DNA from: Streptomyces fulvoviolaceus
Lineage (GTDB): Bacteria > Actinomycetota > Actinomycetes > Streptomycetales > Streptomycetaceae
Assembly (NCBI RefSeq): GCF_000718165.1
Contig: NZ_JOEY01000018.1
Coordinates: forward strand, 62,001 to 126,000
Length of the DNA stretch: 64,000 nt
Direction: 5' to 3'
In this document: positions 1-64,000 of the stretch, in pieces
How positions within the stretch are numbered: the first letter of the stretch is position 1
Layout of the letters: the number at the start of each line of letters is the position of its first letter
Notes under the pieces: generated by a model
Told to the model about the DNA's origin: nothing
What the model saw: the letters and a program-made list of their open reading frames with translations, nothing else
Database searches by the model: none
Position numbers and translations under genes: made by a program

Positions 1-1
1 C

Positions 2-1102
2 GTGACGGCCTTCTTCGTCGAGGCCGGCTTCATCGGCGTCCTGCTCTACGGGGACGGCCGTGTTCGCAAGGGCACGATGTTCGTGTCCACCGTGATGGTG
101 TCGGTGGGCACCGTCCTGTCGTCGACGTGGATCATCGCGGCGAACTCCTGGATGCAGACGCCTGCCGGATTCAAGGTCGTCCACGGGCGGTTCGAGCCGA
201 CGGACTGGATGCGCGTCATCTTCAACCCGTCGTTCATCTGGCGCTGGCCGCACATGCTGGCCGCCGTGCTGATCTCGGCGAGCTTCTTCGTCGCCGGGAT
301 CTCGGCCTGGTACCTGGTCAAGGGACGCGCCAAGGGCTTCGCTCGCCGCTCGATGTCGATCGCCCTCGGGATCGCCGCGCTGCTGATGCCCGTTCAGCTG
401 TACCTCGGTGACAGTGTGGCCGGGCATGAACTGCCGTATCAGCTCTCGAAGTTGGAGGCGATCGAAGGCAACTGGGACAACGGCGACACGGGCTTCGTCC
501 TGTTCTCCGTCCCGGACCAGCAGGCCGCGCGGAACATCGCCGAGCTCGACATTCCCTGCCTCGGCAGCTACATCGCCAAGGACCTCAGCTGCAAGACGGC
601 CATGCCCGGCCTGAAGCTCACCCCGGCCGCCGACCGGCCCGACATGGCCGCGACCTTCTGGGGTTTCCGCGTCATGTTCCTGGCGGCCGTGCTGATGTTC
701 GGCACGGCGTTCGCCGCCACGGTCCTGCGCATGCGCAACCGCCTGTGGACCGCGCGCCGCTTCCACCGGTTCGTCCTCTGGACGACACCGGTGGGGATCC
801 TGGCCATCCTCGGAGGCTGGGTCACCGCCGAAGCCGGACGGCAACCGTGGATCGTGTTCGGGCAGCTCCGCACCTCGGCAGCGGTGTCCCATCTGGCCCC
901 CGGAGAAGTCCTGTTCTCGGTGATCGGCTTCTCCGTGCTCTACCTGATCATGCTGGTGGCCTACGTCGGCTACATCGTCCGCACCATGCGCATCGGCCCG
1001 GAACGCGACGACCCCCGACACGAACCTCCACCCCAGGCCGGTCCCGTTCCGCTTGCCGGGCCGCCCGCATCGTTCGCTCCGAGGGAGGTGGCGGCGCGAT
1101 GA
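2..1102 (+). CDS. cydA: Cytochrome bd oxidase subunit I (CydA), 5' truncated by window
   Basis: Membrane quinol oxidase subunit that carries haems b558, b595 and d and reduces O2 to water. The visible 366 residues start in the helix rich in FVEAGF (the E99/E107 proton-path region of E. coli CydA), so roughly the first 95 residues lie outside the window. Seen: the quinol-binding signature KLEAIEG in a short Q-loop, the GGWVTAEAGRQPW signature before the last helices, and several hydrophobic helices. The short Q-loop places it with the actinobacterial/CIO-like short form. The C-terminal tail is Pro-rich. The stop TGA overlaps the cydB ATG (ATGA), so it is the first visible gene of a tightly coupled operon. 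Family assignment is secure; the real start cannot be seen. Confidence 0.95.
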   Translation: MTAFFVEAGFIGVLLYGDGRVRKGTMFVSTVMVSVGTVLSSTWIIAANSWMQTPAGFKVVHGRFEPTDWMRVIFNPSFIWRWPHMLAAVLISASFFVAGISAWYLVKGRAKGFARRSMSIALGIAALLMPVQLYLGDSVAGHELPYQLSKLEAIEGNWDNGDTGFVLFSVPDQQAARNIAELDIPCLGSYIAKDLSCKTAMPGLKLTPAADRPDMAATFWGFRVMFLAAVLMFGTAFAATVLRMRNRLWTARRFHRFVLWTTPVGILAILGGWVTAEAGRQPWIVFGQLRTSAAVSHLAPGEVLFSVIGFSVLYLIMLVAYVGYIVRTMRIGPERDDPRHEPPPQAGPVPLAGPPASFAPREVAAR

Positions 1103-2100
1103 CCACCACCCTCTGGTCGGCGACCGTACTGGTCTGTCTCCTGATGTACGTCGTGCTGGACGGCTACGACCTCGGCATCGGCATTGCCACCCTCTTCGAA
1201 CGCGACCCCGCGCACCGGCGGCACATGCTGGAGTCCGTCGCGGTGGGCTGGGACGGCAACGAGACCTGGCTCATCCTGCTCGGCGTCGCACTCTGGGCGG
1301 GCTTCCCGCTCGCCTTCGGCACGCTCCTGCCGCACGCCTACCTGCCGATGACCGTGGTGCTGTTCTCCTTGGTCGTGCGCGGCGTGAGCGTCGAGATGGC
1401 GTCCCAGGCGCCGCCGGCTCCCCGCTGGACGGCCGCCTTCGGTGTGGCGTCGCTGCTGGCCTCGTTCGCACAGGGCTTCGCCCTGGGAACCCTGACCTCG
1501 GCGATACACCTGCGGGGTGGCGTCTACACCGGGTCGGCCTTCGGGGCCTTCAGCTGGTTCTGCGTGCTGTCGGGGCTCACGGTCACGGCCGCGTACACCG
1601 CTCTCGGCTACGCGTACACCAAGCACAAGTCGTCCGGGCCGCTGCGGGAGTCGGCGGGACGACGGGGCGCGGCCGTCACGGTGGTCGGGGGAGTGCTGCT
1701 GGTCGTGCTCCTCTTCGTCGTCAACGCCACCGCCGCGCCGCTGAACCTCGACAGCCCTGGGCGGGCCTTCGCGTTCGCAGTCCTGTTGCTGTTCGCCGCC
1801 GGGGGAGCGGGTACCTCGCTCGTCACGTTCCTGTGGAAGCGGCAGTCCGGGGCGGCGGACACCCTGCCGCTCGGCGGGCTGGTGATCGCGACGGTGTCCG
1901 TGTTCCTCGCACTCGGCGTGGCCCGCTACCCGATGCTCCTGCCGCCGGATCTCACCGTCGGCAGCGCGGCAGGCCCGCACTCCACGATGGTCTTCATCCT
2001 CGTCGGCATCGGCCTGAACATGCCGCTGGTGCTGGCCTACAACGTGTTCGCCCACCGGGCCTTCGCCGGAAAGCTCGACACCGCAGGAGCACACTCATGA
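1099..2100 (+). CDS. cydB: Cytochrome bd oxidase subunit II (CydB)
   Basis: Second membrane subunit of the bd-type quinol oxidase, 333 residues, a normal length for the family. The N-terminus carries the CydB hallmarks LDGYDLGIG and, after a short loop, GWDGNETWLI; about eight hydrophobic helices follow. The start ATG overlaps the cydA stop and the stop TGA overlaps the ATG of the next small gene, so translation is probably coupled through the operon. It works with CydA as the heterodimeric terminal oxidase, typically important at low oxygen or when the cytochrome bcc-aa3 branch is inhibited. Confidence 0.95.
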   Translation: MTTTLWSATVLVCLLMYVVLDGYDLGIGIATLFERDPAHRRHMLESVAVGWDGNETWLILLGVALWAGFPLAFGTLLPHAYLPMTVVLFSLVVRGVSVEMASQAPPAPRWTAAFGVASLLASFAQGFALGTLTSAIHLRGGVYTGSAFGAFSWFCVLSGLTVTAAYTALGYAYTKHKSSGPLRESAGRRGAAVTVVGGVLLVVLLFVVNATAAPLNLDSPGRAFAFAVLLLFAAGGAGTSLVTFLWKRQSGAADTLPLGGLVIATVSVFLALGVARYPMLLPPDLTVGSAAGPHSTMVFILVGIGLNMPLVLAYNVFAHRAFAGKLDTAGAHS

Positions 2101-2327
2101 CCACCCGGAGCTCACTTCCTGCGCCGGTCCGTATCGTGCTGCGCCTGCTCGCCGCGGTCGTCTGGACCGTGCTGGGCCTGTTCGCCTACTTCGTCTGCCA
2201 GGGGATGTTCGGTGGCTACGCGCAGATCCACTCGCAACTGCTGACCACCCTGGGAATGATCGCCATCGCTCTGACCGGTGGCATCGCGTGGATCGTCGAC
2301 GAGCGGCGCCCTCATGACGACGAATGA
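2097..2327 (+). CDS. Small two-helix membrane protein between cydB and cydD
   Basis: 76 residues with two clear hydrophobic segments (about residues 11-38 and 46-66) and a charged DERRPHDDE tail. I do not recognise a named family. Its place directly after cydB recalls CydX/CydH-type accessory subunits of bd oxidases, which are small membrane proteins needed for complex stability. CydX is about half this size with one helix, so this would be a different accessory or an unrelated protein. Its start overlaps the cydB stop by 4 nt and its stop lies 14 nt inside cydD, so it is clearly a translated operon member. Function is inferred only from position. Confidence 0.75.
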   Translation: MTTRSSLPAPVRIVLRLLAAVVWTVLGLFAYFVCQGMFGGYAQIHSQLLTTLGMIAIALTGGIAWIVDERRPHDDE

Positions 2328-4011
2328 GGTGGAGGCGAAGAGCGACGACGCCTGGCTCACCGCGTGCGCCGCGCCGGGGCACCACTGGTTCGGTCTGTCG
2401 GGCTCCGCCCAGGTGCTGGAGACGCTGTTCACCATCGCCCGTTGGGGCGCCCTGGCCTGGACGGCCCAGGCGGTGATGGACCGGGCCGCGGCGCACGAGA
2501 CATGGGGCCTGGTGGCCTTCGCCGTCACGAGTGTGCTGACGGTGGGCGTCGGCTGGACGGCCAGTACGCTCGCCGAGCGGGGCGCGCGTGCCGTCGCGAC
2601 CGGCCTGCGGCGGCAGTTGACGGGTGCTCTGCTGCCGACCACCGGGCGGACCAGCGAGACCGGTCCGGCCGAGGCCGCGTGGGCGATGGTCGATCTGGCC
2701 GATGACGTCGCCGACTTCCACGCGCACGCCGCACCCCTGGGCCGTTCGGCACCGCTGTCCATGGTCGCCGTACTGGCGGTCACGGCTGCGGTGCACTGGC
2801 CGGCTGCGCTCGTGCTCGTCCTGACCACCGCGTTGCTGCCCCTGAACATGCGTCTGGCGGGGCTGTTCGCCCAGCACGGCGCGGACCGGCAACTGGCCGC
2901 GACCCGGCACCTGAACGCCGTGGTGCTCGACAGCTTCCGGGGCATGCGGACGCTGCGCGAGCTCGGCGCGGTCGGCCGGCGCGGACGCACTCTGACCACG
3001 GCCGCCGAGCGGCTGAACAAGGCGACGATGAGCGTGCTGCGCCGGGCCTTCCTGTCCGGGATGATCATGGACGTCGTCATCACCTTCTCCATCGCGGTGA
3101 ACGCCACCTACATCGGACTGTCGCTGCTCGGCTACGTGCAGGTGCCGCACGCACCACGGCTCGACCTGTTCACCGGTCTGCTGGTGCTGCTGGTGTGTCC
3201 GATGTACTTCGCCCCCATGCGCGCAAGGGCCTCCGCCTTCCATCAGCGGGAACGCGCCATGATCGCGTCCGACGCCGTCCGGGACATCGTCAAGGACACC
3301 CCGGCCGAGGTGACGCGGGCGGCCCGTCCGCAGCCCGCCGAGCCGGTCGGTGTGTCACTGACAGCAGTCCGGTTCCGCTACGACGGTGCCGACCACGACA
3401 CCCTCCATGCCGAGGCCGAGTTCGCACCGGGCACCTGGACCGCGATCACCGGTGCCTCCGGTTCCGGAAAGAGCACGCTGCTGTCGTTGATCGCCGGTCT
3501 GCGTCCGCCGTCGGCCGGCGCGGTCCGGTGGCAGACCTCGTCCGTGCGGCAGGAGCCGACCCTCGGCGGATGCGCCTGGGTCGGACAGCAGACGGTGCTT
3601 CTCGACGCGACCGTCCGCGACAACATCCGCCTCGGCCGCCCGGCCGCCACCGAGCGGCAGGTCCTGCGGGCCGTCGACGCCGCCGGGCTGAGCGCCGTGA
3701 TCGAGGCTCTCCCCGAGGGACTGAACACCCGGCTGGGCGAGGGCGGTTGGGGTGTGTCGACCGGTGAGGCCCGCCGGATCGCCATCGCTCGCGCCTTTCT
3801 GCGCGGAGCCCGGCTCTGGCTGCTCGACGAGCCGACCGCCCACCTCGACGCGGACAGTGAACGCGAGGTCGTCGAGGCCCTGCGGAGAGCCACCGACGGC
3901 TGCACCGTCGTCATCGCCACCCACTCCTTCCCGCTGGCAGCCGCGGCCGACACCGTGCTCACGATCGACGACGGCGTTCTGCACGAGGCGAGGCCGGTGC
4001 ACGCATGGTGA
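2314..4011 (+). CDS. cydD: ABC transporter fused TMD-ATPase, CydD-like
   Basis: 565 residues: an N-terminal type-IV exporter membrane domain (about 1-320) and a C-terminal ATPase. In known systems CydDC exports thiols (cysteine, glutathione) and is needed for haem assembly into cytochrome bd. The ATPase has Walker A GASGSGKST and Walker B LWLLDEPT with the D-loop AHLD; the signature motif is degenerate (VSTGE where LSGGQ is usual). I chose the ATG at 2314 (MTTNEVEAK) over an in-frame upstream start because the upstream stretch lies within the coding end of the preceding gene. It overlaps that gene by 14 nt and cydC by 7 nt. The separate cydD and cydC are notable, as a fused CydDC is common in streptomycetes. 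Confidence 0.88.
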   Translation: MTTNEVEAKSDDAWLTACAAPGHHWFGLSGSAQVLETLFTIARWGALAWTAQAVMDRAAAHETWGLVAFAVTSVLTVGVGWTASTLAERGARAVATGLRRQLTGALLPTTGRTSETGPAEAAWAMVDLADDVADFHAHAAPLGRSAPLSMVAVLAVTAAVHWPAALVLVLTTALLPLNMRLAGLFAQHGADRQLAATRHLNAVVLDSFRGMRTLRELGAVGRRGRTLTTAAERLNKATMSVLRRAFLSGMIMDVVITFSIAVNATYIGLSLLGYVQVPHAPRLDLFTGLLVLLVCPMYFAPMRARASAFHQRERAMIASDAVRDIVKDTPAEVTRAARPQPAEPVGVSLTAVRFRYDGADHDTLHAEAEFAPGTWTAITGASGSGKSTLLSLIAGLRPPSAGAVRWQTSSVRQEPTLGGCAWVGQQTVLLDATVRDNIRLGRPAATERQVLRAVDAAGLSAVIEALPEGLNTRLGEGGWGVSTGEARRIAIARAFLRGARLWLLDEPTAHLDADSEREVVEALRRATDGCTVVIATHSFPLAAAADTVLTIDDGVLHEARPVHAW

Positions 4012-5600
4012 GCGGCAGCCGTCGCCCGAACGTCCGTGGTCGGCGGGCGAGTTCCCTCGCGGCCGGCGGACTGGTGCTCGCGGTCGTCGCCGAGCTGGCT
4101 TCTGCCGGACTGCTCGGTCTGTCGGGCTGGTTCATCAGCGCCTGCGCCGTCGCCGGGGCGGCCACCTTCAGCTCCTTCTCCTACATCGCCCCCAGCGGCG
4201 GTGTGCGTGCCTTTGCCATGGCCCGCGTCGCCGGCAACTACGGCAAGCGTCTGGTGCTGCACGCGGCCGCGCTGCACCGGATCGCCGCCGCCCGGACCGG
4301 TCTCTTCGACCGTGCCGCGGCCGGCGAGCGGGCACAGGAGGACCGCCTGTGGTCGGGTGACCTGCTCGACCGCAGCATGGCCGACGCCGACAGCGTCGGG
4401 ATGGCACTGATCGAGTGCACAGCCCCCGTCGCCGTCACCGCCGCGCTGACCGTCGGTGCCGTCCTCGCCGTCGCGGCGTCCACGTCCCTCGTGCCGGCAG
4501 TCGTACTCGCGGTCGGCGTCGTCGTCATGGCGGTGATCGCCCACCGCAGGTCCGGTACCGCCCGCGAAGCCGAGCAGCACACCCGCAAGGTGCTGCGCGC
4601 CGAAGTCGTCACCGCCGTCGACGCATGGACGGAGATGGCATCGCTGGGTGCCGCCGAGCAGCTCGCGGCGCGTACGACGGCGAGGTTCACCCGACTCGAC
4701 ACCGCGCGCGAAGCGGCCGGTCGGCGCAGCCGCCGGACCGGTCTGGCCGGCGGCCTGATCGCCACGGCGACACTGATCGACACGGCCGCCACCGGCAGCG
4801 CACCGGACGCCCCCACGTTCGTGTTCGTCGTCCTGCTGTCTCTCGGCGTGCTGGCCCAGGCCGAACAACTGGCGGCCGCCGCCGAAGCCCGAGCAACCGC
4901 GAAGGTGGCGCACCGCAGGCTCACGACAAGCGCGCCGCCCACCGCGAGCGCCCCCACCCCTGCGGACATCCGGTCCTGGTCCACCGAGCAGGGCATCGGC
5001 TTCGCCGACTACCTTCTTCCGCCGATGGCACTCCGGCCGGGGCGCGTCCTCGGTGCCGACGTCGCCCGCGGCACGATGCTCGTCGTCACCGGCCGCTCCG
5101 GCAGCGGCAAGAGCACCCTGCTCCGCACCCTCGCCTCGTCGCTGCGGCAAGCGACCGAGGGCCACGAGAGGGGCCGGCCCGCCGTCGTGGCCGTCGCCGC
5201 CGACGACCACCTCTTCACCGGCACCCTCGGATCCAACTGGCGCCTTGCCGACCCCTCCCTGGCCGACGACGAGATCGACGAACGCCTGGCCCAACTGCGG
5301 TTGAACGAGAGCGGACTGACCGCCACAACCCCCGTCGGCCCGGGCGGGAGGCAGCTCTCGGGCGGGGAGCTCCGCCGGGTCTACCTGGGCCGGGCCCTGG
5401 CCCGCCATCCGCACGTCCTGATCGTCGACGAACCGACCACGGGCCTGGACGGCCGAACCGCCCGACACGTCCTCGGCATCCTCCAGAACCTGCCCGACAC
5501 CACCGTCGTCGTCGCCCTGCACGCCGTACCGGACTGCCTCGAGTCGGCCGGACACGTGACCCGGCTGCCGCTCGACCACACCTCCCAGGAGGCACCATGA
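4005..5600 (+). CDS. cydC: ABC transporter fused TMD-ATPase, CydC-like
   Basis: 531 residues with an exporter membrane domain (about 1-300) followed by an ATPase domain with Walker [10 protein letters not shown], signature LSGGELRR and Walker [14 protein letters not shown]. It is the presumed partner of the upstream CydD half; its signature motif is closer to canonical than CydD's, a common asymmetry in heterodimeric exporters. The start codon overlaps the cydD stop by 7 nt, and its TGA overlaps the ATG of the sigma-factor gene. Assignment as CydC rather than another heterodimeric exporter rests on operon position beside cydAB and on the paired degenerate/canonical ATPases. Confidence 0.88.
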
Positions 5601-6196
5601 TCACAGCACGACCCCGCTTCGAACCGGCCTTGGCGCATCTCGACCGGCTCTACTCGGCCGCCCTGCGCATGACCGGCTCCCCGACCGACGCCGAGGACCT
5701 GGTCCAGGAGACGTACGCCAGGGCCTACACCTCGTTCCACCAGTTCCGCGAGGGCACGAACCTCAAGGCCTGGCTGTACCGCATCCTCACCACCACCTTC
5801 CTCAACTCCCGCCGCAGCCTGGGACGTCGACCGCAGTACGACAGCACGGCGGAGTTGGATGACCGGCAGCTGGCCCGTGCCGAGTCGCACACGTCCACGG
5901 GCCTGCGCACGGCCGAGTCCGAGGCGCTCGACCACCTGCCCGACGCGGACGTCAAAGCGGCACTGCAGGCCATCCCCGAGGGCTTCCGCATCGTCGTGTA
6001 CCTCTTCGACGTCGAGGGCTTCACCGTTCGGGAGATCGCCGACATCATGCGCACCCCCGTCGGCACGGTGCTGTCCCGACTGCACCGCGGGCGCGGCCAG
6101 TTGCGCTCACTGCTGGAGGGCTACGCCCGGGAACACCGGCTCGTCCCGGCGGACCGGTATCGGCGCGGCGAGCGGAAGCGATGTGGGCACGCATGA
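5597..6196 (+). CDS. ECF RNA polymerase sigma factor, SigR/RpoE-like
   Basis: 199 residues. Region 2 is very like Sig[28 protein letters not shown] followed closely by [13 protein letters not shown] (described here in two pieces). Region 4 contains the helix-turn-helix [24 protein letters not shown] basic C-terminal tail ([13 protein letters not shown]) is extra. The start follows a good AGGAGG site and overlaps the cydC stop (ATGA). SigR of S. coelicolor answers thiol-disulfide stress and is held by the zinc anti-sigma RsrA; no anti-sigma gene is next to this one. A thiol-stress sigma factor coupled to a thiol exporter is a suggestive pairing, but the inducing signal is inferred. Confidence 0.92.
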
Positions 6197-7500
6197 CCAG
6201 TAGGAAGATGCTCGATCCCGGTGCCACGAACTCCCCGTCCGCGGCCGCCCCCACCGGAAGCCATGTTCTTTCCCCGCCCGAACCGGCCGAGCGTGCGCGG
6301 GGTCTCCTCGCGGTTCTCGCCTGCCTGACGGCGGTGGGCCCGCTCGCCATCGACATGTACATACCCGGCTTCCCGGCGATGAGCCGCACGTTGCACACCA
6401 GCAGCCCCGCCATTCAGCTGACGCTCACGGCCTTCCTGGCCGGCGTGGTCGTCGGCCAGATCGTCATCGGGCCCGTCAGTGACAGTCTCGGCCGGCGGGG
6501 GCTGTTGATCGGCGGCTGCGCCGGATTCGCCCTCGTGGCCCTGGCCTGTGCGTTCGCCCCCGGTGTGGGCACGCTCATCGCCGCCCGTTTCCTGCTGGGA
6601 TTCGTCGGCGCCGCCGGTATGGTGCTCGCCCGCGCGGTGATCACTGATCGCTTCCACGGACCGGAGGTGCCTCGCCACTTCGCCCTGCTCTCCCAGATCA
6701 TGAGCGTGGCCCCCGTCGTCGCGCCCGTCATCGGCGGGGCGATCCTGTCCGTGTCCTCCTGGCGGACGGTCTTCGGCGCGCTCAGCCTCGCCGGGGTGCT
6801 CCTGCTGATCGCCGTGCTGGTGAAGGTGCCCGAGTCCCTTCCGCCGGAGCGCCGCCAAAGAGCCGGACTCGTCGGCACGTTCCAGGTGATGGGCCGCCTG
6901 ACGCGCAACCGGTCATTCATGGGCTGCGCCCTGGTGCTCGGCCTGGCCTCGGCCGCGCTGTTCTCGTACATCAGCGGCTCCAGCTTCGTCTTCGAGCGCA
7001 TCCACGGCACCTCCCCGGCCGTGTACTCGCTCATCTTCGCCGTGAACGCGGTCGGCATGCTGCTTGCCGGAGCCCTCTTCAGCAGGCTGAGTCTCAGGGT
7101 GAGCGTGAAAGCCCTGCTGACCGTGTCGGTTGCCGTGTGCCTCGCGGGGACCCTCGCCCAAGTGCTGCTCACCGTGGCTTTGGGAGACCGCTTCGCCGTG
7201 AGCTGGATCTGCCTGTTCGTCGTGCTGTGGGGGATCGGCATGCTCCTGCCGGCCACCATGACCCTCGGCCAGAACCTGGGCCGCGCCGCGCCCGGAGCGG
7301 CGTCCGCCCTGCTCGGAGGACTGCAGTTCCTCTTCGGCGCGATCGCTTCTCCTGTGGTGGGTCTCTTCGGTGAGACCAGTTCGCTGCCAATGTCCTTGGT
7401 CATGCTCGTGTCTGCCGCCCTGGCAGCCCTGGCCCTCATCGTCCTTGTCCGCCCGGGGTCTGTCACTCCGTCAGAACGGGACATGGTTATGGACTCATAA
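6181..7500 (+). CDS. MFS drug-resistance transporter, Bcr/CflA-like
   Basis: 439 residues with twelve hydrophobic segments expected for the major facilitator family. Diagnostic of the Bcr/CflA (DHA1) subfamily are the first-helix stretch [15 protein letters not shown] and the motif A loop [11 protein letters not shown] between helices 2 and 3. It probably exports a drug or small metabolite by proton antiport. Two starts are possible: ATG 6181 preceded by GGAAG, or ATG 6193, which forms an ATGA overlap with the sigma-factor stop like the other junctions of this operon. It ends the operon; AT-rich sequence follows. The substrate is unknown. Confidence 0.88.
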
Positions 7501-7523
7501 TAATTATGGAGTTATAGTTATGG
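7485..7523 (+). promoter_or_regulatory. AT-rich upstream element with TTATGG repeats
   Basis: In a window above 70% GC this stretch is strongly AT-rich. It contains TTATGG three times (7487, 7504, 7518), a TTATAG at 7512, and an imperfect dyad at 7493-7512 around the 8-bp palindrome ATAATTAT (7500-7507). It spans the stop of the MFS gene and lies 30-68 bp before the ATG at 7553. It probably holds the promoter and/or an operator for the following gene. The regulator is unknown. Confidence 0.45.
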
Positions 7524-7552
7524 GGCCATATTTTCTCGAATCGAGGTCTGGC

Positions 7553-8581
7553 ATGAACCAAGGAACGGAACCCACCGGAACGTCGACACGACGTCAACTG
7601 CTGCGAGCCGCGGCCGTAGGCGGGACGGCCGCAGCCGCGGCCTCACTGCTTCCCGCATCCACAGCCTGGGCCGACACACGGGCACGCGGCGGCTCCCAGT
7701 ACGTGGCGGGAGTCGACGTCCTCCCCGACGCGTCCCACGCCACCAGTGCCCTCGTCGCGCACATACGCGGCTACTACCAGGCGAAGAGCGACCGCAACCT
7801 CGCATGGCAGTCGTCCTACTTCTCGCACCGGCAGACCACCTACATCGACGCGATCCTCGGGTGGCACTGGTACACCTGGCAGGACCTGCACGACGGACTC
7901 GCGACGTTCTACCCCAAGTGGCCGAAGGACAGTAAGTCGTATCCCACCCGGATCCTGGGGGACACGACGAGCGCGATCCTCTTCTTCACCGACACACCCG
8001 GCATGTTCGGCCCCGGACAGGTGCGCAACGCGGGCGCGGTCAACTTCGACCGCCAGGGAAAGATCGAGCGCTGGGTCGACTACTGGGACTCCAGGCAGTT
8101 CGGCGTGTCCAGTTGGCGCAAGGAGCAGGAGCCGCCGAACCAGTGGCCGACCGACTTCCGGGAGTCCACGGTCGGAGAGACGGCCTCACCGCTGATGCGC
8201 CGAGTCGTCGCCGGTCTCGCGGACGCCCTGCGCAGGAATGACATCGACGCGGCGATGGATCTCTTCTCGTCCGACGCCGTCTTCGAGGACGTGCCGGCGC
8301 ACATCCAGATCACCAGCAAGGCGAGCATCCACGCGTACCTGACGAAGGCCGGCCCGGCACTGCCGTACGTCGGCGCGGGCACCGGCATACGGCACGTGCT
8401 CGGCAACGATGTCGGAGGGGGGTACGAATGGACCGCGGTCAACGGCCCGGTTCCCCGCGGCATCACCGGTATCGAACTCGACCCGTGGGGCAGGATCGAG
8501 CGCCTCACCGCCGTGTGGAACGGCGCCTACGCCGATGACGCCCTGCTGACCCTGCTGGCGCGGAAGGCGATCGAGTACTGA
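7553..8581 (+). CDS. Tat-exported NTF2/SnoaL-like protein
   Basis: 342 residues. The N-terminus has a twin-arginine signal: TSTRRQLLRAAAVGGTAAAAA, then a hydrophobic run ending near PASTAWA (cleavage around residue 41). The mature part looks like two SnoaL/NTF2-like alpha-beta cone modules (about 60-190 and 200-340), each with the 'fate of a small substrate' layout such as FSSDAVFEDVPAHIQI. No catalytic set can be assigned from sequence alone. The ATG at 7553 has GAGG 6 nt upstream; extending further upstream would remove the signal peptide from the N-terminus. It seems to be a single transcription unit with its own AT-rich promoter region. Confidence 0.75.
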   Translation: MNQGTEPTGTSTRRQLLRAAAVGGTAAAAASLLPASTAWADTRARGGSQYVAGVDVLPDASHATSALVAHIRGYYQAKSDRNLAWQSSYFSHRQTTYIDAILGWHWYTWQDLHDGLATFYPKWPKDSKSYPTRILGDTTSAILFFTDTPGMFGPGQVRNAGAVNFDRQGKIERWVDYWDSRQFGVSSWRKEQEPPNQWPTDFRESTVGETASPLMRRVVAGLADALRRNDIDAAMDLFSSDAVFEDVPAHIQITSKASIHAYLTKAGPALPYVGAGTGIRHVLGNDVGGGYEWTAVNGPVPRGITGIELDPWGRIERLTAVWNGAYADDALLTLLARKAIEY

Positions 8582-8636
8582 CGGTCACGGCCGCGGCGCG
8601 ATCGATCCGATCGCCGGCCGCGAACGCGTGACGAGG

Positions 8637-8679
8637 CTCCGGCCGAGCGGGCGCACCCGTGCCGCTCGCTCGGCCGGAG
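8637..8679. terminator. Strong 13-bp hairpin, probable terminator
   Basis: Perfect inverted repeat CTCCGGCCGAGCG (8637-8649) and CGCTCGGCCGGAG (8667-8679) with a 17-nt loop, 56 bp after the stop of the Tat-exported protein gene. No T-run follows, as is usual for streptomycete terminators. Confidence 0.6.
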
Positions 8680-8768
8680 AGGCAGAGCCTGCCTGCGACG
8701 GACCGGCAGCGGCAGAGGCTTACTGGTGAGCAGGGGGATCGGTTGACGGCTCTCGCGGGCTCCTGATC

Positions 8769-8831
8769 TCATCCTGAGTCTTCCGGCCGGCCGCCGAGGA
8801 TGCCAGAGGCACCGGTGACCAGGACTGACAT
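8769..8831 (-). pseudogene. Possible N-terminal stub of an NAD(P)-binding protein
   Basis: Reading the minus strand from ATG at 8831 gives MSVLVTGASGILGG followed by six residues and a TGA. This is the glycine-rich beta-alpha-beta start typical of NmrA/SDR-type NAD(P)-binding proteins, with AGG about 7 nt before the ATG. Nothing of the remaining protein is visible downstream, so it would be a decayed remnant. A chance match in GC-rich DNA is possible. Confidence 0.3.
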
Positions 8832-8986
8832 GGGGTACCTGTGATGTCCCTTCGGGCAGTGGCATCGAAGGCGATGAACCGGGCAGCGAGGCGGGCTGTG
8901 GCAGGCAGGCCTGGCCTGAGGTGCGTTGCTTTCGGACTATCCGATCGTTGATCTCTAAACGCGGTGAGCGATGATCGGAGAGCCCT

Positions 8987-10396
8987 GTGCGCATGACCGA
9001 CCTCCAGCGGTGCGAGATCCGGCCCGGACGGCTCGTGGAGTGGACGCTGCATCCGGCGTCCGTGGGCGCGGCGCGGGCGTTGCCGGACGACGCGAGGCCA
9101 CCGGCGTACGTGCAGGAGTCCCACATCCGCACGGCGCGGACGGTGCGGGAGGACGGGCTGTTCGTGCCGACCTGGCTCGGTACCGCCTTCGACATTCCGG
9201 GGTGGGTCGAACTCGACGTGCTCCAGGGCGCGTTGGAGGCCTGGATGCTGCGGCACGAGACGCTGCGCAGCGGGTTCCGGTGGGCCGGCGACGAGATGCG
9301 GCGGTTCACGCTGGACGCGGACGCCGTCGCCCTGCACCGCGAGGACGTAGGGGAGTTCGCGGACGCGGTGACGCTGACCCGGTACCTGCAGGACCGTTTC
9401 GACGTGGAAGCCGACGCGCTCAGCTGGCCGAACTTCCTCTTCGCCGCAGTCGTCAGGGACGACGGCACGAGTGTGTACATGGCGTTCGACCACAGCAACG
9501 TGGACGCGTACTCGATCCACCGCATCACCGCCGAGATCCACGAGCTCTACGAGGCCGGTCTCGACGGGTGTGTCGTCGATCCCGAACCGGTCGCCAGCTA
9601 CGTCGACTTCTGCGCGAGCGAGCGCACGGACGCCGACCGGATCGACGACACGCACACCGTGGTCGCCCGCTGGCGGGAGTTCATCGCCCGCTGCGACGGC
9701 AAGCTGCCGAACTTCCCGGTCGACCTCGGCCTCGACCCCGAAGGCCCGCTGCCCGAGCAGAAGTTCGCCCAGGAGATGCTCGTGGACGGGGCGGACGCGG
9801 CGGCCTTCGAGGCGTACTGCCGTCCGTACGGCGGCAGTCTGGTCGGGGTCGTCGCGGCCGTCGCGCTCGCCGCCCGCGAGATCAGCGGGCTGAGCGTGTA
9901 CCGGACGGTCGTGCCGTTCCACACCCGGGTCAAGTCCCGGTGGGCCGACTCGGTCGGCTGGTACGTGGGCGGCGCGCCCGTCGAGATCCCGGTGGCGCAG
10001 GCCGCGGACTTCGACGGCGCCCTGGAGCTGGTCCGCGCCGCGCTGCGCGACACCCGGGCACTGTCCCGGATGCCCATCGCCCGCGTCCTGCGCCTGCTGG
10101 GAGCGGACTTCCGGCCCACCTCCCCCGACCTCTACTCGATCGTCTCGTACGTCGACTCGCGCGGGATCCCGGGTGCGGAACGGTGGCAGGAGCTGAAGGC
10201 GTACGGGCTGATCCGGGTGTCCTACGGCGACCAGGTGTGCGCGTGGGTGACACGCGTCCACGAGGGGCTCCAGTTCGCCTGCCGACTGCCGGACACGGAC
10301 ATCGCGAACAAGAACATGCGGCGATGCGCGGAACTCATGCGGGAGCGGATCGTCGCCGTGGCGCGCGAGGCCGAGGCCTTGGCCGTACGGGTCTAG
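8987..10396 (+). CDS. Stand-alone condensation-domain acyltransferase (PapA-like)
   Basis: 469 residues, the size of one NRPS condensation domain or a PapA-type acyltransferase. The active-site motif HxxxD is present as AFDHSNVDAYSI (about residues 166-177; the usual following G is A). The second half has WADSVGWYVGGAPVEIP, the floor-loop region seen in PapA-like proteins. It would transfer an acyl group from CoA or a carrier protein to an alcohol or amine; the substrate is unknown. GTG at 8987 is preferred because GGAG lies 6 nt upstream; ATG 8993 is the alternative. It has no biosynthetic neighbours and converges on the lysine-degradation genes. It is not adjacent to the NRPS cluster. Confidence 0.7.
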   Translation: MRMTDLQRCEIRPGRLVEWTLHPASVGAARALPDDARPPAYVQESHIRTARTVREDGLFVPTWLGTAFDIPGWVELDVLQGALEAWMLRHETLRSGFRWAGDEMRRFTLDADAVALHREDVGEFADAVTLTRYLQDRFDVEADALSWPNFLFAAVVRDDGTSVYMAFDHSNVDAYSIHRITAEIHELYEAGLDGCVVDPEPVASYVDFCASERTDADRIDDTHTVVARWREFIARCDGKLPNFPVDLGLDPEGPLPEQKFAQEMLVDGADAAAFEAYCRPYGGSLVGVVAAVALAAREISGLSVYRTVVPFHTRVKSRWADSVGWYVGGAPVEIPVAQAADFDGALELVRAALRDTRALSRMPIARVLRLLGADFRPTSPDLYSIVSYVDSRGIPGAERWQELKAYGLIRVSYGDQVCAWVTRVHEGLQFACRLPDTDIANKNMRRCAELMRERIVAVAREAEALAVRV

Positions 10397-10437
10397 GGTG
10401 GCCCGAGCCGCACGATGAACTTGCGGCCGGGCCACCC
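10396..10437. terminator. Bidirectional hairpin between convergent genes
   Basis: Perfect 10-bp stem GGGTGGCCCG (10396-10405) / CGGGCCACCC (10428-10437), beginning on the last base of the TAG stop of the acyltransferase gene and ending 14 bp before the stop of the convergent aldehyde dehydrogenase gene. Confidence 0.6.
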
Positions 10438-10451
10438 GGTCTCGGCGTCGG

Positions 10452-11984
10452 CTAGAGGAAGCTGACGTTCTGGGCGAGGGCGAGGCGGCTGGAGTAGTTG
10501 ATGGTGTTGGTCGCCGGGCGCATGTACGCGCGCCAGGCGTCGGAGCCGGACTCGCGGCCGCCGCCGGTCTCCTTCTCGCCGCCGAAGGCGCCGCCGATCT
10601 CCGCCCCGGAGGTGCCGATGTTGACGTTGGCGATGCCGCAGTCGGAGCCCTCGGCCGAGAGGAAGCGCTCGGCCTCCTGCTGGTCGCGGGTGAAGATGCT
10701 GGAGGACAGGCCCTGCGGGACGTCGTTGTGCAGGGCGACGGCCTCCTCGAAGGTGTCGTAGGTCAGGACGTAGAGGATCGGGGCGAAGGTCTCCTGCCGG
10801 ACCACGTCGGTCTGTTCGTCGACGCGGACGATGACCGGCTCGGCGTACGCGGCCCGGGGCGCCGTTTCGGCCAGGCGCCGGCCGCCGCCCACGAGGACCT
10901 TGCCGCCCTGCGCCTGCGCGCGGGCGACCGCGTCCTGCATGGCGTCGAAGGCGGTGGGGGAGATGAGGGGGCCGACCAAGGTGCTCTCGTCGAACGGGTC
11001 GCCGATGGGGAGCTTGGCGTACGCCGCCGTCAGTCGGGCCACGAGGGTGTCCGCGATGTCGCGGTGGACGATGAGGCGGCGCAGGGTGGTGCAGCGCTGG
11101 CCCGCCGTGCCCGCCGCGGCGAAGACGATGCCCTGTACGGCGAGGTCGAGGTCAGCCGAGGGGGCGACGACGGCGGCGTTGTTGCCGCCGAGCTCCAGCA
11201 GGGTGCGCCCGAAGCGGGCCGCGACCCGGGGGCCGACCTCGCGGCCCATGCGGGTGGAGCCGGTGGCGCTGACGAGCGCGACGCGCGGGTCGTCCACGAG
11301 CTTCTCGCCGATGGCGCGGTCGCCGAGGACAAGACGGTGTACGTCGCGGGGGGCGCCCACCTCTTCGACCGCCTGGGCCAGCAGCCGGTCGCAGGCCACC
11401 GAGATCAGCGGGGTGAGTTCCGACGGCTTCCAGATCACCGTGTCGCCGCAGGCCAGCGCCACTGCCGTGTTCCAGGACCACACCGCCGCCGGGAAGTTGA
11501 ACGCGGAGATGACGCCGACGACCCCGAGCGGGTGCCAGGTCTCGGCAAGGCGGTGGCCGGGGCGCTCGGAGGCGATCGTGCGGCCGTAGAGCTGCCGGGA
11601 CAGACCGACCGCGAACTCGCAGATGTCGATCATCTCCTGGACCTCGCCGAGCGCCTCCGAGCGGATCTTGCCCGCCTCGATGGCGATGAGGTCGGCGAGG
11701 TCGCTCTTGTGCTCGCGCAGCAACTCGCCCAGGCGGCACACGAGTTCTCCGCGGCGCGGAGCCGGTGTGGTGCGCCAGGTGAGGAACGCCTCGTGGGTGG
11801 CGGCAAGCGCCTCCTCGACGGCGTCGGCGGTCGCGGCGGCCAGGCCGAACAGGTCCTCGCCGGTGATGGGCGTACGGGCCTGGAAGTCGGTGCCCTCCAC
11901 CACGTTCGCGCCGATGCGCTCCAGGCTCGCCAGGGCGCGGGTGCGCAGGTCCTCGGTGGTGGGCAGGGCGGTCGTGCCGGTCAT
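10452..11984 (-). CDS. amaB: 2-aminoadipate semialdehyde dehydrogenase-type ALDH (ALDH7 family)
   Basis: 510 residues, NAD-dependent aldehyde dehydrogenase. ALDH7-specific sequences are LLELGGNNAAVV with general base Glu264 and GTAGQRCTTLRR with nucleophile Cys298; WKPSELTPL and NVNIGTSGAEIGGAFGG also match. ALDH7 enzymes oxidise alpha-aminoadipate semialdehyde (in equilibrium with piperideine-6-carboxylate) to 2-aminoadipate in lysine breakdown. The ATG overlaps the stop of the upstream HglS-type gene. Co-location with an HglS homologue, whose substrate is 2-oxoadipate, strongly supports this role over betaine-aldehyde or other ALDH functions. It is the last gene of a three-gene minus-strand operon. 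Confidence 0.88.
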   Translation of the reverse strand: MTGTTALPTTEDLRTRALASLERIGANVVEGTDFQARTPITGEDLFGLAAATADAVEEALAATHEAFLTWRTTPAPRRGELVCRLGELLREHKSDLADLIAIEAGKIRSEALGEVQEMIDICEFAVGLSRQLYGRTIASERPGHRLAETWHPLGVVGVISAFNFPAAVWSWNTAVALACGDTVIWKPSELTPLISVACDRLLAQAVEEVGAPRDVHRLVLGDRAIGEKLVDDPRVALVSATGSTRMGREVGPRVAARFGRTLLELGGNNAAVVAPSADLDLAVQGIVFAAAGTAGQRCTTLRRLIVHRDIADTLVARLTAAYAKLPIGDPFDESTLVGPLISPTAFDAMQDAVARAQAQGGKVLVGGGRRLAETAPRAAYAEPVIVRVDEQTDVVRQETFAPILYVLTYDTFEEAVALHNDVPQGLSSSIFTRDQQEAERFLSAEGSDCGIANVNIGTSGAEIGGAFGGEKETGGGRESGSDAWRAYMRPATNTINYSSRLALAQNVSFL

Positions 11985-13378
11985 GATGCTCCCTTGAGGG
12001 TGGTGAGGTGCAGCTCGCTGGCGACCTGCGCGAGGGACTCGTTCTGCTGGCGCTCGTACAGGGCGAAGGGGTCGAGGACTTCGCGGTCGATGGCGCCCGA
12101 GAGCCAGTCGCTGTCGTAGGCGGCGCCCTGTTGTTCGTTGTCCCGGGAGCCCGCCTCGCTGAGGTTGGACTGGAAGATGCCCGCCGCTGAGCGGGGCAGG
12201 AAGTCCTCGTAGACGATGGGCTCGGCCCGTACCCAGCCCTGGGTCAGCAGGTCGCCGAGGATCTCGGGCGGGCGGCTGCCGTCGCGGGGGCGGTCGGGAG
12301 CCACGCTGTACTTGAAGTACGCCAACTCCTGGGCGGCGAGCTCGCGTTCGGTGCCGGGGACGTGCTCCGCCCAGAGGGTGCGGGCGAGTTCGGCCCGGTC
12401 GGCACCGGGGTGTGCGGTCGCCTGCTGGTCGACGAGGGTGAGCAGCCGGTCGTATAGCGCCCGTCCCGCGCGCGTCACGGCGATGCCGCGCGCTTCGACC
12501 TCGCCGAACCGCACGCGCAGGGCACCGCTGGTCACCTCGCCGTCCGGGGTGCGCAGGGCGCGGGGTTCGGCCAGGGCCCGGAAGGACGTCTGGCGCAGCA
12601 GCAGGTCGGGGCCCGTCCACTTCGGGGGGCCCTGGATGGTGTCGATCATCTCGATGCCGCGCTCGGTCATACGGCGGTACAGCTCGTCGATGTCCAGGAC
12701 ACGCGGGGTGAGGTGGTTGATGTGGGTGCTGCGGACGCCGCCGATGTCCGCGGCGACGGCGGAGACCCGCTCCAGGGTCTCGTACCAGGCCTTGTCGATC
12801 GGCTCCGTCGACAACTCGAAGGCGGCTACGGCCAGTTGGAGGAAGCGCTCGGCATCCTGCTCGGGCAGTTCCTGCTCCGCCTCCGCCCGGTCGGCCAGGG
12901 CCAGCAGCTCCGGCGGGAACAGTTCGCGGGAGGCGAGGAACGTCTCCAGGCGGGCGCGGAGTTCGGGGTCGAAGAAGCGCGGGTCCGCGGGGGTGAGCAT
13001 GGAGGTGAAGACGCGGAAGGGGTTGCGGGCCAGCTCCTCGCCGTCGACGGGACGGAACGCGGTCGATACGACCGGGACCGCGCTGGCGGCCGCCTCGCGG
13101 AGGTCGTAGAAGCCGACCGGGCGCATGCCCAGGGCGCCGAACACCCGGGCCACCTGGGCGAGTTCGGCGCGGGTGCCGACGCGGATGGCGCCGTGGCGTT
13201 CCGCGGTCACGCGGCTGATGGAGCCGAGGCGTTCGGCGTCGGCGCCCTGGGCGCGCAGGACGTCCTCGTTCACCTCGCGCGAGACGTCCACGAGCGTGGT
13301 GTAGGCGGGGACCTCACGGCCGTACATCTCGGAGAGCCGCGCGGCGAAGGCGGCACGTAGCTGCCACTGGCTGATCAT
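11981..13378 (-). CDS. hglS: 2-oxoadipate dioxygenase/decarboxylase (HglS/YdcJ, DUF1338)
   Basis: 465 residues from the ATG at 13378. HglS is a non-haem Fe(II) enzyme that converts 2-oxoadipate directly to D-2-hydroxyglutarate in bacterial lysine catabolism. Family signatures are all present: AERHGAIRVGT (His62 and Arg66, matching the metal His and substrate Arg), THINHLTPR (second metal His), RFGEVEARGIA (metal Glu, about 293) and YEDFLPRSAAGIFQSNL near the C-terminus. ATG 13378 has AGGAAGG 9 nt upstream; a GTG at 13408 overlapping the previous stop is the alternative and would add 10 residues. The gene overlaps the ALDH gene by 4 nt. Confidence 0.9.
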   Translation of the reverse strand: MISQWQLRAAFAARLSEMYGREVPAYTTLVDVSREVNEDVLRAQGADAERLGSISRVTAERHGAIRVGTRAELAQVARVFGALGMRPVGFYDLREAAASAVPVVSTAFRPVDGEELARNPFRVFTSMLTPADPRFFDPELRARLETFLASRELFPPELLALADRAEAEQELPEQDAERFLQLAVAAFELSTEPIDKAWYETLERVSAVAADIGGVRSTHINHLTPRVLDIDELYRRMTERGIEMIDTIQGPPKWTGPDLLLRQTSFRALAEPRALRTPDGEVTSGALRVRFGEVEARGIAVTRAGRALYDRLLTLVDQQATAHPGADRAELARTLWAEHVPGTERELAAQELAYFKYSVAPDRPRDGSRPPEILGDLLTQGWVRAEPIVYEDFLPRSAAGIFQSNLSEAGSRDNEQQGAAYDSDWLSGAIDREVLDPFALYERQQNESLAQVASELHLTTLKGAS

Positions 13379-13404
13379 CGAAGGGGCCCTTCCTGTCGGG
13401 GAGT

Positions 13405-14610
13405 TCACACCACGTGGGCTTCGGGGCGGATCTCCGCTCCCGTCCGGAAGCGGTCGGCGCTGAGCGGGGAGATGCCGACGAAGGGGGCGCGGCCGAGGTG
13501 GAGGTCGCGCACGATCTCGCCGACGGCGGGGGCTTGGAGGAAGCCGTGGCCCGAGAACCCGGTGGCGTAAAGGAAGTTGGGCAGGTCACCTGAGCGGCCG
13601 ATCAGGGCGTTGTGGTCGGGGGTGACCTCGTACAGACCCGCCCAGCCGTCGGCGATCGCCATGTCGGCGAGTGCGGGGGCCCTGTCCCGTGCGACGTCCC
13701 GGAAGAGCTCCAGCCACTCCGGGGTCCAGGTGGTGTCGAAGCCGTCGGGCTGGGCGGGGTCGGCGAGGCCGAACAGCAGGCCGTCGTCGCTGTTGTGGAA
13801 GTAGGCCGAGGATGCGAAGTCGATGGTGAAGGGGATGCGGGGCGCCGGGGGAGTGAGCGGCGTGGTGAAGGCGAGCTGGCGGCGTACCGGCCGTACCGGC
13901 AGGTCGACGCCGGCCATGGCGCCGATCCGCCCGGACCAGGCGCCCGCCGTACAGATGACGGTGGCGCAGTCGATACGGCCGCGGTCGGTGTGGACGGCGG
14001 TGACGCGGTCGCCGGTGGTGTCGATGCCGGTCACGCTGGTGTGGGTGGCGAAGGTGACGCCGGCCCGGGTGGCGGCGTCGGCGTAGCCCTGGACGACCAG
14101 TGCGGGGCGGGCGTGGCCGTCGGTGGGGGAGAAGGCGGCGGCCAGGAGGCCGTCGGTGCTGATGTAGGGGCAGAGGCGGTGGGCCTCGTCCGGGGCGATC
14201 ATGCGGGTGGGGACGCCCAGGCCGTTCTGGATGCCGACGCTGCCCTCGAAGGCGGTGGCCTGCTGTTCGGTGGTGAGCAGGAAGAGGTAGCCGACGCTGT
14301 CCAGGCGGATGTCGGCGCCGGGGCGGTGCGGGAAGTCCTGGAAGGCGCGCAGACTCCGGTCGCCCAGCTCGATGTTGAGCGGGTCGGAGAACTGGGCGCG
14401 CACTCCGCCGATCGGTTTGCCCGAACTGCCGCTGCACAGCTCGTCGCGCTCGACCACGACGACATCGGTCACGCCTGCTTCGGCGAGGTGGAAGGCGATG
14501 CTCGCACCCATCACCCCGCCCCCGATGATCACGACATCGGCGGTGGGCGGCACGGTGCGGAAGGCGGAGGAGGAAGGGGAGGGTGAGGGAGAGGGGGAGG
14601 AGCTGGACAA
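13405..14610 (-). CDS. FAD-dependent oxidase, DAO family (probable pipecolate/amino-acid oxidase)
   Basis: 401 residues. After a low-complexity N-terminus of alternating Ser and Pro, the Rossmann dinucleotide motif VVIIGGGVMGASIAFHLAEAG and the second FAD element VVVVERDELCSGSSG appear; GWAGLYEVTPDHNALIG and GFSGHGFLQAPAVGE are the C-terminal FAD-contact regions of the DAO/sarcosine-oxidase-beta family. In Pseudomonas, AmaA of this family oxidises L-pipecolate to piperideine-6-carboxylate, the substrate of the ALDH encoded two genes downstream, so the same role is likely here. Start codon is TTG at 14610 with GGAAGGA 7 nt upstream. It is the first gene of the operon and faces the LysR gene. 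Confidence 0.8.
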   Translation of the reverse strand: MSSSSPSPSPSPSSSAFRTVPPTADVVIIGGGVMGASIAFHLAEAGVTDVVVVERDELCSGSSGKPIGGVRAQFSDPLNIELGDRSLRAFQDFPHRPGADIRLDSVGYLFLLTTEQQATAFEGSVGIQNGLGVPTRMIAPDEAHRLCPYISTDGLLAAAFSPTDGHARPALVVQGYADAATRAGVTFATHTSVTGIDTTGDRVTAVHTDRGRIDCATVICTAGAWSGRIGAMAGVDLPVRPVRRQLAFTTPLTPPAPRIPFTIDFASSAYFHNSDDGLLFGLADPAQPDGFDTTWTPEWLELFRDVARDRAPALADMAIADGWAGLYEVTPDHNALIGRSGDLPNFLYATGFSGHGFLQAPAVGEIVRDLHLGRAPFVGISPLSADRFRTGAEIRPEAHVV

Positions 14611-14717
14611 GGGTCGTCCTTCCGGAGGGAGGGAGAAAGACGCTGATCAGCTAGCTGTCCGTCATCGTGGCGCAACCCAACCGTTGACGTCCATGAACAG
14701 TTCTTGCTGCTGATCTA

Positions 14718-14755
14718 TTAGCTTCTCTATAAGTTTCTCTCTAGGTTTCTCTCTA
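14718..14755 (+). promoter_or_regulatory. Three 12-bp tandem repeats forming a probable leaderless promoter
   Basis: Units AGCTTCTCTATA (14720-14731), AGTTTCTCTCTA (14732-14743) and GGTTTCTCTCTA (14744-14755) run directly into the LysR ATG, whose A is the last base of unit three. There is no Shine-Dalgarno sequence. TAGGTT at 14742-14747 fits a streptomycete -10 and lies 7 nt before the ATG; TTAGCT at 14718-14723 is a possible -35 with an 18-bp spacer. The repeats may also bind the LysR protein and control the divergent oxidase operon. Confidence 0.5.
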
Positions 14756-15669
14756 TGGACTGGACGAGTTCCCAGCTGCGTTCCCTGGTCGAGCTGACCC
14801 GGCGCGGCACCATCACCGCGGTCGCCCAGGCCCTCGGGTACACCCCCGGCGGGGTCTCCCAGCAGATCGCCGCGCTGGAGAAGGCCACCGGCATGGAGCT
14901 GCTGCGGCGGGTGGGCCGGCGGGTCGAGCTGACCGACGCCGGGAGGACGCTGGCCCTGCACGCCGAGCGGATCCTGTCCACGGAGGCCGAGGCCGTCGAG
15001 GCACTGGAACGCAGCCGCGGCGAGGTCTCCGGGGTGCTGCGGGTCGGCCTGTTCGCCACGGCCGCCGCCGAGATCCTGCCGCTCGCCCTGCGGCGCGTCC
15101 ACGAGACCCATCCCGGGCTCGACGTGCACAGCCGCGACATGGACGTCGACGAGGTGTACGACGCCGTCGCCTCCGGCGCCGTGGACCTGGCGCTCGGCCT
15201 GGACTACCCCGACGTACCCATCCCGCGGGACCCCGCCCTGCGGGTGACCCAGCTGTACCGGGAGCGGTTCTCCCTCGCCGTGCCCACCGGGTCGATGGCC
15301 GGCATCGAGGAGATCTCCCTGGCCGACACCCAGCATCTGCGCTGGGTCCTGCCGTGGGCCGACAGCTACTACGGCCGCGCCGTGCGCACCGCCTGCCGAC
15401 GGGCGGGCGTGGAGCCCGACGTACGGCACGAGGTGATCGACACCGCGGCCACCCTGGCGCTGGTCGAGGCGGGCATCGGGGTGAGCACGGTGACGGATCT
15501 GATGCTCAGACTGCGCGCCTCGCGCTTCGACGTGGTGCGGCTGCGCGAGACCATCGAGCGGCACATCGTCGTGGTGTTCCGCTCCTCCGCGGAGCGCCGG
15601 CCGACGGTGGCCGCCCTCATCGACGTCCTCCGGGCGGTGGCGGAATCCCGGCGTGACACATCGGAGTAG
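14755..15669 (+). CDS. LysR-family regulator of the aminoadipate operon
   Basis: 304 residues. The N-terminal winged HTH is clear (QLRSLVELTRRGTITAVAQ then YTPGGVSQQIAALEKATG), followed by the linker helix and a substrate-binding domain with a LGLDYPDVPIP stretch. It is divergent from the oxidase-hglS-amaB operon, the classic LysR arrangement, so it probably responds to a lysine-pathway intermediate and controls that operon. The ATG lacks a Shine-Dalgarno and follows pyrimidine-rich 12-bp repeats, suggesting leaderless translation. A weak GAGCA/TGCTC hairpin (15669-15683) overlaps the stop codon. Confidence 0.9.
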   Translation: MDWTSSQLRSLVELTRRGTITAVAQALGYTPGGVSQQIAALEKATGMELLRRVGRRVELTDAGRTLALHAERILSTEAEAVEALERSRGEVSGVLRVGLFATAAAEILPLALRRVHETHPGLDVHSRDMDVDEVYDAVASGAVDLALGLDYPDVPIPRDPALRVTQLYRERFSLAVPTGSMAGIEEISLADTQHLRWVLPWADSYYGRAVRTACRRAGVEPDVRHEVIDTAATLALVEAGIGVSTVTDLMLRLRASRFDVVRLRETIERHIVVVFRSSAERRPTVAALIDVLRAVAESRRDTSE

Positions 15670-15788
15670 AGCAGGCTCTGCTCGCTCTCCGGCGCCGGCT
15701 ACATCAGCGTTGCTTGCCCTCAGGGACGTAAGTTGTCATGCTCAGCCCCCTTCTGCGGACCGGGATCCTGCGTGAAGGTTTCGGGCCA

Positions 15789-15819
15789 TTGACATCCTCC
15801 CCCTCCTAAAAGAGGGGGA
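15789..15819 (-). repeat. Right end of the tnpB element (IS605/IS1341 type)
   Basis: Hairpin TCCCCCTC (15798-15805) / GAGGGGGA (15812-15819) overlaps the tnpB stop and is followed outward by GGATGTCAA, read on the tnpB strand, with TTGAC (15789-15793) on the plus strand. This is the usual end structure of streptomycete IS1341-type elements, and it is where the tnpB-associated guide RNA (omega RNA) would end. The exact boundary near 15789 is inferred. Confidence 0.55.
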
Positions 15820-17092
15820 TTTCAACCCAGTTGGGTTGAGGTTCACGGACGCTCGAACGGCTCGTGGTCGTTGTCGTCCCTCCGGCACCGGCTGATCGCC
15901 GGGGGCGGGGAATCCCGCCCTGCCCTGCCGCGACGTTGGTTGCTGCGTTGGTGTCCGCGTAGCAGGTGAAGCCACACGAGGTGCATCGGAAGTCTGCTTG
16001 GCTCTCGCGAGACTTCTTGTCGATCCACCCGCAGGCGCTGCACCGCAGAGAGGTATAGGGGGCGGGTACGTCTTCGACGCGCCCGGGTGCTTTGTGCTCG
16101 GTGCGCCGGCGGAGCAGGCCCCAGCCCTGGGCGAGGATCGCCCGGTTCAGCCCGGCCTTCTGCCGCACCTTCTTACCGGGCTCCTCGACAGTTCCCTTCG
16201 CCGAGCGGGTCATGTTCTTGATGTTCAGCTTCTCGAACCGCACCAGGTCGTACGACCTGGCCAGCGCGGTCGAGGTCTTCTCGCACCAGTCCTTGCGCCG
16301 GTCGGCCTCGCGGGCTTTGAGCTTGGCAATCTTGCCGTAGGCGGCGGTCTTCTTCTCGCTGCCCTTGGGGGCGCGGGCGGCGCGGCGCTGGTGCTTGCGA
16401 ATCTGTGCCCGCTCGCGGGTGGTGAGCTGAGGGCAGTTCAGGGTGCGGCCGTCGGAGAGGGCCGCGGTGATCTTGACGCCCCGGTCGATGCCGATGACCT
16501 CGCCCGTACCGGGAGCCTCGATGGGTTCGGGGATTACCGCGAAGGCAATGTGCCACTGGCCGTTACGGAAGGTGACCCGGAATGTCTTCGCCCGGGGCAT
16601 CTCCCGGGTGAGGCGGAAGCGGACCCAGCCGCATCCGGGCACCCTGACCTGTGCCCACTTGCGGTTGAGCTTCTGTACGACGACGGAGCGGCCCATCACC
16701 TGCCTGCCGGTCTTCGCGTTCAACTTGGGCGTGCCGTCGGTCTCGTACTCGGGTACCCGGTCGGTGCCGATGACCCGAAAGCCCTCGTGCCGGTACTTCG
16801 TGCGCCAAGTCGGCTCGCCGAACCCGGACATGAACTTGGCGTTCTTGGCTTTGGCGAAGTCCTTTAGCGCCTGCTGCTGCACGTCGGCATTGCCCGCGCC
16901 AAGCCAGTCATTGTCCCGGCGTGCCGCAGTGAGCTGCTTGCACTGCTCGGCGAAACCGGGCGCGGGCTTCCGCCCGCGCTGCCAGTGGGAGTGCTGCTCG
17001 ACGGCGAGGTTCCACACGTACCGGGCGTGCACGCAGTGCAGGAGCATCTGCTCCGCCTGCTGCGGCGTCGGATACATGCGAAACCTGGACAT
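15806..17092 (-). CDS. tnpB: Stand-alone TnpB RNA-guided nuclease (IS605 OrfB / IS1341 type)
   Basis: 428 residues. RuvC-like catalytic residues are visible: Asp203 in GIDRGVK, Glu287 in FEKLNIKNM and Asp380 in ADTNAATN, with the zinc ribbon Cys351, Cys354, Cys370 and Cys373 between the last two. All are intact, so the protein could be an active omega-RNA-guided DNA endonuclease, as known for TnpB. No tnpA transposase lies nearby. On the coding strand TAAAAT ends 6 nt before the ATG, so a leaderless transcript is likely. Its start mirrors that of a divergent ribbon-helix-helix gene across a 34-bp dyad. It separates the LysR/oxidase genes from the 2-hydroxyglutarate genes. Confidence 0.93.
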   Translation of the reverse strand: MSRFRMYPTPQQAEQMLLHCVHARYVWNLAVEQHSHWQRGRKPAPGFAEQCKQLTAARRDNDWLGAGNADVQQQALKDFAKAKNAKFMSGFGEPTWRTKYRHEGFRVIGTDRVPEYETDGTPKLNAKTGRQVMGRSVVVQKLNRKWAQVRVPGCGWVRFRLTREMPRAKTFRVTFRNGQWHIAFAVIPEPIEAPGTGEVIGIDRGVKITAALSDGRTLNCPQLTTRERAQIRKHQRRAARAPKGSEKKTAAYGKIAKLKAREADRRKDWCEKTSTALARSYDLVRFEKLNIKNMTRSAKGTVEEPGKKVRQKAGLNRAILAQGWGLLRRRTEHKAPGRVEDVPAPYTSLRCSACGWIDKKSRESQADFRCTSCGFTCYADTNAATNVAAGQGGIPRPRRSAGAGGTTTTTSRSSVREPQPNWVEIPLF

Positions 17093-17123
17093 GGGACCAT
17101 TTTAGTCCAAGAGTGGTCCCATG
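17090..17123. promoter_or_regulatory. 34-bp dyad holding both divergent start codons
   Basis: Perfect 10-bp arms CATGGGACCA (17090-17099) and TGGTCCCATG (17114-17123) with a 14-bp spacer. The outer ends supply the ATG of tnpB on the minus strand and of the ribbon-helix-helix gene on the plus strand. An operator for the ribbon-helix-helix protein that controls both genes is the simplest reading. Confidence 0.55.
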
Positions 17124-17324
17124 AGGCATGTGAACCTGAGACTCCCCGACGATCTGCACGAGCGGGCCCGATCTGCCGCAGCAGCGGACGACCGCTCCTT
17201 GAATTCCTGGCTGGTGTCCCTCGTGCGCCGCGCCGTCGAGTCGGGCGGAACGCCGGATCGCGATGATGCCGATCCGGCTACCCCTTCCCCGCTACGGGAG
17301 AGTGGGCAATCACCCCGGCCGTAA
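17121..17324 (+). CDS. Small ribbon-helix-helix (Arc/CopG-like) DNA-binding protein
   Basis: 67 residues. RHVNLRLPDDLHERARSAAA followed by DRSLNSWLVSLVRRAVE is a typical beta-strand plus two-helix RHH fold as in Arc, CopG or HicB C-terminal domains. The tail is disordered, Pro/Ser-rich. No toxin gene is recognisable next to it; the divergent neighbour is tnpB. Its ATG sits inside the 34-bp dyad, with only a weak AAGAG 7 nt upstream, so autorepression and control of tnpB are plausible. It could be part of the mobile element or an antitoxin whose toxin has been lost. Confidence 0.7.
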   Translation: MRHVNLRLPDDLHERARSAAAADDRSLNSWLVSLVRRAVESGGTPDRDDADPATPSPLRESGQSPRP

Positions 17325-17365
17325 ACGACCGGGCACCTGCCCGAAACAAGGTGGGAGATCCGGGG

Positions 17366-17533
17366 ATGCGGCTGGGCTGCTGGCTGCTCGTGGGCCTGCT
17401 CATCTACGCCTTCTACGGCTATCGCTGCACCCGCGGCGTCATGCCCGGCGGCTCGGTCGGCCTCGACGTCCTCAACGAGATGTCCGACTCGGACGAACCG
17501 CATGCACGGCCCGAGCAGATACCGGCGCCGTAG
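17366..17533 (+). CDS. Small membrane-anchored hypothetical protein
   Basis: 55 residues from ATG 17366, with GGGAG 8 nt upstream. One N-terminal hydrophobic helix (about residues 3-18, LGCWLLVGLLIYAFYGY), then a short acidic soluble tail. I do not recognise a family. It lies 41 bp after the ribbon-helix-helix gene on the same strand and converges on a LysR gene. GC bias of the codons looks coding, but confidence in such a short gene is limited. Confidence 0.45.
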   Translation: MRLGCWLLVGLLIYAFYGYRCTRGVMPGGSVGLDVLNEMSDSDEPHARPEQIPAP

Positions 17534-17540
17534 CCCTTTG

Positions 17541-17577
17541 TGCACCCGGCCAGGTCACATCGGCTCGGCCGGGTGCA
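17541..17577. terminator. Bidirectional hairpin between convergent genes
   Basis: Perfect 11-bp stem TGCACCCGGCC (17541-17551) / GGCCGGGTGCA (17567-17577) between the small membrane-protein gene and the minus-strand LysR gene, whose stop codon (17555-17557) lies in the loop. Confidence 0.65.
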
Positions 17578-18469
17578 GAAACGGCTCGTCCATGGGGACC
17601 GCTCGCCCCAGCGACAACAGCATTGCCGCCAGCAGCGGGTTGCTGTTCTCGCTGCGGTGCAGGGCCGTCACCGTGCGGTGCGCGGAGCGTTGGGTGAGGC
17701 GGGTGGCCTCGATGGTGTCCTTCGGGGCGTGGCCGAGTGCCGGGACCACCGCCACTCCGAGTCCCGCGGACACCAACTCCCGTACGACGTCGTAGTTGTT
17801 GCTGCGGAAGGCGACCGCGGCCTCGAACCCGGCCGCCGCACACAGCCGTACGGTCGACCGGGCCCCGGCGGTGCCCTCGCGGCTGGTGATCCAGCGGGCC
17901 CGGGACAGCTGGGGGAGCTGTGCGCTCAGGCCGCTGCCACGGGCGCGGAGCAGCACGAGGTCCTCCCTGAGCAGCCGGTGGTGGGTCAGACCGTCGGGCC
18001 ATGGGTGGGGGCTGAGTCCGTACTCGTACACCAGGGCGATGTCCAGGTCGCCGTCGCCGAGTGCGGCGACCAGTTCCTCGGGCTCGCCCTCCTCCAGCTG
18101 GATCTGGGCGCGGGGATGGCTGTCGACGAACGCCGACAGGGCGGACGGTACGAGCCTGACGCCGGCGGTAGGGAAGCTGCCCAGCCGCAGCCGGCCGGTG
18201 ACACCGGTGGCCAGCTCCTGCACCTGGTGATCGAGGTCGTCCAGGGCGGCGAGCACGCGATCGCCGAGGTCGACCAGGCGGTGGGCGGCGGCCGTCGGGC
18301 GGATCCCGTGGGCCTCGCGCTCGAACAGGACGAGGCCGGTCCCCTTCTCCAGGGCGGAGATCTGCTGGGAGATCGCGGACGCGGTGTAGCCGAGATCGCG
18401 GGCCGCGATCGCGAACGACCCGCTGTGGACCACGGCCTTCAGCGTGAGCAGGTGCAGGGGCTTCAGCAC
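17555..18469 (-). CDS. LysR-family regulator beside the 2-hydroxyglutarate dehydrogenase gene
   Basis: 304 residues. N-terminal HTH is typical: LLTLKAVVHSGSFAIAARDL then YTASAISQQISALEKGTG; the effector-binding domain follows with LALVYEYG-like beta strands. It is transcribed divergently from the FAD/FeS dehydrogenase gene across 154 bp, so it probably controls that gene and the following glutamate dehydrogenase gene. The intergenic stretch contains a possible binding dyad TCAGGG / CCCTGA. It is a paralogue in type, not a close copy, of the LysR at 14755. Confidence 0.88.
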   Translation of the reverse strand: MLKPLHLLTLKAVVHSGSFAIAARDLGYTASAISQQISALEKGTGLVLFEREAHGIRPTAAAHRLVDLGDRVLAALDDLDHQVQELATGVTGRLRLGSFPTAGVRLVPSALSAFVDSHPRAQIQLEEGEPEELVAALGDGDLDIALVYEYGLSPHPWPDGLTHHRLLREDLVLLRARGSGLSAQLPQLSRARWITSREGTAGARSTVRLCAAAGFEAAVAFRSNNYDVVRELVSAGLGVAVVPALGHAPKDTIEATRLTQRSAHRTVTALHRSENSNPLLAAMLLSLGRAVPMDEPFLHPAEPM

Positions 18470-18623
18470 ACGGCCTCCTCAGGGGTGGAGTCAAGCGTAA
18501 GCATCCCTTGCCCTGAAGCGTCAATTCTTTCGTTCTGCTGGTCCTTTTGGGCGACCCCGCCCGGCCCACATCGTGGTGAGGACCAGGGCGAACGCGCCTG
18601 GTGGGCAAGGAGGAGCGAGCACA

Positions 18624-21542
18624 GTGACCACGACAGCGCCGGGCCGCGCCGGCCTCGACGCGGCGGCTGTGGCCGCGGCCCTTGCGGGAGGGGACTGCGG
18701 CGAGGTCGCCGGTGACGCGGGCCGCCGGGCACAGTACTCGGCCGACGCCTCCAACTACCGTCAGATCCCGCTCGCCGTGGTCTTCCCGCGAGAACGGCGG
18801 CACGTCCTCAACGCCCTCGCCGTGTGCCGCCGCCTGGGCGTGCCGGTCACCTCGCGCGGGGCCGGCACCAGCACCTCAGGACAGGCGGTGGGAGCGGGCG
18901 TGGTCCTGGACTTCTCCCGCCACTTCAACCGGCTGCTCGCCCTCGATCCACAGGCGGGGACCGCCACGGTGCAGCCGGGCATCGTCCTGGACGATCTGCA
19001 GAGCGCGGCCTCCGCCCACGGCCTTCTCTTCGGCGCCGACCCCTCCACCCACAGCCGCTGCACGCTCGGCGGCATGATCGGCAACAACGCCTGCGGATCG
19101 CACTCCCTGGCCTGGGGGCGTACGGCCGACAACGTCCTGGAACTCGAAGTGGTCACCTACCGGGGCACGGTGGTCCGGCTCGGCGAGATGACCCAGTCGG
19201 AGATCGACGAGGCCATCGCCGCCGACGACGACCGCGGGCAGCTCATCGCCTCCCTGCACCGGCTCGCCCAGAACAACCTGGAGGCGCTGCGCACGAAGCT
19301 GGGCCGTTTCCCGCGGCAGGTGTCGGGCTATGCGCTGGAACACCTGCTGCCCGAGCGCCGCTTCAACCTCGCCCGCGCCCTGGTCGGCAGCGAGGGCACC
19401 CTCGCCGTCGTCCTCTCGGCGACCGTCCGCCTGATCTCCCCGCCTCCCGCCCGGGCCCTGGTCGTCCTCGGCTTCCAGGACTCAGGCGCCGCTGCCGACG
19501 CCGTACCCGCCCTGCTGGAGCACCGGTTGCTGGCGTTGGAGGGGCTCGACCAGGCGCTGACCGACATCGTCACCCGCCCCGAGACCCGCGCGACCATCGA
19601 CACCCTGCCCACCGCCCGGGCCTGGCTGTTCGCCGAACTCGGCGGTACGGCGGACGAGTTGCCCCTCAGGGCCATGGAACTCGCCGAGATCGCCGGGCAG
19701 GCCACCGGCTTCACTGGCAGCGAGATCGTCACCGATCCCGCCCGAGCCCGCAGTCTGTGGCGGATCCGCGAGGACGGAGCGGGCCTGGCAACCCGCATGC
19801 CCGACGGCTCGGAAGCCTGGCCCGGCTGGGAGGACGCGGCCGTGCCGCCCGACCAACTCGGCTCCTATCTCCGCCAGTTCACTCAGTTGCTGACCCAGCA
19901 CGACCTGCGGGGTGCGGTCTACGGCCACTTCGGCGAGGGCTGTCTGCACGTCCGTATCGACTTCGACTTCACCACCGAACACGGCACCGCCGTCTTCCGC
20001 GCCTTCGTCACCGACGCCGCCAAGCTCGTCACCGCGCACGGCGGCTCCCTGTCCGGCGAACACGGCGACGGCCAGGCCCGCTCCGAACTGCTGCCGCTGA
20101 TGTACGGACCCGAAGTCATCGCCCTGTTCGAGGAGTTCAAGGAGATCTGGGACCCCGACAACGGCCTGAACCCCGGCATGATCGTGCGGCCGCTGCCGGT
20201 CGACGGCAACCTGCGCGTCAGCGCGCACCGCACCCCACTACCGCTCACCACAGTGTTCTCCTTCGCCTCCGACGACGGCGACTTCGCCAAGGCCACCCGA
20301 CGCTGCGTCGGCGTCGGCAAGTGCCGTACCGCCGCCCACCGCGGCGACGTCATGTGCCCCAGCTACCGGGTCACCCTCGACGAGAAGGACTCCACCCGGG
20401 GCCGCGCCCGCCTGCTGTACGAGATGACCCAGGGCGAGGTGATCACCGACGGCTGGCGGTCGACCGAGGTCCGCGATGCCCTCGACCTGTGCCTGTCCTG
20501 CAAGGGGTGCAGCGCGGACTGCCCGGTCGAGGTGGACATGGCGACGTACAAGGCGGAGTTCCTGTACCACCACTACAAGGGCCGCGTGCGGCCTGCCTCG
20601 CACTACACGATGGGCTGGCTGCCGCTGCTGTCCCGCGCCGCCGCCCGGATGCCACGCCTGGTCAACGCCCTGACCTCCTCCCGACTGGCCCCACTCCTCA
20701 AGCGGCTCGGCGGCATCGACGGCCGGCGCGAGATCCCGCGCTTCGCCGACGAGACCTTCCTCGCCCGGTTCCGTCGCCGCACACCGCGGGGGGACGGCCA
20801 CCGGGGCCCGGTCATGCTGTGGGTCGACTCCTTCAACAACCACTTCACCCCCGAGGTCCTGGAGGCCGGGGTCGCAGTACTGGAGGACGCCGGTTTCCGG
20901 GTCCAGGTCCCCGACGGCACCCAGTGCTGCGGACTGACCTGGATCACCACCGGCCAACTCGGCGTAGCCCGACGCATCGCGCGGCGCACCGTCAACGCCC
21001 TTGCCCCGGCCGTCGATTCGGGCACTCCGGTCGTCGGTCTCGAACCCAGCTGCACGGCGGCCCTCAAGACCGACCTGCCCGAACTGCTGGACAGCGACGA
21101 CCGTGCCCGCGCCCTGGCCGGAGCCACCGTCACACTCGCCGAACTCCTCGTCCGGCACGCGCCCGACTGGCAACCCCCACACCTCGACGCCCACTCGATC
21201 AGCCAGACGCACTGCCACCAGCACGCGACCTCGGGCTTCGGCGCCGACAGCGCGCTCCTCCACCGCATGGGCGTGGACAACACCACGCTCGCCTCCGGGT
21301 GTTGCGGCCTGGCCGGCAACTTCGGTTTCGAACGCGGCCATTACGACGTTTCCGTCGCCGCGGGCGAACAGGTCCTGCTCCCCGCCGTACGCGAAGCCGC
21401 CCCCGGCACGCACGTCCTCGCCGACGGCTTCAGCTGCCGCAGCCAGATCGCCCAGCAGACCGACCGCACCGGCACCCACCTCGCGCAGCTCATCGCCCGC
21501 GCCCTGCCTCCCGCTACCGACAAGGAACACACCTGTGACTGA
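18624..21542 (+). CDS. FAD / iron-sulfur D-2-hydroxyglutarate dehydrogenase-type protein (YdiJ-like)
   Basis: 972 residues. N-terminal FAD-binding type 4 (PCMH/VAO) domain with RGAGTSTSGQAVGAGVVLDF and GGMIGNNACGSHS; then a ferredoxin-like region with CVGVGKCR plus MCPSYR and the 4Fe-4S motif at Cys623, Cys626, Cys629 and Cys633 (CLSCKGCSADCP); C-terminal CCG domains with CCGLTW and CCGLAGNFGFERGH. This FAD-FeS-CCG fusion is the architecture of YdiJ-type D-2-hydroxyglutarate dehydrogenases and D-lactate/glycolate oxidases. The region's HglS enzyme makes D-2-hydroxyglutarate, so oxidation to 2-oxoglutarate is the best call. GTG 18624 is preceded by AAGGAGGAG. It overlaps the next gene by 8 nt. 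Confidence 0.82.
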   Translation: MTTTAPGRAGLDAAAVAAALAGGDCGEVAGDAGRRAQYSADASNYRQIPLAVVFPRERRHVLNALAVCRRLGVPVTSRGAGTSTSGQAVGAGVVLDFSRHFNRLLALDPQAGTATVQPGIVLDDLQSAASAHGLLFGADPSTHSRCTLGGMIGNNACGSHSLAWGRTADNVLELEVVTYRGTVVRLGEMTQSEIDEAIAADDDRGQLIASLHRLAQNNLEALRTKLGRFPRQVSGYALEHLLPERRFNLARALVGSEGTLAVVLSATVRLISPPPARALVVLGFQDSGAAADAVPALLEHRLLALEGLDQALTDIVTRPETRATIDTLPTARAWLFAELGGTADELPLRAMELAEIAGQATGFTGSEIVTDPARARSLWRIREDGAGLATRMPDGSEAWPGWEDAAVPPDQLGSYLRQFTQLLTQHDLRGAVYGHFGEGCLHVRIDFDFTTEHGTAVFRAFVTDAAKLVTAHGGSLSGEHGDGQARSELLPLMYGPEVIALFEEFKEIWDPDNGLNPGMIVRPLPVDGNLRVSAHRTPLPLTTVFSFASDDGDFAKATRRCVGVGKCRTAAHRGDVMCPSYRVTLDEKDSTRGRARLLYEMTQGEVITDGWRSTEVRDALDLCLSCKGCSADCPVEVDMATYKAEFLYHHYKGRVRPASHYTMGWLPLLSRAAARMPRLVNALTSSRLAPLLKRLGGIDGRREIPRFADETFLARFRRRTPRGDGHRGPVMLWVDSFNNHFTPEVLEAGVAVLEDAGFRVQVPDGTQCCGLTWITTGQLGVARRIARRTVNALAPAVDSGTPVVGLEPSCTAALKTDLPELLDSDDRARALAGATVTLAELLVRHAPDWQPPHLDAHSISQTHCHQHATSGFGADSALLHRMGVDNTTLASGCCGLAGNFGFERGHYDVSVAAGEQVLLPAVREAAPGTHVLADGFSCRSQIAQQTDRTGTHLAQLIARALPPATDKEHTCD

Positions 21543-22683
21543 CGCGCTTTCCCTCGTCGACGACTGGGGCCCCGAGAAGATCGTCGTCGTCTCTCATCGC
21601 CGTACCGGCATGAAGGGCGTCCTGGTCATCGACAACACCGCCCGGGGCATCGGCAAGGGCGGAACCCGTATGAGCCCCACGGTGACCGTCGACGAGGTGG
21701 CCCGCCTCGCCCGGGTCATGACGTGGAAGTGGGCGAGCGTCGACCTCTTCTACGGCGGCGCAAAGGCCGGCATCGTCGCCGACCCGGCGTCCCCCGACAA
21801 GGAGGCCATCCTGCGTGCCTTCGCCCGCGCCCTGTCCAACGAGGTCCCGCGCGAGTACGTGATGGGGCTCGACATGGGGCTGACCGAGAGCGACGCCGCC
21901 ATCATCCAGGACGAGTTGGGCGACCGCGGTGCCGCCGTCGGCACCCCCGAGCACCTCGGCGGTGTGGCGTACGACAAGCTCGGCGTCACCGGCTACGGGG
22001 TCGCCGAAAGCACCGACGCCGCGGCCCGGCACCTGGGCCTGCCCCTGTCCGGCGCCCGTGTCGCCATCCAGGGCTTCGGCGCCGTCGGCAGCGCGGCCGC
22101 CCGGCGATTCGTCGAACTCGGGGCCACCGTCGTGGCGGTCTCCACCGCGCACGGGGCTCTGCACGCCCCCACCGGCCTGGACGTCGACGCCCTCCTGACG
22201 GCCCGCGAGGAGCACGGCGACCACTTCGTCACACGCGTGGGGCAGGGCACCGCCCTCCCCTCCGGCGCCGAACTCACCGTGGACTGCGAGGTGTTGGTGC
22301 CCGCCGCGCTCCAGGACGTCATCGACTACAGCACCGCGCACGAGATCAAGGCCAAACTGGTCGTCGAAGGTGCCAACCTGCCCACCTCCCCGGAGGCCCA
22401 GACCATCCTCGCCCGGCGAGGCATCACCTTGCTCCCCGACTTCGTCGCCAACGCCGGAGGCGTCGTCGCCGCCGCCTTCGCGATGGACGCCCGCTACTCC
22501 GGCTTCCGCCCCGACACCACCGCCATCTTCGAGACCATCTCGACCAGGCTGCGCGCCAACACGGTCACCGTCCTCGACGAGGCCGACCGCCGGGACGTCA
22601 CCCCACACACCGCCGGCCGCGCCCTGGCCGAGCAGCGCGTCTTCGCCGCGATGCGGAGCAAGGGGCGCATACCCCGCGACTGA
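21535..22683 (+). CDS. Glu/Leu/Phe/Val-type amino acid dehydrogenase, probably glutamate dehydrogenase
   Basis: 382 residues. The catalytic region KWASVDLFYGGAKAGIVADP and the Asp-containing GLDMGLTESD fit the Glu/Leu/Phe/Val dehydrogenase superfamily; the NAD-binding loop is QGFGAVGSAAARRF and the C-terminal VVEGANLPTSPEA matches glutamate dehydrogenases. It interconverts 2-oxoglutarate and glutamate. It starts at GTG 21535, overlapping the dehydrogenase gene by 8 nt, with AAGGA 8 nt upstream. In context it would take the 2-oxoglutarate released from D-2-hydroxyglutarate and supply glutamate, the partner in aminoadipate transamination. It is shorter than typical GdhA (about 420), so a branched-chain substrate is not excluded. 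Confidence 0.78.
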   Translation: MTDALSLVDDWGPEKIVVVSHRRTGMKGVLVIDNTARGIGKGGTRMSPTVTVDEVARLARVMTWKWASVDLFYGGAKAGIVADPASPDKEAILRAFARALSNEVPREYVMGLDMGLTESDAAIIQDELGDRGAAVGTPEHLGGVAYDKLGVTGYGVAESTDAAARHLGLPLSGARVAIQGFGAVGSAAARRFVELGATVVAVSTAHGALHAPTGLDVDALLTAREEHGDHFVTRVGQGTALPSGAELTVDCEVLVPAALQDVIDYSTAHEIKAKLVVEGANLPTSPEAQTILARRGITLLPDFVANAGGVVAAAFAMDARYSGFRPDTTAIFETISTRLRANTVTVLDEADRRDVTPHTAGRALAEQRVFAAMRSKGRIPRD

Positions 22684-22885
22684 CCACGCCCTGGTGCGCG
22701 ACACCCGTGGCCGTCAGTGCGGTGAGCGGCCGTTCCAGGTGTCGGTTCGGTATCGGTGCGGCGATCGCGGCAGCCTTTCCCCCGGCTGCGGCGACCTCGA
22801 TCCAGGACCCGCGGGGCGACCGGCGGACCGGACGACGGTCTCGCCTGCCCTGCGACGAACGTATGGACACCAGAGGAGCCAGCAC

Positions 22886-24721
22886 ATGCGAGCAACGTCG
22901 GGGACCCAGCCCCAACATGGTCTGCGGAAGCGGGCCCTGCGCCCCGTCCCGATCGCGACAGCCGTTCTGACGATCGCGGCGGGCGGTGTGCTGGTCCCGG
23001 TGTTCGCCCAGGGGAGCGAAGCCACGTGCAGCGTGAAGTACAGCGTCGGCAACACATGGCGGGGTGGCTTCCAGGGGAGCGTCACGGTCACCAACAAGGG
23101 GAAGCCCGCCAAGAACTGGACCCTGGCCTTCGACTTCCCCTCGGGGCAGAAGATCGTGCGGGGCTCGAACGCCGACTGGTCCCAGAAGGGCTCCAAGGTG
23201 ACGGTCCGGGGCGCCGGAGCCAACCGCACCCTCGCCACCGGCGACAAGGTCCGCGCCGGGTTCGTGGCCTCCGGCGCCAAGGCCACGCCGTCCCGCTTCA
23301 AGTTCAACGGTGCCGTCTGCGACAGCGGCAAGTCCGCCCCGGCCGGCCCGTCCTCGTCGGCCTCGGCGAGCGCTTCCGTCAAGGCCACGGCGAGCGGCTC
23401 GCCTTCCGCCTCCCCGACGACCGGCACCCCCACCACGCCCGCCTCCTCGCAAGCCGCGAGTGACGGGACCCTCGCCTCGCGGCTGAGCGTCTCCAAGATC
23501 ACGCTTCCCTCGTCCCTGTCGTACCTGGAAGCCGGCTACAACCAGCAGGCGGAGTGGACGCGGGTGGACACGCAGGCCGCTCCCGATGGGACCGTGAAGG
23601 TCGCGTGGCCGGCCGCCGACGGTATCCACGTCACCCCGCTGACGCCGGCACTGGCGCGTGACGGCGCCGACACCGTGGTCCCGGGCACCAAGGAGGTCGG
23701 CGGGCTGGTCGCCCACAACGACGGCTTCGCGCTGCTGACCCGGGTGTCCGACACCAACAAGTGGGACGAGACCGCGGCGGCCCTGGTCCGCTACAAGAAC
23801 GGCTCCCTCGCCTTCGACAAGAAGCTCACCGGTACCGCGAGCAACGACACCTCGCCGGTTCTGGACAGCCAGTTGAAGTGGAACGGGAGCAAGTACGGCG
23901 CCTACTTCGTCGTCCACGGCGCGGGTGGCTGGGCCGACGGCCACTTCGGCGACAAGCTCGCCTACGTCAACGACTCCGGCACCACGCAGGACGGCGGCTG
24001 GGACTGGGGCTGCAGCCACAACGAGGGGATCGCCCTGCACCCCGAGTCCTCCGGGGCGTTCACCTCTCTCTGCTTCGACGACTGGCGGTCCGGCCTGCTG
24101 GTCAGCACCGGCATCGGCGCCCCCGACGACGCCCCGGTCGTCCAGCGCGAGGAGTGCTGGGCCGGCTACTGCGGCGGTACGTACCCCGGCAGGTCCGGTG
24201 ACCTGGTCAAGTCCGCCACCGGCCGGTACGCCACCGCATGGGCCTCACGCGGCGCCGCCTCGGCCGTCAAGAACCCCGAGGACAGCAGCGGCCGTGGCTG
24301 GAAGGTGACCCCGAAGACGGACACCCACCAGGTGACCGTCGCCTTCCTCAAGGACGGCTCGACGCCCGACGGCGACCCCGTCCAGCTGACCGACGACGCG
24401 AAGACCGACCACGTCAACGTCCGTATCGCGCCCTACGGCAAGAACCTCCTGGTCTCCTGGGAGGAGGTCACCGACGCCGTCTGCAAGTCCGGCACCTGCA
24501 CCGGCAAGTTCGGCGGCACGCACCTGCGGGTCATCGACTACGACGGCAAGACGGTGGCGCCCGACGAGGTGGTGGACGCCCGCATAGCCGGTGACATCGC
24601 CGTCCTCCCCGACTCAAGCCTCGCCTGGGCCTTCACGGCGGCCACCCCGGACTACAGCTCCGGGATGAGCGGCTCGTCGCCCACGTCCAGCACCCTCTCG
24701 ATCGCCCGTCTCAAGAACTGA
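22886..24721 (+). CDS. Secreted CBM2 carbohydrate-binding protein with uncharacterised C-terminal domain
   Basis: 611 residues. A signal peptide (RKRALRPVPIATAVLTIAAGG, cut near GSEA, about residue 47) precedes a family 2 carbohydrate-binding module (about 48-150) bounded by a Cys pair (ATCSVKYS ... AVCDSG) with NTWRGGFQGSVTVTN and NADWSQ aromatics typical of cellulose/chitin binding. A Ser/Ala/Thr/Pro linker (about 150-195) leads to a roughly 415-residue domain with repeated Trp, Gly and Asp and paired cysteines (WDWGCSHNEG, EECWAGYCGG), which I do not recognise; it may be a beta-propeller. ATG 22886 has AGAGGAG upstream. It appears monocistronic, with a terminator at 24764. Confidence 0.75.
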   Translation: MRATSGTQPQHGLRKRALRPVPIATAVLTIAAGGVLVPVFAQGSEATCSVKYSVGNTWRGGFQGSVTVTNKGKPAKNWTLAFDFPSGQKIVRGSNADWSQKGSKVTVRGAGANRTLATGDKVRAGFVASGAKATPSRFKFNGAVCDSGKSAPAGPSSSASASASVKATASGSPSASPTTGTPTTPASSQAASDGTLASRLSVSKITLPSSLSYLEAGYNQQAEWTRVDTQAAPDGTVKVAWPAADGIHVTPLTPALARDGADTVVPGTKEVGGLVAHNDGFALLTRVSDTNKWDETAAALVRYKNGSLAFDKKLTGTASNDTSPVLDSQLKWNGSKYGAYFVVHGAGGWADGHFGDKLAYVNDSGTTQDGGWDWGCSHNEGIALHPESSGAFTSLCFDDWRSGLLVSTGIGAPDDAPVVQREECWAGYCGGTYPGRSGDLVKSATGRYATAWASRGAASAVKNPEDSSGRGWKVTPKTDTHQVTVAFLKDGSTPDGDPVQLTDDAKTDHVNVRIAPYGKNLLVSWEEVTDAVCKSGTCTGKFGGTHLRVIDYDGKTVAPDEVVDARIAGDIAVLPDSSLAWAFTAATPDYSSGMSGSSPTSSTLSIARLKN

Positions 24722-24763
24722 GGAGGCCGTCCGTCCCCGGGAGACTCCGCGGGAAACAAGAAA

Positions 24764-24789
24764 GGCAAGGCGCGTCTCCGCTCCTTGCC
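24764..24789. terminator. Hairpin after the CBM2 gene
   Basis: Perfect 7-bp stem GGCAAGG (24764-24770) / CCTTGCC (24783-24789), 12-nt loop, followed by the relatively T-rich ACTCTTAACTT. It separates the CBM2 gene from the rifamycin-resistance unit. Confidence 0.5.
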
Positions 24790-24812
24790 ACTCTTAACTT
24801 ATAGCTCACCGG

Positions 24813-24831
24813 GGGGCTTGCGGCAAGGCCC
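24813..24831 (+). promoter_or_regulatory. Rifamycin-associated element (RAE)
   Basis: GGGGCTTGCGGCAAGGCCC is an exact match to the 19-bp rifamycin-associated element described upstream of actinobacterial rifamycin-inactivation genes (rgt, rph, rox and helR). It is flanked by extra G and C bases, making a longer dyad. TTGCGG inside it (24818-24823) and CAGAAT (24843-24848) could be -35 and -10 boxes with a 19-bp spacer. It predicts rifamycin-inducible expression of the two following genes. Confidence 0.85.
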
Positions 24832-24839
24832 CCACCGTG

Positions 24840-24873
24840 CCGCAGAATCTCCGGCCTAGGCCGGAATCTGCGG
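24840..24873. promoter_or_regulatory. Second dyad between the RAE and the rgt start
   Basis: Central perfect palindrome CCGGCCTAGGCCGG (24852-24865) flanked by CCGCAGA (24840-24846) and TCTGCGG (24867-24873). It overlaps the putative -10 box and ends 17 bp before the GTG start. It could be an operator or form a 5'-UTR hairpin. Confidence 0.45.
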
Positions 24874-24890
24874 AAACGGGGAGTCGCGAA

Positions 24891-26108
24891 GTGCGTGTTT
24901 TGTTGTCGACGTATGGGTCGCGCGGGGATGTCCAGCCGATGGCGGGACTCGCGGTGCGGTTGAGGGCCCTCGGTGCGGAGGTGCGGGTGTGTGCGCCGTC
25001 GGACGAGGAGTTCGCGAAGCTGCTGGCCCGTGTCGGTGTGGAGCTGGTGCCGGCCGCCGAGCCGGTGCGCACGCTGGTGACGGGGGCGGCGCCGACGGCG
25101 GAGGGTCTGCCCCAGCGTGCGGCCGCGATGGTCGCCGCGCAGTACGAGGCGGTCGCCGCGGCGGCCGAGGGCTGTGACGCGGTGGTGGCGACCGGCCTGG
25201 TCCCGGCCGTGGCCGGGGCGCGGTCGGTCGCCGAGGAGCTGGGTGTCCACTTCGTGTACGTGACCTACTTCCCGACCATGCTGCCGTCGCCGCACCACGC
25301 GCCGCACCCGCTGCCGCTCCATCCGCTCCCACCGGGCACGACCGACAACCGGGAGCTGTGGGAGCTGAACGCCCACAGCTTCAACGCCCTGTACGGCCCG
25401 GGGATCAACGCCCACCGGATGCGGATCGGACAGCCGACGGTGGACGACATCCGCGGCCACGTCTTCACCGACCGGCCTTGGCTGGCGGCGGACCCGGTCC
25501 TGGGGCCGTGGCAGGAGCCGGCGGACCTCGACGTCGTACAGACCGGCGCGTGGATCCTGCCGGACGAGCGTCCGCTCGCGGACGAGCTGGTGGCGTTCCT
25601 GGAGGCCGGTGAACCGCCGGTGTACGTGGGCTTCGGCAGCATGCCCATGCACGGGTCGACGGACGTCGCCCAGGTGGCCGTCGACGCGGTGCGCGCGCAG
25701 GGTCGCCGCGTGGTCGTCGGGCGCGGCTGGGCCGACCTGGGCCTCACCGACGACCAGGACGACTGCTTCGTCGTCGGCGAGGTCAACCAGCAGGCACTGT
25801 TCGGCCGGGTGGCCGCCGTCGTGCACCACGGCGGCGCGGGCACGACGACGACGGCTGCCGGGGCGGGGGCGCCTCAGGTGGTCGTACCCCAGCTCGTGGA
25901 CCAGCCATACTGGGCGGACCGAGTGGCTGAGCTGGGCATCGGCGTGGCACACGACGGTCCGACTCCGACCTTCGAGTCCCTGTCGACCGCGCTCAAGGTG
26001 GCCCTGACCCCCGAGACCAGCGCCCGAGCGAGGGCCGTGGCCGCCACGATCCGCACCGACGGGGCGACGGTGGCCGCCCAGCTGCTGCTCGACGAGCTCA
26101 GCCGGTAA
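24891..26108 (+). CDS. rgt: Rifamycin glycosyltransferase-type GT1 enzyme (Rgt)
   Basis: 405 residues, GT-B fold family 1. The N-terminus VRVLLSTYGSRGDVQPMAGL is the acceptor-domain start of MGT/vancomycin-type glycosyltransferases; the sugar-nucleotide site is HHGGAGTTTTAAGAGAPQVV (His312 onward) with VPQLVDQPYWADRV. Rgt enzymes glucosylate the C23 hydroxyl of rifamycins and block RNA polymerase binding. That assignment rests on the perfect RAE 60 bp upstream and on the helR-type gene downstream, not on fold alone. GTG 24891 was chosen because GGGGAG lies 6 nt upstream and the family begins here. It is probably co-transcribed with the ATPase gene 121 bp downstream. Confidence 0.85.
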   Translation: MRVLLSTYGSRGDVQPMAGLAVRLRALGAEVRVCAPSDEEFAKLLARVGVELVPAAEPVRTLVTGAAPTAEGLPQRAAAMVAAQYEAVAAAAEGCDAVVATGLVPAVAGARSVAEELGVHFVYVTYFPTMLPSPHHAPHPLPLHPLPPGTTDNRELWELNAHSFNALYGPGINAHRMRIGQPTVDDIRGHVFTDRPWLAADPVLGPWQEPADLDVVQTGAWILPDERPLADELVAFLEAGEPPVYVGFGSMPMHGSTDVAQVAVDAVRAQGRRVVVGRGWADLGLTDDQDDCFVVGEVNQQALFGRVAAVVHHGGAGTTTTAAGAGAPQVVVPQLVDQPYWADRVAELGIGVAHDGPTPTFESLSTALKVALTPETSARARAVAATIRTDGATVAAQLLLDELSR

Positions 26109-26229
26109 AGGCCGCCAGTGCCCGCGTGAACTCGCGCGGAACCGGCGGGCCGGAACCCGGAACACCGCCAGTCCGAACGCCCTAGCCGCAGGAAATGGTC
26201 GCAAACGACCTCATATCGGAGCTGATGCA

Positions 26230-28428
26230 TTGAATCCCTTGACCACCAGCGCGTTCGACCTTCCCGACCGCCTCTCCGCCAAGGCCGACCCGACGCTGAT
26301 CGCCGGCGACGAGCAGCACTTCGCGGCCATCGCGGAGTGCCTCGAGCAGACGATCGCCGAGGTGTCCGACCACCTCGACGCCGAGCGCAGGGCGCCCGGC
26401 GGCATGGGCAGGCAGGCGATGGACCGGGACACGGAGATCCACCGGCTGACCGGCCGCCTGCGCGCACTGCGTCGCTTCGGCCTGGACCTGTGCCTCGGAC
26501 ACATGGTCGGCACGGACAGCCCCGAGCCCGTGTACGTGGGGCGGCTCGGCCTGACGGACAGCACGGGTCGTCGGCTGCTGATCGACTGGCGCTCCCCGGC
26601 GGCCGAGCCGTTCTTCGGAGCCACCCACGGCAACCCGATGGGTCTGGCGAGCCGCCGCAGGTATCGCTGGACCCGCGGCCGGATCGGCGACTACTGGGAC
26701 GAGGTGTTCACCTCGGACGGGTTCGCCGGGCACGCCGCGCTCGACGACCAGTCCGCCTTCATCGCCAGCCTGGGCAGCAACAGGTCGGAACGGATGCGGG
26801 ACGTCCTCGGCACCATCCAGGCCGACCAGGACGCGATCATCCGCGCGGGATCCCGCGGCGCCCTCGTCGTCGACGGCGGTCCCGGCACGGGCAAGACCGT
26901 CGTCGCCCTGCACCGCTCCGCCTACCTCCTCTACTCCGACCCCCGTCTCGGTCACCGCCGGGGCGGCGTCCTGTTCGTCGGTCCGAGCCGGCCCTACCTG
27001 GGCTACGTCGCCGACGTCCTCCCCAGCCTCGGCGAGGAGGGCGTGCAGACCTGCATCCTGCGGGACCTCGTCGCCGAAGGAGCCGCGGCGGCGGTCGAGG
27101 CCGACCCGGAGGTGGCGCGTCTGAAGTCGTCCGCGGACCTGGTGAACGCGATAGAGAAGGCCGTCAGGTTCTACGAGGAGCCGCCCGCCAAGGGGATGAC
27201 GGTCACGACCCACTGGTCCGACATCGAGCTGACCGCCGGCGACTGGGCCGTGGCGTTCGGGGCGGCGGAACCCGGCACCCCGCACAACGAGGCGCGCGAG
27301 CAGGTCCTGGAGGAACTGCTCACGATTCTGGTCGACAAGCACGAGGGCGATCAGGACGGCGAGGAGGTCTCGCCCCAGCTGCTCCGCAAGTCGCTGCGGC
27401 AGAACCGGGAGCTGATCACGACCTTCAACCGGGCGTGGCCGCTGCTCGAAGCAGCCGACGTCGTCTCAGACCTGTGGTCGGTGCCCGCCTATCTGCGGAT
27501 GTGCGCTCCCTGGCTCGGCCGCGACGACGTGCAGCGGCTGCAGCGCGCGGAACCCCAGGCCTGGACGGTGTCCGACCTGCCGTTCCTGGACGCGGCACGG
27601 CAGCGGATCGGCGACCCCGAGGCGGCTCGGCGCAAGCGTCGGAACACGGCCATCCTCGCCACCCAGCGCGAGCGCATGGCGCAGGTCGTCGACAACCTGG
27701 TCGAGGCCACCGCCAACTCCGGCGCCGACGGTGACGACGGCGAAGGCCTCGTGACGATGCTGCGCGGTGAGGACGCCCAGGTCAGCCTGGTCAACGAGTC
27801 CGAACTGGCCACCCTCGAACCGGACGTCCTCGCCGGCCCGTTCGCGCACATCGTCGTGGACGAGGCCCAGGAACTGACCGACGCGGAGTGGCAGATGCTG
27901 CTGCTGCGGTGCCCGTCCCGGAGCTTCACCATCGTCGGGGACCGCGCCCAGGCCAGGCACGGGTTCACCGAGTCGTGGCAGGAACGGCTCGAACGGATCG
28001 GGTTCGACCGGATCAACCTGTCCTCCCTCAGCGTCAACTACCGGACGCCGGAAGAGATCATGGCGGAGGCCGAGCCGGTCATCCGGGCCGTGCTCCCGGA
28101 CGCCAACGTGCCGACCTCCATCCGCAGGGGTGACGTCCCCGTCGTCCACGGCTCCGTTTCGGAACTGAGCTCGATCCTCGACACCTGGCTCGCCGCACAT
28201 GCCGAGGGGGTCGCCTGTGTCATCGGCACCGGTGACATCGGGGAGGGGACGTTCAGGGCGACGCCCCGCGTCCGCTTGCTGACCCCGGAGCTGTCGAAGG
28301 GGCTCGAGTTCGACCTGGTCGTGCTCGTCGACCCGGAGGAGTTCGGCGAGGGCATCGAAGGGGCGGTCGACCGGTATGTCGCGATGACCCGGGCGACCCG
28401 GCAACTCGTCGTCCTCACGAGCTCCTGA
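26230..28428 (+). CDS. helR: HelR-type RNA polymerase-protecting ATPase (HelD/UvrD-like)
   Basis: 732 residues. UvrD-like superfamily 1 ATPase with Walker A GGPGTGKT (216-223), motif II VVDEAQ (Asp544), GDRAQ, and motif VI region MTRATRQLVVL near the C-terminus. The N-terminal part is a coiled/charged region that in HelD proteins reaches into RNA polymerase. HelR displaces rifamycin from RNA polymerase and recycles stalled enzyme. The RAE and rgt upstream support HelR over a general HelD. Start codon TTG 26230 with GGAG 8 nt upstream. No second RAE lies in the 121-bp gap, so it probably shares the rgt promoter. Its stop is 6 bp from the convergent bkd gene. Confidence 0.87.
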   Translation: MNPLTTSAFDLPDRLSAKADPTLIAGDEQHFAAIAECLEQTIAEVSDHLDAERRAPGGMGRQAMDRDTEIHRLTGRLRALRRFGLDLCLGHMVGTDSPEPVYVGRLGLTDSTGRRLLIDWRSPAAEPFFGATHGNPMGLASRRRYRWTRGRIGDYWDEVFTSDGFAGHAALDDQSAFIASLGSNRSERMRDVLGTIQADQDAIIRAGSRGALVVDGGPGTGKTVVALHRSAYLLYSDPRLGHRRGGVLFVGPSRPYLGYVADVLPSLGEEGVQTCILRDLVAEGAAAAVEADPEVARLKSSADLVNAIEKAVRFYEEPPAKGMTVTTHWSDIELTAGDWAVAFGAAEPGTPHNEAREQVLEELLTILVDKHEGDQDGEEVSPQLLRKSLRQNRELITTFNRAWPLLEAADVVSDLWSVPAYLRMCAPWLGRDDVQRLQRAEPQAWTVSDLPFLDAARQRIGDPEAARRKRRNTAILATQRERMAQVVDNLVEATANSGADGDDGEGLVTMLRGEDAQVSLVNESELATLEPDVLAGPFAHIVVDEAQELTDAEWQMLLLRCPSRSFTIVGDRAQARHGFTESWQERLERIGFDRINLSSLSVNYRTPEEIMAEAEPVIRAVLPDANVPTSIRRGDVPVVHGSVSELSSILDTWLAAHAEGVACVIGTGDIGEGTFRATPRVRLLTPELSKGLEFDLVVLVDPEEFGEGIEGAVDRYVAMTRATRQLVVLTSS

Positions 28429-28434
28429 AGGGGG

Positions 28435-30486
28435 TCACCGGCATCCCGTGATGCCGTCGACGACATGGCGCAGGAAACCGGCCGCCGTGCCGCCGTCACA
28501 GACGCGGTGGTCGAAGGTCAGTGAGACGTGGACGACCTTGCGTACCTCGATGCGGCCGTCCCGCACCCAGGGGCGGTCGATGACGCGGCCCACGCCGAGC
28601 ATCGCCGCCTGCGGGTGGTTGAGGATCGGCGTGGCGCCGTCGACGTCGAAGACGCCGTAGTTGTTGAGGGTGAAGGTCCCGCCGGTGTGGTGCTCCGTCG
28701 GGAGGGCTCCGCTGCGGGCGAGTGCGGTGAGCCGGCGCAGTTCGGCCGCGAGGTCGTGGAGGGCGAGGCCGTCGGCGTTCCGTACGACGGGTACGACGAG
28801 GCCATGGTCGGTCTGCGCGGCGAAGCCGAGGTGCACCTGGGGCAGCCGGACGATCTCCTGGCGGTCGCCGTCGACGCGTGCATTGAGCTGCGGGTATGCG
28901 GCGAGCGCAGCGAGGCACGCCCGGGCGAGCAGCGGCGTCGGACCCGTTCCGTGGGTGGTACGGGCGGCGAGCAGGGCAGTGGCGTCGGCGTCCGCCCAGA
29001 TCGTCACGGCGGGTGTGTCGCGGTGGCCGCGGACGAACTTCTCGGCGGCGGGGCCCAGGGGAGTGCGAGTGGCGGGTGGCACTTCGCGGGCCGGGCCGGT
29101 GTCATCGGCAGCGGAACCCGCGCCGGCCACAGCCACGCCCCGCCCCGACGGCCGACGCCCCGGCCCTCCGGACGTCCCGTACCCGGTCAGGACGGCGCCC
29201 GAGCCGGAGTCCGCCGTGCCCTCCGCCACGGTGAACAGCGGCGCCCCCACCCGGACGACTTCACCGGCCCGGCAGTGCAGGGCCGTGACGGTCCCGGCGA
29301 ACGGGCTCGGCAGCGTGACCACGGACTTGGCCGTCTCGACCTCGGCGACGACCTGGTCGTGCGTGACGGGGTCGCCCACGGCGACCTGCCACTCCAGCAG
29401 CTCGGCCTCGGCCAGCCCTTCTCCCAGATCGGGCAGGTGGAACGTACGGCCGGGCGCGGTGGTCCCGGTGCGGGACGGCGCGTCCCGCCGTGTCCGCCGT
29501 ACGTCGTCGGCGGGCAGCAGTCGGCGCAGACCGTCCAACACCCGCTCGGCACCCGGGAGATGGGCGTGCTCAAGGAGCGGCGGCGGATAAGGAACGTCGA
29601 AGCCCGTGACCCGCAGCACCGGTGCGCGCAGCGCGTCGAAGCACCGCTCCTGCACGCGGGCCGCGATCTCGGCGCCGACCCCGGCGAAGCCCTGGGCCTC
29701 GTGCACCACCAGGCATCGCCCGGTCCGCCGCACGGACGCGGTCAGCGTGCGGTCGTCGAGCGGGACGAGGGTGCGCAGGTCCAGCACCTCCACGTCCAGC
29801 CCCTCGGCCGCGGCCCGGTCGGCCGCTTCCAGCGCTACGGCGACCGAGGGGCCGTAGGCCACCAGCGTGGCGTCGCTCCCGGTGCGGCGGATCGCCGCGG
29901 TGCCGAACGGCTCGGTGCGGACCGGGAGTTCGAGTGGCTCCTTGGTCCAGTAGTGGCGCTTGGGCTCCAGGAAGACCACCGGGTCCGGGTCGTCGATCGC
30001 CTCGCGCAGCAGGGAGTAGGCGTCCGCCGCCGTCGCCGGGGTCACGACCTTCAGGCCCGCGGTGTGCGCGTAGTACGCCTCGCTGGAGTCGCTGTGGTGC
30101 TCGACGCCGCCGATGCCGCCGCCGTACGGGATCCGGACGACCAGCGGCAGGGGCAGGGCGCCGCGGGTGCGGTTGCGCATCTTGGCCATGTGGGAGGCGA
30201 TCTGCTCGAACGCCGGGTAGGCGAACGCGTCGAACTGCATCTCCACCACCGGCCGCCACCCGGTCATCGCCATACCGACCGCGAGCCCCGCGATACCGGC
30301 CTCGCTGACCGGTGTGTCGAAACATCGCCGGTCGCCGAAGGCCTCGGTCAGCCCGTCGGTGACCCGGAAGACGCCGCCGAGGCGGCCGACGTCCTCGCCG
30401 AAGACGACGACGCGTTCGTCCGCGCCCAGCGCGTCCCGCAGGGCTGTGTTGAGCGCCTGGGCCATGGCCGTGTCGACTGCGGTCAT
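28435..30486 (-). CDS. Fused branched-chain ketoacid dehydrogenase E1beta-E2 (BkdB-BkdC)
   Basis: 683 residues. Residues 1 to about 325 are the E1beta subunit (VVVFGEDVGRLGGVFRVTDG, IPYGGGIGGVEHHSDS). A short linker leads to a lipoyl domain (FHLPDLGEGLAEAELLEWQ) with the lipoyl lysine Lys387 in ETAKSVV, then a linker (VLTGYGTSGG) and the E2 acyltransferase domain with the active-site FDHRVCDGG near the C-terminus. E1beta and E2 are normally separate proteins. I see no E3/E1-binding peripheral-subunit domain between lipoyl and catalytic domains. The complex would make isobutyryl-, isovaleryl- and 2-methylbutyryl-CoA. It starts 1 nt after the E1alpha stop. No E3 gene is present. Confidence 0.88.
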   Translation of the reverse strand: MTAVDTAMAQALNTALRDALGADERVVVFGEDVGRLGGVFRVTDGLTEAFGDRRCFDTPVSEAGIAGLAVGMAMTGWRPVVEMQFDAFAYPAFEQIASHMAKMRNRTRGALPLPLVVRIPYGGGIGGVEHHSDSSEAYYAHTAGLKVVTPATAADAYSLLREAIDDPDPVVFLEPKRHYWTKEPLELPVRTEPFGTAAIRRTGSDATLVAYGPSVAVALEAADRAAAEGLDVEVLDLRTLVPLDDRTLTASVRRTGRCLVVHEAQGFAGVGAEIAARVQERCFDALRAPVLRVTGFDVPYPPPLLEHAHLPGAERVLDGLRRLLPADDVRRTRRDAPSRTGTTAPGRTFHLPDLGEGLAEAELLEWQVAVGDPVTHDQVVAEVETAKSVVTLPSPFAGTVTALHCRAGEVVRVGAPLFTVAEGTADSGSGAVLTGYGTSGGPGRRPSGRGVAVAGAGSAADDTGPAREVPPATRTPLGPAAEKFVRGHRDTPAVTIWADADATALLAARTTHGTGPTPLLARACLAALAAYPQLNARVDGDRQEIVRLPQVHLGFAAQTDHGLVVPVVRNADGLALHDLAAELRRLTALARSGALPTEHHTGGTFTLNNYGVFDVDGATPILNHPQAAMLGVGRVIDRPWVRDGRIEVRKVVHVSLTFDHRVCDGGTAAGFLRHVVDGITGCR

Positions 30487-30487
30487 C

Positions 30488-31618
30488 TCAGCGTCCCTCC
30501 AACTCGGTGTGCAGTTGGGCCTGTTGGTCCGTCAGTTGTGGGGTGGGTGAGGCGAAGACATGGTCGAAGAGCGCCGCCGGATCCAACTCCGGGTCCAGTG
30601 AGAGCCGTTCGCGGACGTCGGCGGCGTATGCCTCCGCCTCGGCCGCGGTCGTCTTCACGTCCTCGTCCGTCAGCAGGCCGCGCCCGCGCAGTGCGGACTC
30701 CAACCGGGCGATCGGGTCGCGGCCCCGCCAGTGGTCGGCCTCGGCGGCGGCGCGGTACCGGGACGGGTCGTCGGCGCTGGTGTGCGGGCCCATCCGGTAG
30801 GTGTGGGCCTCGACCAGCCACGGTCCGCCGCCCGCCCTGGCATCCTCAACAGCCGTTGTCAGTACGGCGAGTACGGCCGCGGCGTCGTTGCCGTCCACCT
30901 GCTCCGAGCGGACGCCGTAGCCGACTCCCTTGTACGCCAGGCTCGGTGCCGCGCACTGCTCGGACAGCGGGACCGAGATGGCGTACCCGTTGTTCTGCAC
31001 CAGGAACACCACCGGAGCCTTCAACACGCCCGCCAGATTGAGGGCTTCGTGGAAGTCGCCCTCGCTGGTGGCGCCGTCGCCCACGAGCGCGAGGGCGACG
31101 GTGTCCGCGCCCCCCAGCCGCTCCCCGTGGGCCAGGCCGACGGCGTGGGCGGCGTGGGTGGCCAGCGGGGTGCACTGCGGTGCCGTGCGGTGCCGCCCCG
31201 GGTCGTAGCCGCAGTGGCCGTCGCCGCGCAGCAGCGTCAGCGCCTCGACGGGGTCGATGCCGCGGCTGACCAGCGCGACGCAGTCGCGGTAGGTGGGGAA
31301 CAGCCAGTCCGTGTCGCGCAGGGCGAGCGAGGCGCCCACCTGGCAGGCCTCCTGGCCGAGGCTGGAGGGGTGGACCGCGAGCCTGCCCTGCCGGGCGAGC
31401 GCCGTCGCCTGCTCGTCGAAGCGGCGCCCGACGACCATCTTCCGATATGCCGTCAGCAGCGACTCGGGTGGTGGCTCGGGGTACTTCCGACCCTCCGTCG
31501 CGTCGAATTCCGCTGTATTGCCATTCGTTGACAGAAGGGAAACCGGAACATGGGACGGGAGCCAGGTCGATGCGTCTACCCATTTCTCCGTCGTCTTATG
31601 CGTCGGCGTATCAACCAT
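30488..31618 (-). CDS. bkdA: Branched-chain ketoacid dehydrogenase E1alpha (BkdA)
   Basis: 376 residues. Thiamin-diphosphate subunit with the GDGATSEGDFHEALNLAGV TPP/Mg motif (about residues 177-195), QEACQVGASLAL and the phosphorylation-loop-like YRMGPHTSADDPSRYR, all typical of branched-chain E1alpha rather than pyruvate E1alpha. It decarboxylates Val-, Leu- and Ile-derived 2-ketoacids and passes the acyl group to lipoyl-E2 of the adjacent fused subunit. The 50-residue N-terminal extension is not conserved-looking. Divergent from the NRPS-side genes across 251 bp. Because the first NRPS opens with a condensation domain, this complex probably supplies its acyl starter. Confidence 0.9.
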   Translation of the reverse strand: MVDTPTHKTTEKWVDASTWLPSHVPVSLLSTNGNTAEFDATEGRKYPEPPPESLLTAYRKMVVGRRFDEQATALARQGRLAVHPSSLGQEACQVGASLALRDTDWLFPTYRDCVALVSRGIDPVEALTLLRGDGHCGYDPGRHRTAPQCTPLATHAAHAVGLAHGERLGGADTVALALVGDGATSEGDFHEALNLAGVLKAPVVFLVQNNGYAISVPLSEQCAAPSLAYKGVGYGVRSEQVDGNDAAAVLAVLTTAVEDARAGGGPWLVEAHTYRMGPHTSADDPSRYRAAAEADHWRGRDPIARLESALRGRGLLTDEDVKTTAAEAEAYAADVRERLSLDPELDPAALFDHVFASPTPQLTDQQAQLHTELEGR

Positions 31619-31869
31619 GTTTTCGCCACCCTTTCGTCATGGCTGTGCGCCTCGGATGATCTCTGTAGCCAGCGCTTTCTCAACCGCCTTGCGGCTAAGG
31701 GGAGATGAAGCGGAACTGAACAGTCCGCAGGTCGCCGACCGGTTCGCGGTAAGCGCTTCCTGTGTGTCAACTCGGCGTCGACAAACGATAATTCGCAGGC
31801 CACCCGCTCTTTCCCTGACACCGGTTCCAATTGATCAGCGAAACGCGGCACTGCGGAAGGCAAGCGAAG
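31619..31869. promoter_or_regulatory. Divergent promoter region, bkd genes and PLP-enzyme/NRPS genes
   Basis: 251 bp, less GC-rich than the flanks. It must hold both promoters. The 7-bp AGCGCTT occurs twice (31671-31677 and 31752-31758), and GATAAT lies near 31788, but no -35/-10 pair is convincing. GGAAGG at 31855-31860 is the ribosome site of the plus-strand gene. No regulator gene of the cluster is present in the window. Confidence 0.4.
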
Positions 31870-33168
31870 ATGTCCGGAGTACGCCCGGGAACACGGCACT
31901 ACACGCTCGTCTGTTCCTCATGCGGAACCCGTTACGAGGACGACGGCCTCCTCCTCGACTGCTCCCGTCGGCACGAAGCGGCATTTCTGTACACCGAGTA
32001 CGGCAGAAGCGGAACCCGTCACGGGGAAAGCGCCGGCCTGTTCCGGCATGCCCCGATGCTGCCGGTGGCGCGCACCTTTCCCGGTGTGCCCGGCCCGGTC
32101 GTCCAACCCGCCGAACGGCTCGGCCGCCGCATCGGCCTCGACCGGCTGTGGGTCGCCTTCAGCGGGTACTGGCCGGAGCGTGGGGCGAACCTGCCGACCT
32201 GCACGTTCAAGGACCTGGAGGCGTACACGGTCCTGGGCCGGCTGCCCGCCGAGCCGCCCGTGCTCGTGATCCCCTCGGCGGGCAACACCGCCGCCGCCTT
32301 CGCCTGGGCCGCCACCCGGCACCAAGTGCCCTGCCTCCTCGTCGTGCCCGCCCCGGCCATGGAACGCATGCGCTTCCCCGCCCCGCTCGACCCCTGCGTA
32401 CGGCTCGTCGTCCTCGACGGCACCGCCACCTACAGCGACGCCATCGCCTGCGCCGACCTCCTGGCCCAGCTCCCCGGCCACCACGCCGAGGGCGGCTCAC
32501 GCAACGTCGGCCGCCGGGACGGCCTGGGCACCGTCATGCTGGCCGCCGCCGACTCCCTCGGCCGGCTGCCCGACACCTATGTGCAGGCCGTCGGCAGTGG
32601 CACGGGAGCCATCGGCGCCCACGAGGCGGCCCGCCGCCTGCGCGCGGACGGCGAGGCGCTGCCCCGCCTGCTGATGTGTCAGAACGCGCCCTTCGCGCCC
32701 CTGTACGAAGCCTGGCGATGTACCGGCACGGCGCCCGCCGACCGCGAGCACGAGCCGCTGGCCCGTGAACTCACCAACCGGCGGCCGCCGTTCACCGTCC
32801 GCGGCGGAGTCCGCGACGTGCTCACCGAGAGCGGCGGCGACGTCCTGTGCACGGACAACGATGTCGCCCTCGCCGCCATGGCCCTCTTCGAGGAGATCGA
32901 GGGCATCGACATCGAACCGGGCGCCGGAGTCGCCCTGGCGGCCCTGGCCGACGCGGTACGAGCGGGGCAGGTCCGCCGCGACGAACTGGTCCTCCTCAAC
33001 ATCACCGGCGGCGGCCGCGCCCGCCAGGCCCGCGACCTGGCACTCGTCCCCGCCGAACCCTGGCTGCGCGTGCCCTGGCCCGGCCGGGACGAGGGGCCGC
33101 GAGCCGTCGCCGAGCAGGTGGCACGGCAGCTGACCGGCTTCGCCGCCGTCGCGGAGGCCGCCCGATGA
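31870..33168 (+). CDS. PLP-dependent cysteate synthase / threonine synthase-like enzyme
   Basis: 432 residues, fold type II PLP enzyme. An N-terminal metal-ribbon-like piece [16 protein letters not shown] (Cys15, Cys18) with Cys31 precedes the catalytic domain; the PLP lysine is Lys114 in [10 protein letters not shown], and [15 protein letters not shown] is the phosphate-binding/substrate Asn loop. Cysteate synthase of Methanosarcina (phosphoserine plus sulfite to cysteate) evolved from threonine synthase and shares this ribbon. Primary threonine synthase is unlikely since this gene overlaps the NRPS start (ATGA) and so belongs to the cluster. Cysteate fits the Asp-like A domain of NRPS module 2. 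Another beta-replacement product is possible. Confidence 0.65.
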
Positions 33169-36100
33169 CCGACCCCCGGGTTCTGGACCTGTCCGCCGCC
33201 CAGCGCTCGATGTGGTTCGGGCAGCGACTCGACCCCGCCGGGCCCGCCTACAACGTGGGCGAGTACACCGAGATCCACGGCCCCGTCCGCCCCGGCGACT
33301 TCCGGGCGGCGATACGGCAGGTGGTCGACGCCACCGAGACGCTGCGGGTCCGGTTCACGGCAGACGACGACGCCGTACGCCAACTCGTGGACGCCGACCC
33401 GGCCTGGGACCTGCCCGTCGTCGACCTCACGGGCGAATCCGACCCCCGATCGGCCGCCGAGGCCTGGATGGCCGCCGACTTCGCCACGCCCTTCGACCTC
33501 GACCGGTCCCCGCTCTTCCGGTACGCGCTGCTGAAGCTTGCCGACACCCACTGGATCTGGTATCAGCGCTACCACCACATCGCCGTCGACGGCTACAGCT
33601 GCTCCCTCGTCGCGAGCCGGGTCGCCGCCGCCTACACCGCCCTCCTCGCGGGTACGCCGCACACTCCGCCGTCGGCGCCCCTCGCCCCGATGGTCGCCGC
33701 GGACGAGGCCCACCGGGCCGGCGAACGGCACGCTGCGGACCGGGAGTTCTGGACGCGCGCCCTCGCCGACCGCCCCGACCCGGTGAGCCTGTCCGCCCGC
33801 CCGCCGCAGGTCGCCGGGCGCTTCCTCCGTCGTACCGGTCATCTTCCGTCTCCCGCGGGGGACTTGGTGCACGCGGCCGCCGAACGCGCCGGCACCCGCT
33901 GGTCGCGTGTCGTCCTCGCGGCGACCACCGCCTATCTGCACCGACTCACCGGAGCCCGGGACATCGTCCTCGGCCTCGCCGTCACCGCCCGCGAGAACGA
34001 CACCGAACTCGCCACCCCGGGCATGGCGTCCAACGTGCTTCCCCTGCGACTGTCCGTACGGCCCGACACCGCCGCCGGTGACCTCGTACGCCAGGCCGCG
34101 GCCGCCACCCGGGACCTGCTGACGCACCAGCGGCACCGCGGCGAGGACCTGTGCCGGGAGCTGGACTGGCCGCAGGACGGGCGGCGCTTCTTCGGGCCCG
34201 TCGTCAACATCATGGCGTTCGGACCGGAGTTGAGGTTCGCGGGGCATCCGACCACCCGCCACAACCTGTCCACGGGGCCCGTCGAGGACCTCGCCGTCAA
34301 CGTGTACGACCGGGCGGACGCGCACGGCATCCGCGTCGACCTCGACGCGAGTCCCGCCCACTACTCGGACGCCGAACTCACCGCCCACCACCGGCGTTTC
34401 GTCCGCTTCCTGGACCACTTCGCCGCCGCGGCCGGTTCCGATGTGCCGGTAGGCCGGATCGAGCTCGCGCCGCCCGAGGAACGGGTGCGGATCGCCGGCG
34501 CGGACGCACGCGGGGGAGAGGCGACCATACCTGCGGCGTGCGCCGCGGCCGACCCGGACGCCACTGCGGTTGTCCAAGGCGAACGGCTCACCACCTACGG
34601 GCAGTTGAACGCCCGCGCCAACCGCCTCGCGCACCGACTGATCGCCCTCGGCGTCCGACCCGAGGATCGCGTCGCGATCCTCATGGACCGCTCCGACGGA
34701 CTCCTCACCGCACTGCTCGCCGTCCTCAAGGCGGGCGGCGCCTACGTCGGCCTCGACCTCCGCGCACCCACCGCCCGCACCCGGCGGATCCTGGCCGAGA
34801 CCGGCGCGACGGTCCTGCTGACGGACACCGCGCCCGCCGAGGCGTACGACGGGATCCTCCCGGTCGTCGTCGACGATCCGACGCTCGCCGACGAACCGGA
34901 CACGGACCCCGCCGTGTCCCTGCATCCGGACCAACTCGCCTACGTCAGCTTCACCTCGGGCTCCACGGGCACACCCAAGGGCGTCGCCGTCACCCACCGG
35001 GACGTCACCGCCCTGGCCGCCGACTCGGCGTTCGGCGACGGCGCGCACGCGCGTGTGCTCGTCCACTCGCCGACCGCGTTCGACGCCTCCACGTACGAGA
35101 TGTGGGTGCCGCTGCTGAACGGCGGCACCGCCGTGGTCGCCGGGCCGCGAGAGGACGTGGACGCCGCCGCCGTCGCACGTCTGACGGCCCGGCACGGACT
35201 GACGGCGCTGTGGCTCACCGCCGGCCTCTTCCGGCTGGCCGCGGAGGAGGACCCGGGCTGCTTCGGGGGGCTGCGCCAGGTGTGGACCGGCGGGGAAGCG
35301 GTGCCGGCCGAAGCCGTACGGCGGGTGCTGGCGGCCTGTCCCGGCCTGACCGTCACCGACGGCTACGGCCCCACCGAGACGACCACCTTCGCCACCTCGC
35401 GCCCGTGTCCGCCCGGCACCCCCGTGCCCGACCCGCTGCCCATCGGCCGCCCCCTGGACGGCATGCGCGCCCACGTCCTCGACGGCGCCCTCCAGCCCGT
35501 CCCGCCGGGCACCGTGGGGGAACTCTACGTCGCCGGTCCCGGTGTGGCCCGCGGCTACCTGGGCCGATCGGGCGCGACCGCCGAGCGGTTCACCGCCGAC
35601 CCGTACGGCCCGCCCGGCGCCCGCATGTACCGCACCGGCGACCAGGCCCGCGTGACACCGGACGGCGAACTGGAGTACCACGGCCGCGCTGACGGCCAGG
35701 TCAAGCTCCGCGGCTTCCGCATCGAACCGGGCGAGATCGAGACGGCCCTCGCCGCCCACCCGGAGGTCGCCCAGGCGGTGGCGGTCGTCCGCGAGGACCG
35801 GCCCGGCGACCGACGGCTGGTCGCGTACGCGGTCCGTGCCGGGGGTGCGGTGCCGGAGGCGGGGCGCGCCGAGCATTCCGGGGCGTCCCTGGAGGCTCCG
35901 CGTGCCGGGGGCGTGGTGTCGAGCGTGGAGGGTCAGCGTGCCGGGGGCGTGGCGTCGACGGTGGGGGACTCGCGTGCCGAGGGTGTGGTGTCGAGCGTTG
36001 GGGGCCTGCGTGCCGGGGGCGTGGCGTCGACGGTGGGGGGCTCGTGTGCCGAGGGCGTGGCGTCGACCGTGCGGGCCCCGCGTGCCGAGGGTCGCGCACC

Positions 36101-39100
36101 GGTCGCCGAGGAGCCGCACGCCGAGCGTGCCGCGTCGGCTTCGGAGGGCCCTGGGGCGGTGGGTGCCGGGTCGATCCCGGCGGCCCTGCCTGCCGACTCC
36201 GCGGCGCTCGTGCCCGCCGAGGGCGCCGCGTCGTCCCTGGAGGCCTCGCCCGTCACGTCCGTCGGGCTCACCTCCGACGCCGCCCTGCGCGACCATCTGG
36301 CCCGCCATCTGCCCGACTTCATGGTGCCCTCGGCCGTGGTCCTCCTGGACCGGCTGCCGCTGACCCCCAACGGCAAGCTCGACCGGGCCGCGCTGCCGGC
36401 CCCGTCGACCGACACCGCGCCCGCCCACGAGGCCCCCCGCACTCCGCACGAAGAAGTCCTGTGCGCCCTGTTCGCGGACGTCCTCGGTCTCCCCGACGTC
36501 GGCCCCCACGACGGCTTCTTCGCCCTCGGTGGTCACTCCCTGCTCGCCCTGCGTCTGCTGGGCCGGATCCGCACCGCCCTCGGCGTCGAACTGACCCTGC
36601 GGGACGTGTTCGGGGCGCCCACTCCGGCCGGGCTCGCCCGACTGGCCGGCGCCGGGACGGCCGCACGGTCCGCCCAGCGGCCGGTCCCGCGCACCGTCCC
36701 GGGCGAGGTCCCGCTGTCGTCCGCCCAGCGGCGGCTGTGGTTCCTGGACCGGTTGGAGGGCCCGAGTGCGGCGTACGTCATTCCCCTCGCCGTACGGCTG
36801 ACCGGCGGCCACCTCGACGCCGGTGCCCTGCGCGCGGCCCTCGCCGACATCGTCGACCGGCACGAGATCCTGCGCACGGTGTACCCGGACGCCGACGGCC
36901 TGCCCCGCCAGCGGCTGCTGGGCACGTGGCGGCCGGAACTGCACGTCGTCGACGTCCTGGACGAGTCCGAACTCCCGGGGTGCATGGCGCAGTTGGCGGG
37001 GGAGGGCTTCCGGCTCGTCGACGAGGTCCCCTTCCGCGCACACCTCCTCGCCCTCGGCCCCGAGGACCACGTCCTCCTCCTCACCCTGCACCACATCGCC
37101 GCGGACGGTTGGTCCCTGGACCCCCTCGTCCGCGACCTGGCGACCGCCTACCGCGCCCGGCTGGAGGAGCGGGAGCCGGACTGGGCGCCGCTGCCCCTCC
37201 AATACGCCGACTACTGCGTCTGGCAGGACGAGGTGAGTGACCACGACCGTCACCTCGAGCACTGGCTCGAGACGCTCGCCGGGCTCCCCGACGAACTCCC
37301 GCTCCCCGCCGACCGGCCGCGCCCGCCCCGCGCCACGCACACCGGCGGTGACATCCCCGTCCGGCTGGACGCGGACCTGCACCGGCGGCTGCGCGCGCTG
37401 GCCGGCGAGTCGGGAACGACGGTCTTCATGGCCGTGCAGGCGGGGCTCGCCGCCCTGCTCACCCGGCTGGGTGCGGGGACCGACATCCCCCTCGGCACGC
37501 CGGTCGCGGGCCGCGCCGACGAGGCGCTGGACGATCTCGTCGGCTGCTTCCTCAACACCCTCGTGCTGCGCACCGACACCTCGGGCGACCCGACCTTCCG
37601 GGAACTGCTGGACCGGGTCCGGGAGACCGACCTCGCGGCCTACGCCCACCAGGACCTGCCCTTCGAGCATCTCGTGGACGCCCTCAACCCGCCCCGCTCA
37701 CTCGCCCGGCACCCGCTCTTCCAGGTGATGCTCGCCTTCCGTCCGAGCGCCGGACCCCGCCTCGACTTCCCCGGACTGCACGCCCGCGCGCTGCCCGTGG
37801 AGACCGGAGCCACCAAGGTCGACCTGACCTTCAACCTGGGCGAACTGCGGGCCCCCGACGGCTCCCCGGACGGCATCGAGGGCATCCTCCAGTACAGCGC
37901 CGACCTCTTCGACCGCCGCACGGCCGAGGACTTGGCCGCCCGTCTGGAACTCCTGCTGCGCGCCGCGGTCGACGACCCCGACAAGGCGGTCGGCGCACTC
38001 GACATCCTCACCTCCGACGAACGCCACCGCCTGCTGGTCGAGTTCAACGACACCGCGCGGGACGTCCCGGACACCACCTTCCCGCGGATGTTCGAGCAGC
38101 GTGCCGTGGAGACCCCGGACGCGGTCGCGGTGTCGAACGCCGACTCTGTGCTGACGTACTGTCAACTCGACGAAAGAAGCGCTCGGTTGGCTCGCGCTCT
38201 CACCTCGTACGGCGCCGGTCCGGGCCGGTTCGTCGCGTTCTCGCTGCCCCGGTCGGTCGACATCGCGGTCGCCGTGCTCGCCGTACTCAAGGCGGGCGCC
38301 GCCTACGTGCCGCTCGACCCGGAGCACCCGGCCGAGCGCACCGCCCATCTGCTCGCCGACGCGGAGCCCGTGTGCCTGATCACCCGGGAGCCCCTCCCCG
38401 TCGACTGCCTTGTCGTGAGTCCCGACGCGACCCCGGTCGATCCGGACGCACCTCTCCCCGAAGCCCGTCCCGCCGACCCCGCCTACCTGATCTACACCTC
38501 CGGCACCACCGGCCGCCCCAAGGGCGTCGTCGTCGAGCACCGCAACCTCACCACCTACGTCGCCCGTTGTGTCGAGGCGTATCCGAGCCTGCGCGGCACC
38601 TCGCTGCTGCACGCGACGATGTCCTTCGACGCCACCGTGACCACCCTGCACGGTGCGCTGGCCGTCGGCGGCCGGGTCCACATCGCCGCCTTCCACGAGG
38701 CGGGTGCCGAGCCGCTGCCCGGCGGCTACACCTTCCTCAAGGCGACCCCCAGCCACCTACCCCTGCTGCCGGCCCTGCCCCACGACCTGTCGCCCGCCGA
38801 GGAGTTCATGCTGGGCGGTGAGGCACTGGTCGGTGAGGCCCTGCGTGCCTGGCGCCGCGACCACCCCGGCGTGCGCCTGGTCAACCACTACGGCCCGACC
38901 GAACTCACCGTCGGCTGCACCGACCACCGCATCGAACCCGGCGAGGACCTGCCGACCGGCCCGGTCCCCATCGGCCGCCCCATGTGGAACACCCGGGCAT
39001 ACGTGCTCGACGCGCGCCTGAACCCCGTACCGGCCGGTGTCGAGGGCGAGTTGTACGTCGGCGGCGACCAAGTGGCCCGCGGCTACTGGAGGCGCCCCGG

Positions 39101-41171
39101 GCTCACCGGCGAGCGGTTCGTCGCCGACCCCTTCGGGCCGCCCGGTGCGCGGATGTACCGCACCGGGGACCTGGCGGTGTGGCGTGCGGACGGAACTCTC
39201 GTGCTGCGCGGGCGGGCCGACGGTCAGCTCAAGATCCGCGGTCTGCGGATCGAGCCCGGCGAGATCGAGGGCGTGCTCACCGCCCACCCCGAGGTCACCC
39301 AGGCCGCGGTGGTGGTGCGCGAGGACCGGGCCGGCGTACGACGGCTCGTCGCCTACGTCGTCGGAACCGGCCACGATCTCCTCGCGCACGCCGCCAGGCA
39401 CCTGCCCGCCCACATGGTTCCCGAGGCGCTGGTGGCGCTGGACGCCCTGCCGATGACGCCCAACGGCAAGCTGGACCGAGCGGCCCTGCCCGAACCGGCC
39501 GTTGCCCGGGAGACGACGGGCCGGGCGCCCCGTACTCCGCAGGAGGCGACCCTCAGGGAGCTGTTCGCCGACGTCCTCGGGGTCCCCGCCGACCAAGTGG
39601 GCGCCGAGGACGGGTTCTTCGACCTGGGCGGCGACAGCATCACCTCCATCCACCTGGTGAGCCGCGCGCTCGCCGAGGGCCTGCGGCTGACCCCGCGGGA
39701 CGTGTTCGAGCAGCGCACGGTGGCCGCGCTCGCCGCGGTGGCGGAAGGCCGGCCGGCCCCCGCCCGGGCCCAGGAATCGCCGATCGGCACCCTGCCCCTC
39801 ACCCCCGCCATGCACCGGCTGCGCGAACGCGGCGGTCCCATCGGGGCGTTCAGCCAGTCCGCCCTGCTCGTCACCCCCGCGGGTGCCGACGAGAAGCGGC
39901 TGACGGCCGCGCTCCAGGCCGTGCTCGACCATCACGACGTCCTGCGGATGCGCCTGGCGCCCGACGGCCGGACGGCGGAGGTGCCGCCTCCCGGGTCCGT
40001 CGACGCGGCCACGGTGCTGGAGTGCGTGGCCACCCCCGACGACTTCGCCGCCCTGCTGAACAGGTCCGCCTCACAACTCCGCCCGGAGGAGGGCCGGTTG
40101 CTCCGCGCCGTATGGTGCGACGCCGGAGCCGACCGCGCCGGACGGCTCCTGCTGACGGTCCATCACCTGGCCGTGGACGGCGTGTCCTGGCGCATCCTGT
40201 GCACCGACCTGGCCGCCGCCTGGCGCGAGGAGGCGCTGCCCGAACGGGGCACCTCCTTCCGGCACTGGGCCCGCCTGCTGGAGCGGGAGGCCCGCACCCC
40301 GGCACGGCAGGCCGAACTGGACGTGTGGCGGGCGATGTTGGAGAAGGACCCGGGCCGCCTGCTGGGCACCCGCCGGCCCGACCCCGAGCGAGACGTCGTC
40401 GGCGCGATGCGCCATCTCGCCCGGCAGCTCCCGGTCGAGGTCACGACCGACGTGCTCACCACCGTGCCCGCCGCCTTCCATGCCGGCCCCGACGACGTCC
40501 TGATCGCCGCGCTGGCCGCCGCGTTCGTCCGGTGGCGGCGGCAGCCGACTCTTCTGGTGAACATCGAGCGGCACGGTCGCGAGGAGATCGCGGCGGGCGT
40601 CGACCTGACCCGGACGGTCGGCTGGTTCACCAGTGTCGTCCCCGCACGGCTCGACCTCGCCGGGGTCGACACCGCGGACCCGGCACAGGTCCTGAAGACC
40701 GTCAAGGAACAGCTGCGGTCCGTCCCCGACCACGGCATCGGACACGGCCTGCTCCGCCACCTCGACCCGGAGGCCGGTCCGCTCCTCGCCGAACTCCCGG
40801 TGCCGGAGGTCGGCTTCAACTACCTGGGCCGGGCGGCCCGTTCGTCCGATGCCGACTGGTCGCCCGCACCGGAACCACTGCGCAACCTCGGCGCCGTCCA
40901 CGACCCGGCCATGCCCGTGGCCCACGGCCTGGAGATCACCGCCGTGGCCGGCCCGGACGGCCGGCTGGAGACCACCTGGTCCTGGGTCCCCGGCATCTGG
41001 GCCGAGGACGACATACGCGCGCTCGCGGACCTGTGGTTCGAGGAGCTGACCGCGCAGGCCGAAGGCACCGGCGCGGCGGGCGGACACACCCCGTCCGACC
41101 TGCCCCTGGTGTCCCTGTCCCAAGCAGAGATCGACGAACTCGAAGCCGAGTTCGGCAATGAGTGGAGGTAA
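33165..41171 (+). CDS. NRPS 1: C-A-T-C-A-T-E (two modules)
   Basis: 2668 residues. C1 (about 1-440, HHIAVDG at 137) is N-terminal, so it probably acylates residue 1. A1 (about 455-1075) has [11 protein letters not shown] near 595; I read its code as DAYWWGGTF plus Lys, a Val-like pocket. T1 has GGHS with Ser1125. C2 (about 1180-1625) has HHIAADG at 1309. A2 (about 1640-2105) reads DATKMGHVG plus Lys, Asp-like (K278 and H322 equivalents) but with Ala where Asp/Asn pockets have Leu. T2 is GGDS with Ser2158; the E domain (about 2206-2650) has [10 protein letters not shown] at 2333 and GFNYLGR. A repeat insertion (about 901-1031) splits the C-terminal part of A1. Codes are hand-aligned to GrsA. 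Confidence 0.92.
35865..36116 (+). repeat. 36-bp tandem repeats inside the A1 coding sequence
   Basis: Six units of exactly 36 bp (35901-36116), starting at 35901, 35937, 35973, 36009, 36045 and 36081, plus a degenerate unit at 35865. They encode 12-residue units such as [12 protein letters not shown] and [12 protein letters not shown]. Low-complexity coding continues to about 36260. They sit between the A8-side sequence (DRRLVAYAV) and the A10 region ([18 protein letters not shown]), where other A domains of this cluster have only a few residues. Confidence 0.9.
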
Positions 41172-41177
41172 CCCACG

Positions 41178-48821
<7,644 letters not shown>

Positions 48822-48840
48822 GCGGACCGGGTGGAGGCGG

Positions 48841-48905
48841 CTGCGGAACCGCGCCCCGTAGGGGCGCGGGGAACTGCGCGACCAGCCCCCACCGGCCGGC
48901 AGCCA
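48841..48905 (+). repeat. Interspersed streptomycete repeat in the NRPS2-NRPS3 gap
   Basis: GCGCCCCGTAGGGGCGC (48851-48867) forms a 7-bp stem with GTA loop, followed by GGGGAACTGCGCGACCAGCC. I recognise this as a short repeat common in Streptomyces intergenic regions. It fills most of the 141-bp gap between two otherwise collinear NRPS genes and may act as an attenuator or RNA-stability element. Confidence 0.6.
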
Positions 48906-48962
48906 ACGAACCGCACAACCAGCGGAGCGCCACGCACCCCAGAGAGACGGTGAGAACACCCC

Positions 48963-51900
48963 ATGGCACAGCCCGCGCTGGCCGACGTCCTCCCCCTGAC
49001 CCCACTCCAGGAGGGCCTGCTCTTCCACGCCCTGTACGAACACGAGGACGTCTATCTCGTCCAGCTCGTCTTCGAACTCGACGGCACCGTGGACGCCACC
49101 CGGCTCCGCGCCGCCGGACAGGCGCTGCTGGACCGGCACCCCAACCTGCGCGCGGCCTTCCGCCGACGCCGTGGCGGCGCACCGGTGCAGGTCGTCCCGC
49201 ACCGGGCCACGCTGCCCTGGGCCGAGGCCGAGCTGACCGGGCCGGGCATCGACACCGAGGAGGAGTGGGCGCGTCTCCTGGACGAGGACCGGGACCGCGG
49301 CTTCGACCCGGCCACCCCACCGCTCATCCGGTTCACCCTGGCCCGCACGGGTGAGCGGCGGCACCGGCTGCTCGTCACCCACCATCACATCCTGCTCGAC
49401 GGCTGGTCGGTCTCCGTCCTCGTGCGAGAACTCCTCGCGCTGTACGCGACCGGCGGCGACCCGGCCGCGCTCCCGCCCGCCCCGCCCTACCGTGCCTTCC
49501 TGGAGTGGCTGGGCCGACGGGACCGTACCGCCGCCGAAGCCGCCTGGCGGGACGCGCTGGACGGAGTGACCGAGCCGACCCGGCTGGCCGCCGCAGCCAC
49601 CGATGACCGGGGTTCCGGCACGCTCGCACAGGCCCGGGCCGAGCTGTCGGCCGACACCGGTGCGGCCCTCACCGACCTGGCCCGGCGCCTGGGCGTCACG
49701 ACGAACACCCTCGTCCAGACCGCCTGGGCGATCCTGCTCAGTCGTACGACGGGACAGAACGACGTCGTCTTCGGCGCCACCGTCTCCGGCCGGCCCGCCG
49801 AACTGCCCGGCGTCGAGTCGATGGTGGGCCTGTTCATCAACACCGTGCCCACACGCGTCCGGCTGCGCCAGGACGAGTCGCTGGGCGACCTCTTGCGACG
49901 GGTCCAGGAGGGGTACGTCACCCTCCTCGACCACCATCACCTCGGCCTCGCGGACATCCAGCGGGCTGCCTCTGTACCGGAACTCTTCGACACACTCGTC
50001 GTCTTCGAGAACTATCCCCTCGACTCGGCGGACTCGGCGAGTTCGGATGACGACGGCCTGCGCATCGTCGGGACGAGCGGCCGCGACGCCACCCACTATC
50101 CAGTGACACTGGTGGCGTTCCCCGGCCCTCGCCTCCGCTTCCGACTGGCTCACCGGCCCGACCTCTTCGACGCCGACTGGGCCGACGCCACGCTCGCCCG
50201 TCTCGTCAGCATCCTTGCGGACATCGCGGCCGACCCGAGCCAGCCGCTGGGCCGCCTCGGGCTCCTGGCATCGGCCGCACCCGCCGACGAGCGATGTCCG
50301 GCTCCGGCGGCCGGCACCCTCACCGAGCTGTGGGAGGAACAGGTCGCGGCCACTCCCGACGCCGGTGCCGTACTCGACCACGGCCGTGTCCTGACGTACC
50401 GCGAACTGGACGGCCGGGCCGAGCAGTTGGCCCGGCGGCTCACCGCTCTCGGCGCCGGACCCGAGCGGGTCGTCGGCATCGCGCTACCGCGCACGGCGGA
50501 CCTGGTCGCCGCCGTCCTCGGCGTGCTGAAGTCCGGCGCCGCCTATCTGCCCCTCGACCCCGCCTACCCGGCCGACCGCCTCGCGTACATCGTCGACGAC
50601 GCACGCCCGGTCGTCGTACTCGCCACCAGCGGCACGGCCACGGCGCTGCCCGCCGGGACACCCTTGATCACGCTCGACGACCTCGACGATGTGACGGCCA
50701 GCCAAAGAAAGCTGCACACAGCCGACTTGGACAACCTGGCCTGCGTCACCTACACCTCCGGCACCACCGGCCGCCCCAAGGGCGTGACAGCCACCCACCG
50801 CAACGCCGTCGAGTTCGTGACGTGGACGCACACCGCGCTCGGGCCCGAGCGGCTGGCCAAGGTGCTGTTCTCCACCTCGCTCAACTTCGACGTGTCGGTG
50901 TTCGAGATCTTCGCGCCGCTGCTGTGCGGGGGCCGGATCGAGATCGTCGAGAACCTGCTGGCCCTGACCGCCGACGGCCGCGACGACTGGGACGCGACCC
51001 TGGTCAGCGGGGTGCCGTCGGTCATGGCCACGGTCCTCGCCGACCGGGTGAACGTCCCCGCCCGCACCATCGCCCTGGGCGGCGAGCCCATCCCCGAGCA
51101 GCTTCTCGCCGACCTCCAGGCCGCCTTTCCGGGCGCGCGGATCGTCAACTTCTACGGCCCGACCGAGACGACCGTCTACGCCACCGCCTGGCAGTCCGAC
51201 GTCGACCCGCACCCGAAGGACGGCCCGCCGCCCCTCGGCCGCACGCTCGCCCGCAACCGGCTCCACCTCCTCGACCAGGCCCTGCGGTCCGTGCCCGACG
51301 GAGTGACGGGCGAGGTGTACCTGGCGGGCGGCGGACCGGCCCGCGGCTATCTGGGCCGCCCCGGTCTGACCGGGCAGCGGTTTGTCGCCGACCCGTTCGG
51401 CGGGCCGGGGGAGCGGATGTACCGGACGGGCGACCTGGCCGTGCGCGACCCCGACGGACAGCTGCGCTTCCTCGGCCGGGTCGACCACCAGGTGAAGGTC
51501 CGCGGCTTCCGTATCGAACTCGGCGAGATCGAGGCCGTCCTGATGGAACATCAGGACGTCGCCAAGGCGGCCGCCGCCGTACACGGTGAGCAGAAGCTGG
51601 TCGCCTACGCGGTACCGGTCGCGGGCCGGACCGTCACGTCCGACGGCCTCCGCACCCACCTGGCCCGGACCCTGCCCGCCCACATGGTGCCCGCGGCGAT
51701 CGTCGTCCTGGACGCGCTCCCGCTCACCGCCAGCGGCAAGCTGGACCGCAAGGCCCTGCCCGCTCCCGGGACACCGGCGCCCACGCGCAGCGCCCCGCGC
51801 ACGGAGCAGGAGGTGCGGCTGCGCGCGATCGTCGCCGAGGTCCTGGGCCTCGCCCCGCACCTGGTGGGCGTGCACGACAGCTTCTTCGACCTCGGCGGCC

Positions 51901-52844
51901 ACTCGCTGCTGGTGCCGGTGCTGACGTCCCGGTTCCGGACCGAGTTCGGCACCGATATGCCCGTGCGGTCGGTCTTCGCGCAGCCCACCGTGGCCGGGCT
52001 GGCCCCACGGGAGTGCGCCACCTCCGACTCCGGTACGGCGGCCCTGGACCCGGTGCTCCCGCTGCGCACCCGCGGCGACCGTGAGCCCCTGTTCTGCCTG
52101 CCGCCGGCCTCAGGCATGGCCTGGGGCTTCGCCGGACTGACCCGTCACCTCGACGCCGAACGGCCGCTGTACGGACTGCAGTCCCGCGGCCTGGTGCCGG
52201 GGGAGCGACTGTCGGGCAGTCTCGCGGAGACGGTCGCCGAGCACACGGCCCGGATCCGCGAGGTCCAGCCGCAGGGGCCGTACCACCTCCTCGGCTACTC
52301 CATGGGCGGACTGGTCGCCCACGGCGTCGCCACCACGCTCCAGGCTGCGGGGGAGGAGGTCGCCCTGCTCGCCGTACTGGACTCCTTCCCCGGCGCGTGG
52401 ACGAGCCAGGGGCCGAGCCCGACCGACAGAGCGGCCGTGCTGCGCAGTCTGCTGGCGATCCTCGGACGCCCGGCAACGGAGGGGGAGTTGACCGACGCCC
52501 GGTTCACGGAACTGGTGCGCAGCGTGCCCGACCTGCCCGGCAGCCTGGACGACGCCGAACTCGCCGCCCTGGTCGAGGTGACGGCCAACAACCGGCGCCT
52601 GCTCACGGAGTTCGCCCCCGCGCCGTACCGCGGCGACCTGCTGATCTTCACCGCCGCCCATGATCCGGACGCGCACCCGGACCGGCACGGCTCCTGGCAG
52701 CCGTACGTCACCGGCCGCGTCGACCCCCACGACATCCCCTGCACCCACGGGGAGATGACCCGGCCCGGACCGCTGGAGCGGATCGGCCCCGTACTCGACG
52801 AACGACTCCGCGCCAACGCATCACACAGGAGGAACCCCGCATGA
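48963..52844 (+). CDS. NRPS 3: C-A-T-TE (terminal module)
   Basis: 1293 residues. C domain (about 1-440) starts [18 protein letters not shown] with [10 protein letters not shown] near 140, the type expected after an epimerised residue. A domain (about 450-930) reads DVFSAGFVY plus Lys; I cannot assign a substrate. T domain GGHS Ser981. Type I thioesterase (about 1027-1280) with nucleophile Ser1113 in GYSMGG and catalytic-His-like THGEM near the C-terminus, releasing the pentapeptide by hydrolysis or cyclisation (the Thr hydroxyl is one possible nucleophile). The ATG follows a 141-bp gap; the stop overlaps the MbtH-like gene. Confidence 0.92.
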   Translation: MAQPALADVLPLTPLQEGLLFHALYEHEDVYLVQLVFELDGTVDATRLRAAGQALLDRHPNLRAAFRRRRGGAPVQVVPHRATLPWAEAELTGPGIDTEEEWARLLDEDRDRGFDPATPPLIRFTLARTGERRHRLLVTHHHILLDGWSVSVLVRELLALYATGGDPAALPPAPPYRAFLEWLGRRDRTAAEAAWRDALDGVTEPTRLAAAATDDRGSGTLAQARAELSADTGAALTDLARRLGVTTNTLVQTAWAILLSRTTGQNDVVFGATVSGRPAELPGVESMVGLFINTVPTRVRLRQDESLGDLLRRVQEGYVTLLDHHHLGLADIQRAASVPELFDTLVVFENYPLDSADSASSDDDGLRIVGTSGRDATHYPVTLVAFPGPRLRFRLAHRPDLFDADWADATLARLVSILADIAADPSQPLGRLGLLASAAPADERCPAPAAGTLTELWEEQVAATPDAGAVLDHGRVLTYRELDGRAEQLARRLTALGAGPERVVGIALPRTADLVAAVLGVLKSGAAYLPLDPAYPADRLAYIVDDARPVVVLATSGTATALPAGTPLITLDDLDDVTASQRKLHTADLDNLACVTYTSGTTGRPKGVTATHRNAVEFVTWTHTALGPERLAKVLFSTSLNFDVSVFEIFAPLLCGGRIEIVENLLALTADGRDDWDATLVSGVPSVMATVLADRVNVPARTIALGGEPIPEQLLADLQAAFPGARIVNFYGPTETTVYATAWQSDVDPHPKDGPPPLGRTLARNRLHLLDQALRSVPDGVTGEVYLAGGGPARGYLGRPGLTGQRFVADPFGGPGERMYRTGDLAVRDPDGQLRFLGRVDHQVKVRGFRIELGEIEAVLMEHQDVAKAAAAVHGEQKLVAYAVPVAGRTVTSDGLRTHLARTLPAHMVPAAIVVLDALPLTASGKLDRKALPAPGTPAPTRSAPRTEQEVRLRAIVAEVLGLAPHLVGVHDSFFDLGGHSLLVPVLTSRFRTEFGTDMPVRSVFAQPTVAGLAPRECATSDSGTAALDPVLPLRTRGDREPLFCLPPASGMAWGFAGLTRHLDAERPLYGLQSRGLVPGERLSGSLAETVAEHTARIREVQPQGPYHLLGYSMGGLVAHGVATTLQAAGEEVALLAVLDSFPGAWTSQGPSPTDRAAVLRSLLAILGRPATEGELTDARFTELVRSVPDLPGSLDDAELAALVEVTANNRRLLTEFAPAPYRGDLLIFTAAHDPDAHPDRHGSWQPYVTGRVDPHDIPCTHGEMTRPGPLERIGPVLDERLRANASHRRNPA

Positions 52845-53053
52845 CCACCAACCCCTTCGACGACGACACCCTCGAGCACTACGTCCTGGCGAACGAGGAA
52901 GGCCAGCACTCGCTGTGGCCCGCCTTCGCCGAGGTCCCCGCCGGCTGGACGGTCGTCCACGGCCGGGCGAGCCGTCAGTCCTGCGTGGACTACGTCGACG
53001 CGCACTGGACCGACATGCGCCCGAAGAGCCTGATCCGGGCCATGGGCGAGTAG
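52841..53053 (+). CDS. MbtH-like NRPS accessory protein
   Basis: 70 residues. MTTNPFDDDTLEHYVLANEEG, QHSLWPAFAEVPAGW and YVDAHWTDMRPKSL are the conserved MbtH signatures, including the structural Trp residues. MbtH-like proteins bind A domains and improve their folding or activity. It overlaps the NRPS 3 stop (ATGA) and clearly belongs to this cluster. Confidence 0.97.
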   Translation: MTTNPFDDDTLEHYVLANEEGQHSLWPAFAEVPAGWTVVHGRASRQSCVDYVDAHWTDMRPKSLIRAMGE

Positions 53054-53085
53054 CTGACTCCGAGTTGCCTCTGAAAGGGAACGGA

Positions 53086-54312
53086 ATGACCACGCGGCGG
53101 ACGATCGCTCCGGAAGAGCTCGACACGTTGAACCTGGCCGACCCGCGCCTCCACGCGGAGAGCGATCTGTCCGCCGTATGGCGCCACTTGAGGGAGCACG
53201 AGCCGGTCCACTGGAACCCGGCCACCGGCACCGCCCCCGGATTCTGGGTGGTGACCCGGCACGCCGACGTCACCTCCGTGTACCGCGACAACACGGCCTT
53301 CACCTCCGAGGGCGGCAACGTCCTGGAGACCCTGCTCGCCGGCGGCGACTCCGCGGCCGGCCGCATGCTCGCGATCACCGACGGGGCACGGCACCGGGAA
53401 CTGCGCCGCATCCTGCTGCACGCGTTCTCGCCGCGCGCCCTGGAGCCGATCGTCGAGAGCGTGCGGAACACGGTGACCCGGCTGCTGCGGGACGCGATCG
53501 AGAAGGGCAGCTGCGACTTCGCCGCCGACGTGGCCTCGGGCATCCCGCTCGGTGCCATCTGCGACCTGCTCGGCGTGCCCGACGGCGACCGGGCCCATGT
53601 GCTCAGCCTGACCTCGTCGGCGCTGGGTTCGCACGACGCCGACAGTACGGCGGCCGACGCGTGGATCGCCAAGAGCGAGATCCTGCTCTACTTCGCGGGG
53701 CTCGCCCGTGACCGGCGTGAGGGCGGCCACGCGGATGTCATCGCGCTCCTGGCGGGCAGCAAGGTGGACGGGCTGCCGCTGGACGACGACGAGATCATGC
53801 TCAACTGCTACAGCCTCATCCTCGGCGGCGACGAGACCGCCCGGCTGTCCATGATCGGCGCCGCCCTCGCCCTCCTGGACCACCCCGAGCAGTGGGAGGC
53901 GCTCCGGCGCGGCGACGCCGGGATCGACACGGCGGTCGAGGAGATGCTCCGCTGGACGACCCCCGCACTGCACTCGGGCCGCACCGCTACCGCCGATACC
54001 GAGATCGGCGGTCGGCGGATCCGCGCGGGAGACATCGTCACCATCTGGAACGCCTCCGCCAACCGCGACGAACGGGTCTTCGACGCCCCGGAGTCGCTGC
54101 TTCTGGACCGCGTCCCCAACAAGCACATCACCTTCGCCTACGGCCCGCACTTCTGTCTCGGTGCCTACCTGGCCCGGGCGGAGATCGGGGCCGTCCTCGC
54201 CGGACTGCGCGACCTGGTCGCGGAGATGGAACAGACGGGCCCGGCGAAGCCCGTCTACTCCAACTTCCTCAGCGGTCTCAGCTCACTGCCGTTGGCGCTG
54301 AAGGGCGCGTGA
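53086..54312 (+). CDS. Cytochrome P450 of the NRPS cluster
   Basis: 408 residues. Haem-ligand loop FAYGPHFCLGAYLAR with Cys357, I-helix GGDETARLSMIG (about 247), and ExxR as EEMLR. It is a soluble class I-type P450 that needs ferredoxin and reductase from elsewhere. The GGDET I-helix is seen in P450s that hydroxylate carrier-bound amino acids or peptides, so beta-hydroxylation of a residue or late tailoring is likely, but the position is unknown. ATG 53086 has AAAGGGAACGG upstream and lies 32 bp after the mbtH-like gene. Its 3' end overlaps the convergent cupin gene by 35 bp. Confidence 0.92.
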   Translation: MTTRRTIAPEELDTLNLADPRLHAESDLSAVWRHLREHEPVHWNPATGTAPGFWVVTRHADVTSVYRDNTAFTSEGGNVLETLLAGGDSAAGRMLAITDGARHRELRRILLHAFSPRALEPIVESVRNTVTRLLRDAIEKGSCDFAADVASGIPLGAICDLLGVPDGDRAHVLSLTSSALGSHDADSTAADAWIAKSEILLYFAGLARDRREGGHADVIALLAGSKVDGLPLDDDEIMLNCYSLILGGDETARLSMIGAALALLDHPEQWEALRRGDAGIDTAVEEMLRWTTPALHSGRTATADTEIGGRRIRAGDIVTIWNASANRDERVFDAPESLLLDRVPNKHITFAYGPHFCLGAYLARAEIGAVLAGLRDLVAEMEQTGPAKPVYSNFLSGLSSLPLALKGA

Positions 54313-54838
54313 GCGCGTTGAGGGCGTCCAGCAGATGAGGGCTCGCCGGTGAGCCCTCGTCGGCCGGGCCAGGGGTGCGGTGGAGCTCGCCGTCGATGAT
54401 CTCGTAGTGGCCGATGGCCTGCAGGGGCGGCGAGTAGACGTGGATGGTGACGGCGCCGGCGTCGTGGTCCATGCGGTGGATGCCGGAGCCGGGGAAGGAG
54501 AAGGACTCGCCGGGCCCGTACCGGCGGGCGCGGCGCGGGCCGGCCACCGGCAACCCCTCCTGCCAGGCCGTGCCTTCGATGACGTGGACGCCGACACAGG
54601 AACCCTGGTGGTCGTGGTAGCCGGTATCACGGGACTCCCACCAAGTGTTCAGCCACGCCTCGGAGTTCTCGTTCCGCCAGAGCAGCAGATACGAGCCGGG
54701 GCCGGAGCGGTCGAGTGCGGCCGTGTCGACGAAGGCCGCCGCACGGCGGGCCCGCTCCGCACACTCGACCGGCAGGAACGGGCGGTCGGACACGCCGAGT
54801 TCGGCGAGGGCGGTGGCGTTTGTCGGGTTCATGGTCAT
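54278..54838 (-). CDS. Cysteine dioxygenase-family cupin
   Basis: 186 residues, cupin fold. Metal-binding residues appear in RDTGYHDHQGSCVGVHVIEG (first cupin motif, two His) and GSGIHRMDHDAGAVTIHVYSPPL (second motif). Family members oxidise thiols (cysteine, 3-mercaptopropionate, cysteamine) to sulfinates with Fe(II) and O2. It is the last gene of a GntR / dehydrogenase / MIO-less lyase / cupin run, 33 bp after the lyase gene, so its substrate is more likely linked to that pathway. Cysteine sulfinate could also feed sulfonate supply to the NRPS side. It overlaps the convergent P450 gene by 35 bp. Confidence 0.78.
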   Translation of the reverse strand: MTMNPTNATALAELGVSDRPFLPVECAERARRAAAFVDTAALDRSGPGSYLLLWRNENSEAWLNTWWESRDTGYHDHQGSCVGVHVIEGTAWQEGLPVAGPRRARRYGPGESFSFPGSGIHRMDHDAGAVTIHVYSPPLQAIGHYEIIDGELHRTPGPADEGSPASPHLLDALNALTRPSAPTAVS

Positions 54839-54871
54839 CTTTCTCGTCCGATCCGCTGATCCACTGATCCG

Positions 54872-56392
54872 CTAGGGAAGTTCGTCGCCGGCGAGCCAGT
54901 CCTCCAGCGTGTCGAGGTCGCCGTCCGGCGCCTCGCCCGCGCCGACGAAAGGCACCGATCGCCGGGTCGCCGCGTGGGCACGTCGAGTTCCGTCGCCCAA
55001 CTCGCCTACGTGTCCGCGCAGATCGACCGCCTGGGCGCCGCACATCAGCTCGACGGCGGCCAACCGCAGTGCCAGGCCCGCCATTTCATGCAGGCGGCGG
55101 GCCGCGGTGGGCGCCATGGTGATGCGGTCCTCGATACCGGCCGCGATGGCGCTCGTGGGCTGTTCCAGGGTGACGGGCTGCGCGAGGAGGCGTGCCTCGC
55201 CGGCCAGACTCGCCGCGCCGTTGGCGACGATCGCCAGGCCGTCGTCGGGGGTGGTGGGATCGGCGCGGAGCCCGGTCGGCAGGCCGGTGAAGGCCGTGTC
55301 CAGCAGCTTCTGCACCCGCTCGCCCGCGATCGTGACCGCCTGCGCGAGTCCGAGCCGTGCGTAGTCGAGCGCGATCGCGACCGGGGCGATGTCGTGGTTG
55401 CCGGTCGAGATGGCGCGGTCCTCGTCGATGAGCGTGATCGGGCTGTCGCCGGAGGAGGCGAGTTCGACCTGGACCGCGCCGGCGCAGTGCGCGAGCGCCT
55501 GGCGGGCCGCACCGTGGGTCTGCGGCACCACCTTGAAGGCGAGGGGATCCTGGAGGGCGCGGGCCGGTCTGGCGCCGGTCAGGAGGGCCCCGCCCGACAG
55601 CAGTGCGCGCAGGCGGCCGATCGTCTCGTGGGCACCCGAGTGCGGGCGCACTCCGGCGACGGCCGGGTGGATGGCGTCGACGTTTCCCGTCAGGCCCTCC
55701 AGCGAGAGCGCCGCCGCCACGTCGAGGGCCCGGACGGCCCGGGTCGCGCGCTCCAGGGCGAGGCAGGCGATCCCGACCGAGAACGCGTTGCTGTTGACGA
55801 CGGCACCCGCCTCGCGCGGGCCGAGGTCGATCGGTGTGTAGCCGCGTGCGACCAGTGCCGCGCCGTCGTCACCGTGACCGATGAGCGCCAGCCCGATCTC
55901 GGCCAGCTGGCTCAGGTCGGCCTGTCCGATCGAACCGAGCAGGTGGACACGCGGCGTCACGTCGGTGTCGAGGGCCCGGCAGTACGCGTCGGCGACCTCG
56001 GCCCGCACGCCCGCCACGCCCACGGTGAGCCCCGCGGCCCGTACGACCATGGCGGCCCGGACGAACTCCGCGGGCGCGAGCTGCCCATGGCCCACGCGGT
56101 GCGCGCGCAACAGGAGGGGCTGGAAGGCGGCCTGCCGGTCGGCCGATATCGCCGTGGTCTTGATCGCGCCGACACCGGTGTTGAGCCCGTACACGGAGTC
56201 ACCGCGGCTCAGCATCTTCTCAAGTGCGGTGCGCGAGAGGCGCATTCGGTCGCGCGCGGCGGGGCCGAGCACGACACGGCGGCCACGGGCCACCGCCACC
56301 ACGTCGGTCGGCAGCAGGGGACGGTCGCCCAGGACGAGCGCGTCCTCGTCCGGTGCGGCGACGGCCGCCAGAGGCTCGGCGAGAGACGTCAT
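54872..56392 (-). CDS. HAL/PAL-fold lyase lacking the MIO serine (copy 1)
   Basis: 506 residues, the full length of histidine ammonia-lyases. SVYGLNTGVGAIKTT carries the active-site Tyr loop, and QDPLAFKVVPQTHGAARQAL and SSGDSPITL align with HAL regions. At the place where HAL/PAL enzymes have GSVGASGDLAPL, this protein has GSIGQADLSQL (about residue 152): the Ala-Ser-Gly that cyclises to MIO is gone, including the Ser. It therefore cannot deaminate by the MIO mechanism. Ergothionase, a HAL relative, eliminates trimethylamine without MIO, and that is the most reasonable model. It overlaps the upstream dehydrogenase gene by 4 nt. Confidence 0.82.
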   Translation of the reverse strand: MTSLAEPLAAVAAPDEDALVLGDRPLLPTDVVAVARGRRVVLGPAARDRMRLSRTALEKMLSRGDSVYGLNTGVGAIKTTAISADRQAAFQPLLLRAHRVGHGQLAPAEFVRAAMVVRAAGLTVGVAGVRAEVADAYCRALDTDVTPRVHLLGSIGQADLSQLAEIGLALIGHGDDGAALVARGYTPIDLGPREAGAVVNSNAFSVGIACLALERATRAVRALDVAAALSLEGLTGNVDAIHPAVAGVRPHSGAHETIGRLRALLSGGALLTGARPARALQDPLAFKVVPQTHGAARQALAHCAGAVQVELASSGDSPITLIDEDRAISTGNHDIAPVAIALDYARLGLAQAVTIAGERVQKLLDTAFTGLPTGLRADPTTPDDGLAIVANGAASLAGEARLLAQPVTLEQPTSAIAAGIEDRITMAPTAARRLHEMAGLALRLAAVELMCGAQAVDLRGHVGELGDGTRRAHAATRRSVPFVGAGEAPDGDLDTLEDWLAGDELP

Positions 56393-57291
56393 GCCCGCGC
56401 CTCCGCCAGCAGGGCCAGCACCGCGTCCCGCCGCGATGTGAATTCCCGTACGGCGTCGGGCGGATGGTCGCCCAGCAGCCCCCGGCCGCCCTTCATGCCG
56501 GTCGCACCACTGCGCCGCGTTTCCCGCAGCAGCGCCGGTACCTCGGTCGCGCGGGAAAGCAGGGGGAACAGTCGCTCGGCCACGGCTTGATGGACGTCCA
56601 GTCCCGCCGCGTCCATCGAAGCGAACGGGCCGATCGCCGCCCAGCGCGCCCCGAGCCCGGCCACGACGGCCCGGTCGACGTCCGCCACCCCGCAGACACC
56701 CTCCTCGACCAGCGCGTACGCCTCGCGCAGCAATGCGTACTGCAGGCGGTTGGCCACGAAACCCGGGTGGTCGCGGCGGAGCGTGACCGGCTCCTTGCCG
56801 ATCGCCCGCGAGAGGGAGGCGAGCCGTTCCAGGGTGTCCGGCGCCGTGCGCGGTCCGCCCGTCACCTCGACGAGCGGCACGAGTTCGGCGGGGTTGAACC
56901 AGTGCCAGCCCGCGAAGAGTTCGGGACGCTTCAGGCCCTCGGCGAGATCCGCCAGCCGGAGCGAGGAGGTGTTGGTCGCCACGATCCCGTCCTCGGCGAC
57001 CAGTGTCTCGGCCCGGGCCAGCACGGCACCCTTCGCGTCCGCGTCCTCGGCGACCGACTCCACGGCCAGCGCGAACGGACCGGGCGCGTCACCGACGACC
57101 ACGGTCACCGGCCGCACGGATCCGACGAGTTGTCCCACCCGCCTGCCGATCTCGTCCCGGGTCGGCGCGGCCGCTTCCCGCCGCCGTACGAGGACGACCG
57201 TCTCGATGTCCGCGGCGGCGAGACGGGCGGCGATGCCGGTGGCCATCGCGCCGCCGCCGATGACCAGCACACGATCCAAGGTCACGCTCAC
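56389..57291 (-). CDS. 3-hydroxyacyl-CoA dehydrogenase-like NAD-dependent oxidoreductase
   Basis: 300 residues. N-terminal Rossmann motif VLVIGGGAMATGIAARLAAAD, then TNTSSL and FAGWHWFNPAELVPLVEV (catalytic His region; usual form is HFFNP), and GFVANRLQYALLREAYALVEEG at the start of the helical domain. Members include 3-hydroxybutyryl-CoA, L-gulonate and L-carnitine dehydrogenases. The last suggests a hydroxy-betaine or hydroxy-acid substrate here, but this is inferred. It starts at GTG 57291 overlapping the GntR stop, and its stop overlaps the MIO-less lyase start. Confidence 0.8.
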   Translation of the reverse strand: MSVTLDRVLVIGGGAMATGIAARLAAADIETVVLVRRREAAAPTRDEIGRRVGQLVGSVRPVTVVVGDAPGPFALAVESVAEDADAKGAVLARAETLVAEDGIVATNTSSLRLADLAEGLKRPELFAGWHWFNPAELVPLVEVTGGPRTAPDTLERLASLSRAIGKEPVTLRRDHPGFVANRLQYALLREAYALVEEGVCGVADVDRAVVAGLGARWAAIGPFASMDAAGLDVHQAVAERLFPLLSRATEVPALLRETRRSGATGMKGGRGLLGDHPPDAVREFTSRRDAVLALLAEARA

Positions 57292-58016
57292 CCCCAGAAT
57301 CTCTGCTCGTCGAGGTGGGCGAGGAGGATCTCGCCGGCGCCGCGGACGTGGTCGCGCATCACCGTGCGCGCGGTGTCCGGGGTGCGGGCGCGCAGCGCGG
57401 CGGCGATGGCCTGGTGCTCGTGCACGTTCATGGTGGTCAGAGCCGTCTCGTCATGGGCGATGACCCGCCAGACCAGGTCGCGGGGGAAGACGTGCAGGAG
57501 CCCCTGGACGGACTCGGTCAGGCGCCCGTTGCCGGCGGATCGGTGGATCAGGTCGTGGAAGGCGGTGTTCGCGTCGGTCACGGCCGCGTCGAGTTCCGCG
57601 TCGTCGATGCGCCCGGCCGCCGCGACGGCTTCCGTGAGCCGTTCCTGTGTCCGCTCCAGTTCGTCCAGGTCCTCGGCGGAGGCGCGCTCGCACGCCAGCG
57701 CGCACGCGAACCCCTCCATCTCGGCGCGGAGTTCGTAGACCTCGACGAGTTCCGCCCGGGACGGGGTGCGCACCGTGGCGCCCCGGTTGGGAGCCAGTTC
57801 GACCAGGTTGAGGGCCTGCAACTGCCGCAGTGCCTCCCGGATGGGCGTCCGGCTGACGCCGAACCGCGCTGCCAGCTCCTCGTGTTGGAGGCGGGCGCCG
57901 AACGGCAGCTTCCCGTCGAGGATGTCGGCGCGCAGCCGGTAGGCGATCTGGTCGGCGAGGCTCGTGACGGCGAGCGTCTCAGGGGGAGTTGGAGCGGAGG
58001 ACGGTGGCGGGCACAT
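57288..58016 (-). CDS. GntR-family (FadR/FCD) repressor
   Basis: 242 residues. N-terminal winged helix with FGVSRTPIREALRQLQALNL and PNRGATV, and a C-terminal all-helical FCD effector domain with Asp/His metal-ligand-like residues (NTAFHDLIH, HEHQAI). It is divergent from the hydratase-like gene with only 22 bp between the two ATGs, and a perfect palindrome with TTGGATCC half sites lies there. The ATG has no Shine-Dalgarno; TAGTAT ends 6 nt upstream on its strand, pointing to a leaderless mRNA. It probably represses both runs until a pathway intermediate binds. Confidence 0.9.
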   Translation of the reverse strand: MCPPPSSAPTPPETLAVTSLADQIAYRLRADILDGKLPFGARLQHEELAARFGVSRTPIREALRQLQALNLVELAPNRGATVRTPSRAELVEVYELRAEMEGFACALACERASAEDLDELERTQERLTEAVAAAGRIDDAELDAAVTDANTAFHDLIHRSAGNGRLTESVQGLLHVFPRDLVWRVIAHDETALTTMNVHEHQAIAAALRARTPDTARTVMRDHVRGAGEILLAHLDEQRFWG

Positions 58017-58050
58017 GCCCGGATACTAGATTGGATCCATGGATCCAATC
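58017..58050. promoter_or_regulatory. Overlapping divergent leaderless promoters with a 22-bp palindrome
   Basis: A perfect 22-bp palindrome (58029-58050; half GATTGGATCCA) covers the ATG of the hydratase-like gene at its centre. On the plus strand TAGATT (58027-58032) ends 6 nt before that ATG; on the minus strand TAGTAT (58028-58023) ends 6 nt before the GntR ATG. Neither start has a Shine-Dalgarno. The palindrome resembles FCD-GntR operators and would block both promoters. Confidence 0.65.
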
Positions 58051-59700
58051 AATGGCAGGCTTGGTGCACCGGCGCCCACGGGTGCCGAACTCCGCTGTCG
58101 TGGCTGGGAGCAGGAGGGCGTCCTGCGCTGCTTCCTCAACACCCTCGACCCCGCCGTCGCCGAGGACTCCGCCCGCCTCGTCGTCTACGGCGGGCGCGGC
58201 CGGGCGGCCCGCTCCTGGGAGGCGTACGACGCGATCGTCGCCGCCCTCGAACGGCTCGGCCCCGACGAGACGTTGCTGGTCCAGTCGGGCAAACCGGTGG
58301 CCGTGCTGCCGACGCACCCGGACGCGCCGCGCGTGCTGATCTCGACCGCGATGGTCGTGTCGGCCTGGTCGGACGAGGCGGAGTTCCGTCGCCTCGAAGA
58401 CGCCGGACTCACCATGTACGGGCAGATGACAGCCGCCGCCTGGTTCTACATCGGCACCCAGGGCGTTCTCGGCTTCACCCACGAGACCCTCTCCGCCATC
58501 GCCCGCCGCCACTTCGACGGCACCCTCACCGGTCGGCGGGTGGTCACGGCCGGACTCGGCGGAATGGGCGGGGCGCAGGGCCTGGCCATCGCCAACCTCG
58601 GCGGTCGCGGCCTGATCGTCGAGGCCGACCCCGAGCGCGCGCGGCGCAGACTCGACGCGGGCTGGGTCGACCGCATCGCGCCCGACTACACGGCGGCGGT
58701 CGCCGACCTCACCGCCTCGGCCGCCCCCGCCGCCATCGCCCTCGTCGGCAACATCGCCGAGATCCTGCCCCGGCTGGTGGCCGACCGGGTCGCCGTGGAC
58801 ATAGCGACGGACCAGACGGCGGCGCACGACCTCGACCACGGATACGTGCCCATCGGATACAAGCCGGATCAGTCACGCACTCCCGATCCCGCCTACCGTG
58901 CGGCTGTAGAGGCTTCACTGCGCGCACACGCCGAAGCGCTGCTGGCCCTGCGCGAGCGCGGCTCGGTCGTCTTCGAGTACGGCAACAGCCTGCGCGCCCA
59001 GGCGGTGGCGGCCGGAGCCGCCCGAGCCGCCGAACTCCCCGGATTCGTGGCCGAGTACGTACGCCCGATCTTCGCGCGCGGGGTGGGGCCGTACCGCTGG
59101 GTGTGCCTGAGCGGGGACCCCGAAGACCTGCGCCGCAGCGAGGACGCCGTGCTCGAAGTCGTCCAATCGCCGTCCCTGGAGCGGTGGTTCAAGCTCGCCC
59201 GCGCCCGGGTCGCCCCGCAGGGGCTGCCGGCTCGCATCTGCTGGCTCGGCCTCGGGGAGCGGCACGAGGTCGGTCTGCGCCTCAACGACCTTGTCCGGCG
59301 CGGAGAGATCGGCCCGCTGGCGCTCGGCCGGGACCACATGGACCCCGCCGCCGTCGCCTCACCCTCCCGGGAGACCGAGGGGATGCTCGACGGCAGCGAC
59401 GCGATCGCCGACTGGCCCGTCCTGGCCGCGCTGCTCAACGCGGCGCAGGGCGCGACCTGGGTGTCCGTCGGCAACGGCGGCGGTGTCGGTGTGGGCCGCA
59501 GCATCCACACCGGAATCACCGTGGTCGCCGACGGCAGCGAGCTGGCGGAACGCAAGATCCGCCGGGTGTTCTGGACCGACCCCGCGCTGGGCGTGGCCCG
59601 CTACGCGGACGCCGGGTACGACGAGGCCGCCGAGAAGGCCCGGGAGGCGGGACTCGATCTCGGCACTCCGGGCACGTTGGGCATCAGCCCTTCCCCGTGA
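58039..59700 (+). CDS. Urocanate hydratase-like protein (predicted thiourocanate hydratase)
   Basis: 553 residues, full HutU length. Seen: GWEQEGVLRCFLN, VVYGGRGRAARSWEAYDAI, LLVQSGKPVAV, LTMYGQMTAAAW, the NAD-binding TAGLGGMGGAQGLA, GLPARICWLGLGER (conserved catalytic-region Cys), GRDHMD and SDAIADWP. The usual HutU stretch after the DAPRVLI strand is replaced by STAMVVSAWSDEAEF, so substrate contacts may differ. HutU adds water to urocanate using bound NAD. No histidase with MIO and no other hut genes are nearby, but two MIO-less lyases are, so 2-thiourocanate is the favoured substrate. Its 3' end overlaps the convergent amidohydrolase gene by 17 bp. Confidence 0.85.
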   Translation: MDPINGRLGAPAPTGAELRCRGWEQEGVLRCFLNTLDPAVAEDSARLVVYGGRGRAARSWEAYDAIVAALERLGPDETLLVQSGKPVAVLPTHPDAPRVLISTAMVVSAWSDEAEFRRLEDAGLTMYGQMTAAAWFYIGTQGVLGFTHETLSAIARRHFDGTLTGRRVVTAGLGGMGGAQGLAIANLGGRGLIVEADPERARRRLDAGWVDRIAPDYTAAVADLTASAAPAAIALVGNIAEILPRLVADRVAVDIATDQTAAHDLDHGYVPIGYKPDQSRTPDPAYRAAVEASLRAHAEALLALRERGSVVFEYGNSLRAQAVAAGAARAAELPGFVAEYVRPIFARGVGPYRWVCLSGDPEDLRRSEDAVLEVVQSPSLERWFKLARARVAPQGLPARICWLGLGERHEVGLRLNDLVRRGEIGPLALGRDHMDPAAVASPSRETEGMLDGSDAIADWPVLAALLNAAQGATWVSVGNGGGVGVGRSIHTGITVVADGSELAERKIRRVFWTDPALGVARYADAGYDEAAEKAREAGLDLGTPGTLGISPSP

Positions 59701-60586
59701 GCAGTCGCCGCGGATTGGCGATGCGGAAGGCATGCGCCGCGGCTCCGCCCAGACCGAAGCCGGGGTACTGAGGAGGCTCGGCGTAGGGGCGGTCCGAGCC
59801 CTGGACGACGGCGCCCACACCGAGGGCACGGACGACCGCGTCGACAGCGGTCGGACCGTACGAGGACGTCTCGACGAACACGTCCGGGTCCACCCCGGCA
59901 CTGCTCCCGTCGCCCCGCGCGGCGAACCGCTCCCCGTGCAGCGGGGCGAGCCCGGCCAGCAGTGCGAAGCACACCCGCAGCCGTGGGTGGCGCGGCCGGC
60001 CGAAGGCCCGGAAGGCGAACCAGGCGGCGTGCATCTGCTGGACGTAGGGGACCATTGCGGGCCACCAGCCGGGTCCCCCGGAAGCGCCGGGCGCGGGTCC
60101 CGGGTGGACGAACAGCGGGAGGTCGCGCTGTTCGAGGAGGTCGAGCAGCGGGGCGCAGTGCGCGTAACCGGCCGCGTCGGCAAGGGCGTTGGCCGGGAGC
60201 TGGAGACCGACGAAGCCCTGGTCGAGTACGGCGGCCGTCGCCTTGGCGTCGATGTCCCTGACGCAGGCGGCGGCCCAGGCCCCGAACGGCTCGGGGAGCG
60301 AGGCCGAGCCCTCGTGGTAGGCGTCGAGCAGGGGCTGTGCCTCGCTCGCGGGCAGCCACTCGACGCCGATCGGGGCGGACAGCGAGACGAGCGCCCGGCC
60401 GAGGCCGTCGGTGGCGGCGAGGTGCGCACGCCCTGCGATGTCGTGGTCGGCGGGCGGGACGTCGTAGGGCGGCTCGCCGTCCAGATGCAGGGTCCAGCCG
60501 TCCAGGTACGGCGGTTCGCGGCGGGAGCGCAAGGCCGCCACCAGCGAAGGGCTCCACAGATGCTGGTGTACGTCGACATTGGTCAT
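59684..60586 (-). CDS. Amidohydrolase_2-family metal-dependent hydrolase
   Basis: 300 residues. TIM-barrel amidohydrolase of the ACMSD/amidohydrolase_2 type: metal motif VDVHQHLW at the N-terminus, PLFVHPGPAPG in the middle, and QGSDRPYAEPP near the C-terminus (metal Asp). It would hydrolyse a C-N or C-C bond in a small ring or acid. In the proposed pathway it could act on the (thio)hydantoin propionate formed by the hydratase. It overlaps the upstream lyase gene (ATGA) and is last in a three-gene minus-strand run. Confidence 0.8.
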   Translation of the reverse strand: MTNVDVHQHLWSPSLVAALRSRREPPYLDGWTLHLDGEPPYDVPPADHDIAGRAHLAATDGLGRALVSLSAPIGVEWLPASEAQPLLDAYHEGSASLPEPFGAWAAACVRDIDAKATAAVLDQGFVGLQLPANALADAAGYAHCAPLLDLLEQRDLPLFVHPGPAPGASGGPGWWPAMVPYVQQMHAAWFAFRAFGRPRHPRLRVCFALLAGLAPLHGERFAARGDGSSAGVDPDVFVETSSYGPTAVDAVVRALGVGAVVQGSDRPYAEPPQYPGFGLGGAAAHAFRIANPRRLLTGKG

Positions 60587-62109
60587 GACGCTCCTCCCGC
60601 CCGGGCACGCAGTGTGCCCCGGACATCGTCGGACCCCAGGATGTCGTGGCCGACCGCCTCCACGTCCACCCCGCAGGGCCGGTCGTCGTCCAGGCGGGCC
60701 ACGATCTTCCGGATCGCGCGGTGCAGGAACTCCGGTCCCCGCCCCAGGGTGGACGGCGCCGCCAGATCCACCGCCTGCGCGGCCACCACGGCCTCCACGG
60801 CGAGGAGTTGGCGCAGCCGGACGAGCAACGTGGACAGCCGCCGTGCCCCGAGTGCCGCGTTGGTCGAGTCGTCCTCGACGGCGTGTGCGCCGTGGCGGGG
60901 GTCGGTGCTCACCGGGACGGACAGCATGCGGATCTCGGCGACCAGGGCCTGCGCCGTCTTGGTCAGCGGCGCGAAGCCCGAGCGCTCCGGACCGTACGGC
61001 GAGAGGTTCGCGGGCAGTCCGCTGACGGTCGGGTCGAGCAGTCGTCGCATGCGCTCGGCGGAGATCGACGCGGTCTGCGTCAGAGCCAGCGCGAGGGTGT
61101 CGAAGGCGAGAGCGAGGGCCGGGGTGTGGAAGTTGCCGGACGAGAGGATCTCGCCGCTGTCGGGCAGGACGACCGGGTTGTCGCCGCAGCCGTTCAGCTC
61201 CGGAGCCAGCGCGGAGTCGGCGAAGTCCAGGGCCGCGTACGCGGCGCCGTGCACCTGGGCGGCGCAGCGCAGGCTGAGGGGGTCCTGAACCCGCCGTGCG
61301 TTGCGGGGGTCGCCCAGCTCACCCCCTTCCAGCAGGGCGAGCAACTCGCTCGCCGCGCGGGCCTGACCGGGAGCGGGGCGCAGGTCCAGCACCCGGGGGT
61401 CGAGCGGGCTCGTGTTCGCCCGGAAGCCCTCGTAGGTCAGCGCGGTGACCGCCTGGGCCAGCGTCAGGACGGCGGCCGCCTCGTGCAGGGCGAGAGCACC
61501 CTGTCCGGCGGCCAACGGGCTCGCGCTGCACAGCACGTGCCCGTCCTTCGGGCCCAGTTCGGCCGGAATGAGGCCCGCCCGGCGCAGTGCCGTGGCGCCG
61601 TCGAGCACCTCGCCGCCGTACTCGGCGCTTCCCTCCCCGATGACGACGAGGCCGACATGGGCCATCTGGACCAGATCGGCGGCGCCGATCGATCCCACCT
61701 CGGGGATCACGGGATGGACCCCGGCGTCGAGCATGCCGACGAGCAGCTCCAGGATCTCCGGCCGTACCCCGCTGCCCCCGCCCGCGATGCCGTTGGCACG
61801 GGCGAGGAGAGCGGCGCGTACGACGGGGACCGGCAGCGGATCGCCGACCGCGTCGGCCCGTCCCCGGACCGTGCGGACGCTGAACAGCTCGAGTTCGTCG
61901 CGTGGCAGGGCGAACGACGCGCGGGTGCCGAGCCCCGTCGTCAGGCCGTACGTGGGCACCTGGCGGTCGACGATGTCGTCGACGACGGCGCGGTCGCGTG
62001 CCAGTCGGGGGAGTACCTCGTCCGCGAGGACGATGTGTGCGCCATGGTGGGCGACGGCGACGACATCGTCGTAGGACAACGTTCTCCCGTCGACGACGAC
62101 CCCCGTCAT
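60583..62109 (-). CDS. HAL/PAL-fold lyase lacking the MIO serine (copy 2)
   Basis: 508 residues. PTYGLTTGLGTRA contains the active-site Tyr loop, NGIAGGGSGVRPEI and RRVQDPLSLRCAAQVHGA match HAL/PAL. The MIO position reads GSIGAADLVQMAH (about residue 140) instead of GSVGASGDLAPLAH, so the Ser needed for MIO is absent, as in copy 1. The two copies are clearly diverged from each other, suggesting different substrates or a heteromeric enzyme rather than recent duplication. Overlaps the upstream OCD-like gene and downstream amidohydrolase gene by 4 nt each. Betaine lyase (trimethylamine elimination) is the predicted chemistry. Confidence 0.82.
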   Translation of the reverse strand: MTGVVVDGRTLSYDDVVAVAHHGAHIVLADEVLPRLARDRAVVDDIVDRQVPTYGLTTGLGTRASFALPRDELELFSVRTVRGRADAVGDPLPVPVVRAALLARANGIAGGGSGVRPEILELLVGMLDAGVHPVIPEVGSIGAADLVQMAHVGLVVIGEGSAEYGGEVLDGATALRRAGLIPAELGPKDGHVLCSASPLAAGQGALALHEAAAVLTLAQAVTALTYEGFRANTSPLDPRVLDLRPAPGQARAASELLALLEGGELGDPRNARRVQDPLSLRCAAQVHGAAYAALDFADSALAPELNGCGDNPVVLPDSGEILSSGNFHTPALALAFDTLALALTQTASISAERMRRLLDPTVSGLPANLSPYGPERSGFAPLTKTAQALVAEIRMLSVPVSTDPRHGAHAVEDDSTNAALGARRLSTLLVRLRQLLAVEAVVAAQAVDLAAPSTLGRGPEFLHRAIRKIVARLDDDRPCGVDVEAVGHDILGSDDVRGTLRARAGGAS

Positions 62110-63107
62110 GAGAACCGCAGCTTCTGGCCGAGACCGCGCTCTTCGGCCTTCTTCAGCATGGCGGCGCCCAGGGCGATGTCGGAGAGGGAGAGGCCGCGGT
62201 GCCAGAACAGGTTGGTCTCGTCGGCGCTCTCCCGGCCGGGCTTGCGGCCTGCGACGATCTCGCCCAGCTCGCCGTGCAGAGTGGACTTGTCGAGCCTTCC
62301 GGAGTCGACGTGGGCGCGCAGGGCGCCGAACGGCCCCGCGTGGGCCTGGCCCCAGTCGTCGACGACGATCTTGTCCATGATGTCGGTGAGGGAGAGCTCG
62401 ACCGCGCTGTTGGTTCCGTAGGGCACGACCAGGGATCCGGGGGCGATCCACTCGGTCTTCAGGAGCGGCTCCGGGCGTTCGAGGCGGGACGCCTCCACCA
62501 CGATGTCCGCGCCCTGGACGCAGGTCTTCCAGTCGTCGGTCACGATCACGGGCTTGCCGAGGTCCCGTTCCAGCCGTTCGGCGAAGGCCTCGCGGCTCTC
62601 GGGGCGGCGCGAGTGGACGCGGATCTCGCTGAGGTCGAAGATCCGGTCGAGGAGGCGGACGTTCCAGTACGAGGTGGCGCGGGCGCCGATGTGTCCGAGC
62701 ACCTTGGCGTCCGGGCGGGCCAGGTGGCGAGCCCCGAGCGCGGTGAGGGCGCCGGTGCGCATCTCGGTGATGGCGGTGGCGTCGAGCACGGCCACCGGCA
62801 TGCCGGTGCGGGGGTCGAAGAGGTTGAGCAGCGCCATCTCGGAGGGCAGGCCCTGCCGGTAGTTGTCGACGTAGTCGCCCACGATCTTGACACCGGCCAG
62901 GGCGAGCGGGGCGACATAGCCGCGCAGGACGTTGAAGTGTCCGTTGAAGGCGGGGTCGGGCGTGAGGTGGACGCGCGGTTCGACGACCGTCTCGCCGAGG
63001 CCCTGGGCGCGCAGCCCGGCCTCGACGGCGTCGAGTATCTCGGTGTCGGTCAGCTCGAGCTGTTCGATGTCCGAGCCGTTCAGGAAGGTGAACCGGACCG
63101 GTTCCAT
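62106..63107 (-). CDS. Ornithine cyclodeaminase / mu-crystallin family protein
   Basis: 333 residues. MRTGALTALGARHLARPDAKVLGHIGARA is the substrate-Arg/Lys and NAD(P)-binding entrance typical of the OCD/mu-crystallin family (written as the region near residues 120-150); LVVPYGTNSAVELSLTDIMDKIVVDDW follows. Family reactions include ornithine cyclodeamination, ketimine reduction and alanine or N-alkyl amino acid dehydrogenation; I cannot choose. ATG 63107 was taken because GGGAG lies 8 nt upstream and the family starts here; an in-frame upstream start would add ten residues. First gene of the OCD / lyase / amidohydrolase run. Confidence 0.85.
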   Translation of the reverse strand: MEPVRFTFLNGSDIEQLELTDTEILDAVEAGLRAQGLGETVVEPRVHLTPDPAFNGHFNVLRGYVAPLALAGVKIVGDYVDNYRQGLPSEMALLNLFDPRTGMPVAVLDATAITEMRTGALTALGARHLARPDAKVLGHIGARATSYWNVRLLDRIFDLSEIRVHSRRPESREAFAERLERDLGKPVIVTDDWKTCVQGADIVVEASRLERPEPLLKTEWIAPGSLVVPYGTNSAVELSLTDIMDKIVVDDWGQAHAGPFGALRAHVDSGRLDKSTLHGELGEIVAGRKPGRESADETNLFWHRGLSLSDIALGAAMLKKAEERGLGQKLRFS

Positions 63108-63291
63108 GGGGCGTCTCCCTACGTCTGAGCTGGCCAATTGTTAAGGGCACATCAGCCACAGAACATGAAGATTCCGGGCACCCCTGGCCTGATTTCGTAC
63201 GAACGTAACGTGCCGTTTACAGCTGGCCATTGACTGCCATTCAGTCACCGACAACTCTGCATGACCATATGCAGTCGGGTAAGGGGCAGCC
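63108..63291. promoter_or_regulatory. Divergent control region with repeats, OCD and ABC genes
   Basis: 184 bp, AT-richer than average. Contains direct repeats AGCTGGCCAATTG (63128-63140) and AGCTGGCCATTG (63221-63232), the palindrome TTCGTACGAA (63194-63203), and an inverted repeat CTGCAT / ATGCAG (63257-63262 / 63269-63274). TTGACT at 63230-63235 could be a -35 for the ABC gene, though the -10 is weak. The GntR half site TTGGATCC is absent, so control may differ from the 58-kb promoter. Confidence 0.45.
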
Positions 63292-64000
63292 TTGATCAGA
63301 TTCGACGCGGTGAGCAAAAACTATCCAAACGGGACCACAGCCGTGGACGACCTGTCCCTGGAGCTGGCCGAGGGCGGCATCACGGTCCTGGTCGGCCCCT
63401 CCGGCTGCGGCAAGACCACGACCCTGCGCATGATCAACCGCATGGTGGAGCCGACGGCCGGCACGGTGAGCCTGCGCGGGCAGGACATCCGGGAGGTCCA
63501 CGCCCCCGAGCTGCGCCGCGGCATCGGGTACGTGATCCAGCACGCGGGACTGTTCCCGCACCGGACCATCCTCGACAACATCGCGACCGTTCCGCTGCTC
63601 CTCGGCTGGAGCAAGAAGAAGGCGCGGGCGCGGGCGGCCGAGCTGCTGGAACTGGTGGGGCTGCCGGCCGAGATGGCCAAGCGCTACCCGAACCAGCTCT
63701 CCGGCGGGCAGCAGCAACGCGTCGGTGTGGCAAGGGCGTTGGGCGCCGACCCGCCGGTACTGCTGATGGACGAGCCGTTCAGCGCGGTCGACCCGATCGT
63801 CCGGGCCGAGCTGCAGGCGGAGTTCATACGGCTGCAGAAGGAGCTCCACAAGACGATCGTGTTCGTCACCCACGACATCGACGAGGCGATCAAACTCGGC
63901 GACAACATCGCGGTGTTCCGGACCGGCGGCAGGCTCGCCCAGTTCGACACCCCCGAGCGCCTGCTCGCCCATCCCGCCGACGACTTCGTGGCCGGCTTCG
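63292..64000 (+). CDS. Betaine-type ABC transporter ATP-binding protein (OpuCA/ProV-like), 3' truncated
   Basis: At least 236 residues, cut by the window end. Walker A GPSGCGKTT, Q-loop VIQHAGLFPHRTI, signature LSGGQQQRV and Walker B LLMDEPFSAVDP are intact. The Q-loop form and FVTHDIDEAIKLGDNIAVF match glycine-betaine/carnitine/choline importers (OpuCA). It starts at TTG 63292 with AAGGGG upstream. Permease and binding-protein genes would lie beyond the window. Given its neighbours, import of a quaternary-ammonium substrate such as ergothioneine (as by EgtUV, a betaine-type importer) is likely. Confidence 0.88.
   Translation, partial: MIRFDAVSKNYPNGTTAVDDLSLELAEGGITVLVGPSGCGKTTTLRMINRMVEPTAGTVSLRGQDIREVHAPELRRGIGYVIQHAGLFPHRTILDNIATVPLLLGWSKKKARARAAELLELVGLPAEMAKRYPNQLSGGQQQRVGVARALGADPPVLLMDEPFSAVDPIVRAELQAEFIRLQKELHKTIVFVTHDIDEAIKLGDNIAVFRTGGRLAQFDTPERLLAHPADDFVAGF

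Follow-up and report, generated by a model that had tools for sequence, protein, structure and literature searches.

A candidate locus for the catabolism of ergothioneine-type betaines, with two MIO-less lyases, in Streptomyces fulvoviolaceus

Two neighbouring gene sets and their distribution

The window analysed here, a 64,000-nucleotide stretch of Streptomyces fulvoviolaceus DNA, closes with two neighbouring gene sets fused into one locus within this single genome. Module A consists of a lyase (HAL2), an OCD, an amidohydrolase-fold protein, a betaine importer, and an RpiR regulator, and module B of a second lyase (HAL1), a cupin, an HCDH-like dehydrogenase, a GntR regulator, a divergent HutU homologue (hereafter HutUx), and a palindrome. 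The two modules are separable, a point missed in a preliminary description of this DNA. The neighbours that it had listed are real: the cupin, HCDH, GntR regulator, HutU homologue, OCD, and betaine-type ATPase match their models, and the amidohydrolase-like protein is likewise present, while reaching no Pfam or NCBIfam model. At the outer end of module B, the cupin gene meets a P450 gene tail to tail, their ends sharing 35 bases, with an NRPS gene just before the P450 gene.

Each module has a probable operator of its own. Next to the gene of the GntR/FCD regulator of module B (57288..58016, minus strand; PF00392 and PF07729) lies a perfect 20-bp palindrome, ATTGGATCCATGGATCCAAT (58030..58049), which spans the HutUx start codon and is probably the GntR operator. 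Across an alignment of six loci, the palindrome is identical in four, carries one unpaired change in L060, and shows paired changes in Nonomuraea L063; its 18-bp core has no other copy in the genome at up to two mismatches. For module A, the probable operator is a CTGCAT-N6-ATGCAG repeat (63257..63274) in the stretch separating the OCD gene from the divergently oriented ATPase gene, found in 11 of 12 aligned loci and absent as such in L053.

The betaine-type (OpuC/EgtU-like) ABC ATPase gene (63292..64000, plus strand) continues past the window edge (L005:13292-14404), and its truncated part within the window scores 302.7 bits against TIGR01186, whose cut-off is 326.6. Genes for a permease, a binding protein, and the RpiR regulator come after it, beyond the edge. 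The binding protein matches OpuBC- and EgtUC-type structures, best of all choline/nicotine-sensor proteins (103.4 bits, vs. 83.8 for EgtUC). Taken together, these matches support an importer of the OpuC/EgtU type.

HAL2 is found in 12 of 246 congeners, and it occurs together with the OCD and the betaine importer in 10 of these 12 Streptomyces loci, the OCD and importer being missing from two and the amidohydrolase from three. The same HAL2–OCD–betaine importer set recurs in four annotated alphaproteobacterial (rhizobial) plasmid loci; plasmid records matched by HAL2 numbered 105, from which six regions were fetched (H41-H44, H46, H56), and those matched by HAL1 numbered 238, from which one was fetched (H1). 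The OCD/mu-crystallin family NAD(P) enzyme of the window (62106..63137, minus strand; PF02423, 196 bits) is 65-72% identical to the OCD of five alphaproteobacterial HAL2 loci. As for the host, its genome encodes EgtD, of ergothioneine synthesis, and carries on another contig (C16) a third MIO-less lyase, HAL3, near hutU and paired with an importer.

The two lyases and the loss of MIO

HAL1 (54872..56392, minus strand; GSIGQADL) and HAL2 (60583..62109, minus strand; GSIGAADL) are both intact, with PF00221 scores of 371.6 and 453.5 bits, in agreement with the two full-length HAL/PAL-fold proteins announced in the preliminary description. Its claim that neither can form MIO is equally borne out: aligned with the genome's own canonical HutH (GSLGCSGDL), they read GSIG-QADL and GSIG-AADL, a loop deletion that removes one residue of the Ala-Ser-Gly triad and leaves no triad serine in either protein. 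Because this deletion is common to all listed matches, namely 120 of 120 for HAL1, window protein included (among the matches listed, 120 of 687), and 120 of 120 for a rhizobial HAL2 (120 listed of 1343), it is not a sequencing accident. A serine does stand within the shortened loop of certain relatives, as QSDL in 23 of the best 120 of 687 HAL1 matches, and as ASDL in 4 of the best 120 of 1343 rhizobial HAL2 matches and, among Streptomyces HAL2 proteins, in 4 of 6 shown in alignment. Besides, HAL2 has an arginine at the position of HAL His83, as do all 120 matches listed (of 1343) for the rhizobial HAL2. The change of Tyr280 to Leu, as well as the loop changes, are common to HAL1, HAL2, and the Treponema denticola ergothionase, and the equivalents of Tyr53 and Glu414 are seen conserved in these lyases.

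In terms of solved structures, HAL1 is closest to the T. denticola ergothionase 6s7j (189.6 bits, vs. 186.6 for HAL 7tqr), and a sequence search with HAL2 puts the MIO enzyme 7tqr first (251.7 bits) and the ergothionase third (250.0 bits); a structure model of HAL2, built from 9 sequences, was too poor for use (pLDDT 38). Placed in a tree with a proven ergothionase and with HAL/PAL sequences, as the preliminary description had proposed, HAL1 and HAL2 group with 6s7j (97/94), and the MIO lyases, kinship with which it had named as contrary evidence, lie beyond a 98/90 branch. These support values come from a second tree, derived from a first one of 44 rows by leaving out HAL2_L045, HAL2_L054, HAL1like_L071, HAL1like_L068, P0090, P0035, and HutH_L098 and adding 2 others; alignment A1 covers 9 of the 12 Streptomyces HAL2 loci, and A2 covers 20 of the 120 listed HAL1 matches. 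The sequences therefore support the assignment of HAL1 and HAL2 to MIO-less lyases of the ergothionase clade. Both also match histidine ammonia-lyase models with scores below the cut-offs, and a role as plain histidine ammonia-lyases was rejected for want of MIO. Among the HAL1 relatives listed (120 of 687), 39 contain a dioxygenase motif within the same protein and 3 are fused to an HCDH domain. A search of PHROGs with the lyases gave no match, and a phage origin of the locus was considered and rejected.

Partner enzymes of the lyases

HutUx (58039..59700, plus strand) belongs to a divergent subfamily of the urocanase superfamily of hydratases. Its score against the thiourocanate-hydratase model NF058530 is 539.3, short of the curated cut-off of 930, when the thiourocanate hydratase 7ned, used as positive control, obtains 1007 bits; against the S-methyl thiourocanate hydratase model NF058531, it likewise stays below the cut-off (576.7, cut-off 880). 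The urocanate hydratase model TIGR01228 is the best of these three and is passed (684.0, cut-off 375), a weak test since 7ned passes it too, at 702.6, so that this result does not settle urocanate vs. thiourocanate. At the residue level, the HHGGGVGMG of the compared urocanases is replaced by GNGGGVGVG in 6 of 6 HutUx sequences, which thus lack the urocanase His-His pair, and the YGG and Cys410 positions, lost in 7ned, are kept. In a tree, HutUx branches apart from urocanases and from thiourocanate hydratase alike. A search of 394 class genomes at E 1e-190 found HutUx in the window's own genome only, suggesting a subfamily that is either rare or little sampled; of the 15 loci that HAL1 retrieved, moreover, 10 lack it, these ten being MAGs at 41-47% identity.

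The cupin (54278..54838, minus strand; PF05995, 33.6 bits) is a thiol dioxygenase of the cysteine-dioxygenase (CDO) type and resembles ergothioneine dioxygenase. Indeed, its top solved structures are 8qfl-8qfr (61.6 bits), canonical CDOs appearing at E 0.1 or weaker, and the three histidines of the CDO-type iron site are kept, in an HxH (HDH) and a second histidine motif (IHVY). It does not fall inside the 8qfl clade, which we take to be ergothioneine dioxygenase, and forms instead a sister clade (support 85) at 36-39% identity to the 8qfl-clade proteins. Since, furthermore, a true 8qfl-type gene coexists with a window-type cupin in S. cavernae, N. basaltis, and S. scabichelini, the substrate of the window cupin may differ. 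Its search across 296 class genomes at E 1e-30, a threshold too strict for the sister clade, returned the window itself alone.

The amidohydrolase-fold protein (59684..60586, minus strand) was considered from its predicted fold and its gene partners. The best fold matches of its model (pLDDT 83) are the ring decarboxylases IDCase and ACMSD, with the hydrolases LigY and PtmU3 also among the matches, at ranks 43-47. In 15 of 20 loci, its relatives have an 8qfl-type dioxygenase gene within 1.5 kb, and the dioxygenases beside them are 64-90% identical to 8qfl-8qfr over a 121-residue fragment; no such gene lies within this distance in the window or in four further loci from the genus. In L098, this dioxygenase/amidohydrolase pair is accompanied by a betaine importer, a third MIO-less lyase, and genes bearing EgtD, EgtB, and EgtA domains. 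The protein is hence a candidate ergothioneine-sulfinate desulfinase, and, judging from sequence and fold model, the cupin is better read as dioxygenating the C2 sulfur and the amidohydrolase as carrying out the desulfination. As to the HCDH-like NAD dehydrogenase (56389..57291, minus strand; PF02737/PF00725; top structure 4om8, 165 bits), it keeps the His and the Glu that we take to be catalytic.

A predicted route and its relation to known systems

Gene content, MIO loss, membership in the ergothionase clade, gene partnerships conserved between loci, and a probable operator for each module can all be read from the sequence, and a catabolism of the ergothioneine type is well supported at this level. 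Our main reading, to which we give a probability of about 0.62, is that two parallel modules serve to take up and break down ergothioneine or its oxidised forms. The betaine would be taken up by the OpuC/EgtU-like ABC importer, the cupin would convert the C2 sulfur to a sulfinate, and the decarboxylase-like amidohydrolase-fold enzyme would expel SO2 from C2. The MIO-free lyases would remove the C-beta proton and eliminate trimethylamine, HAL1 acting on ergothioneine, ergothioneine sulfinate, or hercynine, and HAL2, with its arginine, on a C2-sulfinate or -sulfonate form. The OCD would probably act on the HAL2 product, perhaps, we infer, through hydride-driven loss of sulfite, and HutUx would hydrate the resulting urocanate skeleton toward the Hut pathway and glutamate. 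Oxidative ergothioneine degradation, by an ergothioneine dioxygenase and then a metal-dependent sulfinate desulfinase, was reportedly described by Nalivaiko, Vasseur and Seebeck in 2024, and it is to this order of dioxygenation, then desulfination, that the cupin clade, the decarboxylase-like fold, and the dioxygenase partnership correspond.

More tentatively, module B might constitute a route not yet described: a thiol dioxygenase and a MIO-free lyase, which relatives carry as one covalent fusion, would take the sulfur and the trimethylamine off a single betaine, and a further urocanase subfamily and the HCDH would finish a modified urocanate. Its substrate would then be a hydroxylated or otherwise altered ergothioneine, and not ergothioneine itself, because S. 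cavernae and N. basaltis carry on the same contig both module B and an 8qfl-type dioxygenase with a desulfinase-like gene.

In the route of the preliminary description, HAL1 or HAL2 is a plain ergothionase, whose product thiourocanate is hydrated by HutUx and then opened by a metal hydrolase. Its ergothionase-clade lyases, OpuC/EgtU-type importer, and catabolic logic have stood, and these lyases do have a HutU homologue and a protein of the amidohydrolase fold as neighbours; the urocanase model, which 7ned passes with a higher score than HutUx, cannot separate the activities. The two downstream steps are not supported, however: HutUx remains below the thiourocanate-hydratase cut-off and has kept the Cys410 and YGG that 7ned lacks, and the amidohydrolase is most like ring decarboxylases and is a genomic partner of thiol dioxygenases. 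The dioxygenase fused to HAL1 relatives would moreover be left without explanation. We hold this route to be unlikely. We consider slightly less probable still a catabolism of hercynine (histidine betaine) alone, in which the lyases would release urocanate and trimethylamine with no sulfur chemistry. It would accord with the urocanase model being the best for HutUx, with a Klebsiella plasmid where a MIO-less lyase and a betaine importer sit inside a full hut operon, and with HAL3 near hutU in the host, but it offers no role for the thiol-dioxygenase fusions or the desulfinase-like partner, and the genome already has in HAL3 and its importer a separate pair near hut.

A betaine importer and MIO-less lyases would fit any other aromatic betaine as well, be it that of tryptophan, tyrosine, or phenylalanine, and the arginine instead of His83 in HAL2 could be invoked in this sense; yet HutUx, the thiol dioxygenase, and the desulfinase-like gene indicate a sulfur-bearing imidazole, and relatives adjoin egt genes in L098, so that we regard such a substrate as improbable. 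Finally, the overlapping P450 gene and the NRPS gene preceding it could evoke a biosynthetic tailoring cassette with the lyases as mutases. This idea, to which we attach hardly any probability, was considered and rejected, given that, in a comparison made for the P450 gene, a relative of it (29%) showed in only 1 of 11 other HAL2 loci, while importer and regulator are kept.

Under the main reading of ergothioneine import and dismantling, the lyases and the apparent enzymes of sulfur removal and imidazole-ring opening suggest an oxygen-using recycling of the antioxidant ergothioneine. No description of this gene set appeared in the titles and abstract openings found by literature search. In a 2026 article (PMC13405746), BLAST from one Burkholderia sequence confines ergothionase to few bacterial genera, with the warning that divergent homologues would be missed. 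Such homologues may well be represented by the present locus and those related to it, in an actinobacterium whose genome encodes EgtD as well. They provide candidate enzymes for removing sulfur and releasing trimethylamine, a dioxygenase–lyase fusion among them, and the exchange of His83 for arginine may redirect a lyase from thiones to sulfonates or sulfinates. PMC13405746 also cites for Agrobacterium radiobacter a work titled on a bacterial ergothioneine sulfonate pathway (Yan et al. 2022), which, as far as the title tells, fits the rhizobial HAL2–OCD–importer loci.

With the T. denticola ergothionase (PDB 6s7j/6s7q), HAL1 and HAL2 share the HAL fold without MIO, the loop deletion, the Tyr280-to-Leu change, and one clade; however, HAL1 forms a sister clade, some members of which have fused dioxygenase or dehydrogenase domains, and HAL2 differs by its arginine and its OCD partner. 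HutUx has the urocanase superfamily in common with thiourocanate hydratase (NF058530; 7ned), from which it is set apart by a separate branch, 43% identity, and the urocanase-like Cys410. The importer resembles the ergothioneine importer EgtUV by its OpuC-type ATPase and its binding protein, the latter being here encoded by a separate gene and matching choline/nicotine-sensor proteins with a better score than EgtUC. Lastly, the oxidative route reported in 2024 would share a CDO-type cupin and a metal-dependent desulfinating enzyme with this locus, and the 8qfl family pairs with the amidohydrolase family, whereas the cupin of the window represents a sister subfamily, found here together with two MIO-less lyases, a HutU homologue, an HCDH, and an OCD.

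Two modules and their distribution

Assignment of the locus to the ergothioneine family is likely. From its left end, a CDO-type cupin, the lyase HAL1 (54872-56392), an HCDH-like dehydrogenase and a GntR/FCD regulator follow one another on the minus strand; next come HutUx, a HutU homologue on the plus strand, and, again on the minus strand, an amidohydrolase-fold protein, the lyase HAL2 (60583-62109) and an OCD-family protein. A plus-strand ABC ATPase closes the right end and continues past the window edge, where it is followed by a permease sequence, a binding protein of the OpuC/EgtU type and an RpiR regulator. A group of sulfur-related genes on the same contig (L006:5053-17751) begins some 6.5 kb beyond the RpiR gene and encodes MetX, a pair of O-acetylhomoserine sulfhydrylases and a pair of NtaA/DmoA-type FMN monooxygenases. 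On the other side, an NRPS gene and a P450 gene (48963-54312) reach up to the locus, the end of the latter overlapping that of the cupin gene by 35 bases, tail to tail; a P450 relative is found in 1 of the 11 other HAL2 loci.

Two modules can be followed across genomes, namely module A (HAL2, OCD, amidohydrolase, importer, RpiR) and module B (HAL1, cupin, HCDH, GntR, HutUx). HAL2 orthologues occur in 12 of 246 genomes of the genus (this one counted), and HAL1 orthologues in two, this one and G189. Each of the 12 HAL2 loci was compared over some 19.5 kb: 10 contain OCD and the importer ATPase, nine the amidohydrolase, and two HutUx and HAL1. The combination of HAL2, OCD and a betaine importer recurs on plasmids from Rhizobium, Martelella, R. 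lentis and Sinorhizobium, four of the five alphaproteobacterial regions compared out of 105 matching plasmid records; in the fifth, from Azospirillum, HAL2 and OCD are about 6 kb apart and no close importer match was seen. The OCD proteins of these five loci are 65-72% identical to that of the window, versus 41-46% for HAL2. As for module B, HutUx accompanies GntR, HCDH and cupin in 5 of 15 loci retrieved by HAL1 (two of the five from S. cavernae) and is absent from the other 10, all MAGs at 41-47% identity; the six distinct HutUx loci, including those of this genome and G189, all carry the full module. In Nonomuraea basaltis, module B has its own importer and RpiR, with neither HAL2 nor OCD within the stretch seen. 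Among the 120 rows listed of 687 in the HAL1 search, the dioxygenase motif DTG[YFW]HDH lies in the same protein as a HAL1-type lyase in 39, and HCDH domains are fused to the lyase in three.

A perfect 20-bp palindrome (58030-58049) spans the HutUx start codon; four of six aligned loci have it unaltered, the S. cavernae copy differs by one unpaired change and that of Nonomuraea by paired changes, and its 18-bp core was not found elsewhere in the 11.6-Mb genome with up to two mismatches allowed. A different repeat, CTGCAT-N6-ATGCAG, lies between the OCD and ATPase genes in 11 of 12 aligned loci, so that the two modules appear to be separate regulons.

Lyases without the MIO triad

HAL1 and HAL2 are both full length, and aligned to the canonical HutH of the host (GSLGCSGDL) both lack one residue of the MIO-forming Ala-Ser-Gly triad together with its serine (GSIGQADL and GSIGAADL, respectively), so that neither can form MIO. 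All 120 rows listed from the HAL1 search (window protein counted) show the loop deletion, as do all 120 rows listed of 1,343 in a search with a rhizobial HAL2; the shortened loop keeps a serine as QSDL in 23 of the former and as ASDL in four of the latter, ASDL also being found in four of the six Streptomyces HAL2 sequences shown. In HAL numbering, the Tyr280 position is Leu in both lyases, as in the ergothionase 6s7j, and Val in some HAL2 relatives. The His83 position is His in 120/120 listed HAL1 rows and Arg in 120/120 listed rhizobial HAL2 rows, as well as in all six Streptomyces and all five alphaproteobacterial HAL2 sequences aligned; one of nine aligned HAL1-like MAG sequences (L071) has Cys.

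Judged by sequence score alone, HAL1 comes closest to ergothionase (189.6 bits, vs 186.6 for the HAL 7tqr), HAL2 is marginally closer to 7tqr than to ergothionase (251.7 vs 250.0 bits), and histidine ammonia-lyase models match both below their cut-offs. In an IQ-TREE phylogeny of 44 rows, HAL1, HAL2 and the T. denticola ergothionase form one clade (support 100), with ergothionase joining HAL2 (97). A second tree of 39 rows, with the MIO-loop columns taken out, a site-mixture model and two more MIO enzymes, gave 97/94 and 88/88 for these groupings and placed the MIO lyases across a 98/90 branch. The exact placement of ergothionase is less certain, because it is a long branch.

Other MIO-less lyases lie near hut genes. 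The same genome encodes a third, HAL3 (GSVGTGDI; L007:5491-11295, contig C16), alongside a betaine-type ABC transporter of its own and a regulator resembling the RpiR of the locus; the canonical hutU is about 5.5 kb away. On Klebsiella pneumoniae plasmid NZ_CP092405.1 (L055:3497-13379), a betaine-type ABC transporter precedes a MIO-less lyase (loop GGSVG---YL) within a hut operon, which looks like a hercynine-using cluster; 126 Klebsiella plasmid records contain HAL1 matches (about 35% identity among those shown).

Possible sulfur chemistry and substrates

The best solved relatives of the cupin are 8qfl-8qfr, labelled 'Cysteine dioxygenase'; these are reportedly structures of a Thermocatellispora tengchongensis ergothioneine dioxygenase (Nalivaiko, Vasseur and Seebeck, 2024), which acts with a metal-dependent desulfinase to convert ergothioneine to hercynine and SO2. 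Genes of the 8qfl type (64-90% identical over a 121-residue fragment) adjoin relatives of the amidohydrolase in 15 of 20 loci, including 14/14 from outside the genus. At L098, these two genes are accompanied by an importer, a MIO-less lyase of a third type and genes carrying EgtD, EgtB and EgtA domains. The amidohydrolase of the window has no adjoining 8qfl-type gene, nor is there one in its genome, where the best match (58.6 bits) is the window cupin. The predicted amidohydrolase model (pLDDT 83) most resembles isoorotate decarboxylase and ACMSD, with hydrolases such as LigY and PtmU3 lower (ranks 43-47), and such a decarboxylase-like fold would be in keeping with loss of SO2. The window cupin falls in a clade sister to that of 8qfl (support 85), and both types coexist in S. 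cavernae, N. basaltis and S. scabichelini, so that the window cupin may act on another thione, for instance the HAL1 product.

A very divergent MIO-less HAL homologue adjoins an OCD gene (L104:11473-12942) in a cluster also holding HAL3, an 8qfl-type dioxygenase, an amidohydrolase-fold gene, HutU and HutH. Rhodanese-domain proteins lie near HAL1-like genes (L064:11383-13600, with a homocysteine S-methyltransferase-family protein, and L065:7021-8334), and a sulfurtransferase-like protein near HAL2 (L046:12997-13848; 139 bits, model cut-off 250).

With respect to Agrobacterium radiobacter, PMC13405746 refers to an ACS Catalysis paper of 2022 whose title, naming a bacterial pathway for ergothioneine sulfonate, suggests that this compound is the substrate of the rhizobial HAL2-OCD loci, with Arg83 binding the sulfonate; OCD would then act by hydride attack with sulfite loss. 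According to PMC11993508, Mycolicibacterium neoaurum lost less ergothioneine once a putative ergothionase gene had been deleted; the same paper mentions a mushroom compound, beta-hydroxyergothioneine, which is a candidate for a hydroxylated module B substrate. Ergothioneine may also be lost by routes other than MIO-less enzymes, since PMC13276445 ascribes its loss in Vibrio natriegens to an ordinary HutH.

HutUx beside urocanases and thiourocanate hydratase

HutUx scores 684 against the urocanase model (cut-off 375) and falls below the cut-offs for S-methyl-thiourocanate hydratase (577; cut-off 880) and thiourocanate hydratase (539; cut-off 930). The urocanase match is weak evidence for urocanase activity, because 7ned, which scores 1007 as thiourocanate hydratase, also passes as urocanase (702.6). 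A separate canonical HutU (893 bits) is present in the genome, and HutUx branches apart from urocanases (50% identity) and 7ned (43%) alike. The YGG and Cys410 positions lost in 7ned are both kept in HutUx, whereas the His-His pair of urocanases is replaced by Gly-Asn in all six HutUx sequences.
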